From a virus, in IMG/VR virus record IMGVR_UViG_3300020377_000394, positions 1 through 43,632 of that record: a stretch of DNA of 43,632 nucleotides. The stretch is one strand, 5' to 3'. Positions 1-43,632 of the stretch are shown here, in pieces (positions within the stretch are counted from its first letter, which is position 1; every line of letters starts with the position of its first letter). The notes beneath the pieces were generated by a model. The model was not told the DNA's origin. It made no database searches and saw only the letters and a program-made list of their open reading frames with translations. The translations under genes were made by a program, and so were the position numbers.

Positions 1-110
1 TCTAGCTCATGTATTTGTTCAAAAAACATCTGATACCTTTTGGTTGCCCAATCAGTAGGAACATTCTTCTGCCCGAGTTTTATGTGCCAGTCTGCTGTGA
101 ATAAAATCAT
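1..110 (-). CDS. gp47/SbcD-like recombination nuclease, N-terminal fragment
   Basis: Only the first ~36 codons are inside the window; the gene runs off the left edge. The start reads MILFTADWHIKLGQ, the first metallophosphoesterase block (D-x-H, metal-binding) of SbcD/Mre11 and T4 gp47 nucleases, which process DNA ends with the gp46/SbcC ATPase. The ATG overlaps the peroxiredoxin stop (ATGA), so the two are translationally coupled. The family call rests on this one motif; any calcineurin-like phosphoesterase could begin this way, but the SSB and UvsW-like neighbours favour gp47. Confidence 0.65.
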   Translation of the reverse strand, partial: MILFTADWHIKLGQKNVPTDWATKRYQMFFEQIHEL

Positions 111-613
111 GCTACGTATTCGTCCCCTGGTTGCCAACCGCAACCTGTGAGTCCGTCCTCTTTTAGAGCGGCAAGAGTTCTTGCTATTTCTTCATGGTTT
201 CTGCCTGTGTCAAGACCATTTACTGAGACGTGCTGGATAGTACCCATATCGTCTAAAATGTAAGTAGCCCTGTAAGCAACTCCATTAGCCTCGTCAACTA
301 TTCCTAGTTCTTCGGCTAAGTAAAGTCCACAGTCAGCAGCTAACCAGTGGTTGATTTCTCTGATACCACCGTTAGTTTCTCTCCATGCGTACTTGCAAAA
401 CTCGTTGTCGCCAGACATACCAATCACAGTAGCATCGTTCGCCAGAGTATCAAACCCTGCAATTTCTGTTGGACAGATAAAAGTAAAATCTTTTGGGTAA
501 AAGTATATTACTGCCCAACCGTCAATATCGTGACTAGCAATAGTGCCAATCTCGTTATCTTCATTTACTCCCTGTAGTTCAAACTCAGGGAACTGATGCC
601 CGACTCCAATCAT
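107..613 (-). CDS. Peroxiredoxin (AhpC/TSA type)
   Basis: 168-aa thiol peroxidase that would reduce peroxides in the cytoplasm. The peroxidatic Cys sits in FYPKDFTFICPTE, the classic F-x-x-x-D-F-T-F-x-C-P-T-E block. A second Cys near the end (TGCGWQPGD) is placed like the resolving Cys of typical 2-Cys enzymes, although the usual V-C-P context is not kept. It sits between the SSB and gp47-like genes, overlapping both by 4 nt. A role in protecting DNA synthesis from host oxidative stress is inferred. The electron donor could be the glutaredoxin at 5439-5681. Confidence 0.9.
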   Translation of the reverse strand: MIGVGHQFPEFELQGVNEDNEIGTIASHDIDGWAVIYFYPKDFTFICPTEIAGFDTLANDATVIGMSGDNEFCKYAWRETNGGIREINHWLAADCGLYLAEELGIVDEANGVAYRATYILDDMGTIQHVSVNGLDTGRNHEEIARTLAALKEDGLTGCGWQPGDEYVA

Positions 614-1236
614 GATACGTCAAACTCCTCGTCTACAGTCTCACCAGATTCTGCACCTTGTACTCTTTTGAGTAGCTCTAGTTGAGCATCAGGTGTAGGT
701 CTTGGTAATACGTCGTCCATAGACTTAAGATCAGCAACAAGTTCTTGTTCCCAATCTTCTAACGCTCTAGGCTTGCACTTAAGCATTTGTAGCTGGTACT
801 CAACATTGAATACCTGCGGGCCTGTCTTCAATCTCTTGAAGAATATATCCCAACCTGTTTCTGGGTCAGTAGGATTTCCTAAGTCTTCCATAGCTACTAA
901 GATTTGGTCAAAAAGTTTCCTTTTTAGATTGACAACCTTGATAGTTTTGTCAGAGTAGTCGATGCCTTGGACTGCATAAGCCCAACCGCATTTCAAGTCA
1001 GGGTAAAAATCTCGAACATGGTCATGCTCGACATTGTTGAATGTCTCGGAGTTTCTATCGAAAGACAAACACTCCATAGGAATGTTTTTGTTGTTTTCGC
1101 CTTTTATCCAGTAGACATACCTTGGAAGTAAATCACCCACCAATCTGATGTGATGGTCTTCCTTGTTGCCAAAATTGTAGGTTTCAATCTTGGACTTTTG
1201 GGCTGAGCCCTTAGTTGTATTAAAGCCAATTGCCAT
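610..1236 (-). CDS. Single-stranded DNA-binding protein, gp32-like
   Basis: 208 aa, shorter than T4 gp32 (about 300 aa). The gp32-like layout is a short basic N-terminus (MAIGFNTTKGSAQKSK), a core rich in aromatic and basic residues, and an acidic tail (ESGETVDEEFDVS) of the kind that recruits replication partners. The zinc-finger cysteines of T4 gp32 are not evident. Location between a gp47-like nuclease and a UvsW-like helicase fits a replication/recombination role. The family assignment is by layout and context, not by a decisive motif. Confidence 0.6.
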   Translation of the reverse strand: MAIGFNTTKGSAQKSKIETYNFGNKEDHHIRLVGDLLPRYVYWIKGENNKNIPMECLSFDRNSETFNNVEHDHVRDFYPDLKCGWAYAVQGIDYSDKTIKVVNLKRKLFDQILVAMEDLGNPTDPETGWDIFFKRLKTGPQVFNVEYQLQMLKCKPRALEDWEQELVADLKSMDDVLPRPTPDAQLELLKRVQGAESGETVDEEFDVS

Positions 1237-1248
1237 AATATTCTCCTC

Positions 1249-1635
1249 TTATAATGTCTCCTCGTATTTGAAATGAATCTTTCCATCTCTAATCTCGAGC
1301 AGTCTGTTTTGGTTAATCGTGTCCTCACTTACTTGACAGAAAATGAGGTCTAAAGTGGTGTCTTTCGTTTTAGTGTACTCATAAGAGTTGCGGAATGATG
1401 CGACACCTACATATTCTGCTACCTCTTTATCGCTATAAGTACGACCTTTCTCGAGCAGTTCCTTTGGGTTTACCAAGAAGGAGCTACCGTGAAAATTCTT
1501 TTCGTAAAACTTAAATGTTTTATCGTAATAATTCTTTGGTGTGATTCTATAAGTAATGATTCTCATAATGGTAATGATATCAGCAACATTTCCATTAGTC
1601 GCTTCTAGAATCTTCTTCCAGTCAAAATATATCAT
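1249..1635 (-). CDS. Hypothetical protein next to a phage promoter
   Basis: 128 aa, soluble, rich in Tyr, Phe and Lys, with no motif I recognise. The first ATG (1635) lies only 3 nt beyond the -10 of the promoter at 1638-1677. A transcript from that promoter would therefore start inside the codon region, and the longest frame may not be the translated one. The next in-frame ATG is at 1566 (MRIITYRITPK), without a clear Shine-Dalgarno sequence. Alternatively the gene is read from upstream transcripts. Confidence 0.6.
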   Translation of the reverse strand: MIYFDWKKILEATNGNVADIITIMRIITYRITPKNYYDKTFKFYEKNFHGSSFLVNPKELLEKGRTYSDKEVAEYVGVASFRNSYEYTKTKDTTLDLIFCQVSEDTINQNRLLEIRDGKIHFKYEETL

Positions 1636-1637
1636 AT

Positions 1638-1677
1638 ATTATACCAAAAATATGAGGGGTTGTCAAGAACTATTTTT
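1638..1677 (-). promoter_or_regulatory. sigma70-type phage promoter
   Basis: On the minus strand: upstream block AAAAATAGTTC (1677-1667), -35 TTGACA (1666-1661), 17-nt spacer, -10 TATAAT (1643-1638). Predicted start about 1631. It reads into the SSB-peroxiredoxin-nuclease genes. Confidence 0.85.
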
Positions 1678-1707
1678 TTCATGTATTTAATTCAAATAAA
1701 GTTTCTG

Positions 1708-2988
1708 TTACTTAATGTTTATCTTATAATCTTGTTTTACATAATATCCCATTCGCGCGTTAGCCTGTCTAGCTGCCGTCTTACCTTTCAAATGGATATC
1801 TACTATTTTTGGTTGGATTTTTCCTTCTTTTTTACGGATAACCCTACCAATTAACTGTGTGAGAAGAGGTTCATTATTTACTGGTGTACCCAGCACTAAA
1901 CAACTCAGAGAATCTAAACTAATACCCTCTGAAAATATGGATTGAGTACCAAATAGAATATTCTTATCAGCACCCACTCTTCTCATTGTATCTTCTCTTT
2001 CTTCAAAGTTCATATCTCCTGTGATACATACAGCATTGTCACCAACTAATCGTTGGCATATTTTTAGAAATTGAACTCTATCAGATACTACTAATACCTT
2101 GTGACCATCAGCAGCATACTTAGCAGCTATCATAGCTACACTATGTACGTATTCTTCATTAGTTGCTAGATGATTGATTCTTTCTGCCCATGGCGTAAAA
2201 GAACCGTCTAGGAATCGTATCTCTGATTTTATGACATCTATCTCTGGTGTCATATAGTTTTCTTTGGGTGGCTTAAGTACTGTGTTCCCAAAGTAATCCC
2301 TGAATACAACGTGTCTGCCGTCCTTCCTCTCCAACGTTCCCGTCAGTCCTATCTTGTATCGGCTCGGCATCTCGTCTATTATTCGGGTAAACGTAGGGCT
2401 CGAAACGTGATGCATCTCGTCCAAAACGACTGTCCCGAATAAATGTTTTATCTCGTCTATCTTGCGGTACAAACTCTGAATGTTTCCAACGACTATCGGG
2501 GACGAAGTCTCGAAGCTCCCGCTTCCTATTCGCCCAGGTGTAAGGTTGAAACACTTTTTTACTTCCTTTTCCCATTGATTCCTCAAATTAGTTGTGTGTG
2601 TTACTACAAGTGTTTTCTGACCAAGCTTTGCAGCTATAGCCAGACCTGTAAATGTCTTTCCCCAACTGACCCAAGCGTTAATTATACTGTTGTCTTCGAC
2701 TGCATCAAAAACCTCTTGCTGGGTCGCACGTAACTCGAACTGAAACTCAGGAAACCCTATCGGCGCTTGTACGCGTTTGTCGATAATTTCATAGTCCTCT
2801 GGTATCAAATCCAATCTGCCGACTGGTATGGAAACCAAACCTTCTCGTAAAGGTCGGATTGTTTTTATTATCATAGGTGGGTCTTGTGGCATACGGGGCG
2901 GCAACGAATACGTAAGTTCTCGTTCGAGATTTTCAAGGAAAACAGCATCTCCTTGAAGCTGTATTCTGTTACTTATGACTGCCTTCAT
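1708..2988 (-). CDS. DEAD/DEAH-box helicase, UvsW-like
   Basis: SF2 helicase of about 426 aa, matching T4 UvsW in role: branch migration and unwinding of recombination intermediates. Motif I reads WVSWGKTFTGLA, keeping GKT but lacking the usual G-x-G-K-T glycine; motif II is DEMHH (DExH type), motif III LTGT, and the C-terminal RecA-like domain ends with QLIGRVIRKKEGK (motif VI). I place the start at 2988 (MKAVISNR), where ATGA overlaps the stop of the upstream 33-aa gene; a start four codons earlier is possible. Last gene of the long transcription unit beginning at 12.7 kb. Confidence 0.88.
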   Translation of the reverse strand: MKAVISNRIQLQGDAVFLENLERELTYSLPPRMPQDPPMIIKTIRPLREGLVSIPVGRLDLIPEDYEIIDKRVQAPIGFPEFQFELRATQQEVFDAVEDNSIINAWVSWGKTFTGLAIAAKLGQKTLVVTHTTNLRNQWEKEVKKCFNLTPGRIGSGSFETSSPIVVGNIQSLYRKIDEIKHLFGTVVLDEMHHVSSPTFTRIIDEMPSRYKIGLTGTLERKDGRHVVFRDYFGNTVLKPPKENYMTPEIDVIKSEIRFLDGSFTPWAERINHLATNEEYVHSVAMIAAKYAADGHKVLVVSDRVQFLKICQRLVGDNAVCITGDMNFEEREDTMRRVGADKNILFGTQSIFSEGISLDSLSCLVLGTPVNNEPLLTQLIGRVIRKKEGKIQPKIVDIHLKGKTAARQANARMGYYVKQDYKINIK

Positions 2989-3086
2989 ACAGGCAGCCAC
3001 CCTATTATTATGTTACCAACAATAAAAAAGCATGTAAGTAGTCCTATAGATTCTATGAACCACTGCCATCTATCCCTGTCTCTCAC
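2985..3086 (-). CDS. 33-aa single-span membrane protein
   Basis: Short gene starting at GTG 3086, overlapping the AsnB stop as GTGA, with AAGGAG about 10 nt upstream, and ending as ATGA into the UvsW start. The product is a charged N-terminus (VRDRDRWQWF) followed by a hydrophobic span (IGLLTCFFIVGNIIIGWL). The tight fit between two genes supports it; function unknown. Confidence 0.6.
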   Translation of the reverse strand: MRDRDRWQWFIESIGLLTCFFIVGNIIIGWLPV

Positions 3087-4591
3087 GCTCCTAGTCTCCT
3101 TAATAATTCTAAATCTTCTTGTCTCCAACGAAACTGTTGCTGTGGGTGATTATTGTCCCATGGACTGCTCCACCCTGTTTTTTGTTTTCTTTCGATTACG
3201 TGTTTTGGTAGATAATCTTTCATAATTACTCTCATTAGATACTTTGTAGTACCTAAATCAAGACCTTCAATATGTTTAAATCTTGTGTCGGTAGGTAAAC
3301 TCATATTGTAGTGTACATACCGTTGCGTAAGTAATGGTATTCTAGCCTCCATGCCAAATAATCCTACTGTCTGGTCAGTTGCAAGAATATTCTGCTCTGA
3401 TGTCGTCAGTAAATCTATAAATAAAGTGTTAGCCTTATCGTCTGAACACTCAAATACACTTCTAGGAAACCATCTCCATGACTTTGCTTGTCTTATCATT
3501 TTTTTGTTATATTCTGGATTCCATCTCTTGTCGTGATGTAAATATCCTGAGTATAACTCGTCTCCACTATCCCCTGTTAATACTACTTTACAGCCGTCTT
3601 CAGCAGCTGCTTTTGCTAGTTTGTAACGAGGGCCTTGTCTATTATGGTCAGACCACAGATAGTGAGTACCTGCTAGCCAAGTCTTGCCTAGAGCTATTCT
3701 TTCATCTCTATTTATATCTACTTTCTTGACTTCTCTACCCCATAATTCACCAGATTTTAGAGCCATTTTACTTTCTTCTTGGAAACCCCAATGTTCGTGA
3801 GTATTTCCTCTTTCGTTTGTATATCCGCAAGTATAAAGTGTTATGTCTTTTGTACTTTCTCTACATATACTAGCGACTAGTTGGCTATCAAACCCGCCAC
3901 TTAGAAATATAGCATGTTTATTGGTAGAATTACCGTAGTTTGCTACTTTCAATATGGATTCTTTTGTTCTTTCTCTAAATTCTTCTGCGTCAAACTTTTT
4001 CTTGTGAAAGCTAAACCAGTTCCACAAGTTTCGTCTAGTGAGTTTGTAGTTCTTTGCTAAATCAAACTCTAAATATCCACCTGGTTCTACTTTGTGGATA
4101 TTTTTCCAAATACATTCGTCTCCCATAGACCCAAACTTCATTTCTTGGGTTTGTAACTCTTTATGTAAAAATGACTTACAGCTGGTACTAAACTCAAAGT
4201 GTTCTCCGTCCCACTTCCACCATAGTGGTTTTGTACCAAACTGGTCTCTGATAAGAGCTAGTTTTTTATGCTGTGGCATGTAATACGCTACGGAGCCATG
4301 CCAATCACTCCATTCTAGTACGGAAACACCATATTTGTCTAACATTTTTGCTAGCCACATAGTATCGTTCTTTTCTCTACTGTCGTACATTTCGCCATTA
4401 AAGAGAAGAATGTTTCCGTTTGGTGTTTTTACAGGCTGAGTTTGGTTAGACCCTGTAATATCTAATAAACAATGCCCTAGACTAAAAGTATTGTCCGACC
4501 AATAACTTGACGCGTCTGGGCCGCGGTGTTCTTGTTTTTGTAGCATTAGTTTTGCTACTTCTTTGTGTGTTGTTCCTACAAATCCGCACAT
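3083..4591 (-). CDS. Asparagine synthetase B-like amidotransferase
   Basis: 502 aa. The N-terminus begins MCGFVG, with Cys2 as the Ntn glutaminase nucleophile, followed by EHRGPDA typical of class II glutamine amidotransferases. The second half has the PP-loop AIFLSGGFDSQ that adenylates the acceptor carboxylate, and LTGDSGDELYSGY as in AsnB. It makes asparagine or amidates another carboxyl group; in phages such enzymes often sit with sugar or base modification genes, so the true acceptor is open. Coupled (TAATG) to the upstream 2OG oxygenase. Confidence 0.9.
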   Translation of the reverse strand: MCGFVGTTHKEVAKLMLQKQEHRGPDASSYWSDNTFSLGHCLLDITGSNQTQPVKTPNGNILLFNGEMYDSREKNDTMWLAKMLDKYGVSVLEWSDWHGSVAYYMPQHKKLALIRDQFGTKPLWWKWDGEHFEFSTSCKSFLHKELQTQEMKFGSMGDECIWKNIHKVEPGGYLEFDLAKNYKLTRRNLWNWFSFHKKKFDAEEFRERTKESILKVANYGNSTNKHAIFLSGGFDSQLVASICRESTKDITLYTCGYTNERGNTHEHWGFQEESKMALKSGELWGREVKKVDINRDERIALGKTWLAGTHYLWSDHNRQGPRYKLAKAAAEDGCKVVLTGDSGDELYSGYLHHDKRWNPEYNKKMIRQAKSWRWFPRSVFECSDDKANTLFIDLLTTSEQNILATDQTVGLFGMEARIPLLTQRYVHYNMSLPTDTRFKHIEGLDLGTTKYLMRVIMKDYLPKHVIERKQKTGWSSPWDNNHPQQQFRWRQEDLELLRRLGA

Positions 4592-5151
4592 TATTCATAC
4601 TTCCACTGAAAACCTTTATTTAACCCTTCTTGGTCGACCTTAGGTAGCCATAGAACTAGGCTCATCTTTTCTCCGCCCAGTAGTGGTTTTACTCTATGTC
4701 TTACTAATCTATCATACATTATGATTTCTCTATACTTACAGTCAAAATCTCCTTTAGCTTCTATCTCAAATTCACCACCCTCATACATATAGTCTGGTGT
4801 AATATTGATACTTGCAGATACCCACCCCATGTTTCCATCACTATGCCATCTCAATCCTTCACTATCCTTCAAATAGTGCATAATATGTGCATATGAATCT
4901 TGTCTAAATGTAATAGGTACTTTCCAGTTCTTTTCTGCAATCTTTCTTACTTTGTCGAATAAATGAAAAGGGCTATTTATTGAGTAATATAGTCTATCTA
5001 CTTTATTCATCTCTCTTGCCTCTGTTCCATCTCCTTTGCCACTTGCTAACTGTATCTGTCTTGACGGATTGCTAATTGCTAAACTAGCATATTCTCTAAA
5101 AAATTGGGCATCTTGTTCACTAATGAAATCCCTAATCTTCATTACCGTCAT
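4591..5151 (-). CDS. 2-oxoglutarate/Fe(II) oxygenase (prolyl-hydroxylase superfamily)
   Basis: 186 aa. Iron ligands are visible as H-x-D in LRWHSDGNMGW and a distal His in LVRHRVKPLLGG, followed by K-x-S-L-V-L-W-L, where the 2OG-binding basic residue normally lies. The middle (INITPDYMYEGGEFEI) is the usual double-stranded beta-helix strand with an E-G-G-E-F turn. Substrate unknown: protein, nucleotide or small molecule. Start at 5151 or 5142, both without a strong ribosome site. Confidence 0.85.
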   Translation of the reverse strand: MTVMKIRDFISEQDAQFFREYASLAISNPSRQIQLASGKGDGTEAREMNKVDRLYYSINSPFHLFDKVRKIAEKNWKVPITFRQDSYAHIMHYLKDSEGLRWHSDGNMGWVSASINITPDYMYEGGEFEIEAKGDFDCKYREIIMYDRLVRHRVKPLLGGEKMSLVLWLPKVDQEGLNKGFQWKYE

Positions 5152-5452
5152 GATTCAGTTCCGTAAGCTCCTTTTGTATTTTTTTAAAATCTTTTTCTCT
5201 TTCTACTTCTTTCCAACTAAGTATAGTATCTTTGTCTATATCGTCCCATTTGCCAAATTCTAGGTCAAAACAAATCATTTTATCGTTCATGGTTTGCGAC
5301 CATTTTTCTGAGTTATTGATTCTCTTGTCTACAGGTATAAAGTGTGGACAAAGTGTCATTTCTCTCTGTTTTTGCTTGCCTGAGATAAGACTTGTGTATT
5401 CTAGTAACACAATACCTTTACTCATTTTGTCTACTATTTTATCTAAGTCCAT
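5132..5452 (-). CDS. SH3-barrel-like (DUF2693-type) phage protein
   Basis: 106 aa. The pattern K-G-I-V-L-L-E-Y-T followed by REMTLCPHFIP and a late FGKWDDIDKDTIL resembles the small SH3 beta-barrel phage proteins labelled DUF2693. A highly charged C-terminal helix follows. No catalytic residues are evident. It overlaps both neighbours by 14-20 nt. Confidence 0.5.
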   Translation of the reverse strand: MDLDKIVDKMSKGIVLLEYTSLISGKQKQREMTLCPHFIPVDKRINNSEKWSQTMNDKMICFDLEFGKWDDIDKDTILSWKEVEREKDFKKIQKELTELNHDGNED

Positions 5453-5681
5453 TTAAATACTCCACAAAGTTGTCATATCCGCCTATATTTTCGCCATCTA
5501 TCCTAATCTGTGGAAATGTCCTAGCAGTAGGAAAGTTATCGGCAATAAACTTCATATCATAATCAGTTCCTAACTGTTGATACTCGTAAGTATGGCTAGT
5601 TTCTTGAACAAATGACTGAGCAGCAAACTTTGCTTTGTCACAGTAAGGACAATGCGTTTTTCCAAAAATTTCTATTTTCAT
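5439..5681 (-). CDS. Glutaredoxin
   Basis: 80-aa thioredoxin-fold protein with the active site THCPYCDKAK near the N-terminus, the cis-Pro region as TFPQIRIDG, and GGYDNFVEY for glutathione contact. It reduces disulfides with glutathione; likely clients are ribonucleotide reductase or the phage peroxiredoxin. Start at 5681 (ATGA overlap with the upstream stop, GGAG six bases before) rather than four codons earlier. Confidence 0.92.
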   Translation of the reverse strand: MKIEIFGKTHCPYCDKAKFAAQSFVQETSHTYEYQQLGTDYDMKFIADNFPTARTFPQIRIDGENIGGYDNFVEYLNGLR

Positions 5682-6259
5682 ATTTTTCTCCATGTGGACT
5701 TCTGTTTTTCTGCGGCAAAGTCATATATTGCCATAGGTAGTCCATCTCTATACATTACTCCTGCCCATGTTATCTCGACAGGTGGTGGACTCTTTTCTGC
5801 GAAAGGAAAAGGGCAATCTTTTAGCCACAATACAGTTGCCGTAGTCTTTTTCTCTCGTTTTCTAATCTTGTGATAGTGTATTTTTACTGTTTCTGTCTTT
5901 TCGTAGTTGAATACTCTACCATTATTATCAATGAAGAACTTGCCTCTGTGTCTCATTAGCCCTGTAATATCTTCTATCATGTATCGTAGCGGATATATAC
6001 TGTTCATTGGGCTTTGTATTCTACGAGTTCCAAGACTATGCCCCGACATATTTTTGTCGTCAAGTACTTGGTCATCTAGCCACAATATTCCGTCTACATA
6101 TTCTACGTTATCACTATGTATTACAAAGCAAGGAAAACATAAGTCATCTTTGTCGGTGATTAGATAGTCACCCATTTCTCGCTTTTTCTTCATCATGTAC
6201 CAAATTCTACGCTGTGAGCGTTGTCGAGCCTTGTAGCTCCTGTTCATTCTGCGATTCAA
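5678..6259 (-). CDS. Hypothetical protein with basic N-terminus
   Basis: 193 aa, no recognised domain. The first ~28 residues are extremely basic (RRMNRSYKARQRSQRR), then a mixed alpha/beta body with several Trp and a C-terminal YDFAAEKQKSTWRKI. The annotated start overlaps the upstream gene by 53 nt, and neither it nor internal Met codons (about 6196) has a strong ribosome site. The basic head suggests nucleic-acid contact (inference). Confidence 0.65.
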   Translation of the reverse strand: MNRRMNRSYKARQRSQRRIWYMMKKKREMGDYLITDKDDLCFPCFVIHSDNVEYVDGILWLDDQVLDDKNMSGHSLGTRRIQSPMNSIYPLRYMIEDITGLMRHRGKFFIDNNGRVFNYEKTETVKIHYHKIRKREKKTTATVLWLKDCPFPFAEKSPPPVEITWAGVMYRDGLPMAIYDFAAEKQKSTWRKI

Positions 6260-6830
6260 TAAACTTCCTTATTATTGGTTGTGCTTCAGTTAAGGACATT
6301 TCTTCGTATACCCACTTATATCCATCAAATCCCCACTCATCTGGCTTACTTTCTATAAACCTTAGTCCTGGCATGTATTTTTGGAAGAATAACAGTATTG
6401 CATGTGTATCTTCGTACATATCCATCATTGAATTTGAACAACCATTTATGCGTTTTACCCATTCTGGAGTCCAAATATAAGCATTTGCATCAGCAAACTC
6501 GGGGATTGGAAATAATGATACTGTTGGGTCTTTTATCCAAGCCCTATCCCATATACAGTATTTTCTTATCGGGTCAATAAACATTGCATGGTGATTAGGT
6601 ACTATCCTAACATTAGCAATCATTTCCCCACTAGGATTGTTAATCCATAAAAAATAGGAGTGCTTATCTAAATCATCTACTGGATTCATCACTCGTTTGT
6701 TTTCTACTACAAATGATTGTACTCTTTCTTTTAGCATTGTAGCATATTCTTCTTTTGTCATTTCGCTGTAGTGACAAGCTACTTTCGTATACCCACTATC
6801 GTAAGTGTGTTTTCCTATATATTCACGCAT
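6207..6830 (-). CDS. Possible LuxI/GNAT-type acyltransferase-like protein
   Basis: 207 aa, close to the length of acyl-homoserine-lactone synthases. LuxI-like spacing is visible: R36-x3-F40 (ERVQSF), an acidic D52-D53-x-D55 patch, then SYFLWINNPSGEMIANVRIVP, resembling the LuxI stretch Y-L-I-x-D-x-G-x-V-V-x-x-x-R-L-L-P with its conserved Arg (R75 here). The later LuxI E-x-x-R pair is not clear (IWDRAW). It could be a degenerate signal synthase, another GNAT enzyme or an unrelated protein. Neighbours are putative small-molecule enzymes. Confidence 0.4.
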   Translation of the reverse strand: MREYIGKHTYDSGYTKVACHYSEMTKEEYATMLKERVQSFVVENKRVMNPVDDLDKHSYFLWINNPSGEMIANVRIVPNHHAMFIDPIRKYCIWDRAWIKDPTVSLFPIPEFADANAYIWTPEWVKRINGCSNSMMDMYEDTHAILLFFQKYMPGLRFIESKPDEWGFDGYKWVYEEMSLTEAQPIIRKFIESQNEQELQGSTTLTA

Positions 6831-7419
6831 GCACTTTTACCTGTTCATCGCTTCTAGTTATATTTTCATCGCCGTACAACTGTCTTTTATCTTTTTTGTC
6901 TGTATAACTGTCTTTTTCTACATAATACAGCTGCATAGTTGTACACCAGTCGTCTTGTAATCGGTGTCGACCGTGATATGTCGTTGCACCATTAAATATT
7001 ACAGCATCGCCCTGTAAACAGTTTGCTACTGTATCTGCGTTTTGTTGTCCTTCAATCCATGGGTGGTCTTGTAACTCTGTCAAAAAGCCGATAGGCCACA
7101 TATGGTCTGATATTTGTATAGACACTACTATTTCGTACGACCAATGGTTTTTATGCCAACCTTGGAAAGTATTTTTTCTCCACTTACGCAGTCCTGTCGT
7201 AGAGAGTGATAGTTTTTTGCCTAATACTTCTTCTACTCGTGGTAAATATGTTAGCCCTACTGAATCTGTAAGTGCTGTACCTTGTATAATAAAAAACAGA
7301 CCATCATCATTTTTTCTTTGTTTGATAGCCCGTCCATTTTTTATACGCAAGTCTAAGTAATGTTCTATTGTTTTACATTCATCAATATACATGAATGATT
7401 TTTGTACTATGGGTTTCAT
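6823..7419 (-). CDS. Probable 2OG-Fe(II) oxygenase-like beta-helix protein
   Basis: 198 aa. Two blocks look like a double-stranded beta-helix: FQGWHKNHWSYEIVVSIQIS and GDAVIFNGATTYHGRHRL, the latter typical of the distal His strand in oxygenases. The first metal motif is not a clean H-x-D/E, so iron binding is uncertain. It overlaps the QueC-like gene by 4 nt and the LuxI-like gene by 8 nt. Confidence 0.5.
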   Translation of the reverse strand: MKPIVQKSFMYIDECKTIEHYLDLRIKNGRAIKQRKNDDGLFFIIQGTALTDSVGLTYLPRVEEVLGKKLSLSTTGLRKWRKNTFQGWHKNHWSYEIVVSIQISDHMWPIGFLTELQDHPWIEGQQNADTVANCLQGDAVIFNGATTYHGRHRLQDDWCTTMQLYYVEKDSYTDKKDKRQLYGDENITRSDEQVKVHA

Positions 7420-8234
7420 TTTAAATCTTCTAGAATTGTACTAAAATACTTTATACCTTCCTGATATCTAAAAACTCCGTCAGCTGCGGACTTCTTAGCT
7501 TGTTCAAGTTCTGCACACTTATAGCACTCTCCACAAGGTACATATCCTTTTACTTCACCGTCTTTACCCTTTAGTGTTCCTTTGGGCATAAAGCAAGTCC
7601 ACAATGTATCTAATAATTTTGGCTCATGCCTAATGATTAGTGCGTACATTTCTGCTTTTGTAAGAAAGTCAAGTGGATTTAGTATTTGTGGTATTGTATC
7701 TATAACTTTGTCTAAATCTACTCCTGTACCGTCTAGCACATCACTACTGTAAAGTGCCATAATCTTGCGATACTCTCTAAACTGTAAGCGCATACGCATA
7801 TCATCTTCTGCGTTTGCTCCCATCATAAACCATTTTAGTTTAGCACCGCCAGGTTGTCCTAGAACTACGGACATAAAGGCAGAAAGCCCCGACACAATTA
7901 TCGGGACTTCCTTGGTGTGTGGCAACATTGAGAGCATACTCATATCATTACCGTACGGTAAGTTGAAATACTCTGCTTGCTTTTGTGTATAGAACGCCAT
8001 TGCGTCTGCGAACAGACCATAGCGTTGCTCATACCAATGTACACAAAAAGGCTTTAATCTAGGGTCTCGAACCGCGTACAGTAAAGCCGCTGTGGATTCG
8101 ATACCTGCGGATAAAGGCATATATGTATTGACATCTGGGTGCTGGGCTATTGCCTCAGACATTTCCTGAGTAGTTTTCAAAGTCTTATTTACAGTCTTTG
8201 AAACATTTACTTGTTTTTGTTTATGTTGGCTCAC
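7416..8234 (-). CDS. QueC-like PP-loop ATPase
   Basis: 272 aa. The N-terminal PP-loop YMPLSAGIESTAALLYA is a variant of S-G-G-x-D-S. The C-terminus has a Cys cluster, WTCFMP then VPCGECYKCAELEQAKK, like the zinc site of QueC (7-cyano-7-deazaguanine synthase). The NPLDFLTKAEMYALI stretch also resembles QueC. No QueD, QueE or FolE is visible nearby, so it may depend on host precursor or catalyse a different adenylation/amidation. Confidence 0.55.
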   Translation of the reverse strand: MSQHKQKQVNVSKTVNKTLKTTQEMSEAIAQHPDVNTYMPLSAGIESTAALLYAVRDPRLKPFCVHWYEQRYGLFADAMAFYTQKQAEYFNLPYGNDMSMLSMLPHTKEVPIIVSGLSAFMSVVLGQPGGAKLKWFMMGANAEDDMRMRLQFREYRKIMALYSSDVLDGTGVDLDKVIDTIPQILNPLDFLTKAEMYALIIRHEPKLLDTLWTCFMPKGTLKGKDGEVKGYVPCGECYKCAELEQAKKSAADGVFRYQEGIKYFSTILEDLK

Positions 8235-8890
8235 TACTCCTCCCAGGGCTGTTTTACTTCTAGTTGCATATCTCTGATAACGTTTGCTGTTGCCTTATCA
8301 CGAAGCTGTACCATGTTTTTCATGGGCTTGAACTTCGCATTACAAACGATTTCAGTCATTACATAGTTTTGGGGCATAACTAAATTTATTAAAACAAGGG
8401 CTGCCTCGTAGGGGTCAATGAAATACTCACTTTCCTCTACTCCCTCCAAAACTGCGCTATTAGTCCAACCCATACTGACATTGTGTAAACGACACTTGTC
8501 TTTGTATGGATAGTCGGTAGCTTTTGCAATACAATAATCTCTCAACTCGGCTTTATCACTTTCGTAAATGCTCGCTCCTATACTATAATAGCAAGTTGCT
8601 GAGCCTGTGTTGATGATGACCTTTTCTTTTTCTTTCCATTGTGTATGTAGGATTTTTAGAATTTTATTCTGTACTCGAGGATACCACGCATGGTTAAATA
8701 CAATCTCAGCGTCCCAACGAAGAATGTCATTGATGATATGGTCACCATTTCTATCCTTCATGTCAAAGCCGCTTCTTCGACTGTACCCTCTTACTTCCGC
8801 ACCATTAAATTGACAGTACTCGTAAATTTCTTTACCAATACCACTAGTGTGACCTGTAACTGCCACTCGTTTTCCTCTTAACATTTCCAT
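8234..8890 (-). CDS. Short-chain dehydrogenase/reductase
   Basis: 218 aa Rossmann enzyme. The NAD(P)-binding glycine motif is VAVTGHTSGIGKEI; a basic RGYSRRSGF after strand 2 hints at NADP. The NAG-type motif appears as FNHAW, the catalytic Ser as INTGSATCYYS, and Y-x-x-x-K as IYESDKAE. It reduces or oxidises a carbonyl/hydroxyl on an unknown substrate. Shorter than usual SDRs (about 250 aa), with a reduced substrate lid. ATG at 8890 with AGGA upstream. Confidence 0.8.
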   Translation of the reverse strand: MEMLRGKRVAVTGHTSGIGKEIYEYCQFNGAEVRGYSRRSGFDMKDRNGDHIINDILRWDAEIVFNHAWYPRVQNKILKILHTQWKEKEKVIINTGSATCYYSIGASIYESDKAELRDYCIAKATDYPYKDKCRLHNVSMGWTNSAVLEGVEESEYFIDPYEAALVLINLVMPQNYVMTEIVCNAKFKPMKNMVQLRDKATANVIRDMQLEVKQPWEE

Positions 8891-8898
8891 TCAGTTTC

Positions 8899-9072
8899 CT
8901 AAAAAATTAAAATTGGCTCCATTGCTACATACATAAACCAAACCATGAAAGCTAGGCTTCCAAAAGTTAGCACGTCGTTGCAGAACTGTCCGCCTTGGCA
9001 GACTTTCTCTTTCCATGCAGACCACTTGGCTACTGTATGCTCAATGTAGCTAGTTATGATTTGCTTTTCCAT
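8899..9072 (-). CDS. 57-aa single-span membrane protein
   Basis: Starts at ATG 9072, directly after the DNA polymerase stop, and ends at 8901. A soluble amphipathic head containing two Cys (KVCQGGQFCND) is followed by a hydrophobic segment (SLAFMVWFMYVAM). It fills the gap between polymerase and SDR. The ribosome site is weak. No function assigned. Confidence 0.6.
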   Translation of the reverse strand: MEKQIITSYIEHTVAKWSAWKEKVCQGGQFCNDVLTFGSLAFMVWFMYVAMEPILIF

Positions 9073-9074
9073 TT

Positions 9075-11336
9075 TTACTTATAAAATTTATCCCACTTAC
9101 CAAATGAGTAATCGTCTCCGACTTCGAAGTCGCAACCCACAGGGCAACCAGGAATCGAAACACCTCGATCTTTTTGAACGAAGGATTTCAGGTTACTACA
9201 ATAGACCTCCATTTCATCTTCTGGAACTTCGGCAAGAATCGAGTCATGCACTAGTCCGAAGATTTTGGAGTTCATTCCATTTCTATTGATGTAATGTTGC
9301 ATATCTATCGCACCCAATAGGTTTATGTCTGATGCGACTGATTGTACAAGAAAGTTAATTCCAGACCTTACTTCGTGAGACGCAATACCTTTATCTCGTG
9401 ATTTAGCATTGGGAAGCCTACGCTTCCTTCCGAACTGTGAATAAATGAACGCATTGGAACGAATGAACGCTCCACATTCATCTAACCACTTTTTCAGATT
9501 AGGGAATGATTGGAAATATTCTGAAATAACTCTACTTGCATCGTGCATTGAGAACTCTGAGCCAGAGTCCTTCGTAACCTGCCACGAAATCTTAGCTGGG
9601 CCAGCACCGTACATTATACCAAAGGTGACAGCTTTCGCCTGTTGACGCTTAGCGCCATAGAGTTCATCTACTTGTTCGACTTCGCATGGTAGATTAAAGA
9701 CTTGTTTTGCGATACTCGAGTGGAAGTTGCCTCCACTTTTGAATACCTCTTGCAAGCCCACGTCTTTCGCCAAGACTGCGGCAACATACACTTCTGCCGT
9801 TGTCAAGTCCATAGAAACGATTTTGTGTCCCTCTCGTGCTTTGATACAACCTTTCACAGTCGGGTTGTCTCTAGGCAACTGTTGCATATTCAACTTACCA
9901 CTAGAAGATAGACGGCCCGAAGTAGTACCATGCAGGTTAAATCCTGTACGTAATCTACTATCTCTATCAAGATTCGGTATAATTTTATCAAGATAGGTTG
10001 TTTTAATTTTGTTCTTCTGTCTAATTTCTAGTATGTGTTTGGGTACTGCGTGTTCTTCTGCAAGTTGTCCTAAGACTTCTGCATCAGTACTATGGGCACC
10101 TGTACCCGTTTTCTTACCCGTTGGGGTTAGATTTATATAGTCAAATAAAAGGGATCGTAGCTGAACTGTGGAGTTAGGGTTAAAGTCCTTACCCTGTGCC
10201 TTTTCAAAAAGTCTCACTTCAGGAAATTCGTATAGTTCTGCAACTGCGTTCTCTATATCTTCCTGCATTACACCCTGAGCAAACTCTAGTCGCTCACGAT
10301 GGAAAGGAACTCCATTGTTCTCTACTTGTCTTAAAAAGTTACAGCCCTCTAGTAGAATATTCTCATAGACCCATAAGAGTCTCTTGTTCTTCTCGATTGC
10401 TGGTCTCATCTTTTGATACAATGCCATTGTAACTACTGCGTCCATAGCCGCATAGTTCTGCATAATATCAAAAGGAATCATGTCATAACTAAAAGATTCT
10501 TTCAGTATGCCATGCTTTCTCCGATACTCAATACCCCAATCTTCTAACGGTTTTTCATAATCTCCATAAGGAGTATGCTTCATCGCTAGTTGTTTTAGAC
10601 CATGAGTACCAGGGTTCTCATCAAACATATAATGCATAAGCATTGTATCTTCGAAGTTTGGAAACTCAAAATTAAAATGGTAAATAAACCATTGTAAATC
10701 GAACTTCGCATTGTGAAATACTACAGTTTTCTTGTTGAAGAGTTCCTGCATTTTTGCTTCGACTTCTTCATCAATTACGTCTGCGTCACAATATATACCG
10801 TGATCAGGCTCATAAGACATAGAAAATCCAAGCATATAACCGTCCCTACAATATAACGCACTTGTTTCTGAGTCAAGTGAGATATATGGAAGTGGGGCGT
10901 CCACAGCGTGTTGTAGAAAATCCATGATTTTCTCTTTGTCTTGTATGCCATAACATTTATCCTCTGATAGTTTCTCTATCTTTAGTTCACCGCTAACATA
11001 GCCTGCAATACTGTCTACTGCTTCTTCAAAGGCTTTCTTAGCTTCAGGTTTAAATTTAATAATGGCAGGATTCATAAGAGCAAGAAACTTCTCGTCTATT
11101 ATCTTACCATTGTATTCGGTTACAGATGTTTTCCTAGTGTACTGTTTAAATGCCTCTGCACCCACTAGGATTACCCATTCGTAATCATCTGTATCTATCT
11201 CTAAATCAACATCTTTCTTAAGAACTTTCTTGACAGAACTATCAGAACATAATGCAAAACGGTCAAATTCAAACTCGAAATATTTATCGAAGTTTGTACT
11301 TGTTGGCTTTGTTTCAATAAGTGCTATTTGAGCCAT
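9075..11336 (-). CDS. polA: DNA polymerase, family A, with 3'-5' exonuclease
   Basis: 753-aa replicative polymerase. Exonuclease motifs: D155-x-E157 (SLDSETSA), N209-x3-D213 (FHNAKFD), Y295-x3-D299 (NYAAMDA). Polymerase motifs: A with catalytic D510 but divergent sequence (SMDLTTAEVY instead of DYSQIELR); B as R564-x3-K568-x3-F572-x3-Y576-G577; C as LVHDSILAE (H697, D698). The residue equivalent to E. coli 762 is Phe, the state often associated with virulent phages. No 5' nuclease domain. Clear GGAG ribosome site. The primase and nuclease-like genes are directly upstream. Confidence 0.96.
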   Translation of the reverse strand: MAQIALIETKPTSTNFDKYFEFEFDRFALCSDSSVKKVLKKDVDLEIDTDDYEWVILVGAEAFKQYTRKTSVTEYNGKIIDEKFLALMNPAIIKFKPEAKKAFEEAVDSIAGYVSGELKIEKLSEDKCYGIQDKEKIMDFLQHAVDAPLPYISLDSETSALYCRDGYMLGFSMSYEPDHGIYCDADVIDEEVEAKMQELFNKKTVVFHNAKFDLQWFIYHFNFEFPNFEDTMLMHYMFDENPGTHGLKQLAMKHTPYGDYEKPLEDWGIEYRRKHGILKESFSYDMIPFDIMQNYAAMDAVVTMALYQKMRPAIEKNKRLLWVYENILLEGCNFLRQVENNGVPFHRERLEFAQGVMQEDIENAVAELYEFPEVRLFEKAQGKDFNPNSTVQLRSLLFDYINLTPTGKKTGTGAHSTDAEVLGQLAEEHAVPKHILEIRQKNKIKTTYLDKIIPNLDRDSRLRTGFNLHGTTSGRLSSSGKLNMQQLPRDNPTVKGCIKAREGHKIVSMDLTTAEVYVAAVLAKDVGLQEVFKSGGNFHSSIAKQVFNLPCEVEQVDELYGAKRQQAKAVTFGIMYGAGPAKISWQVTKDSGSEFSMHDASRVISEYFQSFPNLKKWLDECGAFIRSNAFIYSQFGRKRRLPNAKSRDKGIASHEVRSGINFLVQSVASDINLLGAIDMQHYINRNGMNSKIFGLVHDSILAEVPEDEMEVYCSNLKSFVQKDRGVSIPGCPVGCDFEVGDDYSFGKWDKFYK

Positions 11337-11857
11337 TCTAATAATTCTCCATAAGTTAATGTTTTAAATAAATGATAATCCAAGTGATGTTTAAAAGTTT
11401 GTCTGTTCAAATGGAACTGACCTTCACCTGTATTACCTCTGTGTTGTTTATTAGAGTATCTCATTTCTTTTCCAATATCCTCAGAATGAACTTTGAATAT
11501 TAGTATCATGTCCTTAAAAAATACTCCATAAAAAAGTATATCAAATTCTTCTTTTTTGACTTGCTGGATATTACAATCCCAGTCATAATCTTGCCATTCG
11601 TGGTACATGATATCACGGTTGGCTTCGCATTGCAGGGCTTTGAACAGATTACTGTCCGTTATTTTCAACTCTGCTTTCTTTTGTACTCGTGAGAATTTAC
11701 ATTCGATTCTACTACCATCAAATTTATCAAATAAATCGAACGATAACTGTTCACTACTTTCTGCACGAATAATTTTCTTAATCATAATCTCGGCAACTGT
11801 GCCAAATCTACGCGTATGCAATCCGAAGATTGCTTGCTGTAGTTGTATATTATCCAT
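11324..11857 (-). CDS. PD-(D/E)XK nuclease-like protein
   Basis: 177 aa. The segment LFDKFDGSRIECKFSRVQKK fits a restriction-type active site (D followed by E-x-K on adjacent strands), and the later E-F-D-I-L-F-Y-G-V-F-F strand is typical of that fold. It overlaps primase and polymerase genes by 8-13 nt, which suggests a role in replication, repair or host DNA degradation. The assignment is by pattern only. Confidence 0.5.
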   Translation of the reverse strand: MDNIQLQQAIFGLHTRRFGTVAEIMIKKIIRAESSEQLSFDLFDKFDGSRIECKFSRVQKKAELKITDSNLFKALQCEANRDIMYHEWQDYDWDCNIQQVKKEEFDILFYGVFFKDMILIFKVHSEDIGKEMRYSNKQHRGNTGEGQFHLNRQTFKHHLDYHLFKTLTYGELLEWLK

Positions 11858-12692
11858 AAAGTCGTTCCTTAACCTTGCCTATCTGAGCAGGTGTTAGTCC
11901 ACCTGGGTCTTGACCGTCACGCAAGGTTATCTTCTGTACTGACAGTTCCATCTTCTCAGCTAGTGTTTTTATTTGTTCTGTTGCTTTCTGACCTGCTTCA
12001 TCGCCATCAAACATAATATCAATACCCTGAACTCCTTGAAGTTTGAGCAGGGATAGCTTGAACCAGTCCATTTGTTGTGTTCCGAAACAGCAGACTGTAT
12101 TCTTCAAGCCATTGTCCCATAGATTGAGACAATCAAAAATTCCTTCTACCAATATCACTCTGTTTTGTATTGGTTTTACTTTTGCTGGTGTAAATGGCAT
12201 CTTCACTCCTTGTGGGTAGATGTAATACTTATCTGACCCTATGCCTCCAGCAATATGTCTCCCTAAGAGTGCAATCGTTTTACCTGTTAGGTCGCGAATG
12301 GGGAAGATGATCCGCCCTTCAAACTTTGGAACATTCCAAGTGAAGGCTTGCCATATTCTAAGAGTTTCCTCAGAGATATTACGGTACGGGCCACCTTTCC
12401 ATTCTATGCGGTCTTCTGGGAGTTGAATACCAACGGTTTGCGATCGTGTCTTTGCAATCTTATCTTTAATTCTGTGTAATCTGACTTCTAGTGGACTCTC
12501 TGGTGCACCGAAGTGTGTAAATAAGTTACCTTTGAACCCACATGCAAAACAATGCATTACTCCTGTTACTTTGTCTACTCGTAGACTTGGGTTCGAATCA
12601 TCATGCTCAGGATTTAGGCATGATATAATAGCGTCCTGTCCTTTGACAGTAAATTGTATTCCTTTTTCTTTTAATAAATCTGTTGCTATCAT
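11850..12692 (-). CDS. DNA primase with zinc finger and Toprim domain
   Basis: 280 aa. The N-terminal zinc ribbon is seen as ISCLNPEHDDSNPS then MHCFACGFKGN (C-x-x-x-H ... C-x-x-C). The Toprim domain has the catalytic Glu in VILVEGIFDCLNLW and D-x-D in IMFDGDEAGQKA. It makes RNA primers for the polymerase, working with the separate helicase at 15606-16967; T7-like phages fuse these functions. The ATG lies 15 nt past the -10 at 12707, so the leader is only about 8 nt with no Shine-Dalgarno. Confidence 0.9.
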   Translation of the reverse strand: MIATDLLKEKGIQFTVKGQDAIISCLNPEHDDSNPSLRVDKVTGVMHCFACGFKGNLFTHFGAPESPLEVRLHRIKDKIAKTRSQTVGIQLPEDRIEWKGGPYRNISEETLRIWQAFTWNVPKFEGRIIFPIRDLTGKTIALLGRHIAGGIGSDKYYIYPQGVKMPFTPAKVKPIQNRVILVEGIFDCLNLWDNGLKNTVCCFGTQQMDWFKLSLLKLQGVQGIDIMFDGDEAGQKATEQIKTLAEKMELSVQKITLRDGQDPGGLTPAQIGKVKERLYG

Positions 12693-12706
12693 TTTCTATA
12701 TTATAT

Positions 12707-12743
12707 ATTATACAGGAATTTTGACCTTGTGTCAAGTATTATT
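12707..12743 (-). promoter_or_regulatory. sigma70-type phage promoter for the replication operon
   Basis: -35 TTGACA (12735-12730), 17-nt spacer, -10 TATAAT (12712-12707), upstream A-rich AAAAAAATAATAC. It faces the primase gene and heads an ~11-kb run of leftward genes with no obvious intrinsic terminator. It overlaps the end of the ParB-like gene. Confidence 0.85.
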
Positions 12744-13256
12744 TTTTTCTTCCATTGATTTAATTCTTTCAATCCCAAGAGTACTTTTGTGTTTCCACTC
12801 TAGTTCGTCCCCTAGCTTTTCAAAATCGGTCATTGGAGTACCGCCTGGGTCTAGCTCATCTTCGTAATATCGTGACTTCCATACTAATTCTAGCATTTGA
12901 AAGTAGACTGCAACCGCCTTATCTCTAAACTCTTTATCTCCCCATAAATACCATAGAAGCCAATATTCTTTATCTATACGACAGATTCTTATTTGTTGTT
13001 CTTTGTCCTCTAACTCTGACATAGCCCTCAATCTCTGACTACCAGCGATTGGGTACCAGTTTGGCATAACTAATATCGGAGCTTTCATACCATGTTCTTG
13101 CAGAGATTCTAGTAGAGGCTCATTCAAAGGAACATTCATAATATTCTCTTTTACTTTTGGTTGCTCTAGTAACCAACCAATACTTCTCACATACCAAGTA
13201 TGTGGAGGCATAGGTATAAGTTCTGCTGTACCTCTACTAATTCTATCTGCTGCCAT
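12732..13256 (-). CDS. ParB/Srx-like nuclease-fold protein
   Basis: 174 aa. The ParB N-terminal signature is visible as PNWYPIAGSQRLRAMSELE (the G-x-R-R/L box that binds CTP or ATP in this fold), with an upstream LLESLQEHGMKAPILV like the ParB LAxSIxxxGLxxP strand. No HTH domain follows; the C-terminal third is acidic and helical. It could be a nuclease, kinase or regulator. The stop codon TGA lies inside the -35 of the primase promoter. Confidence 0.7.
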   Translation of the reverse strand: MAADRISRGTAELIPMPPHTWYVRSIGWLLEQPKVKENIMNVPLNEPLLESLQEHGMKAPILVMPNWYPIAGSQRLRAMSELEDKEQQIRICRIDKEYWLLWYLWGDKEFRDKAVAVYFQMLELVWKSRYYEDELDPGGTPMTDFEKLGDELEWKHKSTLGIERIKSMEEKNNT

Positions 13257-13633
13257 TATGCTTCCCTGTCGTTATCCCACATTACGATATTCTTTTTTCT
13301 TGGAAAAAGATTACTTAATCTGCGTTCTTCTTTCCAATCTTTTACCCATTGTGAGCCGTTTCTTTCCGCATCTAAAAAGATTGCGTTAGTGAAGCCCAAA
13401 GGTATCAATACCATAAAGTGTACTATAATGCTTAGCACAATGTCATATCCTAGCCAGCCCATGTAAAAACTTGCTAGAAATCCAAAATATACTGACCACA
13501 TTGTAAATAGTACTAATGTAAAATAGAACTGTAAACTAGGGTCTGGTATATATCTTAAAGGATTGAATCTGTTGTCCATAACTAGACGCCAACAGTCTAC
13601 AACCCATAATATAAGTTTTCTACTTGTTTGCAT
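13256..13633 (-). CDS. Two- or three-span membrane protein
   Basis: 125 aa with hydrophobic segments at about residues 37-60 (YFTLVLFTMWSVYFGFL) and 66-88 (VLSIIVHFMVLIPLGF), and a basic cytoplasmic tail (KEERRLSNLFPRKK). No family recognised. It overlaps the peptide deformylase gene by 14 nt. Confidence 0.7.
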   Translation of the reverse strand: MQTSRKLILWVVDCWRLVMDNRFNPLRYIPDPSLQFYFTLVLFTMWSVYFGFLASFYMGWLGYDIVLSIIVHFMVLIPLGFTNAIFLDAERNGSQWVKDWKEERRLSNLFPRKKNIVMWDNDREA

Positions 13634-14060
13634 AATATGCTTTACCTCTATCTTCTATCAAGAAACCGTTTAGGTGGTCATATTCATGTTGAACTACAAC
13701 TGCACTCCAGTCCTTGAATGTTTCTTCTTTATTTATCCATTTGCCATCTTCAATCGTGTCATATTGCATAGTGATGGAACTGGCTCTACTAGTCCGTACA
13801 TTTACATCTGGACAACTTAAACATTGTTCCCAATGCTTTTTCTTGTATGGACTTAGATTTTTTACTTGTGGATTCACAAACAATTTGTACTCTGCTAAAA
13901 ATACTCGTACGGGTACTCCGATTTGTATTGCAGAAATACCTATACCGTTGTGTTTCTCCATTGTCTCGCCCATATCATCTACTAACTTTTCTAGTTCTTC
14001 ATCAGTGCCTGTCCATGGACTTGACGGTGTTCTTAATACTTTTCTATCAAAAATCAACAT
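13620..14060 (-). CDS. def: Peptide deformylase
   Basis: 146 aa from ATG 14060 (AAGGAGGAG upstream). All three motifs are present: I, GIGISAIQIG (39-48); II, EQCLSCPD with metal ligand C80; III, VVQHEYDHLNG with H125, E126, H129. It removes the formyl group from new proteins. Phage versions lack the C-terminal helix of bacterial enzymes, as here. Together with bS21 it suggests the phage adjusts host translation. Confidence 0.95.
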   Translation of the reverse strand: MLIFDRKVLRTPSSPWTGTDEELEKLVDDMGETMEKHNGIGISAIQIGVPVRVFLAEYKLFVNPQVKNLSPYKKKHWEQCLSCPDVNVRTSRASSITMQYDTIEDGKWINKEETFKDWSAVVVQHEYDHLNGFLIEDRGKAYYANK

Positions 14061-14319
14061 CTTGCAACTCCTCCTTGATTTGCATAATTTCTTCTTCATA
14101 TGAAAACCAGAGAGATGGGCTATTGCAATTTTCTTGCATACGTTCGAGTAACACAAGTCTATCTAATTTACTAGAAATTGACTCTTTTGGATAATATCCC
14201 AACTTTTCTTTATTCTTGTGTTTCTCTTGCCGTTTATAGTCTTTTGCAGACTTATGTGCACCTGCTCCACTCTTATTCCTAGAGTGCTTTGCGACAGGAT
14301 TTATCTTATTTATTTTCAT
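14047..14319 (-). CDS. Small conserved-looking basic phage protein
   Basis: 90 aa. The N-terminal half is very basic and Gly/Ala/Ser-containing (PVAKHSRNKSGAGAHKSAKD), a motif I associate with small proteins of marine myophages. The C-terminal half is helical and acidic. Function unknown; RNA or DNA binding is possible. Confidence 0.65.
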   Translation of the reverse strand: MKINKINPVAKHSRNKSGAGAHKSAKDYKRQEKHKNKEKLGYYPKESISSKLDRLVLLERMQENCNSPSLWFSYEEEIMQIKEELQDVDF

Positions 14320-14662
14320 TTACGTTCCCACCTACACTTCTTCTCTTTATGTCGTTGTGATTAAATTCTGCCCAATAGAGTTCAAATGCAACTCCAGCTT
14401 CTATACCTACAAACTGGTGCATAACTCCTGGCTTGACTTGTGTAAAGTCGCCTGGGCCTAATATTGTTTCATCTACTAGGTCGTAGTCGTTTTGCCAGAC
14501 TCTTATCATCATCTTGCCACTTTCTACATAAAACCCATTCCATTTAAACTCGTGTAGATGTTCCGAGCATTGCTTTCCAGCAACGTATTCTATTCTATGA
14601 AACTCTAGAACTCCATTTGCATGGATTAGTTCTGTCTGTCCCCATATCTTACCTGCTTTCAT
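14306..14662 (-). CDS. Cupin-domain protein
   Basis: 118 aa single cupin. Motif 1 reads QCSEHLHEFKWNGFYVESG (H-x-H with downstream E), motif 2 PGDFTQVKPGVMHQFVG, giving a mononuclear metal site. Such small cupins act as sugar epimerases/isomerases, mannose-6-phosphate isomerase-like enzymes or dioxygenases; none can be chosen here. Confidence 0.8.
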   Translation of the reverse strand: MKAGKIWGQTELIHANGVLEFHRIEYVAGKQCSEHLHEFKWNGFYVESGKMMIRVWQNDYDLVDETILGPGDFTQVKPGVMHQFVGIEAGVAFELYWAEFNHNDIKRRSVGGNVNENK

Positions 14663-14894
14663 GTAACTTCCTCATTTTTGTTTCTCTTACTATTCTTTTT
14701 TCATTTGCTACATTTAGGTCAATGATTCCCTCTGCTTGTAATAAATTTATAAGGGCTTGTACGTCACCGACTTCTTCAGAGAGACACTTGATCTCTTGCT
14801 CACCTCCATTGTGTCTATATACTTTAGAACAAGCCTGGATAAACTCTCCAGCTTCTTCCATCGCTACAATAAGTAGGTGTGTTTGATACTCCAT
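14649..14894 (-). CDS. MazG-like NTP pyrophosphohydrolase
   Basis: 81 aa from ATG 14894 (AGGAG, TAATG overlap with the upstream stop). All-alpha NTP-PPase metal motif: MEEAGEFIQACSK followed by LSEEVGDVQALINLL (E-x-x-E ... E-x-x-D). It would hydrolyse dNTP/NTP or alarmone-like nucleotides. A second, longer MazG-type protein is at 38606-39010. Confidence 0.75.
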   Translation of the reverse strand: MEYQTHLLIVAMEEAGEFIQACSKVYRHNGGEQEIKCLSEEVGDVQALINLLQAEGIIDLNVANEKRIVRETKMRKLHESR

Positions 14895-15616
14895 TATATC
14901 TCCTGAAAAAAGTGTGTTTCCCACTTACTAAAAGGGTAATCAAAGAAGTGGTGAAGAAACACTTGGTAAATCCCTGCAACGTTATCAAATTTATAGTTTG
15001 CCTCGGGTTTACCTATATTATAAAAGAAGCGGTCACCAACATAACAGCCAAAACCTTTCTCCCTACTAACAATATCCCATGCTTTTCTCCTGTGTGGAGT
15101 ATCATGTTCATGATTGCCTAGGTAAGTATCATTGAGTAATGCCATATGATACTGGTCTTCGCCTTTTACAGTTCTATGTTGAGTTTGCCACTTCACCTGT
15201 CTATTATTGTCTTTTCCTCTTACTAGAGGTTGAACATTATTAAAAATATTATTATATCTTTTGCGACTAAGGATAGCAGAGTTGTCCATAATCCAACCAA
15301 CCATTCTTACTTCGGGTAATAACATTTTTAATACTACTCTGTTTTTGCCAGGGTGTATAGAAAATCTCTTTTCATGCCAATTTGACCATATTATTACTGG
15401 GTCTTTGAATCCCAACCGTCCTTCGTGATGCCTCGTTAGCACACTATCGATAAACACATATAGTCGCAAGTAAATCCTGCGTTGATTGTGTAGAAGCCAG
15501 CCTTCGGCGCCACCCCCATCTGCGATTCCATCGGGGAAGTACGAGTAGAACTTGTCATCTATATCACAAGCAAACGTTGTCCATTGATACGCCTTGTAAT
15601 TATGGTCATAAATCAT
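14894..15616 (-). CDS. Hypothetical protein
   Basis: 240 aa, rich in Trp, Tyr and His, with GIADGGGAEGWLLHNQRR and many polar loops. No motif recognised. It is embedded between the helicase (10-nt overlap) and the MazG-like gene (TAATG), so is surely translated with them. Confidence 0.75.
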   Translation of the reverse strand: MIYDHNYKAYQWTTFACDIDDKFYSYFPDGIADGGGAEGWLLHNQRRIYLRLYVFIDSVLTRHHEGRLGFKDPVIIWSNWHEKRFSIHPGKNRVVLKMLLPEVRMVGWIMDNSAILSRKRYNNIFNNVQPLVRGKDNNRQVKWQTQHRTVKGEDQYHMALLNDTYLGNHEHDTPHRRKAWDIVSREKGFGCYVGDRFFYNIGKPEANYKFDNVAGIYQVFLHHFFDYPFSKWETHFFQEI

Positions 15617-16967
15617 ACGTATCTTCTCCTGTGTTCATCTGTTCTTTTAGTTCAGCCCGTTCATCAGGATCCATAGCGGTCTGTGGGCCAATCTTCAAGG
15701 TTTCCCAGTCGATTTCTGATATAAACGACTTCATCTCACCGCTACGCATCTTATTACACTTGAATTTGATGGCATTTTCTTCTTTACCCCAATGTTCTAG
15801 TGTATAAGAGGCATCTACAGCGTCTTCGATACCTTTTGAGAACCTTACTTCTCCTTTCGGGTTAGTTTGGAAGGCAGAAACGACCAAAACCTGCTGGTCT
15901 TGTGCCAGAGACTTCAATCCTTTCGATATTTCTATCTGTTCTGTCCATTCATACTGACCTGAGCGACTAGGAGCATTGTGACGACGTACTTGGTTCAGAT
16001 AATCTACGATTACCATACCCAAATCGGGGTATTCTACTTTCTTTTGCCTAACTGTACTAATAATTTTAGCAAGTGTCAAGCTAGGGTCGTAGAATACGTC
16101 CAATTGAGCCTGCTTCTTTAGTTCACACTTACGAGTTAGTTCATAATGGAATTTGTCGAAGTCTTCAGCAGGTTTATATTGTGCTAAGACCTCATGACCG
16201 TCTTCAAAACGGTCTGCCCACCACTCGGCAATACGATTCCACTCTTTTTCATAGAGGTTTCGTTTTATAAGTCTGCCTAGTGGAATTCCTGTGGACATAG
16301 CAGCCATTCTTTGCAGAATTGGTCGCTGATCCATCTCGATTGTGAAATAAAGCACAGAACGTCCTTGTTGTTGGGCATTGACTGCCATGTTACAACAAGT
16401 GAATGACTTTCCGTGACCTCGTTGCGCCCCCACAATGACCAAGTCTTTGGGAGAGAATTGATAGCTTATATCATAGTCTTGGTTGAGACCAAGAGGTAGA
16501 TACTTAGCTAAATCTTCTTCAGAATCGAATAACTCAACCATGTCCATTGTGTCGGCATCATCGGCTGTGTTAACTCTATCCTGAACTTGTACGACCATCT
16601 CTTGCAGATAGTCGATATTCTCCTTTGCATCAGCAATGGAGATTGTTTCGTCAATATAGTGTTCTATTTTCTGTAATATTTCATTCTGAGTGAATGAATC
16701 TTTGAGATACTCTAGTAGTTCGTACGCTGGAACGTCTGTTTCCACCGCCTCTATCGCAAAAATTTTCTCTTGAAGTTCTCGACTCCTAATCTCGTATTTT
16801 AAATCTTCAAAACTAGGAAGCGCATGGAACTTGTGGACGTGCTTGTCCACGATTTTCCAAATCTTTTGGTACTCGCCTTCGGGCAAATAATGCACCTGTA
16901 GGCGATTCCAAGTCTCGAAATCTCCTTGCGATAAAAGCTGTTTTAATAATGCACTCTCTACTGTCAT
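15606..16967 (-). CDS. Replicative DNA helicase, DnaB/gp41 type
   Basis: 453-aa RecA-fold hexameric helicase. Walker A is VIVGAQRGHGKSFTC, followed by SVLYFTIEMDQ (motif H1a), and Walker B LGMVIVDYLNQV with a QVLVVSAFQTN sensor strand. The N-terminal ~150 residues form the helical primase-interaction region. ATG 16967 is preceded by GGGAGAGACG; a longer TTG start four codons earlier is less likely. It pairs with the separate primase at 11850-12692. Confidence 0.93.
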   Translation of the reverse strand: MTVESALLKQLLSQGDFETWNRLQVHYLPEGEYQKIWKIVDKHVHKFHALPSFEDLKYEIRSRELQEKIFAIEAVETDVPAYELLEYLKDSFTQNEILQKIEHYIDETISIADAKENIDYLQEMVVQVQDRVNTADDADTMDMVELFDSEEDLAKYLPLGLNQDYDISYQFSPKDLVIVGAQRGHGKSFTCCNMAVNAQQQGRSVLYFTIEMDQRPILQRMAAMSTGIPLGRLIKRNLYEKEWNRIAEWWADRFEDGHEVLAQYKPAEDFDKFHYELTRKCELKKQAQLDVFYDPSLTLAKIISTVRQKKVEYPDLGMVIVDYLNQVRRHNAPSRSGQYEWTEQIEISKGLKSLAQDQQVLVVSAFQTNPKGEVRFSKGIEDAVDASYTLEHWGKEENAIKFKCNKMRSGEMKSFISEIDWETLKIGPQTAMDPDERAELKEQMNTGEDTYDL

Positions 16968-16978
16968 CGTCTCTCCCA

Positions 16979-17005
16979 AGAAAAAGCAGGGGTGTTTCCA
17001 CCCCT
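16979..17005 (-). terminator. Intrinsic terminator after the repeat HTH gene
   Basis: Minus-strand hairpin AGGGGTG-GAAA-CACCCCT (7 bp, GNRA loop) followed by GCTTTTTCTT. It lies between the repeat HTH gene stop and the helicase ribosome site, so helicase expression depends on read-through or another promoter. Confidence 0.88.
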
Positions 17006-17029
17006 ACCATCTTGACAAATAGAAAGTTC

Positions 17030-17749
17030 TTATTGAACTCTTTCTTTTCTAGCTGAACCGTCGTAGTCAGCACAAACTAAACCACGTCTTGTAAGCATGG
17101 TTTTTACACCTCTTACTGTTTTACCGATTTCATCAGCGATTGCTTCGACAGTCATGTCGTCAATCTCTAAGTCAGCTAGAGGATCAGCTTTGCCTGAACC
17201 CTTAGTTTCTTTCTGCTTAGGTATAGCGTTAATTTCGCCAGCTCTAAGTAATGAAAGAGCCTTACCTCTGATAGAGTTTACACTCTTACCAAGAGACTCA
17301 GCAATCTCTTCAATGAAAGCACCATCGTTGACCATGCCAACAAAAGTTGCTTCTTCGTCTTCGCTGTAAGTTTTTACAGACTCAACTTTAGGAGCAGGTT
17401 TAACATGCTCTGTAAGTTGCATTGATAAGATTTTCCCTTGAATAGACTTCGCACTAAAGTGTCCGCCTTCAAAGTTTGATGCAATCTCAGCATATGTGTA
17501 CTGACCTGAATTGTCAGTTACGAAGTTGCTAAGAGTGGCTTCTTGTTCGTCACTAAAAGATTTAGTGTTTGAGCTAGAAGCAAGCTCGACATCATAACCC
17601 ATCTTTCTAAGCTTTGAACTAACACTTCTTACTGAAGTTTCTAGCTCTTCTGCAGCGTTAGCAACAGTAGCTTGAGAGACTGGGCTTTCAGAACCTACGA
17701 AGTTCTCGAGAGATGATGTTCTCTCATCTGTCCATTTAGGTAATGCCAT
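17030..17749 (-). CDS. Tandem-repeat HTH (SANT/Myb-like) DNA-binding protein
   Basis: 239 aa built from three to four related helix-turn-helix units: residues ~4-52 (WTDERTSSLENF ... SVRSVSSKLRKMGY), ~63-112 (FSDEQEATLSNF ... SAKSIQGKIL), ~125-172 (YSEDEEATFVGM ... SVNSIRGKALSL) and a final half (TVEAIADEIGKTVRGVKTML). Each ends in a recognition-helix pattern S-x-x-S-I-x-x-K. Related single units are at 25534, 36558, 37649 and 42242. Its own terminator follows. Probably an abundant DNA-binding or regulatory protein; partners unknown. Confidence 0.75.
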   Translation of the reverse strand: MALPKWTDERTSSLENFVGSESPVSQATVANAAEELETSVRSVSSKLRKMGYDVELASSSNTKSFSDEQEATLSNFVTDNSGQYTYAEIASNFEGGHFSAKSIQGKILSMQLTEHVKPAPKVESVKTYSEDEEATFVGMVNDGAFIEEIAESLGKSVNSIRGKALSLLRAGEINAIPKQKETKGSGKADPLADLEIDDMTVEAIADEIGKTVRGVKTMLTRRGLVCADYDGSARKERVQ

Positions 17750-18506
17750 TTGTTTCTCCTAATAAATTAGCTAAATTTGTTATAATAATGACTCCTCGTT
17801 CACGAGCAGTCTGCGTTTTGGCTGACTCAATTCCTGACTCATTTATTAGATGAGTACAATCCTTTGTCAGACTATTTTTTACGGCATAGCCGTGTTGTTC
17901 CAGAACTTCTGCAGCACGAGCCTTCGTGGGATATGAATTGAGTCTACCTGAAATACAGACTGTTCCTACCGTTTCTCGTTTTACAACTTTAGTTGCTGAG
18001 AAACTGAAAGGTAGGTTTGAATCGTATTCGTTGGGGTAAAATTCTTCATCTAACCAAGTTAGAAGGTTTGCTGTGGCTTTTGGGCCAATACCCGCTTCAG
18101 TACAACTTTTCTCTGAAATATCTTCGAGTGTCGAAATATTCTCGCATAATTTTTGAGAAGCTGACCGACCGAAAAGTGGAATGGAGAAAGCTGGCAACAA
18201 GGTTTGTAAATCAACTGATTTTGACTTCTCAATTTCAGTAACTAACTTAGCTGCCATCTTCTCCGAGCCTAGTCTGTTGGATATATCCTCTACAGTAAGC
18301 TCATACAGTTCTGGGTAATCATCGAGCTGCAACTTAGATACAGTTGCTGGCCCGAGACCTTTTATTTTGAGAGCCTTTCCGAAATGCTCTAGTTTTTTAC
18401 TCCATTGTGCTGGACACATCTTGTTGAAACAATAAAGTAAGTCGTTAACAAACTCTAGTGTATTGTCACAAGAAGGACAGTTACTGGGTGGTAAAATTTC
18501 GTTCAA
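17736..18506 (-). CDS. NAD+-dependent DNA ligase, C-terminal half (Zn finger, HhH, BRCT)
   Basis: 256 aa matching the distal half of bacterial LigA. Four-Cys zinc finger C10-x2-C13 ... C26-x4-C31 (NCPSCDN, MCPAQ), helix-hairpin-helix repeats (IKGLGPATVSKL, EAGIGPKATANLL) and a C-terminal BRCT domain (VGTVCISGRLNSYPTKARA). No adenylation domain; that is in the separate gene at 22519-23475. The start is TTG 18506 with a GAGAGAG stretch upstream. Two-subunit NAD+ ligases are known in phage T5. Confidence 0.9.
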   Translation of the reverse strand: MNEILPPSNCPSCDNTLEFVNDLLYCFNKMCPAQWSKKLEHFGKALKIKGLGPATVSKLQLDDYPELYELTVEDISNRLGSEKMAAKLVTEIEKSKSVDLQTLLPAFSIPLFGRSASQKLCENISTLEDISEKSCTEAGIGPKATANLLTWLDEEFYPNEYDSNLPFSFSATKVVKRETVGTVCISGRLNSYPTKARAAEVLEQHGYAVKNSLTKDCTHLINESGIESAKTQTARERGVIIITNLANLLGETNGIT

Positions 18507-18539
18507 TTCGATTCTCTCTCTTTTTTATTTATATTGTAT

Positions 18540-18579
18540 ATTATAGATGAAATTTAACCATTTGTCAAGAACTATTTTT
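18540..18579 (-). promoter_or_regulatory. sigma70-type phage promoter
   Basis: Upstream AAAAATAGTTC, -35 TTGACA (18568-18563), 17-nt spacer, -10 TATAAT (18545-18540). Predicted start about 18533, giving a ~27-nt leader to the ligase C-half. The -35 contains the stop codon of the upstream 50-aa gene. Confidence 0.88.
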
Positions 18580-18717
18580 TGATTCCTGACTTTCTTCGAT
18601 AGGTTCAAAATTTTCATCATCTTCGTATACATAGGTGTCTGGTTTATAGTGCATGCGCAACTGCCACTCAAACCACCATATTTTTATGTACTTAATAAAT
18701 TTACTTAAGTAATCCAT
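18565..18717 (-). CDS. 50-aa hypothetical protein ending inside a promoter
   Basis: ATG 18717 overlaps the end of the SGNH gene; the product is MDYLSKFIKYIKIWWFEW then an acidic tail ending SQESKNSS. The last codons AAT-AGT-TCT-TGA are the upstream block and -35 of the next promoter. An amphipathic, Trp-rich N-terminus may associate with membrane. Unknown function. Confidence 0.6.
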   Translation of the reverse strand: MDYLSKFIKYIKIWWFEWQLRMHYKPDTYVYEDDENFEPIEESQESKNSS

Positions 18718-19657
18718 TTGCTTTAATATCTCCTAATATTCTTTCTGCCATTGCGGCATGGGCGTCTTCTAATGGGTGGTCGCGTTCACCGATTGGGTGT
18801 CCAAGGCGAGTTGCCATGTCATACATACCTTCTGACTCTAGCCATGGTAGTTCTGTTACGGCTGTCTTTCTATCTATATCTAGCGAATCCCACCAGTTGT
18901 TCGTGTTTTCATAAATAGGTTCGTCTAATAAAAATAGTAAAGGTCTGTATTGACCACTTGAATATAGGTAATGAAGCTGCGGTATGCCTTTTGCCTTCAG
19001 CATGTATTTTACCGCCATCATATTACCTAGTGTAAGACGCAAGTTATAATGTGCATTTCTAATACGCATCATATAGCCTCGCATATAATTATCTTCGCCA
19101 GGCTCGTACTGTTGGTCTATGTAAACAGTACTTGTCTTTTTTGCTTTGTATGTTGGTTTTTCTAATGCCATTCTGCCCCAAGCAGATACGCACCAACTCC
19201 AATCTCCAGTCAGGTTAGACAGTCTTAGATTCTCTAGTCTATTTATACCTGACCACATACATACTACTAAGTCAGGCCAGCCTTCTCTATCGTACTCTCT
19301 ATTAGTTTGGAACTGCTGTCCATAATGTACTTGCCCTATATCTGTATATGGTTTTGTAGGGTCTCCTGCTGGCAGAAGATTATTTCTATCTTCCTTAGCA
19401 ACATGTGATTTGTTTGTTACTTCTCCCGTGTGCCTTACATGTTTAACATTCTTCAGTCCTGTACTCCAGTATAACTTTCGTCCTATAACTGCGTTTTGTA
19501 CTACTCTCTGGATATAATCATTTCCAGCACCAACTTTAGCCTCGTTCCATTCTAGGTGGCCAGCCTCTCGTGAGACTATATTACTAAATCTGTCTCTCTT
19601 TTTGTCTTTGAGTTCCATTCCATTTGTGAATGAACACCCTGCCCATAGTATACTCAA
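18701..19657 (-). CDS. SGNH/GDSL hydrolase-like protein
   Basis: 318 aa if started at TTG 19657, which overlaps the carbamoyltransferase stop as TTGA and gives LSILWAGCSFTNG. Block I is GCSFTNG (catalytic Ser), a candidate block III Asn is in SGINRLENL, and the C-terminal D-x-x-H is EDAHAAMAERI. Such enzymes remove or transfer acyl groups on glycans or lipids. With the adjacent carbamoyltransferase and 2OG oxygenase, a role in modifying a sugar or modified base is inferred. The longer ATG start (19705) would overlap the upstream gene by 52 nt. Confidence 0.7.
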   Translation of the reverse strand: MSILWAGCSFTNGMELKDKKRDRFSNIVSREAGHLEWNEAKVGAGNDYIQRVVQNAVIGRKLYWSTGLKNVKHVRHTGEVTNKSHVAKEDRNNLLPAGDPTKPYTDIGQVHYGQQFQTNREYDREGWPDLVVCMWSGINRLENLRLSNLTGDWSWCVSAWGRMALEKPTYKAKKTSTVYIDQQYEPGEDNYMRGYMMRIRNAHYNLRLTLGNMMAVKYMLKAKGIPQLHYLYSSGQYRPLLFLLDEPIYENTNNWWDSLDIDRKTAVTELPWLESEGMYDMATRLGHPIGERDHPLEDAHAAMAERILGDIKANGLLK

Positions 19658-21009
19658 AATACTGGTACTCCATACTTCTTCTCGAACTCCACAGCGTCCT
19701 TCCAAGTATCTACTATTGGTTGTCCTTTTATATTCAAACTTGTATTCAATAACATGGGAATCCCTGTGCGTTCATAATATTCTTCTAAAATCCTTCTCAA
19801 TACACTAGGACAATCAGGCTCTACAGTTTGCACTCTACTTGTTCCGTCTACATGAACTACAGAACTGTAGTCATGCTTTGCTTTTGCAACATACTGCATA
19901 TACGGATTAGTTATTCCTTCAAAGTATTCGTCTGCAAACTCTGATAGTATAGCTGGAGCGAATGGTCGAAACTGTTGCCGTTTTTTAATGCGATTAACTC
20001 CGCGCTTAATATTATGCCTAACATCACCAAGAAGACTACGATTGCCCAATGCTCTGGGTCCAAATTCCGCTTTGCCATTTGCTACTCCTACTACTTTGTT
20101 TTTTAGTAACTGTGTTACTACTATTTTTGGGTTGATATGTTGTTGTATATCTGTGCCGATATACGGACTATACTTTATATGTTTTTTAGTGTATGATAAT
20201 GCCGCACCTAAACTACTCCCTGCATCGCCTGGGTTTGGATAAATCCAAACATTATCGAAGTAGTGGTGTAGTATTTTACTATTGGCTACACAGTTGAGTG
20301 CGACTCCACCTGCATAGCATAAATTTGTTCCCCAGTTAGCGGCTAGTCCTACTAACTTTTCGATTTCTAACTCTGCGTGAGCCTGGGCACTTGCAGCGAT
20401 ATCGTAGGGGTGATGTCCTTTAAAATCTTGTAATGAGAATCCTTTGTGCCAGTTTGCCCAGTCATTGAAGCACCACAGCATATCTACGCATTTCTCTCCG
20501 TAGGCTGCCATTCCCATAGTTATATATTCATCTTCATTTGGCTTCAAACCAATACGCTTGGTGATTGCTGAGTAGAACAGGCCAATACTATATGGATAAT
20601 TTTTTTCATAAACTTTTTTGAAATTTTTATCTTTTACTTGCCAAATACTGCAAGTATTCCATTCTCCAATCGCATCAATCACGAGAACTACCGCGTCCTC
20701 GGTAAATGGTGAAGTATAGTACGCTCCTGTTGCGTGGCTTTCGTGATGTTTTGTATGGTAATCACATTCATCAAAAATTTTTGTTGAAACAGGGACTTGT
20801 GAATGTGCTACACGTCTTTCGTTCTTTAGCGGTACATCTTCGTAAAAAACCGATATATCTGCGTCCACATTTCTGAGATACTCTGGGTTGATTGGGTCAT
20901 TCTTTTTTCTTGTCAATCTCTCGGCGTGTTTAGCCCAGACGACTTGGTCATCTTCAAGTAATGCTACTGAGGCATCATGAAATCCCTCTGAAATCCCTTT
21001 TACAATCAA
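19654..21009 (-). CDS. Carbamoyltransferase (NodU/TobZ/CmcH family)
   Basis: 451 aa from TTG 21009 (TTGA overlap with the oxygenase stop, AGAGGAG upstream), giving LIVKGISEGFHDASVALLED. The N-terminal Kae1/ASKHA-like domain shows HHESHATGAYYTSPF with metal-binding His residues and VLVIDAIGEWNTCSI; the C-terminal YrdC-like region includes EFGPRALGNRSLLGD and FRPFAPAILSE. It transfers carbamoyl from carbamoyl phosphate via carbamoyl-AMP to a hydroxyl group. Acceptor unknown: modified DNA base, sugar or nucleoside. Confidence 0.92.
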   Translation of the reverse strand: MIVKGISEGFHDASVALLEDDQVVWAKHAERLTRKKNDPINPEYLRNVDADISVFYEDVPLKNERRVAHSQVPVSTKIFDECDYHTKHHESHATGAYYTSPFTEDAVVLVIDAIGEWNTCSIWQVKDKNFKKVYEKNYPYSIGLFYSAITKRIGLKPNEDEYITMGMAAYGEKCVDMLWCFNDWANWHKGFSLQDFKGHHPYDIAASAQAHAELEIEKLVGLAANWGTNLCYAGGVALNCVANSKILHHYFDNVWIYPNPGDAGSSLGAALSYTKKHIKYSPYIGTDIQQHINPKIVVTQLLKNKVVGVANGKAEFGPRALGNRSLLGDVRHNIKRGVNRIKKRQQFRPFAPAILSEFADEYFEGITNPYMQYVAKAKHDYSSVVHVDGTSRVQTVEPDCPSVLRRILEEYYERTGIPMLLNTSLNIKGQPIVDTWKDAVEFEKKYGVPVF

Positions 21010-21560
21010 GCTCCTCTTTCTCCTTTTCTCCAAACTGTGTAATTATATTTTAGTGCACCCGTTACCCTACCCGCTCGGTGTAGATGTGCTGATGGGAACA
21101 TTATGCACATACCTGTTTTCGGTTTCCAACTGTCTATTCCTTCTAGTACGAAATCTCCTCCGTTGAAGCCCTCATTCAAAAAGACACTACAAGATAATCT
21201 ATTTGCAGGTGTCCTTTCGAATAAATCTTCTACTGATTCATCTTCATCTCTGTGCCAACCTACTTCCTGTCCTTCAGTATACATATTACAAAAATGAGTA
21301 TATTTATTGTCAATAAGATTGAAGTTATAACTGCCCACATTAAACTCATTGAAAACACTTTCGAACAAAGGTAAATACTTATCAGTAGGATTACCAACAT
21401 GTCTAAATAGCCGTCCTGTCTGCCAACCATTGTAGTTTCCTTCTTTTATGTCTCGGTTTATAAAATTATCTACAGAATTGATTATTTCCTGACATTGGTC
21501 AGGGGTAAGCATATCTTCTATTACTGAAAAATATGTGTGTCCTACTCTATGAATTTTCAC
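21006..21560 (-). CDS. 2OG-Fe(II) oxygenase
   Basis: 184 aa from GTG 21560 (MKIHRVGHTYFSVIEDMLT); a 29-codon longer frame runs inside the neighbouring small gene and is less likely. Iron ligands: H-x-D in EVGWHRDEDES and distal His in SAHLHRAGRVTGALKYN, with the following basic residue for 2OG. The EGFNGGDFVLEG turn is typical of the fold. Coupled to the carbamoyltransferase, so it may create the hydroxyl that is carbamoylated (inference). Confidence 0.83.
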   Translation of the reverse strand: MKIHRVGHTYFSVIEDMLTPDQCQEIINSVDNFINRDIKEGNYNGWQTGRLFRHVGNPTDKYLPLFESVFNEFNVGSYNFNLIDNKYTHFCNMYTEGQEVGWHRDEDESVEDLFERTPANRLSCSVFLNEGFNGGDFVLEGIDSWKPKTGMCIMFPSAHLHRAGRVTGALKYNYTVWRKGERGA

Positions 21561-21681
21561 GGGGCAAATCGTCCCAGCGATAAAACTTTCTAGTTTCAAA
21601 GTGCCAGTACCAACCATTGTACTTGTGTTGGTCTGCTGGTTTGTCACTTTCGTGAAACTTTCTTTTGTCTGGTGTATTCAT
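21547..21681 (-). CDS. 44-aa hypothetical protein
   Basis: ATG 21681 overlaps the GIY-YIG-like stop (ATGA). Polar, Trp/Tyr-rich product (HKYNGWYWHFETRKFYRWDD). It may be a small zinc-free binding module; no family recognised. A start two codons upstream (21687) is possible. Confidence 0.55.
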   Translation of the reverse strand: MNTPDKRKFHESDKPADQHKYNGWYWHFETRKFYRWDDLPRENS

Positions 21682-22049
21682 GTCCATTTCTTTGGGAACT
21701 CCTCTAATATCTTGCTCGTAGGTTTGAAACACTCTGTATGTCCTCCAAACTTGTGAGCTGGTTCAAATTTATCACTTGAAAACATTGCGTGTAGCTTTTG
21801 CTCCATACAAAATACTTCGTATAGAGTACTAGCCCAAGTACGCTGTATTCTCAAGTCATAACCCTGAAAACCTCTTGCTCTTTTGATTACATGCCGCCAG
21901 TCTTTACCCGCTGCAATTCCTACTTTTATTACTTCTCTTTCGTATGTTTCTTTATTTACAAGTACGACACCGTACAATACACCCTCTCGGTCTCTTTCCT
22001 GTGGGTAGTTTGCAAAGTATGTCTCATTGTACTTACCTACAGAAGCCAT
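21678..22049 (-). CDS. GIY-YIG/T5orf172-like nuclease-fold protein
   Basis: 123 aa from ATG 22049 with GGAG at good spacing. The pattern GVLYGVVLVNKE ... IKVGIAAGKDWRHVIKR ... MEQKLHAMF ... GGHTECFKP matches the T5orf172/MUG113 branch of the GIY-YIG superfamily (Y...Y-V, K-x-G-x-A/T, R, E, G-x-T-E-x-F). These are nuclease-like domains of phages. It lies between the two ligase-half genes. Confidence 0.7.
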   Translation of the reverse strand: MASVGKYNETYFANYPQERDREGVLYGVVLVNKETYEREVIKVGIAAGKDWRHVIKRARGFQGYDLRIQRTWASTLYEVFCMEQKLHAMFSSDKFEPAHKFGGHTECFKPTSKILEEFPKKWT

Positions 22050-22050
22050 A

Positions 22051-22353
22051 CTAAACTCCTGCAAAAACACGAAGAATCCCTATACCAAGTATGATACTGG
22101 CTGCCGTGTTTAACATAATTAAAGCTCTATCTTTCCACAATACTGCAACCCATAGCCAACCTACTACTCCTATAAAGGATAAACATAAGTCTACTACTGG
22201 AAGCACCTGTGCACCTCTCAACGCCATAGCAGCTAACAAGGTTAGCGAAGCTGCCCACTTAACCCACCAAGATAGGTCAAATGCCAACTTAGCTTCTGCT
22301 AGGCGTTTTTCTATTTGTAATTGTTTCTTAGTGTGTATATCTTTGAGTGCCAA
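22051..22353 (-). CDS. Small multi-span membrane protein
   Basis: About 100 aa from TTG 22353 (GGGAG seven bases upstream) or 106 aa from ATG 22371, which has no ribosome site. A helical, charged N-terminus (KKQLQIEKRLAEAKL) precedes three hydrophobic stretches (WAASLTLLAAMAL, LCLSFIGVVGWLWVAVLW, TAASIILGIGILRVF). Could be a holin or accessory membrane protein; not provable here. Confidence 0.65.
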   Translation of the reverse strand: MALKDIHTKKQLQIEKRLAEAKLAFDLSWWVKWAASLTLLAAMALRGAQVLPVVDLCLSFIGVVGWLWVAVLWKDRALIMLNTAASIILGIGILRVFAGV

Positions 22354-22519
22354 GCCCGTTCTCCCATTCATCTAGCAGTAATTCAAAATACTCTGGGTCG
22401 TCCATTTCTTCTATCATTTCTCTGAAAAACTCTATAGTTGGAATCTCTGAACCAGATGGTATCTTGGTTATGTATACTCTGTATGCTTTCTCTAGTTGTG
22501 ATTCTAAATATAATAACAT
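22328..22519 (-). CDS. 63-aa acidic hypothetical protein
   Basis: ATG 22519 follows the ligase stop as TAATG, with AGGAG upstream. The product is helical and acidic (FFREMIEEMDDPEYFELL). No motif recognised. Confidence 0.65.
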   Translation of the reverse strand: MLLYLESQLEKAYRVYITKIPSGSEIPTIEFFREMIEEMDDPEYFELLLDEWENGLGTQRYTH

Positions 22520-23475
22520 TACACTCTCCTCACTACTTTAGGTATTATTTCTCCACTTCTAATCACTTCTACATTACAACCGATTTCTAAATCCAACTCG
22601 TTTATAAAAGCAATATTATGAAGTGTAGCTCTTGATATTGTTGCACCACCGATTTCGATTGGCTCTAGCAGTCCGATAGGAGCAACAACTCCACTCTTTC
22701 CTGTGTTCCATTCAACATCTAATAGTTTAGTTACTACGCCTGCCTCTCTGGTTTTATATGCGTATGCTCCTCTAGGGTGGTGTGACGTGTGTCCTAACTT
22801 ATCAAATGCTCGGTATGAATCGAGTCGAAATACAATGCCATCGTGTGGGAACTCAGCATAATCGCCCATGGTTACTACATTGAACCAGTTGTCGAGTAGC
22901 TTCATGTCCTCACACCAGCGTTGACCAATATATGGTTGTATTCCGTATGCAACAAAAGTCAAGTCACGAGACTTGAACTCATCTACATCTTTTAGATTTA
23001 GAGCGCCTGCAGCATAGTTCCTTGCGTTCTTGATAGTTTTAGGAGCTACGACCTCGCCTGTAATCTGACGGACGCCAGAAAACAAGGCATAGCCTGTCTG
23101 TCCTGTTTCTAATACTTTTGGTACTATGTGCTTGATTTTATCTGTGATGTCTAGTCCTGCAATACCATCTCCTCTTGTGAGAGCTTGGTGAAGTATGCCA
23201 TCAACATAAGTGATTGATATGGCTGCACCGTCCAACTTAGCAGTTGTAACGGCAGCTTCGTTGCCCCAATCTGGAGCGTCATCTTCGTTTGCAAAAACTT
23301 TTTGTAATGAAAACATCTGGAAGGGGTGCTTGAAACGACTGTCCGTAGCTGAGCCCACTTCATCTGTATTGACATTCTCTACAAGTCTATCATACACTTC
23401 ATCAGGTATGATAGGGCGACCATTGAAATATGACTCGCGACACTTGGTTAAAAATGCTCTAATATCTTTATTCAT
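22519..23475 (-). CDS. NAD+-dependent DNA ligase, adenylation/OB half
   Basis: 318 aa. The nucleotidyl Lys80 is in TTAKLDGAAISITY (K-x-D-G motif I), with QALTRGDGIAG (motif III region), TGEVVAPKTIKNARNYAAG, DGIVFRLDS and WNTGKSGVVAPIGLLEPI marking the rest of the adenylation and OB domains. A shortened Ia-like head (IIPDEVYDRLVENV) is present. It lacks the Zn/HhH/BRCT half, supplied by 17736-18506. The ATG lies exactly 7 nt after the -10, so the mRNA is probably leaderless. Confidence 0.93.
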   Translation of the reverse strand: MNKDIRAFLTKCRESYFNGRPIIPDEVYDRLVENVNTDEVGSATDSRFKHPFQMFSLQKVFANEDDAPDWGNEAAVTTAKLDGAAISITYVDGILHQALTRGDGIAGLDITDKIKHIVPKVLETGQTGYALFSGVRQITGEVVAPKTIKNARNYAAGALNLKDVDEFKSRDLTFVAYGIQPYIGQRWCEDMKLLDNWFNVVTMGDYAEFPHDGIVFRLDSYRAFDKLGHTSHHPRGAYAYKTREAGVVTKLLDVEWNTGKSGVVAPIGLLEPIEIGGATISRATLHNIAFINELDLEIGCNVEVIRSGEIIPKVVRRV

Positions 23476-23481
23476 TTGTAT

Positions 23482-23520
23482 ATTATACTAAATATTTGAG
23501 GCGATGTCAAGAACTATTTT
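23482..23520 (-). promoter_or_regulatory. sigma70-type promoter giving a leaderless ligase mRNA
   Basis: Upstream AAAATAGTTC, -35 TTGACA (23510-23505), 17-nt spacer, -10 TATAAT (23487-23482), then six bases and the ATG at 23475. The expected +1 is the A of the start codon. Confidence 0.88.
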
Positions 23521-24090
23521 TTATCTGCTTATCCTGTTCTCATAATCTGCTGAAGATTCGTCCCACCAGTATGGCTTATCTCTGTATTTCCAGTCGGCAA
23601 AGACAGCCTTGTCTTTGTGGTAGAACTCTCTGTAGGCTTCGATTGCACACTCTCGTTTGCAATCATCAGGCATAGCTTGTGCGAATGGAGTAAGTCCAAT
23701 GTCTGGGAGGTCGATGTCGGGTAAGCCCAAGACCATCTCCACGGATTTATGCACTTTGCCATATCGATAGGTGTATTCATCTCCCAATGCAAGGGCATAG
23801 CAGTAGAGCCAGTCGTAGTTTGACTTGGAACTCCTAGCCCAGATGGTACAAGGGTGATTATACATAGTAGGGAGATATGGAAAATCCCTAGGCTGGTTTT
23901 TCTTTTGAATGGAAACTGATGCCCATTCGTCTGATGTAAGTTTTCTGTGTGGTACGTATCCTGCATATTTCTGTGTCCAATGTACTGTGCACAGCATCTG
24001 TCCTGCCTCGAGTGGCATCTTGACGATATGTTTATCGACATGATACTCGGCACACTTATCTAAATCTTCGTCAAGTATAAAAATATTCAT
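23521..24090 (-). CDS. Conserved-looking hypothetical protein, leaderless
   Basis: 189 aa beginning MNIFILDEDLDKCAEYHVDK. Conserved-looking blocks YHVDKHIVKMPLEAGQML and YNHPCTIWARSSKSNYDWL resemble a marine-phage family of unknown function, with His/Lys/Asp residues that could be catalytic. The start codon lies exactly 7 nt past the -10 at 24097, again predicting no leader and no Shine-Dalgarno. Biochemical role unknown. Confidence 0.75.
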   Translation of the reverse strand: MNIFILDEDLDKCAEYHVDKHIVKMPLEAGQMLCTVHWTQKYAGYVPHRKLTSDEWASVSIQKKNQPRDFPYLPTMYNHPCTIWARSSKSNYDWLYCYALALGDEYTYRYGKVHKSVEMVLGLPDIDLPDIGLTPFAQAMPDDCKRECAIEAYREFYHKDKAVFADWKYRDKPYWWDESSADYENRISR

Positions 24091-24096
24091 ATGTAT

Positions 24097-24134
24097 ATTA
24101 TACGAAATTTTTGAGGCTATGTCAAGTATTTTTT
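24097..24134 (-). promoter_or_regulatory. sigma70-type promoter giving a leaderless mRNA
   Basis: -35 TTGACA (24125-24120), 17-nt spacer, -10 TATAAT (24102-24097), upstream AAAAAATAC; ATG at 24090. It overlaps the 3' end of the SGNH gene. Confidence 0.86.
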
Positions 24135-24872
24135 GAGGTATGCTGCAAATTGTTTATGAGCATCTGCGTTACGATGGTAGAATCCATTCATGTCTCCAAA
24201 TTCATGTAATCCTTTGGGAACTGCTTTACTCATTACTTCTTCGTAAACTTCCATAAACATATTAGTATAGATAGCCCCGTCTGGGATTGAGATATTATGT
24301 ACATCATCTACACTTCTATCAAATATATCAAAGTGTTTGATAAAGGTGTATTCTATACTTCTTTTGTCCATGAAATCCATGATAGACCTAGCACCGAGTG
24401 TCCATGCACAAGCATATTGTATGTCTGTCATTTGACTGGCTTTGCCATCTAAATCTTCATATCTATAATCAAAGTTGCCCATTTCGTCTAGCTTGTAGGT
24501 ACGCGTGGGTCTAGCTACTCCAATAAATACTCTATCGTAGTTATCTAGTAATCCTTTGTAATAGTCATGTACTAATCGTAAATGTAAGTAATCATAACTC
24601 ATAGCAGGCCAAGCATTTAATCTTGACTCAGGAAATAGTAGAGATGGATAACTTTGTGGTAATCTACGGTGAGCAAAGTCATATACTGACATCTTTGTTG
24701 CTCTTCCCATCTTTTGATTCCACAGGACTATTGCTTGGTGTAACCCAAATCTTCTAATTAAATCTTTCTTTTCTTGATATGTGTTGCGTCCAAGTATCTC
24801 ATCGTGGTCTATCTCGAATCCTTGCATATGACTGTCGCCATAAAAGTGGACTTTTCTACTGATAGATGTCAT
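24117..24872 (-). CDS. SGNH hydrolase-like protein
   Basis: 251 aa. Block I KVHFYGDSHMQG carries the candidate Ser; a candidate block II/III region is YDRVFIGVARPTR; and the C-terminal RNADAHKQFAAYL supplies the D-x-H pair. It resembles the SGNH protein at 18701 in layout. Esterase or acyltransferase activity on an unknown substrate. It overlaps the PC4-like gene by 17 nt and ends inside a promoter. Confidence 0.72.
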   Translation of the reverse strand: MTSISRKVHFYGDSHMQGFEIDHDEILGRNTYQEKKDLIRRFGLHQAIVLWNQKMGRATKMSVYDFAHRRLPQSYPSLLFPESRLNAWPAMSYDYLHLRLVHDYYKGLLDNYDRVFIGVARPTRTYKLDEMGNFDYRYEDLDGKASQMTDIQYACAWTLGARSIMDFMDKRSIEYTFIKHFDIFDRSVDDVHNISIPDGAIYTNMFMEVYEEVMSKAVPKGLHEFGDMNGFYHRNADAHKQFAAYLKKYLT

Positions 24873-25158
24873 TTAGTATTTCTCCGAAATGTTCTTCTAA
24901 CACACCTTTGGCTTCTGCCAAGGATATAATCTCAACTAAGCCAGCAAAGAGTTCCTTGCTGTTTGTAAAATCTAGGGGCATAGTTACTCCCTCCTTGCTA
25001 GGTTTCCATTGTTCATCGAAATCTTGGTAATATTTTCTCAACGACAAGTATTCTACATCACGGAATGTATTGACAGTAAGATATATCTTCTCATGTCTTT
25101 CTTCGTTGTAATGTATTAACTTCTCGTAGAGTGCTGGGGCTTCATGTAATTCTATCAT
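24856..25158 (-). CDS. PC4/p15-like ssDNA-binding transcription cofactor
   Basis: 100 aa. The core (residues ~20-77) reads EKIYLTVNTFRDVEYLSLRK, then YYQDFDEQWKPSKEGVTMPL, the PC4 pattern of a beta-sheet with L-R-x-Y-Y, W-x-P-x-x-x-G and a terminal helix. PC4-type proteins bind single-stranded DNA; phage T5 has one with a role in replication or transcription. The acidic C-terminal helix extends beyond the usual domain. Confidence 0.65.
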   Translation of the reverse strand: MIELHEAPALYEKLIHYNEERHEKIYLTVNTFRDVEYLSLRKYYQDFDEQWKPSKEGVTMPLDFTNSKELFAGLVEIISLAEAKGVLEEHFGEILNDIYQ

Positions 25159-25414
25159 TCTTTAGTATCGCTGACAAAGGAACTATAGAGGTTACATTTG
25201 CAGGCGTAAGAAGCCTGTAGGAATCTGTGTCCCAGCAGAACAATAACACTTGATTAGCGTTAGGTTTTGCTCTATTTCTTTTCGATTGTATATATTTATT
25301 GTCAAAGTCAAGCGTACAGACGTTGTACTTTAGTCTACGACTGTTCTGACTTCTGTATGTTATTATAGCATCGCCGCACTTTTCGACTTGCTTAATAAAG
25401 TCATCTTTCTTCAT
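25142..25414 (-). CDS. Hypothetical protein
   Basis: 90 aa; a possible small beta domain with KYNVCTLDFDNKYIQSKRNR and VLLFCWDTDSYRLL. Overlaps the PC4-like gene by 17 nt. No family recognised; association with the ssDNA-binding neighbour is by position only. Confidence 0.65.
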   Translation of the reverse strand: MKKDDFIKQVEKCGDAIITYRSQNSRRLKYNVCTLDFDNKYIQSKRNRAKPNANQVLLFCWDTDSYRLLTPANVTSIVPLSAILKNDRIT

Positions 25415-25489
25415 GAGTTCCTTTTAGGTTAAAATTGTATTCTACCAAGAACCCAATGGTTAAATTTGCAAGGTTGTTTCTATAGGCAC

Positions 25490-25520
25490 AAAAATACGCT
25501 GAGTACCTAAGCACTCAGCG
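25490..25520 (-). terminator. Intrinsic terminator after the Gly-linker HTH gene
   Basis: Minus-strand hairpin CGCTGAGT-GCTTAGGT-ACTCAGCG (8 bp perfect) followed by TATTTTTG. It lies 14 nt past the HTH stop and isolates it from the 25 kb genes. Confidence 0.88.
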
Positions 25521-25533
25521 GTATTCGGGGTAG

Positions 25534-26013
25534 TTAACCGTTTAGTTTGTTAATAATCTCTGCGAAGTAATTAGCAGCCTTACCTGTCAATTTGCCAATG
25601 ATTGCATCATCAACATCAAGACCAGCATCAGATATAGCATCTGTAACTGCTTGTTGTGCGTCAGCAACAGATACTCTGCCGCCACCGCCACCGCCTCCAC
25701 TTGAAGTGGATTTAGTCGCAGGAGTTTTCTTAACATAAACACCAGCTCTTGTCAAAATCATTCTGACACCATTTGGGCTCTCGCCTAATTCGGCAGCTAT
25801 TTCTTTGACAACTTCCATACTGTTTTCTGGAGTCGGTTCTTCCGCAGTATACATCTCTACTGCCTGAGCCTTTGCTTCATCTGTCCAAGCCACTTTTCTT
25901 CTCCTGTTAATTTTTCCAAATTTTAGTTCATATTCAGAAAGGGTTTGCGTACTTCTATAGCCAGGACACCAACCTGTTGCCTCTAGCATTTGTGTATAAA
26001 ATCTGTCGCTCAT
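25534..26013 (-). CDS. HTH (SANT-like) protein with Gly linker and C-terminal domain
   Basis: 159 aa. The HTH unit spans about residues 38-90: VAWTDEAKAQAVEMY ... EIAAELGESPNGVRMILTRAGVYVKK. A linker TKSTSSGGGGGGG (seven glycines) leads to a small helical domain (VADAQQAVTDAISDAGLDVD). Own promoter (26041) with a normal AGGAAAGG leader, and own terminator. Likely expressed separately at high level. Confidence 0.75.
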   Translation of the reverse strand: MSDRFYTQMLEATGWCPGYRSTQTLSEYELKFGKINRRRKVAWTDEAKAQAVEMYTAEEPTPENSMEVVKEIAAELGESPNGVRMILTRAGVYVKKTPATKSTSSGGGGGGGRVSVADAQQAVTDAISDAGLDVDDAIIGKLTGKAANYFAEIINKLNG

Positions 26014-26040
26014 GCCTTTCCTTTTCCTATTTATAAGTAT

Positions 26041-26080
26041 ATTATATATGGAAATGAACGCGTAGTCAAGAACTATTTTT
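26041..26080 (-). promoter_or_regulatory. sigma70-type phage promoter
   Basis: Upstream AAAAATAGTTC, -35 TTGACT (26069-26064), 17-nt spacer, -10 TATAAT (26046-26041). Leader of about 20 nt with AGGAAAGG before the HTH start. Confidence 0.87.
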
Positions 26081-26439
26081 TAAAACCTATACCCGTAGGT
26101 ATGTAGGTCTGGCAAGACAATTTGGTGTACCAAGTCCTTCATGTCTTGGCTATACCAACGTCTATAGTCCTGTGAATAATTTTTAGATAGCTTATTCATA
26201 CTATTTTTGTTAGGGGATAAGTCTAACGCATCGAAGTCGATTTCCCAATCTTCTAGGCAAACTATTGCATCACATTCGCTCAATAGTTCGCATTGTGGTC
26301 GTAAACCTACTTTTTCTATCCAGTCAGCTAGTCCTATCCAGTCCCAGCTTTCTTTGTACGAAGTTATAATCCTTTCGTAAGGGTTTCTAATTATCCCAAT
26401 CTTGTAGTTGTCAAGTTCTATTGAGGAAATCAGACTCAT
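26080..26439 (-). CDS. Minimal sulfotransferase-like protein
   Basis: 119 aa, about half a normal sulfotransferase. The PAPS 3'-phosphate-binding block is clear (YKIGIIRNPYERIITSYKES), as is the C-terminal family ending DYRRWYSQDMKDLVHQIVLP ... YGYRF. The N-terminal 5'-phosphosulfate loop (G-x-x-K-x-G-T/S-T) is missing, so the protein is either inactive, dependent on a partner, or a remnant under selection. The stop falls just before the promoter block. Confidence 0.65.
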   Translation of the reverse strand: MSLISSIELDNYKIGIIRNPYERIITSYKESWDWIGLADWIEKVGLRPQCELLSECDAIVCLEDWEIDFDALDLSPNKNSMNKLSKNYSQDYRRWYSQDMKDLVHQIVLPDLHTYGYRF

Positions 26440-26602
26440 AACTTAACTCTTGTGCTAACATCTTAGCATCGTCTACTTGAAATCTCAAATGGTTACTTGT
26501 TGTGTCCATATTTTTGAGTTTGTCTAGTAATACAACTAGCTTTTCAGTACACTCTTGTACTGTATGTTGGGGTTCTATATTTGGTGATGTGATTTTACTC
26601 AT
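26411..26602 (-). CDS. 63-aa helical hypothetical protein
   Basis: Predicted helical (VQECTEKLVVLLDKLKNMD). Overlaps the sulfotransferase-like gene by 29 nt and ends before its Met codon. No motif recognised. Confidence 0.55.
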   Translation of the reverse strand: MSKITSPNIEPQHTVQECTEKLVVLLDKLKNMDTTSNHLRFQVDDAKMLAQELSYESDFLNRT

Positions 26603-26802
26603 TGATTTTTAAATTGTTCCAACGCTTCAAGTCTTTCTTGCGCGCTTGTCAGTTTCTTTATCTGACCATCTATTGAATCGAGTACTTCGGGGTGGTCTGC
26701 TGTTCCGCTAGGATTTCTTAAATATATTTCTATATTAGCTTTGCACTCCTCCATTACTCCCCTGTATCTAGCCGCTAGGGCTTCTAAAATAATTCTTCTC
26801 AT
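26599..26802 (-). CDS. 67-aa helical hypothetical protein
   Basis: Coiled-coil-like C-terminus (DGQIKKLTSAQERLEALEQF). 4-nt overlaps on both sides mark it as part of the operon starting at 29.1 kb. Function unknown. Confidence 0.6.
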   Translation of the reverse strand: MRRIILEALAARYRGVMEECKANIEIYLRNPSGTADHPEVLDSIDGQIKKLTSAQERLEALEQFKNQ

Positions 26803-27065
26803 AATTCTACCTTTAATAAACTGTTGACATATCCTTTTACAAATATATCTCTATACCTATCACTTAGTGCGGGTAGAATCATAACTGGTATCGTAATCAT
26901 ACTTCCTATACCGAACAATACCCACGCGAACGGCCACCACCTATATGACGGGTTGCTATTATCCATTTTACCAAGTATTAACATACTCGGTATAAATACT
27001 CTCCATTGTATCATAACCCATGTAGTTAACCACATGGCAATGATTAGGCTATATTGTGACTCCAT
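26799..27065 (-). CDS. Two-span membrane protein
   Basis: 88 aa with hydrophobic segments SLIIAMWLTTWVMIQWRVF and WWPFAWVLFGIGSMITIPVM. No lysis-specific feature is visible. Unknown role. Confidence 0.65.
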   Translation of the reverse strand: MESQYSLIIAMWLTTWVMIQWRVFIPSMLILGKMDNSNPSYRWWPFAWVLFGIGSMITIPVMILPALSDRYRDIFVKGYVNSLLKVEL

Positions 27066-27750
27066 ATTGCTCCAAATGCTTAAGACTTCCTAAATCGTAA
27101 GCCAAAGCAAAGGAGTGATAACCTACTTTACTACCATCAATCCAAGGGAACAGAGTTTGAGAAGTATCGCATGGTGTTATCACATATATCTGATAACCTT
27201 TTGCTCCATACTTCTTTTCATAGTCTACTGGATTTATATACCCAGGGCACTCTTCTTGATGTTTTACAGTCTGCTCTCTCTTGATAATTGCTATTGCATT
27301 ATCTCTAGCAGCCCACACCCTCTCGCCTTCCTTGAAACTTTCAGCAACACATTGTTCTGGTAGCATTATATCTCGTTTTCTATCAAACTGTGCAGGCAGT
27401 TTTTGTGGTATGCCTACTCTTTCTATGATAGCTTTTACAAATGCGTTAGAACGATATATTCTGGTAGCAATCTCTGAAATGTTATCTCCATCTAAATAGT
27501 ACTCTATTACAGTTTTGATTTCATCTCTGGTTGCACCTTTACCTTTATTTTGGCTCTTGCGTTTTTCTTTGTATGCCCAAACTTCATTATGTTCGTCTAT
27601 GATTTTCTGAAGTCTGGTCGTGTTATACCTTATGTTCAGAATCTCACAGGCTTCCTTTTTAGTTATCGGGTCGTCTGCTTCAAGTAATGCGATTACTTTG
27701 TTTATGTTTGCGCCATCTAGTTTTTCGTGCGCTCTACTTCTTAGTGCCAT
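27049..27750 (-). CDS. HTH-containing phage regulator-like protein
   Basis: 233 aa. The N-terminal half holds two HTH-like stretches: NKVIALLEADDPITKKEACE ... RYNTTRLQKII and VIEYYLDGDNISEIATRIYR ... AFVKAIIERVG. The C-terminal part is a mixed domain (VDYEKKYGAKGYQIYVITPC). Probably a DNA-binding regulator; it differs from the short SANT-like family in this window. Confidence 0.6.
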   Translation of the reverse strand: MALRSRAHEKLDGANINKVIALLEADDPITKKEACEILNIRYNTTRLQKIIDEHNEVWAYKEKRKSQNKGKGATRDEIKTVIEYYLDGDNISEIATRIYRSNAFVKAIIERVGIPQKLPAQFDRKRDIMLPEQCVAESFKEGERVWAARDNAIAIIKREQTVKHQEECPGYINPVDYEKKYGAKGYQIYVITPCDTSQTLFPWIDGSKVGYHSFALAYDLGSLKHLEQYGVTI

Positions 27751-28036
27751 ATTCTTCTCCGTCTAATACTCTAGTATGTTCTTTGCCATAGAGCATGACA
27801 GCGTAATGAATAATCTTCATCAAGTCAGCAGGATTGAATCCTTCTTTCTTGCCATAACGCTGAGCGTATTTAATGATATTCCCAATACAAAAACCTACTC
27901 CATGTTCTGCATCGAATATGAACTCAGTAGATTGAAACTTACCCTTTGCATAGTGCTGTTCGTAAGTCTTGTCTATGTATTGTTTTACTACTTCAAGAGC
28001 AATATCTTCATTAAATTTGTAGTCTATCTTCTCCAT
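27734..28036 (-). CDS. DUF3310-like small phage protein
   Basis: 100 aa. The block FCIGNIIKYAQRYGKKEGFN followed by PADLMKIIHYAVML is the DUF3310 signature (G-N-x-x-K-Y-x-x-R ... D-L-x-K). These are common in T7- and T4-like phages, sometimes labelled nucleotide-kinase-like; activity is not established. Confidence 0.7.
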   Translation of the reverse strand: MEKIDYKFNEDIALEVVKQYIDKTYEQHYAKGKFQSTEFIFDAEHGVGFCIGNIIKYAQRYGKKEGFNPADLMKIIHYAVMLYGKEHTRVLDGEEYGTKK

Positions 28037-28679
28037 ACCAAAATCCTAATTGTGTTAGTCGAGCAGTTTCTTTGGTATCACCAAAGCCTGCGTCCTCAGG
28101 AGCGTGTAGCATACGAGCATCATACATGATTAGACGATTGTATCTATTTTCTACTTTCGTGTGTACTTTGTACTTCTTACTGACTGGAAAGTCAAAGAAG
28201 TTACCCTGAAATACTGTATCAGGCTTCTTCCACTTCCCAATCTTTGGGTCTTTAGTATCGAATAACCCACCTTCTGGATTCTCTAATAATAGCGTTCCAG
28301 AATTTGGTGGTGGATTCGGTGTTAAATAAATAACACAGGCATACATTGATGACCTAGTATTTGGTCTAAAGTGGTCGTCTGAATGTAGCCAGTTAAATCT
28401 GTTTTGTTTTTCTCCGTAACCCAGATTAAACGCACAACAGGCTTTCATGCTCTCAAAGTCATGTACCTGCACATTTGCAATATCCTTCCAACGATTTCGT
28501 AAATAGATTCTGTTTTCCCACCACCATTGTCTGTTTGGTATGGCTCTGTGGCCTGGGTGGAATATCGTTGGTCTGTTGTTTGTTTTCTTTTTAGACGTAC
28601 CTCTCCAGAAGTCTAACCTAAGTGCTCGTTTTCGCACTTCGTCAGGATTAGGATAGAAGTCATCTACTACCCAAATCAC
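28011..28679 (-). CDS. 2OG-Fe(II) oxygenase-like (DUF6445-type) protein
   Basis: 222 aa. H-x-D is in FNWLHSDDHFRPN, the beta-helix turn in NPPPNSGTLLLENPEGG, and the distal His in RLIMYDARMLHAPEDAG, followed by RLTQLGFW. This fits the DUF6445 branch of the 2OG oxygenase superfamily. Substrate unknown. Confidence 0.75.
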   Translation of the reverse strand: MIWVVDDFYPNPDEVRKRALRLDFWRGTSKKKTNNRPTIFHPGHRAIPNRQWWWENRIYLRNRWKDIANVQVHDFESMKACCAFNLGYGEKQNRFNWLHSDDHFRPNTRSSMYACVIYLTPNPPPNSGTLLLENPEGGLFDTKDPKIGKWKKPDTVFQGNFFDFPVSKKYKVHTKVENRYNRLIMYDARMLHAPEDAGFGDTKETARLTQLGFWYGEDRLQI

Positions 28680-28888
28680 TTCTGTCTCAGTTCATCTAAT
28701 ACATCTAACCCGCCTTCTATCTTGGCGAGATACTCTTTCTGGCGTTGAAGTTGTCCTTCTAGCACAGTTATCTGTTTCTCAATTTCTATCTGTTGCTGTA
28801 TAAGGTTGTTCCTCAACACATCACTTTTGTTCATGGTGTCCATTGTGTCGTCTAATACTCCAATGATATTCTCAATGTCATTCTGCAT
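28676..28888 (-). CDS. 70-aa coiled-coil protein
   Basis: From ATG 28888 (GGAG upstream, overlapping the previous stop). Nearly all heptad-like: IQQQIEIEKQITVLEGQLQR. Likely oligomeric; role unknown. Confidence 0.65.
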   Translation of the reverse strand: MQNDIENIIGVLDDTMDTMNKSDVLRNNLIQQQIEIEKQITVLEGQLQRQKEYLAKIEGGLDVLDELRQK

Positions 28889-29117
28889 TATCGTCTCCGT
28901 GTTGCCTAAATGCTCTACCGAGTACTGCTTGACTGCCATCTTTTCTTATCATCTTTAAATTTCTTCGTAAGTGCATATCAACACGAGCTTTCTCTAGCCA
29001 TGCTTGTTTCTTGTCATCGTCCCAGCTTTCGGGCATTGTGACTCGCATACCATCTATCTCGTATGTTCTTATGCCATCATGTCTTACTATGTTTTGTCTA
29101 ATGACTTCTTTAGCCAT
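28878..29117 (-). CDS. 79-aa hypothetical protein, first gene after a structured leader
   Basis: Start ATG 29117 with AGGAGA. Product has a small beta start (RTYEIDGMRVTMPESW) and a basic helix (LEKARVDMHLRRNLKMIRK). It heads the operon to 26080 and is preceded by a ~220-nt folded leader, so its expression may be RNA-controlled. Confidence 0.6.
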   Translation of the reverse strand: MAKEVIRQNIVRHDGIRTYEIDGMRVTMPESWDDDKKQAWLEKARVDMHLRRNLKMIRKDGSQAVLGRAFRQHGDDNAE

Positions 29118-29339
29118 TACTATCTCCTAAAAGAAGGACATCTTTCCTCAATCCCCGTAGGGCTATACATACTCTCAGCCATTAACCTTTTTATTTTCTT
29201 TGCTGTGTTATTTACTTATATAGCGTTCACACGCTGATGCTAAAATGTAAGGTTGCCCTGCTGAGTATCTGTTCACTTTTCCTGAGGAAAGAGTCCAAAC
29301 TACTCAAACTATTTTTATTTATAGTTTTATTTTTTTATT
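29118..29339 (-). promoter_or_regulatory. Structured 5' leader (no gene seen)
   Basis: About 220 nt between the promoter at 29346 and the ATG at 29117, without an ORF. Helices visible: an AT hairpin near the 5' end (AAACTAT/ATAGTTT), CTTTCC/GGAAAAG at 29276-29291, a long-range stem CTCAGC/GCTGAG (29260-29265 with 29274's partner at 29174-29179) continued by AAGGTT/AACCTT (29249-29254 with 29184-29189), enclosing hairpin AGCGT/ACGCT (29222-29235), and a C(UACG)G tetraloop hairpin near 29155. Such a fold suggests regulation or stability control; no known riboswitch class recognised. Confidence 0.55.
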
Positions 29340-29345
29340 ATGTAT

Positions 29346-29385
29346 ATTATACATAAAATTTGAAGTCGTGTCAAGAACTATTTTT
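29346..29385 (-). promoter_or_regulatory. sigma70-type phage promoter
   Basis: Upstream AAAAATAGTTC, -35 TTGACA (29374-29369), 17-nt spacer, -10 TATAAT (29351-29346). Start about 29339, ahead of the folded leader. Confidence 0.88.
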
Positions 29386-29400
29386 AAGTTCGTTTAATAA

Positions 29401-29772
29401 CTACTTACTGTTTATCTTATCTTTCGCTGTACCAGCGTATAAGCCAAACCATGCTGCACCAGCACCAACAATGATACTGATTAGACCTGATTGCTCAAGT
29501 GTTGGGTCTGGCAAATTCATAAACCACATTGTGGAATAGTAAAGTAAGAATATGTATATTGAAAGGAAAGCTCTCGGGAAGATTCTCCATGCGTCAATCA
29601 TGTTAGATAAAAATATCCAACGTTGCCATGGATTTTCTGGCTCCTTGTTTGCTTCCATTTCTACAATCTTAGCTTTGAGATTGCTATTTTCAGTAACGAG
29701 TTCCATGAACTTACTTAAGTCAATTTCAACTTCGTTTCTTGACATATCACCGCTAAATCTTTCATCGGCCAT
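29401..29772 (-). CDS. Holin-like membrane protein
   Basis: 123 aa. Soluble charged N-terminus with a short coiled coil (KFMELVTENSNLKAKIVEME), then two hydrophobic spans (FLSIYIFLLYYSTMWFM and GLISIIVGAGAAWFGLYAG) and a short charged tail. The last span and GxGAAWFGLY motif resemble phage holins, but it is 5 kb from the lysozyme. Could be any small membrane protein. Confidence 0.55.
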   Translation of the reverse strand: MADERFSGDMSRNEVEIDLSKFMELVTENSNLKAKIVEMEANKEPENPWQRWIFLSNMIDAWRIFPRAFLSIYIFLLYYSTMWFMNLPDPTLEQSGLISIIVGAGAAWFGLYAGTAKDKINSK

Positions 29773-30490
29773 TTATATCTCCAATCCAGTCCAACCATTC
29801 TTCTCTCCATACCTTGCCAGGGTGCTCCTCATGATTTACATTACACCAGTCACACTTAGGTGGGTGGAAATGGAAAGAGATTGATATTCTTGGGCCTAGG
29901 GTTTCTACCCTATGGTAAAGTTTCGGTGGTAGCCAGAGAAGGTCGCCCTCCTCTAAGTCTATCACTTGGTCTACCGTTGCCTCGCTAGGTTTGCAGTCAT
30001 ATTCCGTTTCATTGTAAATATACCAACGGACTGTGCCCCTAACGTGGAACAGAAAGTTTTCGGTAGTGTCTGCATGGACAGGAAAACATCTAGCCTTCTT
30101 TTGACTAGACATATAAATATTCGCTTGTCCTCTACCGAAATACTCTTCAAAATCTTCGCATTGGTTCCAGAGTGTCTTGTTCAAGAACTCTGATAGGGTT
30201 AGTACGAAACTACTACCTTCCCACCATTTCTGGAAGATTTCACGTTTTTGTAACTTGTGTCTTTGTTTCTTGTGGCAATACTTCTTGCCTGTGTTCTTAT
30301 CTATTATCTGTAGTTGTGGCATGCGGTCATGCCCCATCAATTTATAACTATTTAAATACTGGTCTGCCTCTCTCCAACTAAAGTAATCTTTGAAGCGTGG
30401 GCCATCACCTTTTACGACAAACCACTCTGCTTTCTTCCTCTTTTCTAGGAACTCTTCGAATGGCATTTTTAGTAGTTCATCTAATTTCAT
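29762..30490 (-). CDS. JmjC/cupin-type oxygenase
   Basis: 242 aa. H-x-D in CFPVHADTTENFLFHVRGTV, the strand VIDLEEGDLLWLPPKLYHRV giving the distal His, and SISFHFHP at the end match JmjC/ribosomal-oxygenase proteins (YcfD/ROXA-like). An additional Cys pair (KCDWCNVNH) near the C-terminus could bind zinc. Members hydroxylate ribosomal proteins or other protein side chains; target here unknown. Confidence 0.75.
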   Translation of the reverse strand: MKLDELLKMPFEEFLEKRKKAEWFVVKGDGPRFKDYFSWREADQYLNSYKLMGHDRMPQLQIIDKNTGKKYCHKKQRHKLQKREIFQKWWEGSSFVLTLSEFLNKTLWNQCEDFEEYFGRGQANIYMSSQKKARCFPVHADTTENFLFHVRGTVRWYIYNETEYDCKPSEATVDQVIDLEEGDLLWLPPKLYHRVETLGPRISISFHFHPPKCDWCNVNHEEHPGKVWREEWLDWIGDINGR

Positions 30491-31026
30491 TGGTAATCCT
30501 GTGCGTCGCTTTGTCTTCGTTCTTCTTCTTTGCTTATCTCGTTAAATCCCCAGTCGCCACTCCATACTGCAACTGCATATCGAGTGCCTTCCCATACTCC
30601 CTCTACCCAATGTAGAGCCATAGCTGAGAATAATACTGCATCACCTTTTTCTAGGTGGCAGTTCTCTCCTTCAATTATTAAATCACCACCTTCAAACTCA
30701 TCATTCAACAAAATAGAAATACTTAGATTTCTATTTCGTTTCATAACTGTTTTACCTTTTGTTTCTCTACCATCTCTGGAGTACCACACAGCGTCTCTAT
30801 GTGGAGCGAAACTTTGTCCAACTTCATAACATTGGACTCTGGTTGCTATAATCTTTTCATCTCCTAGTATTTCTTGTGATTTATCTAGGACTGCTTGTGG
30901 CACTTGAAACTCTTGTATCTCGTATCTATTTTGTAAGTGGTCTGATTCTTTCTTGTTGCAAGAGTCTATAACTTGCTGACATTCTTCATCAGTAATAAAG
31001 TTTTTATATAACTTAAAACCTTTCAT
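30487..31026 (-). CDS. 2OG-Fe(II) oxygenase
   Basis: 179 aa from ATG 31026 (ATGA overlap with the cytochrome stop). H-x-D in SFAPHRDAVWYS, the E-F-E-G-G-D turn in LLNDEFEGGDLIIEG, distal His in SAMALHWVEGVWEGTRYAV with the 2OG-binding Arg. Like prolyl-4-hydroxylase relatives. Substrate unknown. Confidence 0.85.
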   Translation of the reverse strand: MKGFKLYKNFITDEECQQVIDSCNKKESDHLQNRYEIQEFQVPQAVLDKSQEILGDEKIIATRVQCYEVGQSFAPHRDAVWYSRDGRETKGKTVMKRNRNLSISILLNDEFEGGDLIIEGENCHLEKGDAVLFSAMALHWVEGVWEGTRYAVAVWSGDWGFNEISKEEERRQSDAQDYQ

Positions 31027-31472
31027 TTTTCTGGAAAGCCTGCCTGTACAAACTCTCCAATGGTAGCTATTTCTGCATCTGATAACATGGCTGCTTGTCC
31101 CCACATGGTAGATGACATACTACCTACTTCTTCTCTATTTCTGTAAGCATTTAGTCTGCCTACTATGTAATCTTTACTTTGTCCTGTAAGTGCTGGGAAT
31201 ACTGCCATACCTTGTCCTTGCTGTCCATGACAAGCTGCACAACCGCCCCATAAACTTCTGATACTGCTAAATTCATCGCCAGCAGCTAACGCTTGTTTTC
31301 TTCTTTCCATTTCGGCAGGTGTTCCCCACATCTCTACATACTCTCTATAACATTCCCCTGTGCATGAGCCTACACTCTTGCCTCCAGTATACTCTAGGTC
31401 TGGATATATTACTAATGCAAAGAACAGGGCTATGATACCTGTCCCGCTGATTGCTTTTAAAAATTCTGACAT
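31023..31472 (-). CDS. Membrane-anchored c-type cytochrome
   Basis: 149 aa. N-terminal anchor or uncleaved signal at residues ~9-24 (SGTGIIALFFALVIYP), then a periplasmic linker with C37/C41, and a class I cytochrome c domain: heme motif C78-A-A-C81-H82 (GGCAACHGQQGQG), YIVGRLNAYRNRE helix, axial Met123 in SSTMWGQAA, and a closing helix. It would carry electrons at the outer face of the inner membrane and needs the host cytochrome c maturation system. It lies between two 2OG oxygenases with 4-nt coupling downstream, so it is part of the phage operon rather than host contamination. Confidence 0.85.
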   Translation of the reverse strand: MSEFLKAISGTGIIALFFALVIYPDLEYTGGKSVGSCTGECYREYVEMWGTPAEMERRKQALAAGDEFSSIRSLWGGCAACHGQQGQGMAVFPALTGQSKDYIVGRLNAYRNREEVGSMSSTMWGQAAMLSDAEIATIGEFVQAGFPEK

Positions 31473-31475
31473 AAT

Positions 31476-32015
31476 TCATTTTTGTAAAAACCACACTACT
31501 AAACTATCTCTATGTCCTTCAAGCACGGGCAGTACCTGATGCTCTACGTTTGGCATAAAGAGTATTGGGTGGTCTTTCTTTAATTTTACTACTGTTTTCT
31601 GCCCTTCCATTACTATACCGCCAGGGTGGAATCTATCTGGCATTTTAAACTCCATCTCTCCACCTTCAAACTCGCTAGGGTCGTTGAGTAGACAGGACAT
31701 TGATAATTTTCTATATCCTCTGCCATCGCCGTCAGTATGCCACTTATAAAAGTGTCCTTTATGATACCTAGCTATTTGTAATATCTCTGGTGTATAATCG
31801 TAACCCTGTTCGTTAATCCATTCTTCCACTAATTGAATACCTTCTGGCTGTGGAGCGCCTACTCTTTTACTTCTTTGTATGTATCTACACTCGGTCTGTC
31901 TGAAGTTCGGGTCATAACCTCTGCCAGTAAATCCGTCTATTCCTAGATGAGTACTAAAAGTATTGGTACAAATGTCTATTATTTCTTGTGGTAGACGTTC
32001 GCACTCATGTATCAT
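31476..32015 (-). CDS. 2OG-Fe(II) oxygenase
   Basis: 179 aa from ATG 32015 (ATGA with the glycosyltransferase stop). H-x-D in YKWHTDGDGRGYRK, S-E-F-E-G-G-E turn, distal His in MPNVEHQVLPVLEGHRDSLV with Arg for 2OG. Its position after a glycosyltransferase is compatible with glycan or protein hydroxylation (inference). Confidence 0.85.
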   Translation of the reverse strand: MIHECERLPQEIIDICTNTFSTHLGIDGFTGRGYDPNFRQTECRYIQRSKRVGAPQPEGIQLVEEWINEQGYDYTPEILQIARYHKGHFYKWHTDGDGRGYRKLSMSCLLNDPSEFEGGEMEFKMPDRFHPGGIVMEGQKTVVKLKKDHPILFMPNVEHQVLPVLEGHRDSLVVWFLQK

Positions 32016-32830
32016 TGTAGAGCTTCCCACAAGTCTTGCACTTTAAATGCTGTTTTCCACAATTTACTTGCAATATCTTTTCTAGGATAGCTTGCTTTAC
32101 CATGTGGTGAGTACTTGGGGTGCCAGATTTGTGAACTCAATGAAGTAAAATGTAAATGCCATATGTCATCAATATCATACTGTTGTTGTGTCTTTCTATC
32201 AATGGCTGGCCCATCAGTTACATAGCCGTCAAATGAGTTCCATCTAGCGTCTATTCTTTTAATTATTACATCTTCTACCTTATCTCTGTAAGGACTTCCT
32301 ATCTTTTCACTAAATACATTCTTGTAGCCCCAGTTACACTTTGCTATCTGTTCGATTGGGTCTATGTAGCGTGCTGCCTTTTCACAATCTATCAAAATGA
32401 CACTATCACTAAACCAACCTCTTTTGTACTCCGTATCTTCAAACTTCTTAGGATTCATGTTTAGCGTGTCCCAAACCATTCCAAAAGCGCAGTCGCCTAG
32501 GTCTGTATCATATAGTTCTCCTATATCTCTGAAGTTGATTTGGTCGCAGTCTAGGTAGATTGCACGCCCTTCCCAATTACATAGTGTGGGGATAGCATAT
32601 CTAAAACATGTGAATGGCGTTCCCCAACCTGTCTTATCCCAGTCCTTAAACATACTAGGTCTTAACATTGTAATGTCTAGCTTCCTGTCGGTATTTTGTA
32701 ATAGAGTATACACTAATATTCTCTCTATCCACTTATCTTCCCATTCAGAAGTTCCTATAAAAATTCTAATTGTATCGTCTGACAACTTGTTTTCCATTTC
32801 AAAAAAGTGCTTTTCTTGTTCTTTATTCAT
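32012..32830 (-). CDS. Glycosyltransferase, GT8-like
   Basis: 272 aa. The nucleotide-sugar D-x-D motif is in RAIYLDCDQINFRDIGELY, preceded by FTCFRYAIPTLCNWEG, the GT8 arrangement. IWHLHFTSL near the end fits the family His motif. Donor and acceptor cannot be told; DNA, lipopolysaccharide or virion protein glycosylation are possible. Confidence 0.78.
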   Translation of the reverse strand: MNKEQEKHFFEMENKLSDDTIRIFIGTSEWEDKWIERILVYTLLQNTDRKLDITMLRPSMFKDWDKTGWGTPFTCFRYAIPTLCNWEGRAIYLDCDQINFRDIGELYDTDLGDCAFGMVWDTLNMNPKKFEDTEYKRGWFSDSVILIDCEKAARYIDPIEQIAKCNWGYKNVFSEKIGSPYRDKVEDVIIKRIDARWNSFDGYVTDGPAIDRKTQQQYDIDDIWHLHFTSLSSQIWHPKYSPHGKASYPRKDIASKLWKTAFKVQDLWEALQ

Positions 32831-33380
32831 TATTTTTACCCATTATTCCTGATTTATCTACCCATGCACTATCTATGTTGAAGTAATAGAACATCGCACC
32901 TTCCTTCGGATAAAAACTCATAACTCTGTCGCCTGGAAATAAACACTTGCTAGGGTCTACATTGAAACCAAAAGCATCATAATTATTCCAATGATTCAAA
33001 TGAGGAGAGTGTAAGTGCATTGCTCTCAGGGCAAGTCTCTTTGATTGGTCGTACGGCCCGCTATAGATTGCAGCGTACGCGTCTCCTTCTAGCATTACTA
33101 TACCTGTCCACTTCTTCATAGGGTGGCATACAGTATGTTTGCCTGCTCTAACTAATATCAGATTAGATATGAGAGCATTTGTCATGCCTGTCTGTTTACG
33201 GATTTCTTCAAAAATTTTGGGTTGGTAAAACTCCCAAGGCGGGAAGCTGGAAGTGTATCTAATGTTTGGCATTAGATTATACATGGAATAAGAATCGGCA
33301 TGGATAAACCTCCAGTCGTTCTCAGGATTCATATATCGTGTTGCTTGTTTTGCTAAGTCATTAAAAGGAAAAAAGTTCAT
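32823..33380 (-). CDS. Hypothetical protein with cupin-like features
   Basis: 185 aa. VRAGKHTVCHPMKKWTGIVM followed by PGDRVMSFYPKEGAMFYYF suggests a beta-helix fold, without firm metal ligands. Overlaps the glycosyltransferase start by 8 nt. Unknown function. Confidence 0.6.
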   Translation of the reverse strand: MNFFPFNDLAKQATRYMNPENDWRFIHADSYSMYNLMPNIRYTSSFPPWEFYQPKIFEEIRKQTGMTNALISNLILVRAGKHTVCHPMKKWTGIVMLEGDAYAAIYSGPYDQSKRLALRAMHLHSPHLNHWNNYDAFGFNVDPSKCLFPGDRVMSFYPKEGAMFYYFNIDSAWVDKSGIMGKNNE

Positions 33381-33383
33381 TCA

Positions 33384-34037
33384 TCAGTACGTGGTTATAT
33401 ATTTAATTGCACCTTCCAACTCGGAAGTATACTTTTCTGGTATGCTTACATCAATCACTACTCTAGGGCGACTTCCTGTATTGTGGTCAGCAAACCATGT
33501 CTTACCATCTTTGCCCATTGTACCACTAACGCATGTCCAGTTTCCAGCACCTACTTGACCTCTCCATTGGTCTGTAACGGTTACTTGCTTTTTACCCTGA
33601 ACTGATATTGAATAACCACTTCCTGAGTTGTGAATAAATCTTATGTAATGTCTGCCTTTATTTTTAGAGTTGTGCCACCCTGTAAAGCCCCACCTTGGTG
33701 GTTGGACTGTAAGTGTATCGTAATACCACTTATCATGTTGCTGGAAGTGTTCTCCCATTCCATACTGGAACAGCTTCAAGAAGAAATACTTTTCTGTTCT
33801 TAATCTTTTCTTCTGTCTGCCAGCTCTTAGTGGTGCAACTTCGCCCTCATAGGACTGATAGTTGTGTGTTTTAGGATAGCCTACAAACTTCTCATCTGCC
33901 ATCAAGGTCTTGAGTGTGGCAAATGTTATATCTGGTTTTGGTAAAGCCTCAAATGTATGAGGTAATCTATATAGATTTGTTGCGAAACTATCTAGTTTCT
34001 GTAGTAATCTTATGTTTTTAATTGGTATTTGTTTCAT
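33384..34037 (-). CDS. Hypothetical protein
   Basis: 217 aa, basic, Trp-rich. RWGFTGWHNSKNKGRHYIRF and GNWTCVSGTM ... WFADHNTGSRPRVVIDVSIP look like a beta-rich fold with several His/Asn, but no known site is complete. Overlaps the lipoprotein gene by 20 nt. Confidence 0.65.
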   Translation of the reverse strand: MKQIPIKNIRLLQKLDSFATNLYRLPHTFEALPKPDITFATLKTLMADEKFVGYPKTHNYQSYEGEVAPLRAGRQKKRLRTEKYFFLKLFQYGMGEHFQQHDKWYYDTLTVQPPRWGFTGWHNSKNKGRHYIRFIHNSGSGYSISVQGKKQVTVTDQWRGQVGAGNWTCVSGTMGKDGKTWFADHNTGSRPRVVIDVSIPEKYTSELEGAIKYITTY

Positions 34038-34419
34038 TTTTCAAAGCGTCTGGGTCAGTTACTTTTTCGTAGTAAACCACGACCTCTTTGAGTTCGGTTA
34101 TATATCGCTTTAATTCTTGCATATTATAACTCATCAACTCGTAATCAGGGATTGACATAGCCACAAATACTATCTGACCATGCTCCTTAGTCAACCTGTC
34201 ATGAAACTCATCTATATTTTTATCTGAAACAACGTACCATAATGGCTCTTTGAGGTCTATCTCCCTCGGCATAACAGGTTGTGTTATAATCCTGTCCATC
34301 GGCTTTGCCGTTACTTCTATTTGTTTAGTCGGTATCAGACTGCAACTCGACGCCATTATCGAGAGAGTCAATAGTCCTACTAATTTCTTCGATTGAGTCA
34401 AATACATCTTTCGTTCCAT
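34018..34419 (-). CDS. o-spanin-like outer-membrane lipoprotein (Rz1 role)
   Basis: 133 aa (or from ATG 34407). A basic start (QSKK) and hydrophobic signal lead to a lipobox around LSIMASSCSLIP, giving a lipidated Cys. The gene begins inside the i-spanin gene in another frame, the classic Rz/Rz1 overlap (95 nt). The mature part is longer than most Rz1 proteins. It would fuse the outer membrane with the inner during lysis. Confidence 0.7.
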   Translation of the reverse strand: MERKMYLTQSKKLVGLLTLSIMASSCSLIPTKQIEVTAKPMDRIITQPVMPREIDLKEPLWYVVSDKNIDEFHDRLTKEHGQIVFVAMSIPDYELMSYNMQELKRYITELKEVVVYYEKVTDPDALKNETNTN

Positions 34420-34720
34420 TGTTGATTCTTGGTTCTAGCAACCCAGGCTTTGCAGCCGCTAGTTTGGTTAAATTATGTCTACGGAAGATGTCCATGTATC
34501 TGTCCATTTCTTTCTGTGCTTCCTGAGACTTCTTTTGCAACTCGGTCAGTTGGGTTGTCTGAAGAGCAAAGTCATTCTGCATTGTTTTCATGGCTTCCTC
34601 TTGAGTTGCTACTGCACTTTCTAGTGCAATGTTATTCGCTTTGAGAGTTACATTTTCTTGGTATAACCAGTATCCTCCCAAAGATAATACTAAAATGATT
34701 CCTATTAGTAATTGATTCAT
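34325..34720 (-). CDS. i-spanin-like protein (Rz role)
   Basis: 131 aa. N-terminal membrane anchor (LLIGIILVLSLGGYWLY) then a periplasmic coiled coil (EEAMKTMQNDFALQTTQLTE) and FRRHNLTKLAAAKPGLLEPR, an ending typical of T4-like marine phage spanins. Pairs with the overlapping lipoprotein gene to disrupt the outer membrane. Confidence 0.78.
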   Translation of the reverse strand: MNQLLIGIILVLSLGGYWLYQENVTLKANNIALESAVATQEEAMKTMQNDFALQTTQLTELQKKSQEAQKEMDRYMDIFRRHNLTKLAAAKPGLLEPRINNGTKDVFDSIEEISRTIDSLDNGVELQSDTD

Positions 34721-35001
34721 AACTGTTCTATCCTATAATTCAGTCCATCTGCACCTCTGATTTCAACTAACTCGCCATCATCGGTGGTGAACGACAGGTA
34801 TTTTTCCTGCTTCTTGTGGAACTTCTTTACTACAAATTCTCTGTCGTCAGAGTCGCCCCACGTCGAATTATAACTGACTAACAACTTATATCTTGGGAAC
34901 AGAACATAATACATCTCCTCCCATGCCCATACTAAGAATCTCCATATCGGCATATAAACTTTCGCAAGATAGTAATTAAGTTGTTGGAAGAACCTTTTCA
35001 T
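34717..35001 (-). CDS. Small protein of the lysis cluster
   Basis: 94 aa. Amphipathic aromatic N-terminus (YYLAKVYMPIWRFLVWAWEE) likely membrane-associated, then a small beta domain (LLVSYNSTWGDSDDREFVVK). 4-nt overlaps with lysozyme and i-spanin genes place it in the lysis operon; role unknown, possibly a holin or lysis regulator. Confidence 0.6.
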   Translation of the reverse strand: MKRFFQQLNYYLAKVYMPIWRFLVWAWEEMYYVLFPRYKLLVSYNSTWGDSDDREFVVKKFHKKQEKYLSFTTDDGELVEIRGADGLNYRIEQL

Positions 35002-35423
35002 GCGCTAAACAAATCTGCCTCTGCTTGTCTACGCCTTGTTAATCCTTCTAGGACTTTCCCGCCAGCTTTGTTCCACCTCATCATCTGAGCTGGCACGCCG
35101 TCGTAGTCGCCTGCGTTTAAAACTTTCAAAAGCGTACTTGCTTTCAAGTTACCTCCGCCTAAATTATAAACCCACGATACCATTGCATCAAATTGATTTT
35201 GATTTAAGCCTACAGTCACTAGGTTATTTACATAGCCTTCGTACTCTGCTAACTCGTCTTTCAGCATTTGTTCTGCTTCTGCTTCTGTGATTGTCTGTCC
35301 TTCGTACACGCCTTTCGTGTGTCCGTAGCCGATTGTCCATACACCTGCTGGGCATTTGTATGCTTCGAGTTCACAACCCTCAAAGTGTTTGATTAAGTCT
35401 AAACCTGTTTTAGATGTTTCCAT
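34998..35423 (-). CDS. Lysozyme/endolysin, GH24
   Basis: 141 aa. Catalytic triad spacing E15-x8-C24-x5-T30 (HFEGCELEAYKCPAGVWT) followed by IGYGHTKG is the phage GH24 (R21/lambdoid-type) arrangement with Cys replacing T4 Asp20. It cleaves the glycan strands of murein. No signal anchor, so a holin is required. A terminator separates it from Hsp20 upstream. Confidence 0.93.
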   Translation of the reverse strand: METSKTGLDLIKHFEGCELEAYKCPAGVWTIGYGHTKGVYEGQTITEAEAEQMLKDELAEYEGYVNNLVTVGLNQNQFDAMVSWVYNLGGGNLKASTLLKVLNAGDYDGVPAQMMRWNKAGGKVLEGLTRRRQAEADLFSA

Positions 35424-35444
35424 ATTAGTTCCTTTGGTGGAGGG

Positions 35445-35468
35445 AAAAAGGGGCTAGGTTGTAGCCCC
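35445..35468 (-). terminator. Intrinsic terminator after Hsp20
   Basis: Minus-strand hairpin GGGGCTA-CAACC-TAGCCCC (7 bp) followed by TTTTTCCC. It closes the Hsp20 module before the lysis genes. Confidence 0.9.
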
Positions 35469-35476
35469 TTCTTGTC

Positions 35477-35863
35477 TTAGTCGATATCGAAGTGTACCTC
35501 TTTACTTCGGTCTTTCGTGATATTGACTGTGAGTAATCCATCAAGAAGTTTGATAGATTCTACTTTGAGGTCGGAATTGAGAACAAAGGTTTTGTCGAAC
35601 GACTTACCGCTCAGTCCTCGATGAAGATAATTATCACCTCCTTCGCTGTCCTTAGTGCCTTTTATTCGTAACTCGTTGTCTTTCTGAATTACGGATAGTT
35701 GTTTTTTACTCCAACCGGGCACAGCGATTTCGATTTTGAATCCACTTTTGCCCTCCACAATGTTATATCTTGGGTAGTTTGTTTCCATTTGGTCGAACCA
35801 AGCTGGATTATGTCCTAGCCAAAAGTTTTTTAGTATTTCCCTATGTAGATTATGTGCTACCAT
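35477..35863 (-). CDS. Small heat-shock protein Hsp20
   Basis: 128 aa alpha-crystallin protein. The domain runs from ~YNIVEGKSGFKIEIAVPGWS to LDGLLTVNITK, with the characteristic A-x-x-x-G-L/V box as LLDGLLTVNI and beta6 loop HRGLSGKSFDKTFVL. Holds unfolding proteins; T4-like cyanophages use one in assembly. Its own promoter, ~86-nt folded leader and terminator form a closed module. Confidence 0.92.
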   Translation of the reverse strand: MVAHNLHREILKNFWLGHNPAWFDQMETNYPRYNIVEGKSGFKIEIAVPGWSKKQLSVIQKDNELRIKGTKDSEGGDNYLHRGLSGKSFDKTFVLNSDLKVESIKLLDGLLTVNITKDRSKEVHFDID

Positions 35864-35949
35864 AGTATTTTCTCCTTACTGCCTTTCGGTCAGTTACTTG
35901 CGCCCTTACGGTACGCGGTTAATAAAATGTAAGCGAATTTTTCACTTAC
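35864..35949 (-). promoter_or_regulatory. Hsp20 5' leader, possible thermosensor or RNA switch
   Basis: Three hairpins precede AGGAG (35872-35876): H1 GUAAGUG/CGCUUAC (35949-35943 with 35935-35929), H2 a GCGU/GCGC stem with bulged A and CC-GUAA-GG tip (35916-35900), H3 CUG-(A)-CC-GAAA-GG-CAG (35893-35879). GUAAG occurs three times, the last overlapping the ribosome site (GUAAGGAG), so CUUAC of H1 could instead mask it. A thermometer role is suggested by the sHSP gene. Confidence 0.55.
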
Positions 35950-35955
35950 TCCGTT

Positions 35956-35994
35956 ATTATACCAATTTTTGAACTTCATGTCAAGAACTATTTT
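35956..35994 (-). promoter_or_regulatory. sigma70-type promoter of Hsp20
   Basis: Upstream AAAATAGTTC, -35 TTGACA (35984-35979), 17-nt spacer, -10 TATAAT (35961-35956). Start about 35949, directly at hairpin H1 of the leader. No sigma32-like element. Confidence 0.88.
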
Positions 35995-36140
35995 CAGTCA
36001 TCATAGTCTATCAAGTCTTTATCACGTAAATAATCGAGGGTATCTGAAATACCAATCCTTTTACCGATTGAGAAGACGATACCCGCCGTGCAGATAGTGA
36101 TTGTTAACCATTGGTATTCGTTAAATCCGAATAATTCCAT
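35994..36140 (-). CDS. 48-aa single-span membrane protein
   Basis: ATG 36140 to TGA 35994. MELFGFNEYQWLTITICTAG runs into a hydrophobic stretch, then a charged tail (DTLDYLRDKDLIDYDD). Immediately follows the gene at 36142. The TGA sits just before the Hsp20 promoter block. Confidence 0.6.
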   Translation of the reverse strand: MELFGFNEYQWLTITICTAGIVFSIGKRIGISDTLDYLRDKDLIDYDD

Positions 36141-36141
36141 G

Positions 36142-36429
36142 TTATTTTCCTATATGTTTAATGTCAGAAGGTGGTATAACTTGATAAGCACCCTTGTTAT
36201 ATGCAGGTGCTACGGTAAATTTCTTACTTGCTTCTACCTTCCAAGAATTGTCTACAGGAGTCGAGTATTTGCCCGTTTTCATACTAGGATATTCTTTCTT
36301 CGTTTCTGTACTTGGTGCGAACGTTTTCTTGTGCTGTCCTACAGCTTTTTTAGCTTTCGTTGTTTTCCAAGCATTTGTCTTTCTTTTTCTGCCACATGGG
36401 CTATATTGCATACTACCTCGTATAATCAT
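36142..36429 (-). CDS. Small basic phage protein
   Basis: 95 aa from ATG 36429 (ATAGGAG upstream). Starts MIIRGSMQYSPCGRKRKTNA, a lysine-rich motif I have a sense of from marine T4-like phages; the rest is low-complexity basic with Pro/Tyr. Probably nucleic-acid binding; function unknown. Transcribed from 36464. Confidence 0.65.
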   Translation of the reverse strand: MIIRGSMQYSPCGRKRKTNAWKTTKAKKAVGQHKKTFAPSTETKKEYPSMKTGKYSTPVDNSWKVEASKKFTVAPAYNKGAYQVIPPSDIKHIGK

Positions 36430-36463
36430 TTGTTTTCTCCTATATTTTTTGATTCTTGTATAT

Positions 36464-36503
36464 ATTATACTACTATTCAAGCGCCAAGTCAAGAGTTTTT
36501 TAC
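36464..36503 (-). promoter_or_regulatory. sigma70-type phage promoter, leftward
   Basis: -35 TTGACT (36492-36487), 17-nt spacer, -10 TATAAT (36469-36464), upstream AAAAAACTC. Back-to-back with the rightward promoter at 36511. Confidence 0.85.
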
Positions 36504-36510
36504 AGTTCAA

Positions 36511-36551
36511 CAAAAATAGTTCTTGACTTCCATACTCAAAAAGAGTATAAT
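36511..36551 (+). promoter_or_regulatory. sigma70-type promoter, rightward, leaderless
   Basis: Upstream AAAAATAGTTC, -35 TTGACT (36523-36528), 17-nt spacer, -10 TATAAT (36546-36551), ATG at 36558. The only member of the promoter family with the conserved block that faces right. Confidence 0.9.
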
Positions 36552-36557
36552 ATAAAT

Positions 36558-36734
36558 ATGAGAACTTGGACTGACGAAGAAATAAAATACTTGCGAGAGA
36601 ACTATAACAAAGTTCCAATGAATATTGTCGCTGGACAACTGGGTCGCTCTGCGCAAAGTATTCGGTCAAAAGTTCACAACATGCGCAAGAAAGGTTTTAC
36701 ATTTGATAGGGTAGCAGATGCCAAGCGTACATAG
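36558..36734 (+). CDS. Short HTH (SANT-like) protein, leaderless
   Basis: 58 aa on the plus strand: [20 protein letters not shown], then [20 protein letters not shown], a single HTH of the family repeated through the window. The A of the ATG is 7 nt after the -10. A longer in-frame start upstream would precede the promoter. First gene of the operon with bS21; plausible autoregulator. Confidence 0.78.
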
Positions 36735-36942
36735 TAAGAACATGCCATTCGAAAGGGCATTGAGAATCTTTCGTAAAAAATGCCAAAATGCAGGTATCGT
36801 TCAAGAGGTACGGAAACGCGAATACTACGAAAAACCAGCAGAGAAACGAAAACGCAAAAAAGCAGCCGCAGTTAAAAGACAACAAAAAATCACAAGAGCC
36901 GAAACTGCTCATCTACGCAGAAGGCCAAAACATTTAAGTTGA
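36718..36942 (+). CDS. rpsU: Ribosomal protein bS21 homologue
   Basis: 74 aa, near the bacterial length of 71. [20 protein letters not shown] aligns with the bS21 core (PFDVALRRFKRSCEKAGV), followed by [20 protein letters not shown] and a basic tail. bS21 sits on the 30S platform near the anti-Shine-Dalgarno of 16S rRNA and is exchanged easily. Start at 36718 (AGGG upstream, 17-nt overlap with the HTH gene); an internal start at 36742 is possible. Phage bS21 is known from marine viruses. It lies on the opposite strand to almost all other genes. Confidence 0.93.
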
Positions 36943-37063
36943 GCGAAGGTCATAGTAGACTAAAAACATAATCATAGCACTACTACTTTCAAAAAATAAT
37001 TTATTTTTTCGTACCAAAATCGAACTACAATCCCTCGCACAATGACCTACCCAAAAACACATC

Positions 37064-37092
37064 TTGCAAAATTTCAAAAAGTATGGTAAAAT
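37064..37092 (+). promoter_or_regulatory. Possible rightward promoter for a non-coding RNA
   Basis: TTGCAA (37064-37069), 17-nt spacer, TAAAAT (37087-37092). It lacks the conserved upstream block and both hexamers deviate, so it is weaker evidence than the other promoters. Confidence 0.5.
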
Positions 37093-37098
37093 ATATAC

Positions 37099-37400
37099 AT
37101 AAATTAAGATACTAATCAAAACAAATCACCAACTACTCCACCACTCCTAATCTCAGAATCTTCTGTAGGGAGCATCGGAGGAGCGCCAGCGGGGGAGATG
37201 CGATACTCTAATCTGAAAAATTCTGGAGAAGAGTAAGGAGTTAATGTGTTAATCACATCATCTAAAGAAACTCAAATAAAGTCGCAACGAACCCAATCTA
37301 AATACAACTTCCAACTAAATTACTACAATTACGCATCAAATTTTCATAACTTCGTCCAATTCGCAATAAATTGGTAATAAAAAACCCCACATAAAGTGAG
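37099..37400 (+). ncRNA. Candidate pseudoknotted small RNA
   Basis: Part of the 500-nt gap 36943-37442, in which I see no gene. Downstream of the promoter-like site: helix A 37152-37159 with 37220-37228 (CTCAGAAT/ATTCTGGAG, one bulge), enclosing GCATC/GATGC (37172-37176, 37197-37201) around the purine-rich loop GGAGGAGCGCCAGCGGGGGA; helix B TACTCT/AGAGTA (37204-37209, 37230-37235) crosses helix A, forming a pseudoknot. An AAGGAGTTAATG and hairpin ATGTG/CACAT follow. The 3' end is undefined; strand is inferred. Confidence 0.45.
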
Positions 37401-37401
37401 G
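37379..37401 (-). terminator. Intrinsic terminator of the 37.4-43 kb leftward genes
   Basis: Minus-strand hairpin CCTCAC-TTTAT-GTGGGG followed by TTTTTT, about 40 nt past the stop at 37443. Confidence 0.8.
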
Positions 37402-37442
37402 TAATTTATTCGTATGAGAGTGTAATTTACATCAATTTCCCA

Positions 37443-37652
37443 CTAGCTTCCCCATAGTTTTCGTTTCAGTCTGCTGATACCTAGCTTTTCGAGGTCTCGG
37501 TCTTGTAGCATACGAATCTGAGTCGTAGATACCAAGTCCCGAGTGTTATCAGCAAACTTCAATCTTGCTTTCACACCCGTTGGGGTGTCGGTCAATCCTA
37601 ATACTTCAGCGTAAGTATCAACTCCTTTATATTTCAACTTGCATATTCTCAT
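37443..37652 (-). CDS. 69-aa hypothetical protein
   Basis: Compact beta-like N-terminus (MRICKLKYKGVDTYAEVLGL) with a basic C-terminal helix (LEKLGISRLKRKLW). 4-nt overlap with the upstream HTH gene. Perhaps a small SH3-like or nucleic-acid-binding protein. Confidence 0.6.
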   Translation of the reverse strand: MRICKLKYKGVDTYAEVLGLTDTPTGVKARLKFADNTRDLVSTTQIRMLQDRDLEKLGISRLKRKLWGS

Positions 37653-37987
37653 TTGAACTCCTCGGGTCTCAGGTTAATTATCAATGTTTCTTCTAGCAAC
37701 TTAAGAGAGCTTTTCGGACTCTTCTCTAAACCCGCTAGGGCTTGATAATCTACTCCCAAAATCTCACTTATTTTCTCTACTAGCTCTCGTTTTGTTACTG
37801 GCTTTTCTCCAGTTTTAGTTAAATATTCAGTCTTTTGGTAAACTCCTTCTCTAGATAGCTTCCCAATAACAGATTTTATACTCTTATTTAACTCATTTGC
37901 TAATTCTTCTACTGTTTCTCTGGTCGGATTAGCACTATACCTTTCTTTCATTGTATCGACCATCTCTGGTGTATAATTTACAGCCAT
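37649..37987 (-). CDS. HTH (SANT-like) protein
   Basis: 112 aa; a paralogue of the protein at 42242. HTH unit NYTPEMVDTMKERYSANPTR then ELANELNKSIKSVIGKLSRE, G-V-Y end, followed by a C-terminal region ELVEKISEILGVDYQAL. Probably sequence-specific DNA binding; target unknown. Confidence 0.75.
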   Translation of the reverse strand: MAVNYTPEMVDTMKERYSANPTRETVEELANELNKSIKSVIGKLSREGVYQKTEYLTKTGEKPVTKRELVEKISEILGVDYQALAGLEKSPKSSLKLLEETLIINLRPEEFK

Positions 37988-38136
37988 GAATCCTCCTCGA
38001 TTTTCTCAATCTCTTTTAGTGTTCGATAGATAGAATAACCCCACAACTCACTACAAACGTGAACTGCTTCGTCTTTTCCATACTTACTCAATGCTTCCCA
38101 CCATTGGTCAGCCATTCTTTCATTCCTGTCTTGCAT
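37978..38136 (-). CDS. Small hypothetical protein (45-52 aa)
   Basis: Two starts: ATG 38136 (inside the previous gene) or ATG 38115 with AGGA upstream. Product MADQWWEALSKYGKDEAVHV and a coiled C-terminus (IEKIEEDSWL). It overlaps the HTH start, as is usual here. Function unknown. Confidence 0.55.
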   Translation of the reverse strand: MQDRNERMADQWWEALSKYGKDEAVHVCSELWGYSIYRTLKEIEKIEEDSWL

Positions 38137-38404
38137 CAGCTTGGCTCCTGTTGTATCTATCTAGTAATTCTTCTCTATTTAATCTCTTGCCAAAGGTATG
38201 GATTAACTTATCATGCTTGTATCTGTCAATCCAACCACCATTGTATTCTATGTCTAGCACCCCACCATTCTTTGTATCTTGTGGTCTGTTGTCATACCAC
38301 ATCGAATTCAAACTATGTGCATGAAGGCACTTGGGTTGTTCTGCCCATTCCTCAGCGAGTAGGAACCTACGTTGCTCTTCTACTCTTGCGTCATACTGTC
38401 CCAT
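38120..38404 (-). CDS. Hypothetical protein
   Basis: 94 aa from ATG 38404 (TAATG with the previous stop). Charged, with HAHSLNSMWYDNRPQ and YKHDKLIHTFGKRLNREELL. No motif recognised. Confidence 0.6.
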   Translation of the reverse strand: MGQYDARVEEQRRFLLAEEWAEQPKCLHAHSLNSMWYDNRPQDTKNGGVLDIEYNGGWIDRYKHDKLIHTFGKRLNREELLDRYNRSQADARQE

Positions 38405-38604
38405 TACTTCCAAAATTTGAATTTTAGAAAGAAATCGTGTATTTGATCCGCCATTCTATTGAATTTATACTGCACCCAATCACTAGCGTTGTTCTCATAT
38501 ATCCAATTTAGTGTATAAATCGTTAAAAAAGTCCATACTGCTAAACTGAATATGTAGTTAAACATAGTGTATGGAAACAATACTATGTCATTTAGTAAAT
38601 CCAT
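38404..38604 (-). CDS. Single-span membrane protein
   Basis: 66 aa with hydrophobic IVLFPYTMFNYIFSLAVWTF and a basic tail (FLKFKFWK). Unknown role. Confidence 0.6.
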   Translation of the reverse strand: MDLLNDIVLFPYTMFNYIFSLAVWTFLTIYTLNWIYENNASDWVQYKFNRMADQIHDFFLKFKFWK

Positions 38605-38605
38605 A

Positions 38606-39010
38606 CTATATATCTCCTACTTCACGAGTTTCACTTCGTGCTACCTCAAAGCCATTTGGATATCTAGCTTCAAGCTTTTTAATATTCTCGTCCATTACTT
38701 CGTCAGGTGTAAAGCCTAGTGCCATACAACCCTGAATCCAATACCAAAGTATGTCGCCTAATTCTCTTTTCATGTGGAAGCGCTGCTCTTCATTTAGTGG
38801 TTTACCTTGAAATATCATTTTCTTCAATACTTCCGTAAACTCACCACTCTCAGCTAGCATACCGATAGCAGATGTCAGAACTCTTGGTATGTTTATCCAT
38901 TCCTCCTGTGCTTCCAACTTGGAAGTGCTACCGATAAATGCCAAGAAATCTTTAGATTCCCTACTTGTAGTGCTGTCCACAAACTTTGCATAGTCATTTA
39001 TCTTGCTCAT
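38606..39010 (-). CDS. mazG: MazG-type nucleotide pyrophosphohydrolase
   Basis: 134 aa. Metal-binding helices are LAESGEFTEVLKKMIFQGKP and RELGDILWYWIQGCMALGF (E-x-x-E ... E-x-x-D), then YPNGFE as in T4-like phage MazG. It hydrolyses dNTPs or alarmone-like nucleotides and may keep the host in a growth-like state (known proposal for cyanophage MazG). Confidence 0.85.
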   Translation of the reverse strand: MSKINDYAKFVDSTTSRESKDFLAFIGSTSKLEAQEEWINIPRVLTSAIGMLAESGEFTEVLKKMIFQGKPLNEEQRFHMKRELGDILWYWIQGCMALGFTPDEVMDENIKKLEARYPNGFEVARSETREVGDI

Positions 39011-39014
39011 TTTA

Positions 39015-39209
39015 CTACTTCCTATATAAATTTAGTCCAAGAAACGCCTGTCCGTTAGGTGTTTGAACTGGTTGATTACCAGAGCTACTGGCAATGATAG
39101 TGGATTTACCACTAGCGGACTTACCAAACTCTACCTGTGTATCGATAATAATGGTCATTTTACCACTTGCATCGATTTCATACTTTATGCCTTTTCCCAT
39201 AGTTTGCAT
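39015..39209 (-). CDS. 64-aa hypothetical protein
   Basis: Beta-rich, Gly/Ser-rich: IKYEIDASGKMTIIIDTQVE and KSASGKSTIIASSSG. The GKSASGKST string looks Walker-A-like but is too short for a P-loop ATPase. ATG 39209 with GGGAGAT upstream. Confidence 0.6.
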   Translation of the reverse strand: MQTMGKGIKYEIDASGKMTIIIDTQVEFGKSASGKSTIIASSSGNQPVQTPNGQAFLGLNLYRK

Positions 39210-39211
39210 AC

Positions 39212-39367
39212 TTATCTCCCTTGCCCACGATACTTCTTGTGTGAGCGCTTTTTAGATTTGTTCATGGTAGACATGGCGACCTTTACTCGTCGCCCTCTAC
39301 CTCCTACTCCTTGAGAAGTGCACTTCCTAGTTGAGACAATACCTCTTAATTTACTATAAATTGCCAT
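39212..39367 (-). CDS. 51-aa very basic protein
   Basis: ATG 39367 inside the end of the previous gene, TAA at 39212. MAIYSKLRGIVSTRKCTSQG is followed by an Arg/Lys tail (GGRGRRVKVA, NKSKKRSHKKYRGQGR). It fills an otherwise empty 140-nt gap in frame, which supports it; likely RNA or DNA binding. Confidence 0.65.
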   Translation of the reverse strand: MAIYSKLRGIVSTRKCTSQGVGGRGRRVKVAMSTMNKSKKRSHKKYRGQGR

Positions 39368-39941
39368 GTGCCTCCTCAAACCATTCGTGAACTAACTCTT
39401 CATAAAGCTCATCATACATTCTACCTGATTCTTCATGCTCGTCAGTCCAATCAAACTCATCGCTAGATAAGTCGATATTATACTTACTTTCAAACTCATC
39501 ATTGAGTTCGCCGCCATCTTTCTCGTCAAAGTCTCCATTCTTCCATACGCCGATAAAGTTTCTAAACTCATCTTCGTATTGGCATGAAATGATTACTGCC
39601 TCGTCTAGCTCTCGCAGATGGTCGTCAAGTGCTTCGAGGTAAGGAATGATTGGACTCCAAGCACTTACTATGTAAGCAGAAGAATCGTCTGCATCTTCTA
39701 TGTGTGCCCACTTCGCTCCTATGTTTTCTATTCCCCAATTATACCAATTATCATCGGAATAGCCTTCAAACATAGGGTGAACTTGGATTTCCTTGTATTC
39801 CCTCATTGTAATAGTGCCATCTCCGTGATAGCTTGGTCTTTCTACTTCTTCGTGGTAGTTGGTGAATAGCTTATCCCACTCTTGCTGACACGCGTCAACA
39901 TTAGTTGAGATGTTCATATAATGATATACATGATTTGCCAT
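39354..39941 (-). CDS. DUF1281/api92-like protein
   Basis: 195 aa. The block DNWYNWGIENIGAKWAHIED and SAWSPIIPYLEALDDHL resembles the ferredoxin-like DUF1281 (YubB/api92) family of plasmids and phages, W-Y-x-W-x-x-x-x-W/G-x-K-W. A long acidic C-terminal extension follows. Function of the family unknown. Confidence 0.65.
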   Translation of the reverse strand: MANHVYHYMNISTNVDACQQEWDKLFTNYHEEVERPSYHGDGTITMREYKEIQVHPMFEGYSDDNWYNWGIENIGAKWAHIEDADDSSAYIVSAWSPIIPYLEALDDHLRELDEAVIISCQYEDEFRNFIGVWKNGDFDEKDGGELNDEFESKYNIDLSSDEFDWTDEHEESGRMYDELYEELVHEWFEEAHGNL

Positions 39942-39948
39942 CGTTTTA

Positions 39949-40182
39949 CTACTCCTCGGGTGGTTCGCTCCAGTCTATGTTGCTGGGCAGTTCCACACCT
40001 GTTATCTCGCATAGTCGGTATAGCATTTCCTCGTATGCGACTGTTAATTGTATTACTTCTTCGTTAATAACTTGCAACTCGTCAAGCCTAGATTTTATAT
40101 CGGTTTCCAACTCTGCCATAGCTTCTCTTAGTTTGTCGCCTTCTCTCATTGTTGGAAACTGTATAATGTTATCCTTGCTCAC
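39949..40182 (-). CDS. 77-aa coiled-coil protein
   Basis: Starts at GTG 40182 (overlapping the previous TAG). Helical ELETDIKSRLDELQVINEEV, ending SNIDWSEPPEE. Unknown role. Confidence 0.6.
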   Translation of the reverse strand: MSKDNIIQFPTMREGDKLREAMAELETDIKSRLDELQVINEEVIQLTVAYEEMLYRLCEITGVELPSNIDWSEPPEE

Positions 40183-40283
40183 TAGCGTTGCCCCATATCG
40201 TTCTTGCTTTCAATAACAATGAACATTCCTACTGTCATAGCCATACCGCATATGATACCGAACATAAATAATATCGCTTCCAT
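40182..40283 (-). CDS. 33-aa membrane peptide
   Basis: ATG 40283 to TAG 40182: MEAILFMFGIICGMAMTVGM then FIVIESKND. One Met-rich transmembrane span; coupled to neighbours at both ends. Confidence 0.55.
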   Translation of the reverse strand: MEAILFMFGIICGMAMTVGMFIVIESKNDMGQR

Positions 40284-40285
40284 AC

Positions 40286-40510
40286 TTATATAGCCTCCTT
40301 TTCAGGTCGTTTCCATACTAACTTCACACCCCTGCGAGTTAGCTCGTTAAGACATTTCTGTCTAATTTTAGGTTTAGCGTTGTTGCTGTTGATATAATCA
40401 ATCAGTTCCTGCTTAGGCGTAGTCTTCATGTAGTAATGCTTCATCTTTTGATTACTTGCACTAACGCCACGCTTGTATTCTTTGTGTGATTTTTTAAACT
40501 TTACTGGCAT
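40286..40510 (-). CDS. Small basic phage protein
   Basis: 74 aa from ATG 40510 (GGAGAGAAG upstream). MPVKFKKSHKEYKRGVSASN, then HYYMKTTPKQELIDYI and NELTRRGVKLVW. I recognise this layout from marine T4-like phages; no function known. Confidence 0.65.
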   Translation of the reverse strand: MPVKFKKSHKEYKRGVSASNQKMKHYYMKTTPKQELIDYINSNNAKPKIRQKCLNELTRRGVKLVWKRPEKEAI

Positions 40511-40826
40511 CTTCTTCTCTCCTTGCCTTTTCTTGCAGTTCAACACCGAGCATAAACTCTAGCGATGATGCTAACCGCGGGTTATCTTTGACTAATTGTT
40601 CAGCAAATGTCGCTATTTTTACTGAATCAGTCGCTAATTCTTTGACTTTTTCAATGATTTCTTGTACTTCAGCCATTGTTTCCTCCTGTTTATCCAAAAC
40701 TGCTTGCTCATAAATACGTCTAGCGCCCAAAATACTGTTGTAATTGTAGTGCGCCACACCAAGGTAGCTAAAGGCAGCTGTTCTATAGAGTTGTATTTTT
40801 TCTTTTTGGTTTGCTTCATTACTCAT
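40494..40826 (-). CDS. Helical hypothetical protein, start uncertain
   Basis: 110 aa from ATG 40826, which has no ribosome site, or 60 aa from ATG 40676 (MAEVQEIIEKVKELATDSVK) behind a strong AGGAGGAAACA. A different frame (40634-40819) encodes a plausible basic membrane peptide with LVWRTTITTVFWALDVFM, so the upstream half may belong to that instead. The C-terminal 60 residues are the safe part. Confidence 0.55.
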   Translation of the reverse strand: MSNEANQKEKIQLYRTAAFSYLGVAHYNYNSILGARRIYEQAVLDKQEETMAEVQEIIEKVKELATDSVKIATFAEQLVKDNPRLASSLEFMLGVELQEKARREEDASKV

Positions 40827-40832
40827 ATACGC

Positions 40833-40856
40833 AAAAAGCTACCCTTACGGGTAGCT
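40833..40856 (-). terminator. Intrinsic terminator
   Basis: Minus-strand hairpin AGCTACCC-GTAA-GGGTAGCT (8 bp, GNRA loop) with TTTTT, just after the stop at 40863. Genes to the left need read-through. Confidence 0.9.
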
Positions 40857-40862
40857 TCCCTA

Positions 40863-41084
40863 CTACTGCACAACTCCATTGATTGTGATTTGACCGACTT
40901 TGCTTACTGGCTCATCGAGTTTAGCTTTCGGGTCTACGAAGTCAATCGCAGTTCCATCACAAAACCCTACAAGTTTTCTGCGTTGGATTTCTTTCCTTGC
41001 CATTCTGCCGTCAAAGTCCTGCTGTGTAGCCATATCTTTGAGTTGCTTGTCTGTGTGATTTAATAATAATACTGTGTTTGCCAT
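40863..41084 (-). CDS. 73-aa hypothetical protein
   Basis: MANTVLLLNHTDKQLKDMAT then a basic middle (RMARKEIQRRKLVGF) and a beta end. Own promoter (41127), AGGAG leader and terminator: a single-gene module. Unknown function. Confidence 0.65.
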   Translation of the reverse strand: MANTVLLLNHTDKQLKDMATQQDFDGRMARKEIQRRKLVGFCDGTAIDFVDPKAKLDEPVSKVGQITINGVVQ

Positions 41085-41126
41085 GTCGTTCTCCTACTTG
41101 CTTTTGTTATTTTTTAATATAGATAT

Positions 41127-41166
41127 ATTATACTTGGTTTTCAACTGCCTGTCAAGAACTATTTTA
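41127..41166 (-). promoter_or_regulatory. sigma70-type phage promoter
   Basis: Upstream AAAATAGTTC, -35 TTGACA (41155-41150), 17-nt spacer, -10 TATAAT (41132-41127). Start about 41120. Confidence 0.88.
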
Positions 41167-41198
41167 AGCAGGGCATAGAATTTTGATGTGAAGATTTT

Positions 41199-41232
41199 AA
41201 GAAGAAAAGAAACCCCGCGCTTTGGCGGGGTT
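41199..41232 (-). terminator. Intrinsic terminator of the large RNA
   Basis: Minus-strand hairpin AACCCCGC-CAAAGC-GCGGGGTT (8 bp) followed by TCTTTTCTTCTT. Confidence 0.88.
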
Positions 41233-42124
41233 GATAAACTATAGTGTTTAATGCTTTCAATGTAGGGCTATCGCATGCCTACTCTTGTGTGATGTCTACT
41301 GCTTACGTGCGAAAAAGGCTTATGTAGATTACTCACTTTTTTACTCTATACTAAGTGGAGCGACCACTACTTCTAAAGATTTCCTCGCTCTGCTACTTCC
41401 CTTACACTTTCAGTCTGTATAGGTATTTTTTACGCTTGCCACCGAATCGGTTGAGAGGCGACGGATTACACTTTGCGAGTTAGTAATCAATAATATTGGA
41501 GCTGTTAGCTTATATAAAAGCGCGACCTTTTATCTCTCATCTTCTCATCTACGACTTCAAGACCTATTGCAAAGGTGATAGCCTGTTGTCAGAGAGACTC
41601 ATTCGCTTAGGACTCAGGATTACGCAACCTCACGAACTCCTATATAAGCGGGTTTCTCACACCCCCGAAACTATTATCGCGTAGCTTACGGTTACAATCG
41701 CGGTCATTGTTATCGCTGTTGACCTGCGGTATGCTCATTGTTTTGAGTGAACTCATACTGCCCACTAACTCCTCACTTGTTTGTAGCGCATCAAGAGTCA
41801 TAGCGCTTGTTGTTCAATAAAGTGTAGTGGGAACCGCTGAACTGTGTTGGCTGTCATGTTCACCCCGTACTACGCGTGCAGTCCTAAGAATATCTGCACT
41901 ACCACATCATTCGCTTACTTTCATCTATTGATATACTTTTCAGCGTAAATGTGCTGTTTTTCCACTTCTGTTATACTGTCGCTCTGAAAAACGCTGCGTA
42001 AAAGCCGAGCCATCAGTCGGAGAGACTTGGACTTACGCGGGGTGTTCACTCTCCGAAGATTGCTACTTACTGGACTGCCATTCTCGCCGTTGTCGAAAAA
42101 TGTATTCTTTTTCAATTTTCTATA
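41199..42124 (-). ncRNA. Candidate giant structured non-coding RNA (~920 nt)
   Basis: Bounded by a strong promoter (42131) and an intrinsic terminator (41199), with no convincing ORF on either strand across ~900 nt of a genome otherwise fully coding. Many local helices: GTGCAG/CTGCAC (41876-41881, 41894-41899), GTAGT-GGGAAC/GTTC(A)CC..ACTAC (41824-41834, 41858-41873), AGCGC/GCGCT (41785-41789, 41803-41807), GATTAC/GTAATC (41464-41469, 41483-41488), AGTGG/CCACT near 41354. Near the 5' end, GCGTAA/TTACGC (41996-42001, 42033-42038) crosses CGGAGAG/CTCTCCG (42018-42024, 42049-42055): a pseudoknot. It resembles in size and phage setting the GOLLD/ROOL class of ornate RNAs; identity not shown. Confidence 0.7.
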
Positions 42125-42130
42125 ATGTAT

Positions 42131-42168
42131 ATTATACTTGGTTTTTAACCTTTTGTCAAGAACTTTTT
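42131..42168 (-). promoter_or_regulatory. sigma70-type promoter of the large RNA
   Basis: Upstream AAAAAAGTTC, -35 TTGACA (42159-42154), 17-nt spacer, -10 TATAAT (42136-42131). Start about 42124. Confidence 0.9.
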
Positions 42169-42199
42169 TATGCTTTGCTGTTAAAAGTTTGACTTATTT

Positions 42200-42235
42200 G
42201 CAACTTGGTGGGGAAGCGAGTTCCCCACTCGTTGC
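42200..42235 (-). terminator. Stem-loop after the 42.2 kb HTH gene
   Basis: GTGGGGAA-CTCGC-TTCCCCAC (8 bp) inside an outer GCAAC/GTTGC stem. The following bases (AAATAAG, then ACTTTTA) lack a strong T-run, so it may stabilise the 3' end or terminate weakly. Confidence 0.6.
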
Positions 42236-42241
42236 GTTGGA

Positions 42242-42568
42242 TTAGGAAGCTATTACTTCTAGTCCAAGTGCTTCTGCAAGTTTTTGAAGGTCTTGCTTGC
42301 CTGACTTCACAAGTGTTGGCATTGCGATGTCGAAGTGCGCTTCGATAGCAGACACGAATTGTGCTTTGCTAACTACTGGCTCGCCAGTTTTAGTTGTTCT
42401 TGGTTGAGCAACATATACGCCTTCTCTCGAAAGTTTAGCAATAATACTTCTAGTAGTTTTGCCGAATTGTTTTGCTAACGCGTCTACAGTTTCTCTGCTT
42501 GGGTTAGCGGTGTAGTCGTTTGTCATTTGAGCGACCATCTCGTCTGTGTAATTTTTAGCTTGTGCCAT
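42242..42568 (-). CDS. HTH (SANT-like) protein
   Basis: 108 aa from ATG 42568 (GGGAG upstream); a longer in-frame ATG at 42625 is also possible. HTH unit NYTDEMVAQMTNDYTANPSR then ALAKQFGKTTRSIIAKLSRE-GVY, followed by VSKAQFVSAIEAHFDIAM, paralogous over its length to 37649-37987. Own promoter and 3' stem-loop. Confidence 0.78.
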   Translation of the reverse strand: MAQAKNYTDEMVAQMTNDYTANPSRETVDALAKQFGKTTRSIIAKLSREGVYVAQPRTTKTGEPVVSKAQFVSAIEAHFDIAMPTLVKSGKQDLQKLAEALGLEVIAS

Positions 42569-42634
42569 TGATATACTCCCATATATAAATTCGTTTAGTT
42601 TATGTTTTAGTTCATTCCATTTCATAATATAAAT

Positions 42635-42673
42635 ATTATACAATGGTTTGGACTGGTTTGTCAAGAACTATTT
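42635..42673 (-). promoter_or_regulatory. sigma70-type phage promoter
   Basis: Upstream AAATAGTTC, -35 TTGACA (42664-42659), 18-nt spacer, -10 TATAAT (42640-42635). The -35 includes the stop of the upstream gene. Confidence 0.85.
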
Positions 42674-42846
42674 GATGCTGCGCTTAAGATAAATAATATC
42701 GAAAAGCAACTTACATTGAGCGTAATCAGTGAATACACGAAGCGTTCTTCTGCTGATAACTTACTCCATCTACGCCCCAGCGGGTGTGTCAATTTGAATC
42801 TCCACCACGAGGCGTCTAGTTTTGTTCTTATCATTTCCAATTTCAT
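42661..42846 (-). CDS. 61-aa membrane protein, leaderless
   Basis: ATG 42846 is 7 nt past the -10. MKLEMIRTKLDASWWRFKLT basic head, then a C-terminal hydrophobic span (YSLITLNVSCFSILFILSA) and ASNSS ending within the next promoter. Unknown role. Confidence 0.65.
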   Translation of the reverse strand: MKLEMIRTKLDASWWRFKLTHPLGRRWSKLSAEERFVYSLITLNVSCFSILFILSAASNSS

Positions 42847-42852
42847 ATAAAT

Positions 42853-42890
42853 ATTATACTGTGGAATCTTATGCCAAGTCAAGATATTTC
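42853..42890 (-). promoter_or_regulatory. sigma70-type promoter giving a leaderless mRNA
   Basis: -35 TTGACT (42882-42877), 18-nt spacer, -10 TATAAT (42858-42853), upstream GAAATATC. ATG at 42846. Confidence 0.82.
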
Positions 42891-43511
42891 TTACGCTTGG
42901 CTTAAGATTTCTACAATTTTTGTGATGAGGGCGAGTCTACCTGTTGACTTTACATTGTAGTCAATGCTGTGCCATTCTCCGAGTGTTGTGTGTACGCGCT
43001 CTTTGAGAAGTGTCATCTGGTCATACTTGCTGAGTGCAACTGCATCGTTGGGCGAAAACTTCCAAGATGTTAGAGGCGAAGATTGTCTGTTGCCAATTCT
43101 GACACGCTGTTCTTCTTCAGATATGCTTAGCCATAGTTTGATGAACTGCACATCTTGTTTAGCCTCCCAATCAAGGACATTTGCCATGAAGTCGTCATAC
43201 TGAGCATCTGTGCACCAGCCATTCATCTTCTGAACCATAGCGCGGCTGTACCAAGACCTGTCGAATAATACTATTTGGTTGTCGCCAGGTAGCTTTCTTT
43301 CCCATGACTCTAGCCAGTTCTCCATGTCCCATGCACTTGGCATGTTGCTGAAAGAAACAGAATATTTGCTAGTTGGAAGGTAGTGTGTTAGCTCACGGAT
43401 AGTTCCTGTTTTGCCCGCTGTGTCGCGTCCTTCCAAAATAACTGCAACTTTACCAAAGTCTTTTGCAACGATTTCGTTGAGTTTGATTTGTTGAAGTTGT
43501 AGCTTTGTCAT
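42891..43511 (-). CDS. Polyphosphate kinase 2 family protein
   Basis: 206 aa. Walker A ILEGRDTAGKTGTIRELTHY, Walker B/lid VLFDRSWYSRAMVQ (the PPK2 D-R-S-W-Y-N-R motif), and KFSPNDAVALSKYDQMTLLK as in the family. PPK2 moves phosphate between polyphosphate and nucleotides, most often regenerating NDP/NTP. It is a little shorter than cellular PPK2 (about 230-300 aa). Own promoter and AGGAG leader. Likely supports nucleotide supply from host polyphosphate during infection. Confidence 0.9.
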   Translation of the reverse strand: MTKLQLQQIKLNEIVAKDFGKVAVILEGRDTAGKTGTIRELTHYLPTSKYSVSFSNMPSAWDMENWLESWERKLPGDNQIVLFDRSWYSRAMVQKMNGWCTDAQYDDFMANVLDWEAKQDVQFIKLWLSISEEEQRVRIGNRQSSPLTSWKFSPNDAVALSKYDQMTLLKERVHTTLGEWHSIDYNVKSTGRLALITKIVEILSQA

Positions 43512-43558
43512 GTCGTTCTCCTAATCACTTAGAAACTAATTTTTCTAAATATGGGTAT

Positions 43559-43596
43559 ATTATATCACGCCAATATGGTTCGGTCAAGAACTATTT
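43559..43596 (-). promoter_or_regulatory. sigma70-type promoter of PPK2
   Basis: Upstream AAATAGTTC, -35 TTGACC (43587-43582), 17-nt spacer, -10 TATAAT (43564-43559). Leader ~40 nt. Confidence 0.85.
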
Positions 43597-43631
43597 AACG
43601 CGAATCTTAAGAAATTAACGCCGACAATCTC
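43584..43631 (-). CDS. C-terminal end of an upstream gene (partial)
   Basis: An open frame from the right edge reads EIVGVNFLRFALNSS then TGA inside the promoter -35, the same N-S-S-stop ending as at 18565 and 42661. Too short to name. Confidence 0.4.
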   Translation of the reverse strand, partial: EIVGVNFLRFALNSS

Positions 43632-43632
43632 G

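Follow-up and report, generated by a model that had tools for sequence, protein, structure and literature searches.

A predicted membrane-tethered monoheme cytochrome c of marine phages and its association with alternative oxidase

Viruses are well known to carry genes that act on the electron flow of photosynthesis. To our knowledge, their genes acting on the respiration of heterotrophs are few and mostly single observations. The nearest known kind of system is that of cyanophages, where PTOX and plastocyanin amount to a phage quinol oxidase and a phage electron carrier working on the host chain (PMC10452541). Other genes of respiratory electron transfer have been reported in viruses, namely reads of cbb3 subunit I (PMC3474794), cydAB (PMC12043954), ccoP (PMC12713726), and soxD (PMC8190135). 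As described in these sources, they encode oxidase subunits or a cytochrome subunit of sulfur oxidation, and none is a monoheme tethered cytochrome c. Our search, which covered an open-access collection of papers, turned up neither a monoheme cytochrome c of a phage nor an alternative oxidase (AOX) in a phage of heterotrophs, which does not prove that they are absent. Here, we analyze a cytochrome gene (CYTC) of the IMG/VR record IMGVR_UViG_3300020377_000394, whose whole stretch of 43,632 nucleotides we call the window, together with its relatives. Its relatives in many phages share with the cyanophage pair the logic of an oxidase plus a carrier, but here a heme c protein takes the part of the carrier, and infection of cyanobacteria is not known for these phages.

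Judging by its gene content, the window is a T5-like phage. Its DNA polymerase shares 44.9% identity with the polymerases of T5-like phages of Vibrio and Pantoea, and its other phage genes include a split NAD ligase, a D5-like regulator, a DnaB-type helicase, an endolysin, spanins, and MazG. The CYTC gene (31023..31472, minus strand) is intact, begins with ATG, and encodes 149 residues. The original prediction described a CAACH heme motif, an axial Met in SSTMWGQAA, and an N-terminal anchor, and all three were recovered: the heme site is C78-A-A-C81-H82, the only CxxCH of the protein, Met123 lies within SSTMWGQAA, and a hydrophobic helix, the putative anchor, is predicted for residues 2-25, with no AxA cleavage site. 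The protein matches the profile PF00034 with 31.1 bits, above the gathering score of 21.3, and Protein Data Bank entries for class I cytochromes with E-values as good as 3e-14 for the single sequence and 4e-19 for a profile. At the level of sequence, its identity as a class I monoheme cytochrome c is confirmed far beyond chance. Membership of cytochrome c4 was ruled out, as CYTC has one heme domain and c4 has two. Among the relatives, AxA, where a signal peptidase could cut, occurs in 6 of the 31 distinct N-termini compared. Hence, tethering may not be universal, and part of the relatives may end up free in the periplasm. The protein also carries a second invariant motif, C37-x3-C41-Y42, that had been overlooked before.

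The structure prediction and family search proposed along with the original prediction returned a class I fold. An initial model was built from 31 rows, i.e. 31 of the 33 full-length distinct viral sequences, with L028 and L031 omitted as near copies and L050 and L051 as truncated. It had a middling pLDDT of 68 and was superseded by a model from 103 rows (the window and 102 of 146 references), with a mean pLDDT of 90.1. In the latter, the helix 2-25 is followed by helices 40-49, which opens with the Cx3C motif, and 52-64, and then by the heme domain. The modeled heme domain (residues 66-147) matches Thioalkalivibrio c546/556 (Z 13.6), Vibrio cytochrome c554 (Z 12.8), and Pseudomonas nautica c552 (Z 12.4) over 79-82 residues. 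A further match, with Z 11.3, is the c4 subunit of the P. aeruginosa bc1-cbb3 supercomplex (8smr). A library of viral structures gave no counterpart of CYTC at E 0.001.

These matches place CYTC close to the monoheme cytochromes c554 of Vibrio parahaemolyticus and c552 of P. nautica, with which it shares CxxCH, the distal Met, and the arrangement of helices (Z 12-14, 35-40% identity in Foldseek alignments). The heme domain also resembles the single lobes of cytochrome c4 (Z 7-11), although c4 has two hemes and CYTC one. Cytochromes c554, c552, and c4 are soluble. Unlike them, CYTC adds a predicted N-terminal anchor and a two-helix linker with an invariant Cx3CY. The anchor, a CxGECY motif, the linker, CxxCH, and MW occur in the same order in a membrane-tethered cytochrome family of Halieaceae and their relatives. 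The cellular members of this family mostly have GxGPxLxGQ where the phages have FPxLxGQ, stand alone on the chromosome, and are around 28-35% identical to the phage rows (L133). Tethered class I carriers leading from bc1 to cytochrome oxidase include cytochrome cy of Rhodobacter and CycM of Paracoccus. None of the sequence tests gave these as relatives of CYTC, and Foldseek gave the cy-containing supercomplex 6xkw (chain p) no more than a poor match (E 0.71, probability 0.09), such that the likeness is at most functional.

With the protein alone as the query against viral contigs, we found 51 CYTC loci at 50-100% identity, and the CYTC region of the window is present at 100% identity in another viral contig (L001). 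A wider scan with the cytochrome alignment gave 491 viral stretches encoding relatives, of which the best 80 were kept; in another scan the best 80 of 156 were kept. The heme site, the Met, and C37-x3-C41-Y42 are all invariant in the 33 distinct full-length viral sequences. We built tree sets from which identical sequences and those with profile coverage below 45% (cytochrome) or 75% (AOX) were removed. There, CxxCH is found in 98 of the 98 distinct viral sequences and the Cx3C-aromatic motif in 96; one of the two remaining sequences is truncated and the other (L265) is a different cytochrome. The exceptions in the tree sets as a whole are truncated sequences (L187, L050, L051, L323), one with masked bases (L056), and again L265. 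Across the 103 aligned viral and cellular members there are 14 invariant columns, including C37, C41, Y42, C78, C81, H82, and M123. The original prediction would have been refuted by homologues lacking the heme Cys or the Met, or by related phage contigs lacking the gene; instead, all 103 aligned homologues keep the Cys, His, and Met, and related T5-like contigs carry the gene. The median pairwise dN/dS of 0.20 (467 of 528 pairs) points to purifying selection on CYTC. The family had no match in PHROG, nor any in 50,697 annotated phage records. Taken with the result for viral structures, this shows that present annotation misses it. A search of plasmids gave no match either.

In the window, CYTC is part of a run of genes on the minus strand. 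It is preceded by a family 8 glycosyltransferase (32012..32830, PF01501, 2.5e-6) and by a 2OG-Fe(II) oxygenase (31476..32030, PF13640, 5.9e-14) whose stop is 3 nt ahead of the CYTC start. A second 2OG-Fe(II) oxygenase follows (30487..31026, PF13640, 2.2e-10), with its ATG at 31026 overlapping the CYTC stop (ATGA), and then a JmjC/cupin-type oxygenase (29762..30490, PF08007, 8.7e-14) and a membrane protein of phrog_10198 (29401..29772), which by synteny adjoins CYTC on its upstream side in some of the other T5-like relatives. The endolysin and Rz-like spanin genes (34018..35423, phrog_7, 739, and 812) lie upstream of CYTC in the same direction. A perfect sigma-70 promoter, TTGACA-17-TATAAT, occurs upstream of endolysin, spanins, and the CYTC run (35956..35984, minus strand), and the next one is downstream of the run (29346..29374, minus strand). 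CYTC, codirectional with endolysin and spanins, sits between the promoters at 35956 and 29374. There are nine such sites in the window, from 1638 to 42159, all on the minus strand, and none in shuffled sequences; CYTC is presumably transcribed by the host RNA polymerase. Five genes of the window encode 2OG/JmjC/DUF6445-type oxygenases (21006-21647, 28011-28679, 29762-30490, 30487-31026, and 31476-32030) and another a Nol-like carbamoyltransferase (19654-21033). With the family 8 glycosyltransferase, they are a possible set for the modification of glycans or bases.

The genes around CYTC differ between phages. The T5-like relatives L247 and L006 have many genes in common with the window, largely collinear. 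In other T5-like relatives, CYTC follows a gene of phrog_624 and precedes MazG, with no adjoining 2OG oxygenases, and in L003, L006, L008, and L010 a perfect promoter lies around 600 bp upstream of CYTC, just ahead of the phrog_624-type gene. In T4-like contigs, whose NrdB is around 66% identical to that of Pelagibacter phage HTVC008M, CYTC comes after nrdB and usually ahead of a glutaredoxin gene. A third set of contigs (L030-L035, L044-L049) has yet other neighbours. Hence, the translational coupling to a 2OG oxygenase noted in the original prediction is real in the window, where the ATGA overlap exists, but it is confined to the lineage of this phage, and the search of marine viral contigs showed that the 2OG setting is not general. 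A general functional tie between CYTC and 2OG oxygenases was ruled out because the neighbours change among relatives.

A different association is recurrent. Several T4-like CYTC loci have a full AOX gene downstream, and full-length AOX genes are found on marine viral contigs including L134 (7213-7821, minus strand), L172, L175, and L044. The AOX is genuine, with PF01786 matches at 3e-70 (profile positions 11-214 of 216) and 1e-67 (15-214). Scanning with an AOX alignment gave 471 viral stretches; among the best 80 of these 471, which were kept, 33 have CYTC within 10 kb, always on the same strand. Conversely, AOX accompanies 14 of the 51 cytochrome loci of the first scan and 6 of 80 more distant ones. 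We also searched 35 whole AOX contigs, drawn from the 80 loci and mostly the longest, and found CYTC in 16, never beyond around 12.2 kb from AOX in contigs of 18 to 250 kb. A mean distance as small was obtained in 0 of 10,000 uniform simulations, although related phages are not independent. The same caveat holds for all the linkage counts, and conserved T4-like synteny explains part of them. The genes occur in two opposite orders with tight overlap, as cytochrome, AOX, and glutaredoxin with four-base overlaps (ATGA) in L175 and as AOX then cytochrome, again with ATGA, in L172, which argues that the association arose repeatedly or was rearranged. Against a strict pairing, CYTC contigs of 135, 119, and 103 kb, among 23 chosen records that we examined, have no AOX, and none lies within the 43.6 kb of the window, which may be a fragment. 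When phage AOX were compared with annotated phage records, the only match was Phage C48C1, whose AOX is annotated as hypothetical in its GenBank record, and no cyanophage PTOX matched at E 1e-3. Contig L265 has an AOX (1457-2056) and its different cytochrome c, devoid of Cx3C (9878-10213), possibly an independent pairing.

We then considered the cellular relatives. The CYTC architecture was found in 27 of 390 genomes of Halieaceae and others of the order, in matches of full or nearly full length at E 1e-36 or better, one of which (L323) runs off the end of its contig. The family-level search, at E 1e-25, gave 60 of 120 genomes, mostly with full-length matches. When 340 genomes sampled from the whole class were searched at the same threshold, a Halieaceae MAG was alone in having the full-length family, so the cellular range looks narrow as sampled. 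The cellular homologues stand alone, outside respiratory operons, in the 22 loci that we read (the motif was detected by script in 18). In the same 390 genomes, AOX is present in 17 (E 1e-60 or better) and together with CYTC in 8, a co-occurrence with a Fisher p of 3e-6, uncorrected for ancestry and confounded by it. In the Halieaceae-type genomes G002, G741, and G724, the two genes are on different contigs or 400 kb apart. The AOX tree joins the phage sequences with the AOX of these three genomes (100/100), apart from the other sampled cellular AOX. The cytochrome tree puts most phage sequences in a single group beside the cellular family, with weak deep support (91/55); three viral rows fall on the cellular side, and the T5-like group of the window is well supported (100/93). 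By these trees and searches, the nearest sampled cellular relatives of phage CYTC and AOX are in Halieaceae, where the two are unlinked. The same data make a gammaproteobacterial host near Halieaceae plausible; searches with NrdB and DNA polymerase named no host. One bacterial contig with PgsA- and UvrC-like genes, identified by eye (L407, G415:C8), has an AOX (5472-6098, minus strand) nested in the phage AOX clade, which suggests transfer between phage and bacterium.

We favor, with moderate confidence, the explanation that CYTC is a tethered electron carrier supplied by the phage for host respiration and that in many relatives it is part of a remodeling set with AOX. The host would export the protein and load its heme, leaving it tethered to the inner membrane on the periplasmic side, where it would most likely ferry electrons from the host quinol-cytochrome c reductase (bc1) to cytochrome oxidase, keeping respiration, the proton motive force, and redox balance going during infection. 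Its export, heme attachment, electron partners, topology, expression, benefit, and host are what we infer from sequences. The predicted fold, the ligands, and the putative tether suit a membrane-attached carrier between bc1 and the oxidase, and cytochrome c4, a structural neighbour of CYTC, is located in the bc1-cbb3 supercomplex (8smr). AOX oxidises quinol without cytochrome c. The paired AOX of many relatives would drain quinol electrons straight to O2, and since it bypasses bc1 and cytochrome c, the two proteins would not form one linear path. Instead, because AOX needs no cytochrome c, a phage with both would adjust two branches at the end of the respiratory chain, one conserving energy and the other relieving excess reductant. 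In T4-like phages, the surrounding nrd and glutaredoxin genes fit a demand for nucleotide synthesis. The action on host respiration put forward in the original prediction is supported by the clustering with AOX in relatives, with electron transfer and a periplasmic location as its presumed elements.

Other explanations account for some of the same observations. The phage protein might take the place of a host cytochrome from its own family that is short-lived or shut off, and so avert respiratory failure before lysis, following the logic of D1/psbA. In favor of this rather unlikely reading, the family on the host side shares the anchor, the CxGECY motif, and the heme domain with CYTC, and the CYTC unit of the window lies behind a perfect sigma-70 promoter. 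Against it, at 28-35% identity to L133 the phage sequences are too diverged for a recent copy, and replacement by itself leaves the pairing with AOX unexplained. It seems even less probable that CYTC is a periplasmic electron sink or peroxidase-like carrier which, with AOX, keeps oxygen radicals and over-reduction in check during the work of those phage enzymes that depend on oxygen (NrdB, 2OG oxygenases, AurF-like proteins). The T5-like phages have different neighbours, and CYTC is predicted to be across the membrane from those enzymes, even if it is found among nrdA, nrdB, 2OG, and glutaredoxin genes in T4-like relatives, has an AurF-like diiron protein nearby in L134, and has an invariant Cys pair that could be redox-active.

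That CYTC poisons or diverts host respiration, for takeover, superinfection exclusion, or the timing of lysis through the proton motive force, would fit its likely sharing of a transcription unit with endolysin and spanins in the window. However, the other T5-like relatives have their own promoter just before the phrog_624 gene, and intact ligands under strong conservation suit a working carrier, which makes this quite improbable. There is hardly any chance that CYTC is a cellular gene misassembled into viral contigs or a non-functional passenger. Such contamination is warned of for viral metagenomes in PMC3877843, but phage genes flank CYTC in both T5-like and T4-like contigs, the identical gene occurs on L001, and the heme site (98 of 98 distinct viral sequences) and dN/dS are those of a maintained gene. 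Cellular contamination as its source was ruled out by the phage neighbours in several lineages. As a candidate auxiliary metabolic gene, CYTC lies in a genuine phage genome with conserved phage neighbours and has cellular homologues.

Considering the respiratory carrier that we favor across the whole set of phages, we give roughly even credence to a broader claim: T4-like and T5-like phages of marine heterotrophs possess parts of a module for respiratory remodeling, made of a tethered cytochrome c and AOX, which was joined from host genes located apart in Halieaceae chromosomes and which sometimes shares a single translational unit with glutaredoxin. The linkage of a conserved heme carrier and a terminal oxidase in many marine phages makes a clear prediction on O2 use, ATP, and redox in infected cells. 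The relatives of CYTC are common in marine viruses and often found beside a respiratory oxidase, which suggests that viruses adjust host respiration. If this is true, the module would be the non-photosynthetic counterpart of PTOX and plastocyanin in cyanophages, and virus-driven control of oxygen respiration would be widespread in the ocean. The invariant thiol pair of CxGECY may add a second redox centre to the carrier, based on thiols or a metal.

The contigs of the relatives revealed a few additional elements. A family of membrane proteins absent from Pfam and PHROG is encoded in the window (13256-13633), in L038 (5579-5980), and in L044 (5576-5974), and it lies directly upstream of the cytochrome in L030-L033, L038-L040, and L044-L047. 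The T4-like CYTC region of L134 encodes the AurF-like diiron oxygenase (17036-18127, minus strand, PF11583, 6e-9) as well as a protein that looks like a 2OG oxygenase (10263-11273, minus strand). The latter matches phrog_2954 and phrog_3531, which are labelled ferrochelatase, probably wrongly. Finally, the T4-like phage contigs L053, L054, L055, and L056 are binned in MAGs named Sphingobacteriales, Synechococcus, and Planctomycetaceae, and are probably misbinned.

Follow-up and report, generated by a model that had tools for sequence, protein, structure and literature searches.

To our knowledge, only a few very large structured RNAs of bacteria and phages have been described, and the roles of those from phages have yet to be established. 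The phage-borne RNAs GOLLD and ROOL assemble into RNA cages (PMC12286853), and conservation in GOLLD is higher in the 3' part than in the 5' part (PMC12286853). In phage ICP1, an RNA of about 0.8 kb that is devoid of open reading frames (ORFs) is the most abundant transcript of the phage (PMC7567579). The locus discussed here is part of a 43.6-kb virus record (IMGVR_UViG_3300020377_000394), the whole of which was analysed and is referred to as the window (43,632 nucleotides). The minus strand between positions 41205 and 42124 almost certainly encodes a structured non-coding RNA, as judged from sequence comparison, and this RNA very probably lies outside the known Rfam classes.

The transcription unit and its genomic setting

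The window represents part of a T5-like phage genome. Its PolA-family polymerase is about 45% identical to those encoded by T5-like phages of Vibrio, Pantoea, Salmonella and Erwinia, a D5 protein is encoded at 17030-17749 (phrog_323, 1e-44), and separate genes at 17736-18506 and 22519-23475 encode the two pieces of a split NAD-dependent DNA ligase, an arrangement also annotated in the T5-like phages atrejo and Thalassa. Other genes of the window include a minus-strand cluster at 29762-32830, in which two 2OG-Fe(II) oxygenases are accompanied by a JmjC/cupin-type protein and by a glycosyltransferase family 8 protein, and a carbamoyltransferase at 19654-21033. No tRNA genes were detected in the window using ARAGORN, in agreement with the preliminary description of this DNA, in which none had been noted next to the RNA.

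The predicted RNA of approximately 920 nt (41205-42124, minus) is delimited by the anatomy of its promoter and terminator and is further supported by covariation and by the lack of a conserved ORF. The promoter (TTGACA-17 nt-TATAAT, 42159-42131, minus) matches the sigma-70 consensus at 12 of 12 positions. The predicted start is at about 42124, and the predicted end lies in the U-tract after the intrinsic terminator AACCCCGCCAAAGCGCGGGGUU (41232-41211, minus). The terminator stem differs among relatives with its pairing kept (CCCAGC/GCUGGG, CCCGGC/GUCGGG and CCUCGC/GCGAGG). The next gene (40863-41084, minus) is preceded by a promoter of its own at 41127-41155 (minus), which is also a 12/12 consensus match and is conserved in relatives. 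The promoter and terminator that had been proposed for the RNA are thus both present. Short transcription units follow each other in series in this part of the window, with near-identical strong promoters of the form TTGAC[ACT]-17/18-TATAAT at 43587, 42882, 42664, 42159 and 41155 (minus), the last three of which are perfect 12/12 matches.

The earlier view that these roughly 900 nt contain no convincing gene also holds. The longest ORFs inside the RNA span 62-64 amino acids, and conservation of a reading frame, which had been named as evidence against a non-coding RNA, was looked for in the relatives. The ORFs of 64, 62, 53 and 45 amino acids were rejected as coding candidates, since the relatives show in-frame stops and insertions or deletions that are not multiples of three; no conserved reading frame was found.

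The upstream neighbor of the RNA, which is conserved, is a gene for a small HTH protein (42242-42568, minus; phrog_323, 1.3e-7) that resembles the N-terminus of T5 D5. This gene was used as the anchor for finding relatives, and further loci were obtained from additional searches. At least 593 relatives of the small HTH gene are present in viral contigs. In 79 of the 90 distinct loci with enough sequence, the HTH gene is followed by a promoter at the equivalent place, a stretch of 0.69-1.40 kb and the next promoter, and some of the 11 exceptions may merely have an undetectable first promoter, as the pattern used to find it was strict. Across the 79 loci, the median promoter-to-promoter length is 1.05 kb. 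A terminator hairpin precedes the second promoter in 77 loci, and the longest inner ATG-initiated ORF has a median of 62 amino acids and exceeds 100 amino acids in seven. Records with a significant match to a covariance model carry one copy of the RNA each.

In many contigs (loci L001-L080), the small HTH gene recurs as a diverged second copy about 3-4.5 kb downstream of the first. The RNA locus is also adjoined by a gene for a PPK2-type polyphosphate kinase (42891-43511, minus; Pfam, 1.4e-42), which has its own promoter and is kept beside the RNA locus in many contigs; it is possibly an auxiliary metabolic gene of T5-like phages. Among 20 loci, tRNAs were found only in L076, where two tRNA genes (9903-10054) lie about 3 kb past the RNA unit.

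A search of 50,697 records of cultured phages using blastn with four subfamilies did not reveal a similar RNA, and the few short matches of the window RNA in cultured phages correspond to the promoter region of the query. The exact motif of a sister subfamily had no match in the genome-contig collection, and a gap of about 1 kb was not seen at the equivalent place in atrejo and Thalassa.

Covarying helices and exchangeable modules

Two structural claims of the preliminary description were not confirmed. Crossing helices had been proposed to form a pseudoknot near the 5' end, and these are not conserved among nine sequences. The arm CGGAGAG (42055-42049) is found only in L001, L012 and L167 and is absent in the other six, and in L012 and L167 the opposite arm reads CUCCCCG, with a mismatch that is not compensated; the pseudoknot was therefore dropped. 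A high density of structure had been claimed as well. Single-sequence folding is no better than chance (z = -0.84 for the minus strand and -0.19 for the plus strand), so folding by itself is no basis for a claim of dense structure. Judged by covariation, the true structure is a different set of helices.

The domain at 41899-41824 (A5) contains the helix GUGCAG/CUGCAC (41899-41894 / 41881-41876, minus), which is 100% paired with five of six pairs double-changed in nine relatives; its variants include GUGCAA/UUGCAC, AUAUGA/UCAUAU and GUGUGA/UCACAC. It is followed by the helix GUAGU/ACUAC (41873-41869 / 41828-41824, minus), which is continued by GGG/CCC (41866-41864 / 41831-41829) and UGA/UCA (41856-41854 / 41840-41838) and appears in relatives as GUAUU/AAUAC, GAGAU/AUCUC or GAGUA/UACUC, with six double-changed pairs. 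The domain at 41702-41615 (A6) begins with the helix CGCG/CGCG (41702-41699 / 41681-41678, minus; AGUG/CACU and AGCG/CGCU in relatives). It also contains a near-invariant element, UUUCGGGGGUGUGAGAAACCCGCUU, within 41615-41672 (minus), with the stem GUUUC/GAAAC (41671-41667 / 41656-41652), and after this element a stem UAGGA/UCCUG (41642-41638 / 41619-41615, minus); both stems are covered by the pair counts for this domain. All eight closest relatives contain a 20-nt core, CGGGGGTGTGAGAAACCCGC, which occurs in just 10 stretches of the whole viral collection.

The 3' part consists of two domains, S4 (A2; 41484-41340, minus; covariance models R2 and R3) and S5 (A1; 41341-41258, minus; covariance model R1). 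The helices of S4 are CUCG/CGAG (41479-41476 / 41387-41384), CCG/CGG (41450-41448 / 41444-41442), ACCU/GUGU (41424-41421 / 41407-41404), CUUUA/UAGAG (41378-41374 / 41348-41344) and AGUGG/CCACU (41368-41364 / 41358-41354). Between the last two stems, within 41349-41373 (minus), GAA (41373-41371) faces AGUA (41352-41349) in an internal loop that is probably, from its sequence, a loop-E or sarcin-ricin motif. S5 is composed of GUGA/UCAC (41336-41333 / 41292-41289), UCUAC/GUAGA (41328-41324 / 41299-41295), GUAGG/CCUAC (41282-41278 / 41266-41262) and CAA/UUG (41287-41285 / 41260-41258). Its helices are replaced in relatives by GCGAC/GUCGC, GUAGU/ACUAC, GAUAC/GUAUC, GAGAC/GUCUC and GGAAC/GUUCC.

Compensatory changes are frequent in these helices. 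For the group to which the window belongs (9-10 sequences), the four domains were aligned using MAFFT, and these alignments were not fitted to a structure. The helices were picked on the same alignments in which the double changes were counted, and in these 14 of 24 pairs are double-changed in S5 (38 double-change cells against 14.4 after shuffling, 0/500), 13 of 25 in S4 in 10 sequences (37 against 13.0, 0/500) and 11 of 17 in A5 (26 against 7.2, 0/500, 98.7% paired). A6 is weaker, with four such pairs and 10 cells against 3.7 (0/500). When the partners are slid by 1-3 columns, pairing drops to 23-56% in all four domains. With a tree-aware null, in which substitutions were moved between columns along the tree, the observed summed covariation is 58.9 for A1, 60.9 for A2 and 73.7 for A5 against approximately 0 ± 7 in the null (8-11 SD, 0/300 each), and a weaker 19.5 for A6 (about 3 SD, 1/300). 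On the minus strand, 55 cells are G-U and 25 are A-C, a bias to be expected of an RNA with the minus-strand sequence. Since the whole-family MAFFT alignment is poor for the most divergent subfamilies, structural statements are restricted to the aligned domains. An R-scape-like, tree-aware test of all pairs, which has little power at depths of 10-40 sequences, yielded no significant pairs in the window's 11-sequence group, one significant pair in alignment A7, inside the S4 structure, and six in 39 sequences of the second subfamily, all of them compatible with pairing.

The models built from the 3' domains reach sequences on which they were not trained. The S4 covariance model, trained on 10 sequences, recovered L322 (1.3e-9), L060 (1.4e-7), L319 (9e-6), L057 (8e-4) and L328 (1e-3), all at the same locus and on the same strand, so that cmsearch with this model extends to other subfamilies. 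The S5 model R1 recovered the untrained L057 (1.5e-5) and L068 (2.6e-6). One iteration raised the number of matches to 23, and 18 of 25 S4 pairs are then double-changed in an alignment that is fitted to the model. Weak matches of the iterated model R3 in two whole records (E 0.11 and 0.6) lie off the RNA locus and were set aside as chance.

L060 and its relatives have blocks in common with a second large subfamily of 39 RNAs. In the 5' core of this subfamily, RNAalifold windows score z = -10 to -34 relative to shuffled columns, and a covarying H-type pseudoknot, GUGA[GGC]AUCAC...[GCC], occurs in 21 RNAs with none expected; its alternative stems include GAGU/ACUC. L074 and L078 combine the 3' domain of the window's group with another 5' half, and RNAs that otherwise cannot be aligned share short blocks of 88-95% identity. 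These mosaics and recurrent blocks indicate evolution by module exchange. Across 78 RNAs, AGUA (AGTA) is the most enriched 4-mer (1010 against 631 expected) and the UUCG tetraloop CUUCGG occurs 81 times against six expected, both counts being inflated by related sequences. Enrichment of the 11-nt receptor of the GAAA tetraloop (CCUAAG/UAUGG) was not found.

The description of this locus as a giant non-coding RNA with its own promoter and terminator is supported by a unit layout kept in 79 of 90 loci, by covarying helices and by the lack of a conserved frame. At the level of sequence, the comparison establishes a conserved, structured and free-standing unit.

Possible roles of the RNA

During infection, the host RNA polymerase would transcribe the RNA, which would then accumulate as a stable RNA. 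Less certainly, the RNA may serve as a modular scaffold of rigid helical domains, and this scaffold might, like GOLLD and ROOL, assemble with itself into an RNA particle, or it might hold host or phage proteins. Multimer formation or packaging, as proposed in the preliminary description for RNAs of this sort, is likewise conjectural. The fast drift of the sequence, the swapping of whole modules and the retention of pairing alone suggest that selection sees the shape of the RNA and not coding or pairing with a target. An architectural mechanism, by either self-association or the holding of proteins, is put forward here as plausible and tentative. For the statement as a whole, which is that of a free-standing, folded non-coding RNA of about 0.92 kb from an RNA family of T5-like phages not described before, expressed in infection and architectural in action, the balance tips gently in favor. 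A broader proposal is rather doubtful: giant phage RNAs of this kind would form a new superfamily, separate in origin from GOLLD and ROOL, whose members swap modules and build particles of RNA alone or of RNA and protein inside infected cells. If it were true, lytic phages would have repeatedly invented large architectural RNAs.

Multiple other explanations have been considered. The RNA could bind and occupy a host machine, such as the ribosome, RNA polymerase or an RNA-binding protein, and act during takeover as a decoy or inhibitor instead of a self-assembling scaffold. The consensus host-type promoter, which suggests early and strong transcription, would fit this role, and AGUA and UUCG, the elements enriched here, are characteristic of RNAs that bind proteins, ribosomal RNA among them. 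Binding of GOLLD to ribosomes in pull-downs has also been reported, as cited in PMC12286853. However, the RNA has no similarity to 6S RNA, ribosomal RNA or other Rfam RNAs, and an ornate structure of about 1 kb is unnecessary for a decoy, which makes this role unlikely, although it deserves serious consideration. Phage-related precedents exist for a long RNA that acts as an antisense or sponge by pairing with transcripts of the phage or the host, for example the PLE transcript that is complementary to leaders (PMC7567579). Such a function appears improbable here, as no complementary stretch in the rest of the window, the phage's own genome, exceeds 13 nt, the same length as in shuffles.

The preliminary description had also raised the option of a divergent GOLLD or ROOL member. 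Size, phage origin and ornate helices agree with this, as does a 3' part that is more widely shared and a 5' part that can be swapped, as in GOLLD (PMC12286853). The comparison with known families argues otherwise. All 4227 Rfam families were scanned at gathering scores against the window and 20 relatives, and no match was obtained except for the two tRNAs in L076; GOLLD, ROOL, OLE and HEARO, the four families proposed for comparison, were thus all negative. With E ≤ 10, the RNA region of the window gave only terminator-related noise, and with E ≤ 1 the sister subfamily gave no match. A directed GOLLD search of eight virus records was negative apart from a spurious 15-nt match outside the RNA (5.8 bits, E 2.7), and a directed ROOL search of the same number of records, which had no positive control, was negative. 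The window is also free of tRNAs. Membership in GOLLD or ROOL is already largely refuted and very improbable, and the other option raised at the outset, that of a new class, is the one these scans favor.

There is equally little to recommend a DNA element, such as a replication origin or a packaging or recombination site, or a small-protein gene that evolves fast. A long phage region without ORFs can be an origin, and ORFs of 53-64 amino acids are present, but the helices change in a compensatory manner and tolerate G-U more than A-C, and the ORFs of relatives are interrupted by stops and frame shifts. A cis-acting leader, riboswitch or attenuator is hardly credible, because the downstream gene has its own 12/12 promoter past the terminator and differs between relatives, known leaders are far shorter than 0.9 kb, and the weak Trp/Leu-leader score that speaks for it is caused by the terminator.

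Comparison with known large RNAs

The closest functional precedents of the RNA are GOLLD, ROOL and the 0.8-kb non-coding RNA of ICP1. Like GOLLD (RF02032), it is phage-borne, is not smaller than about 0.8 kb and is rich in ornate helices (PMC12286853). Its 3' modules S4 and S5 reach more relatives than its 5' half does, a layout similar to that of GOLLD, but the modules themselves are unrelated to the GOLLD model. Unlike GOLLD, it is not linked to phage tRNA genes, a linkage frequent in GOLLD, and it carries other conserved motifs. With ROOL (RF03087), it has in common that it is a large, phage-borne and separate RNA with many local helices, whereas it is longer, is not matched by the ROOL model and has no tRNA neighbors. 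OLE and HEARO are also large structured bacterial RNAs, but an OLE-type membrane protein or a TnpB-like nuclease was not seen among the flanking genes examined.

The ICP1 RNA resembles the window RNA in that it occupies an ORF-less gap of about 1 kb in a lytic phage (located at L340:20098-21108), has a terminator and yields no Rfam match above threshold. It differs in belonging to another type of phage and in its locus, which lies beside the lysis cluster. As a homolog it was rejected: the best R2 match (E = 0.1) is on the wrong strand, the best R1 match has E = 1.9, and BLAST gave no match to the window RNA. Diverged relatives of the ICP1 RNA (L340:20150-21130, minus, Vibrio phage ICP1) are present in other Vibrio and in Shewanella phages, and it appears to represent a further large RNA class, undescribed and without an Rfam family.

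The window RNA adds a well-supported class to the large structured RNAs, one that is present in most of the examined contigs of this T5-like virus group. Its dozens of strongly diverged sequences could be used for modeling guided by covariation, for cryo-EM and for knock-out experiments in a cultured host. Its evolution as a mosaic of modules, together with the ICP1 parallel, may suggest that giant RNAs are common yet overlooked in lytic phages. Compared with the open-access literature, large phage RNAs are a known kind, and the family to which the window RNA belongs appears to be a new one within it.
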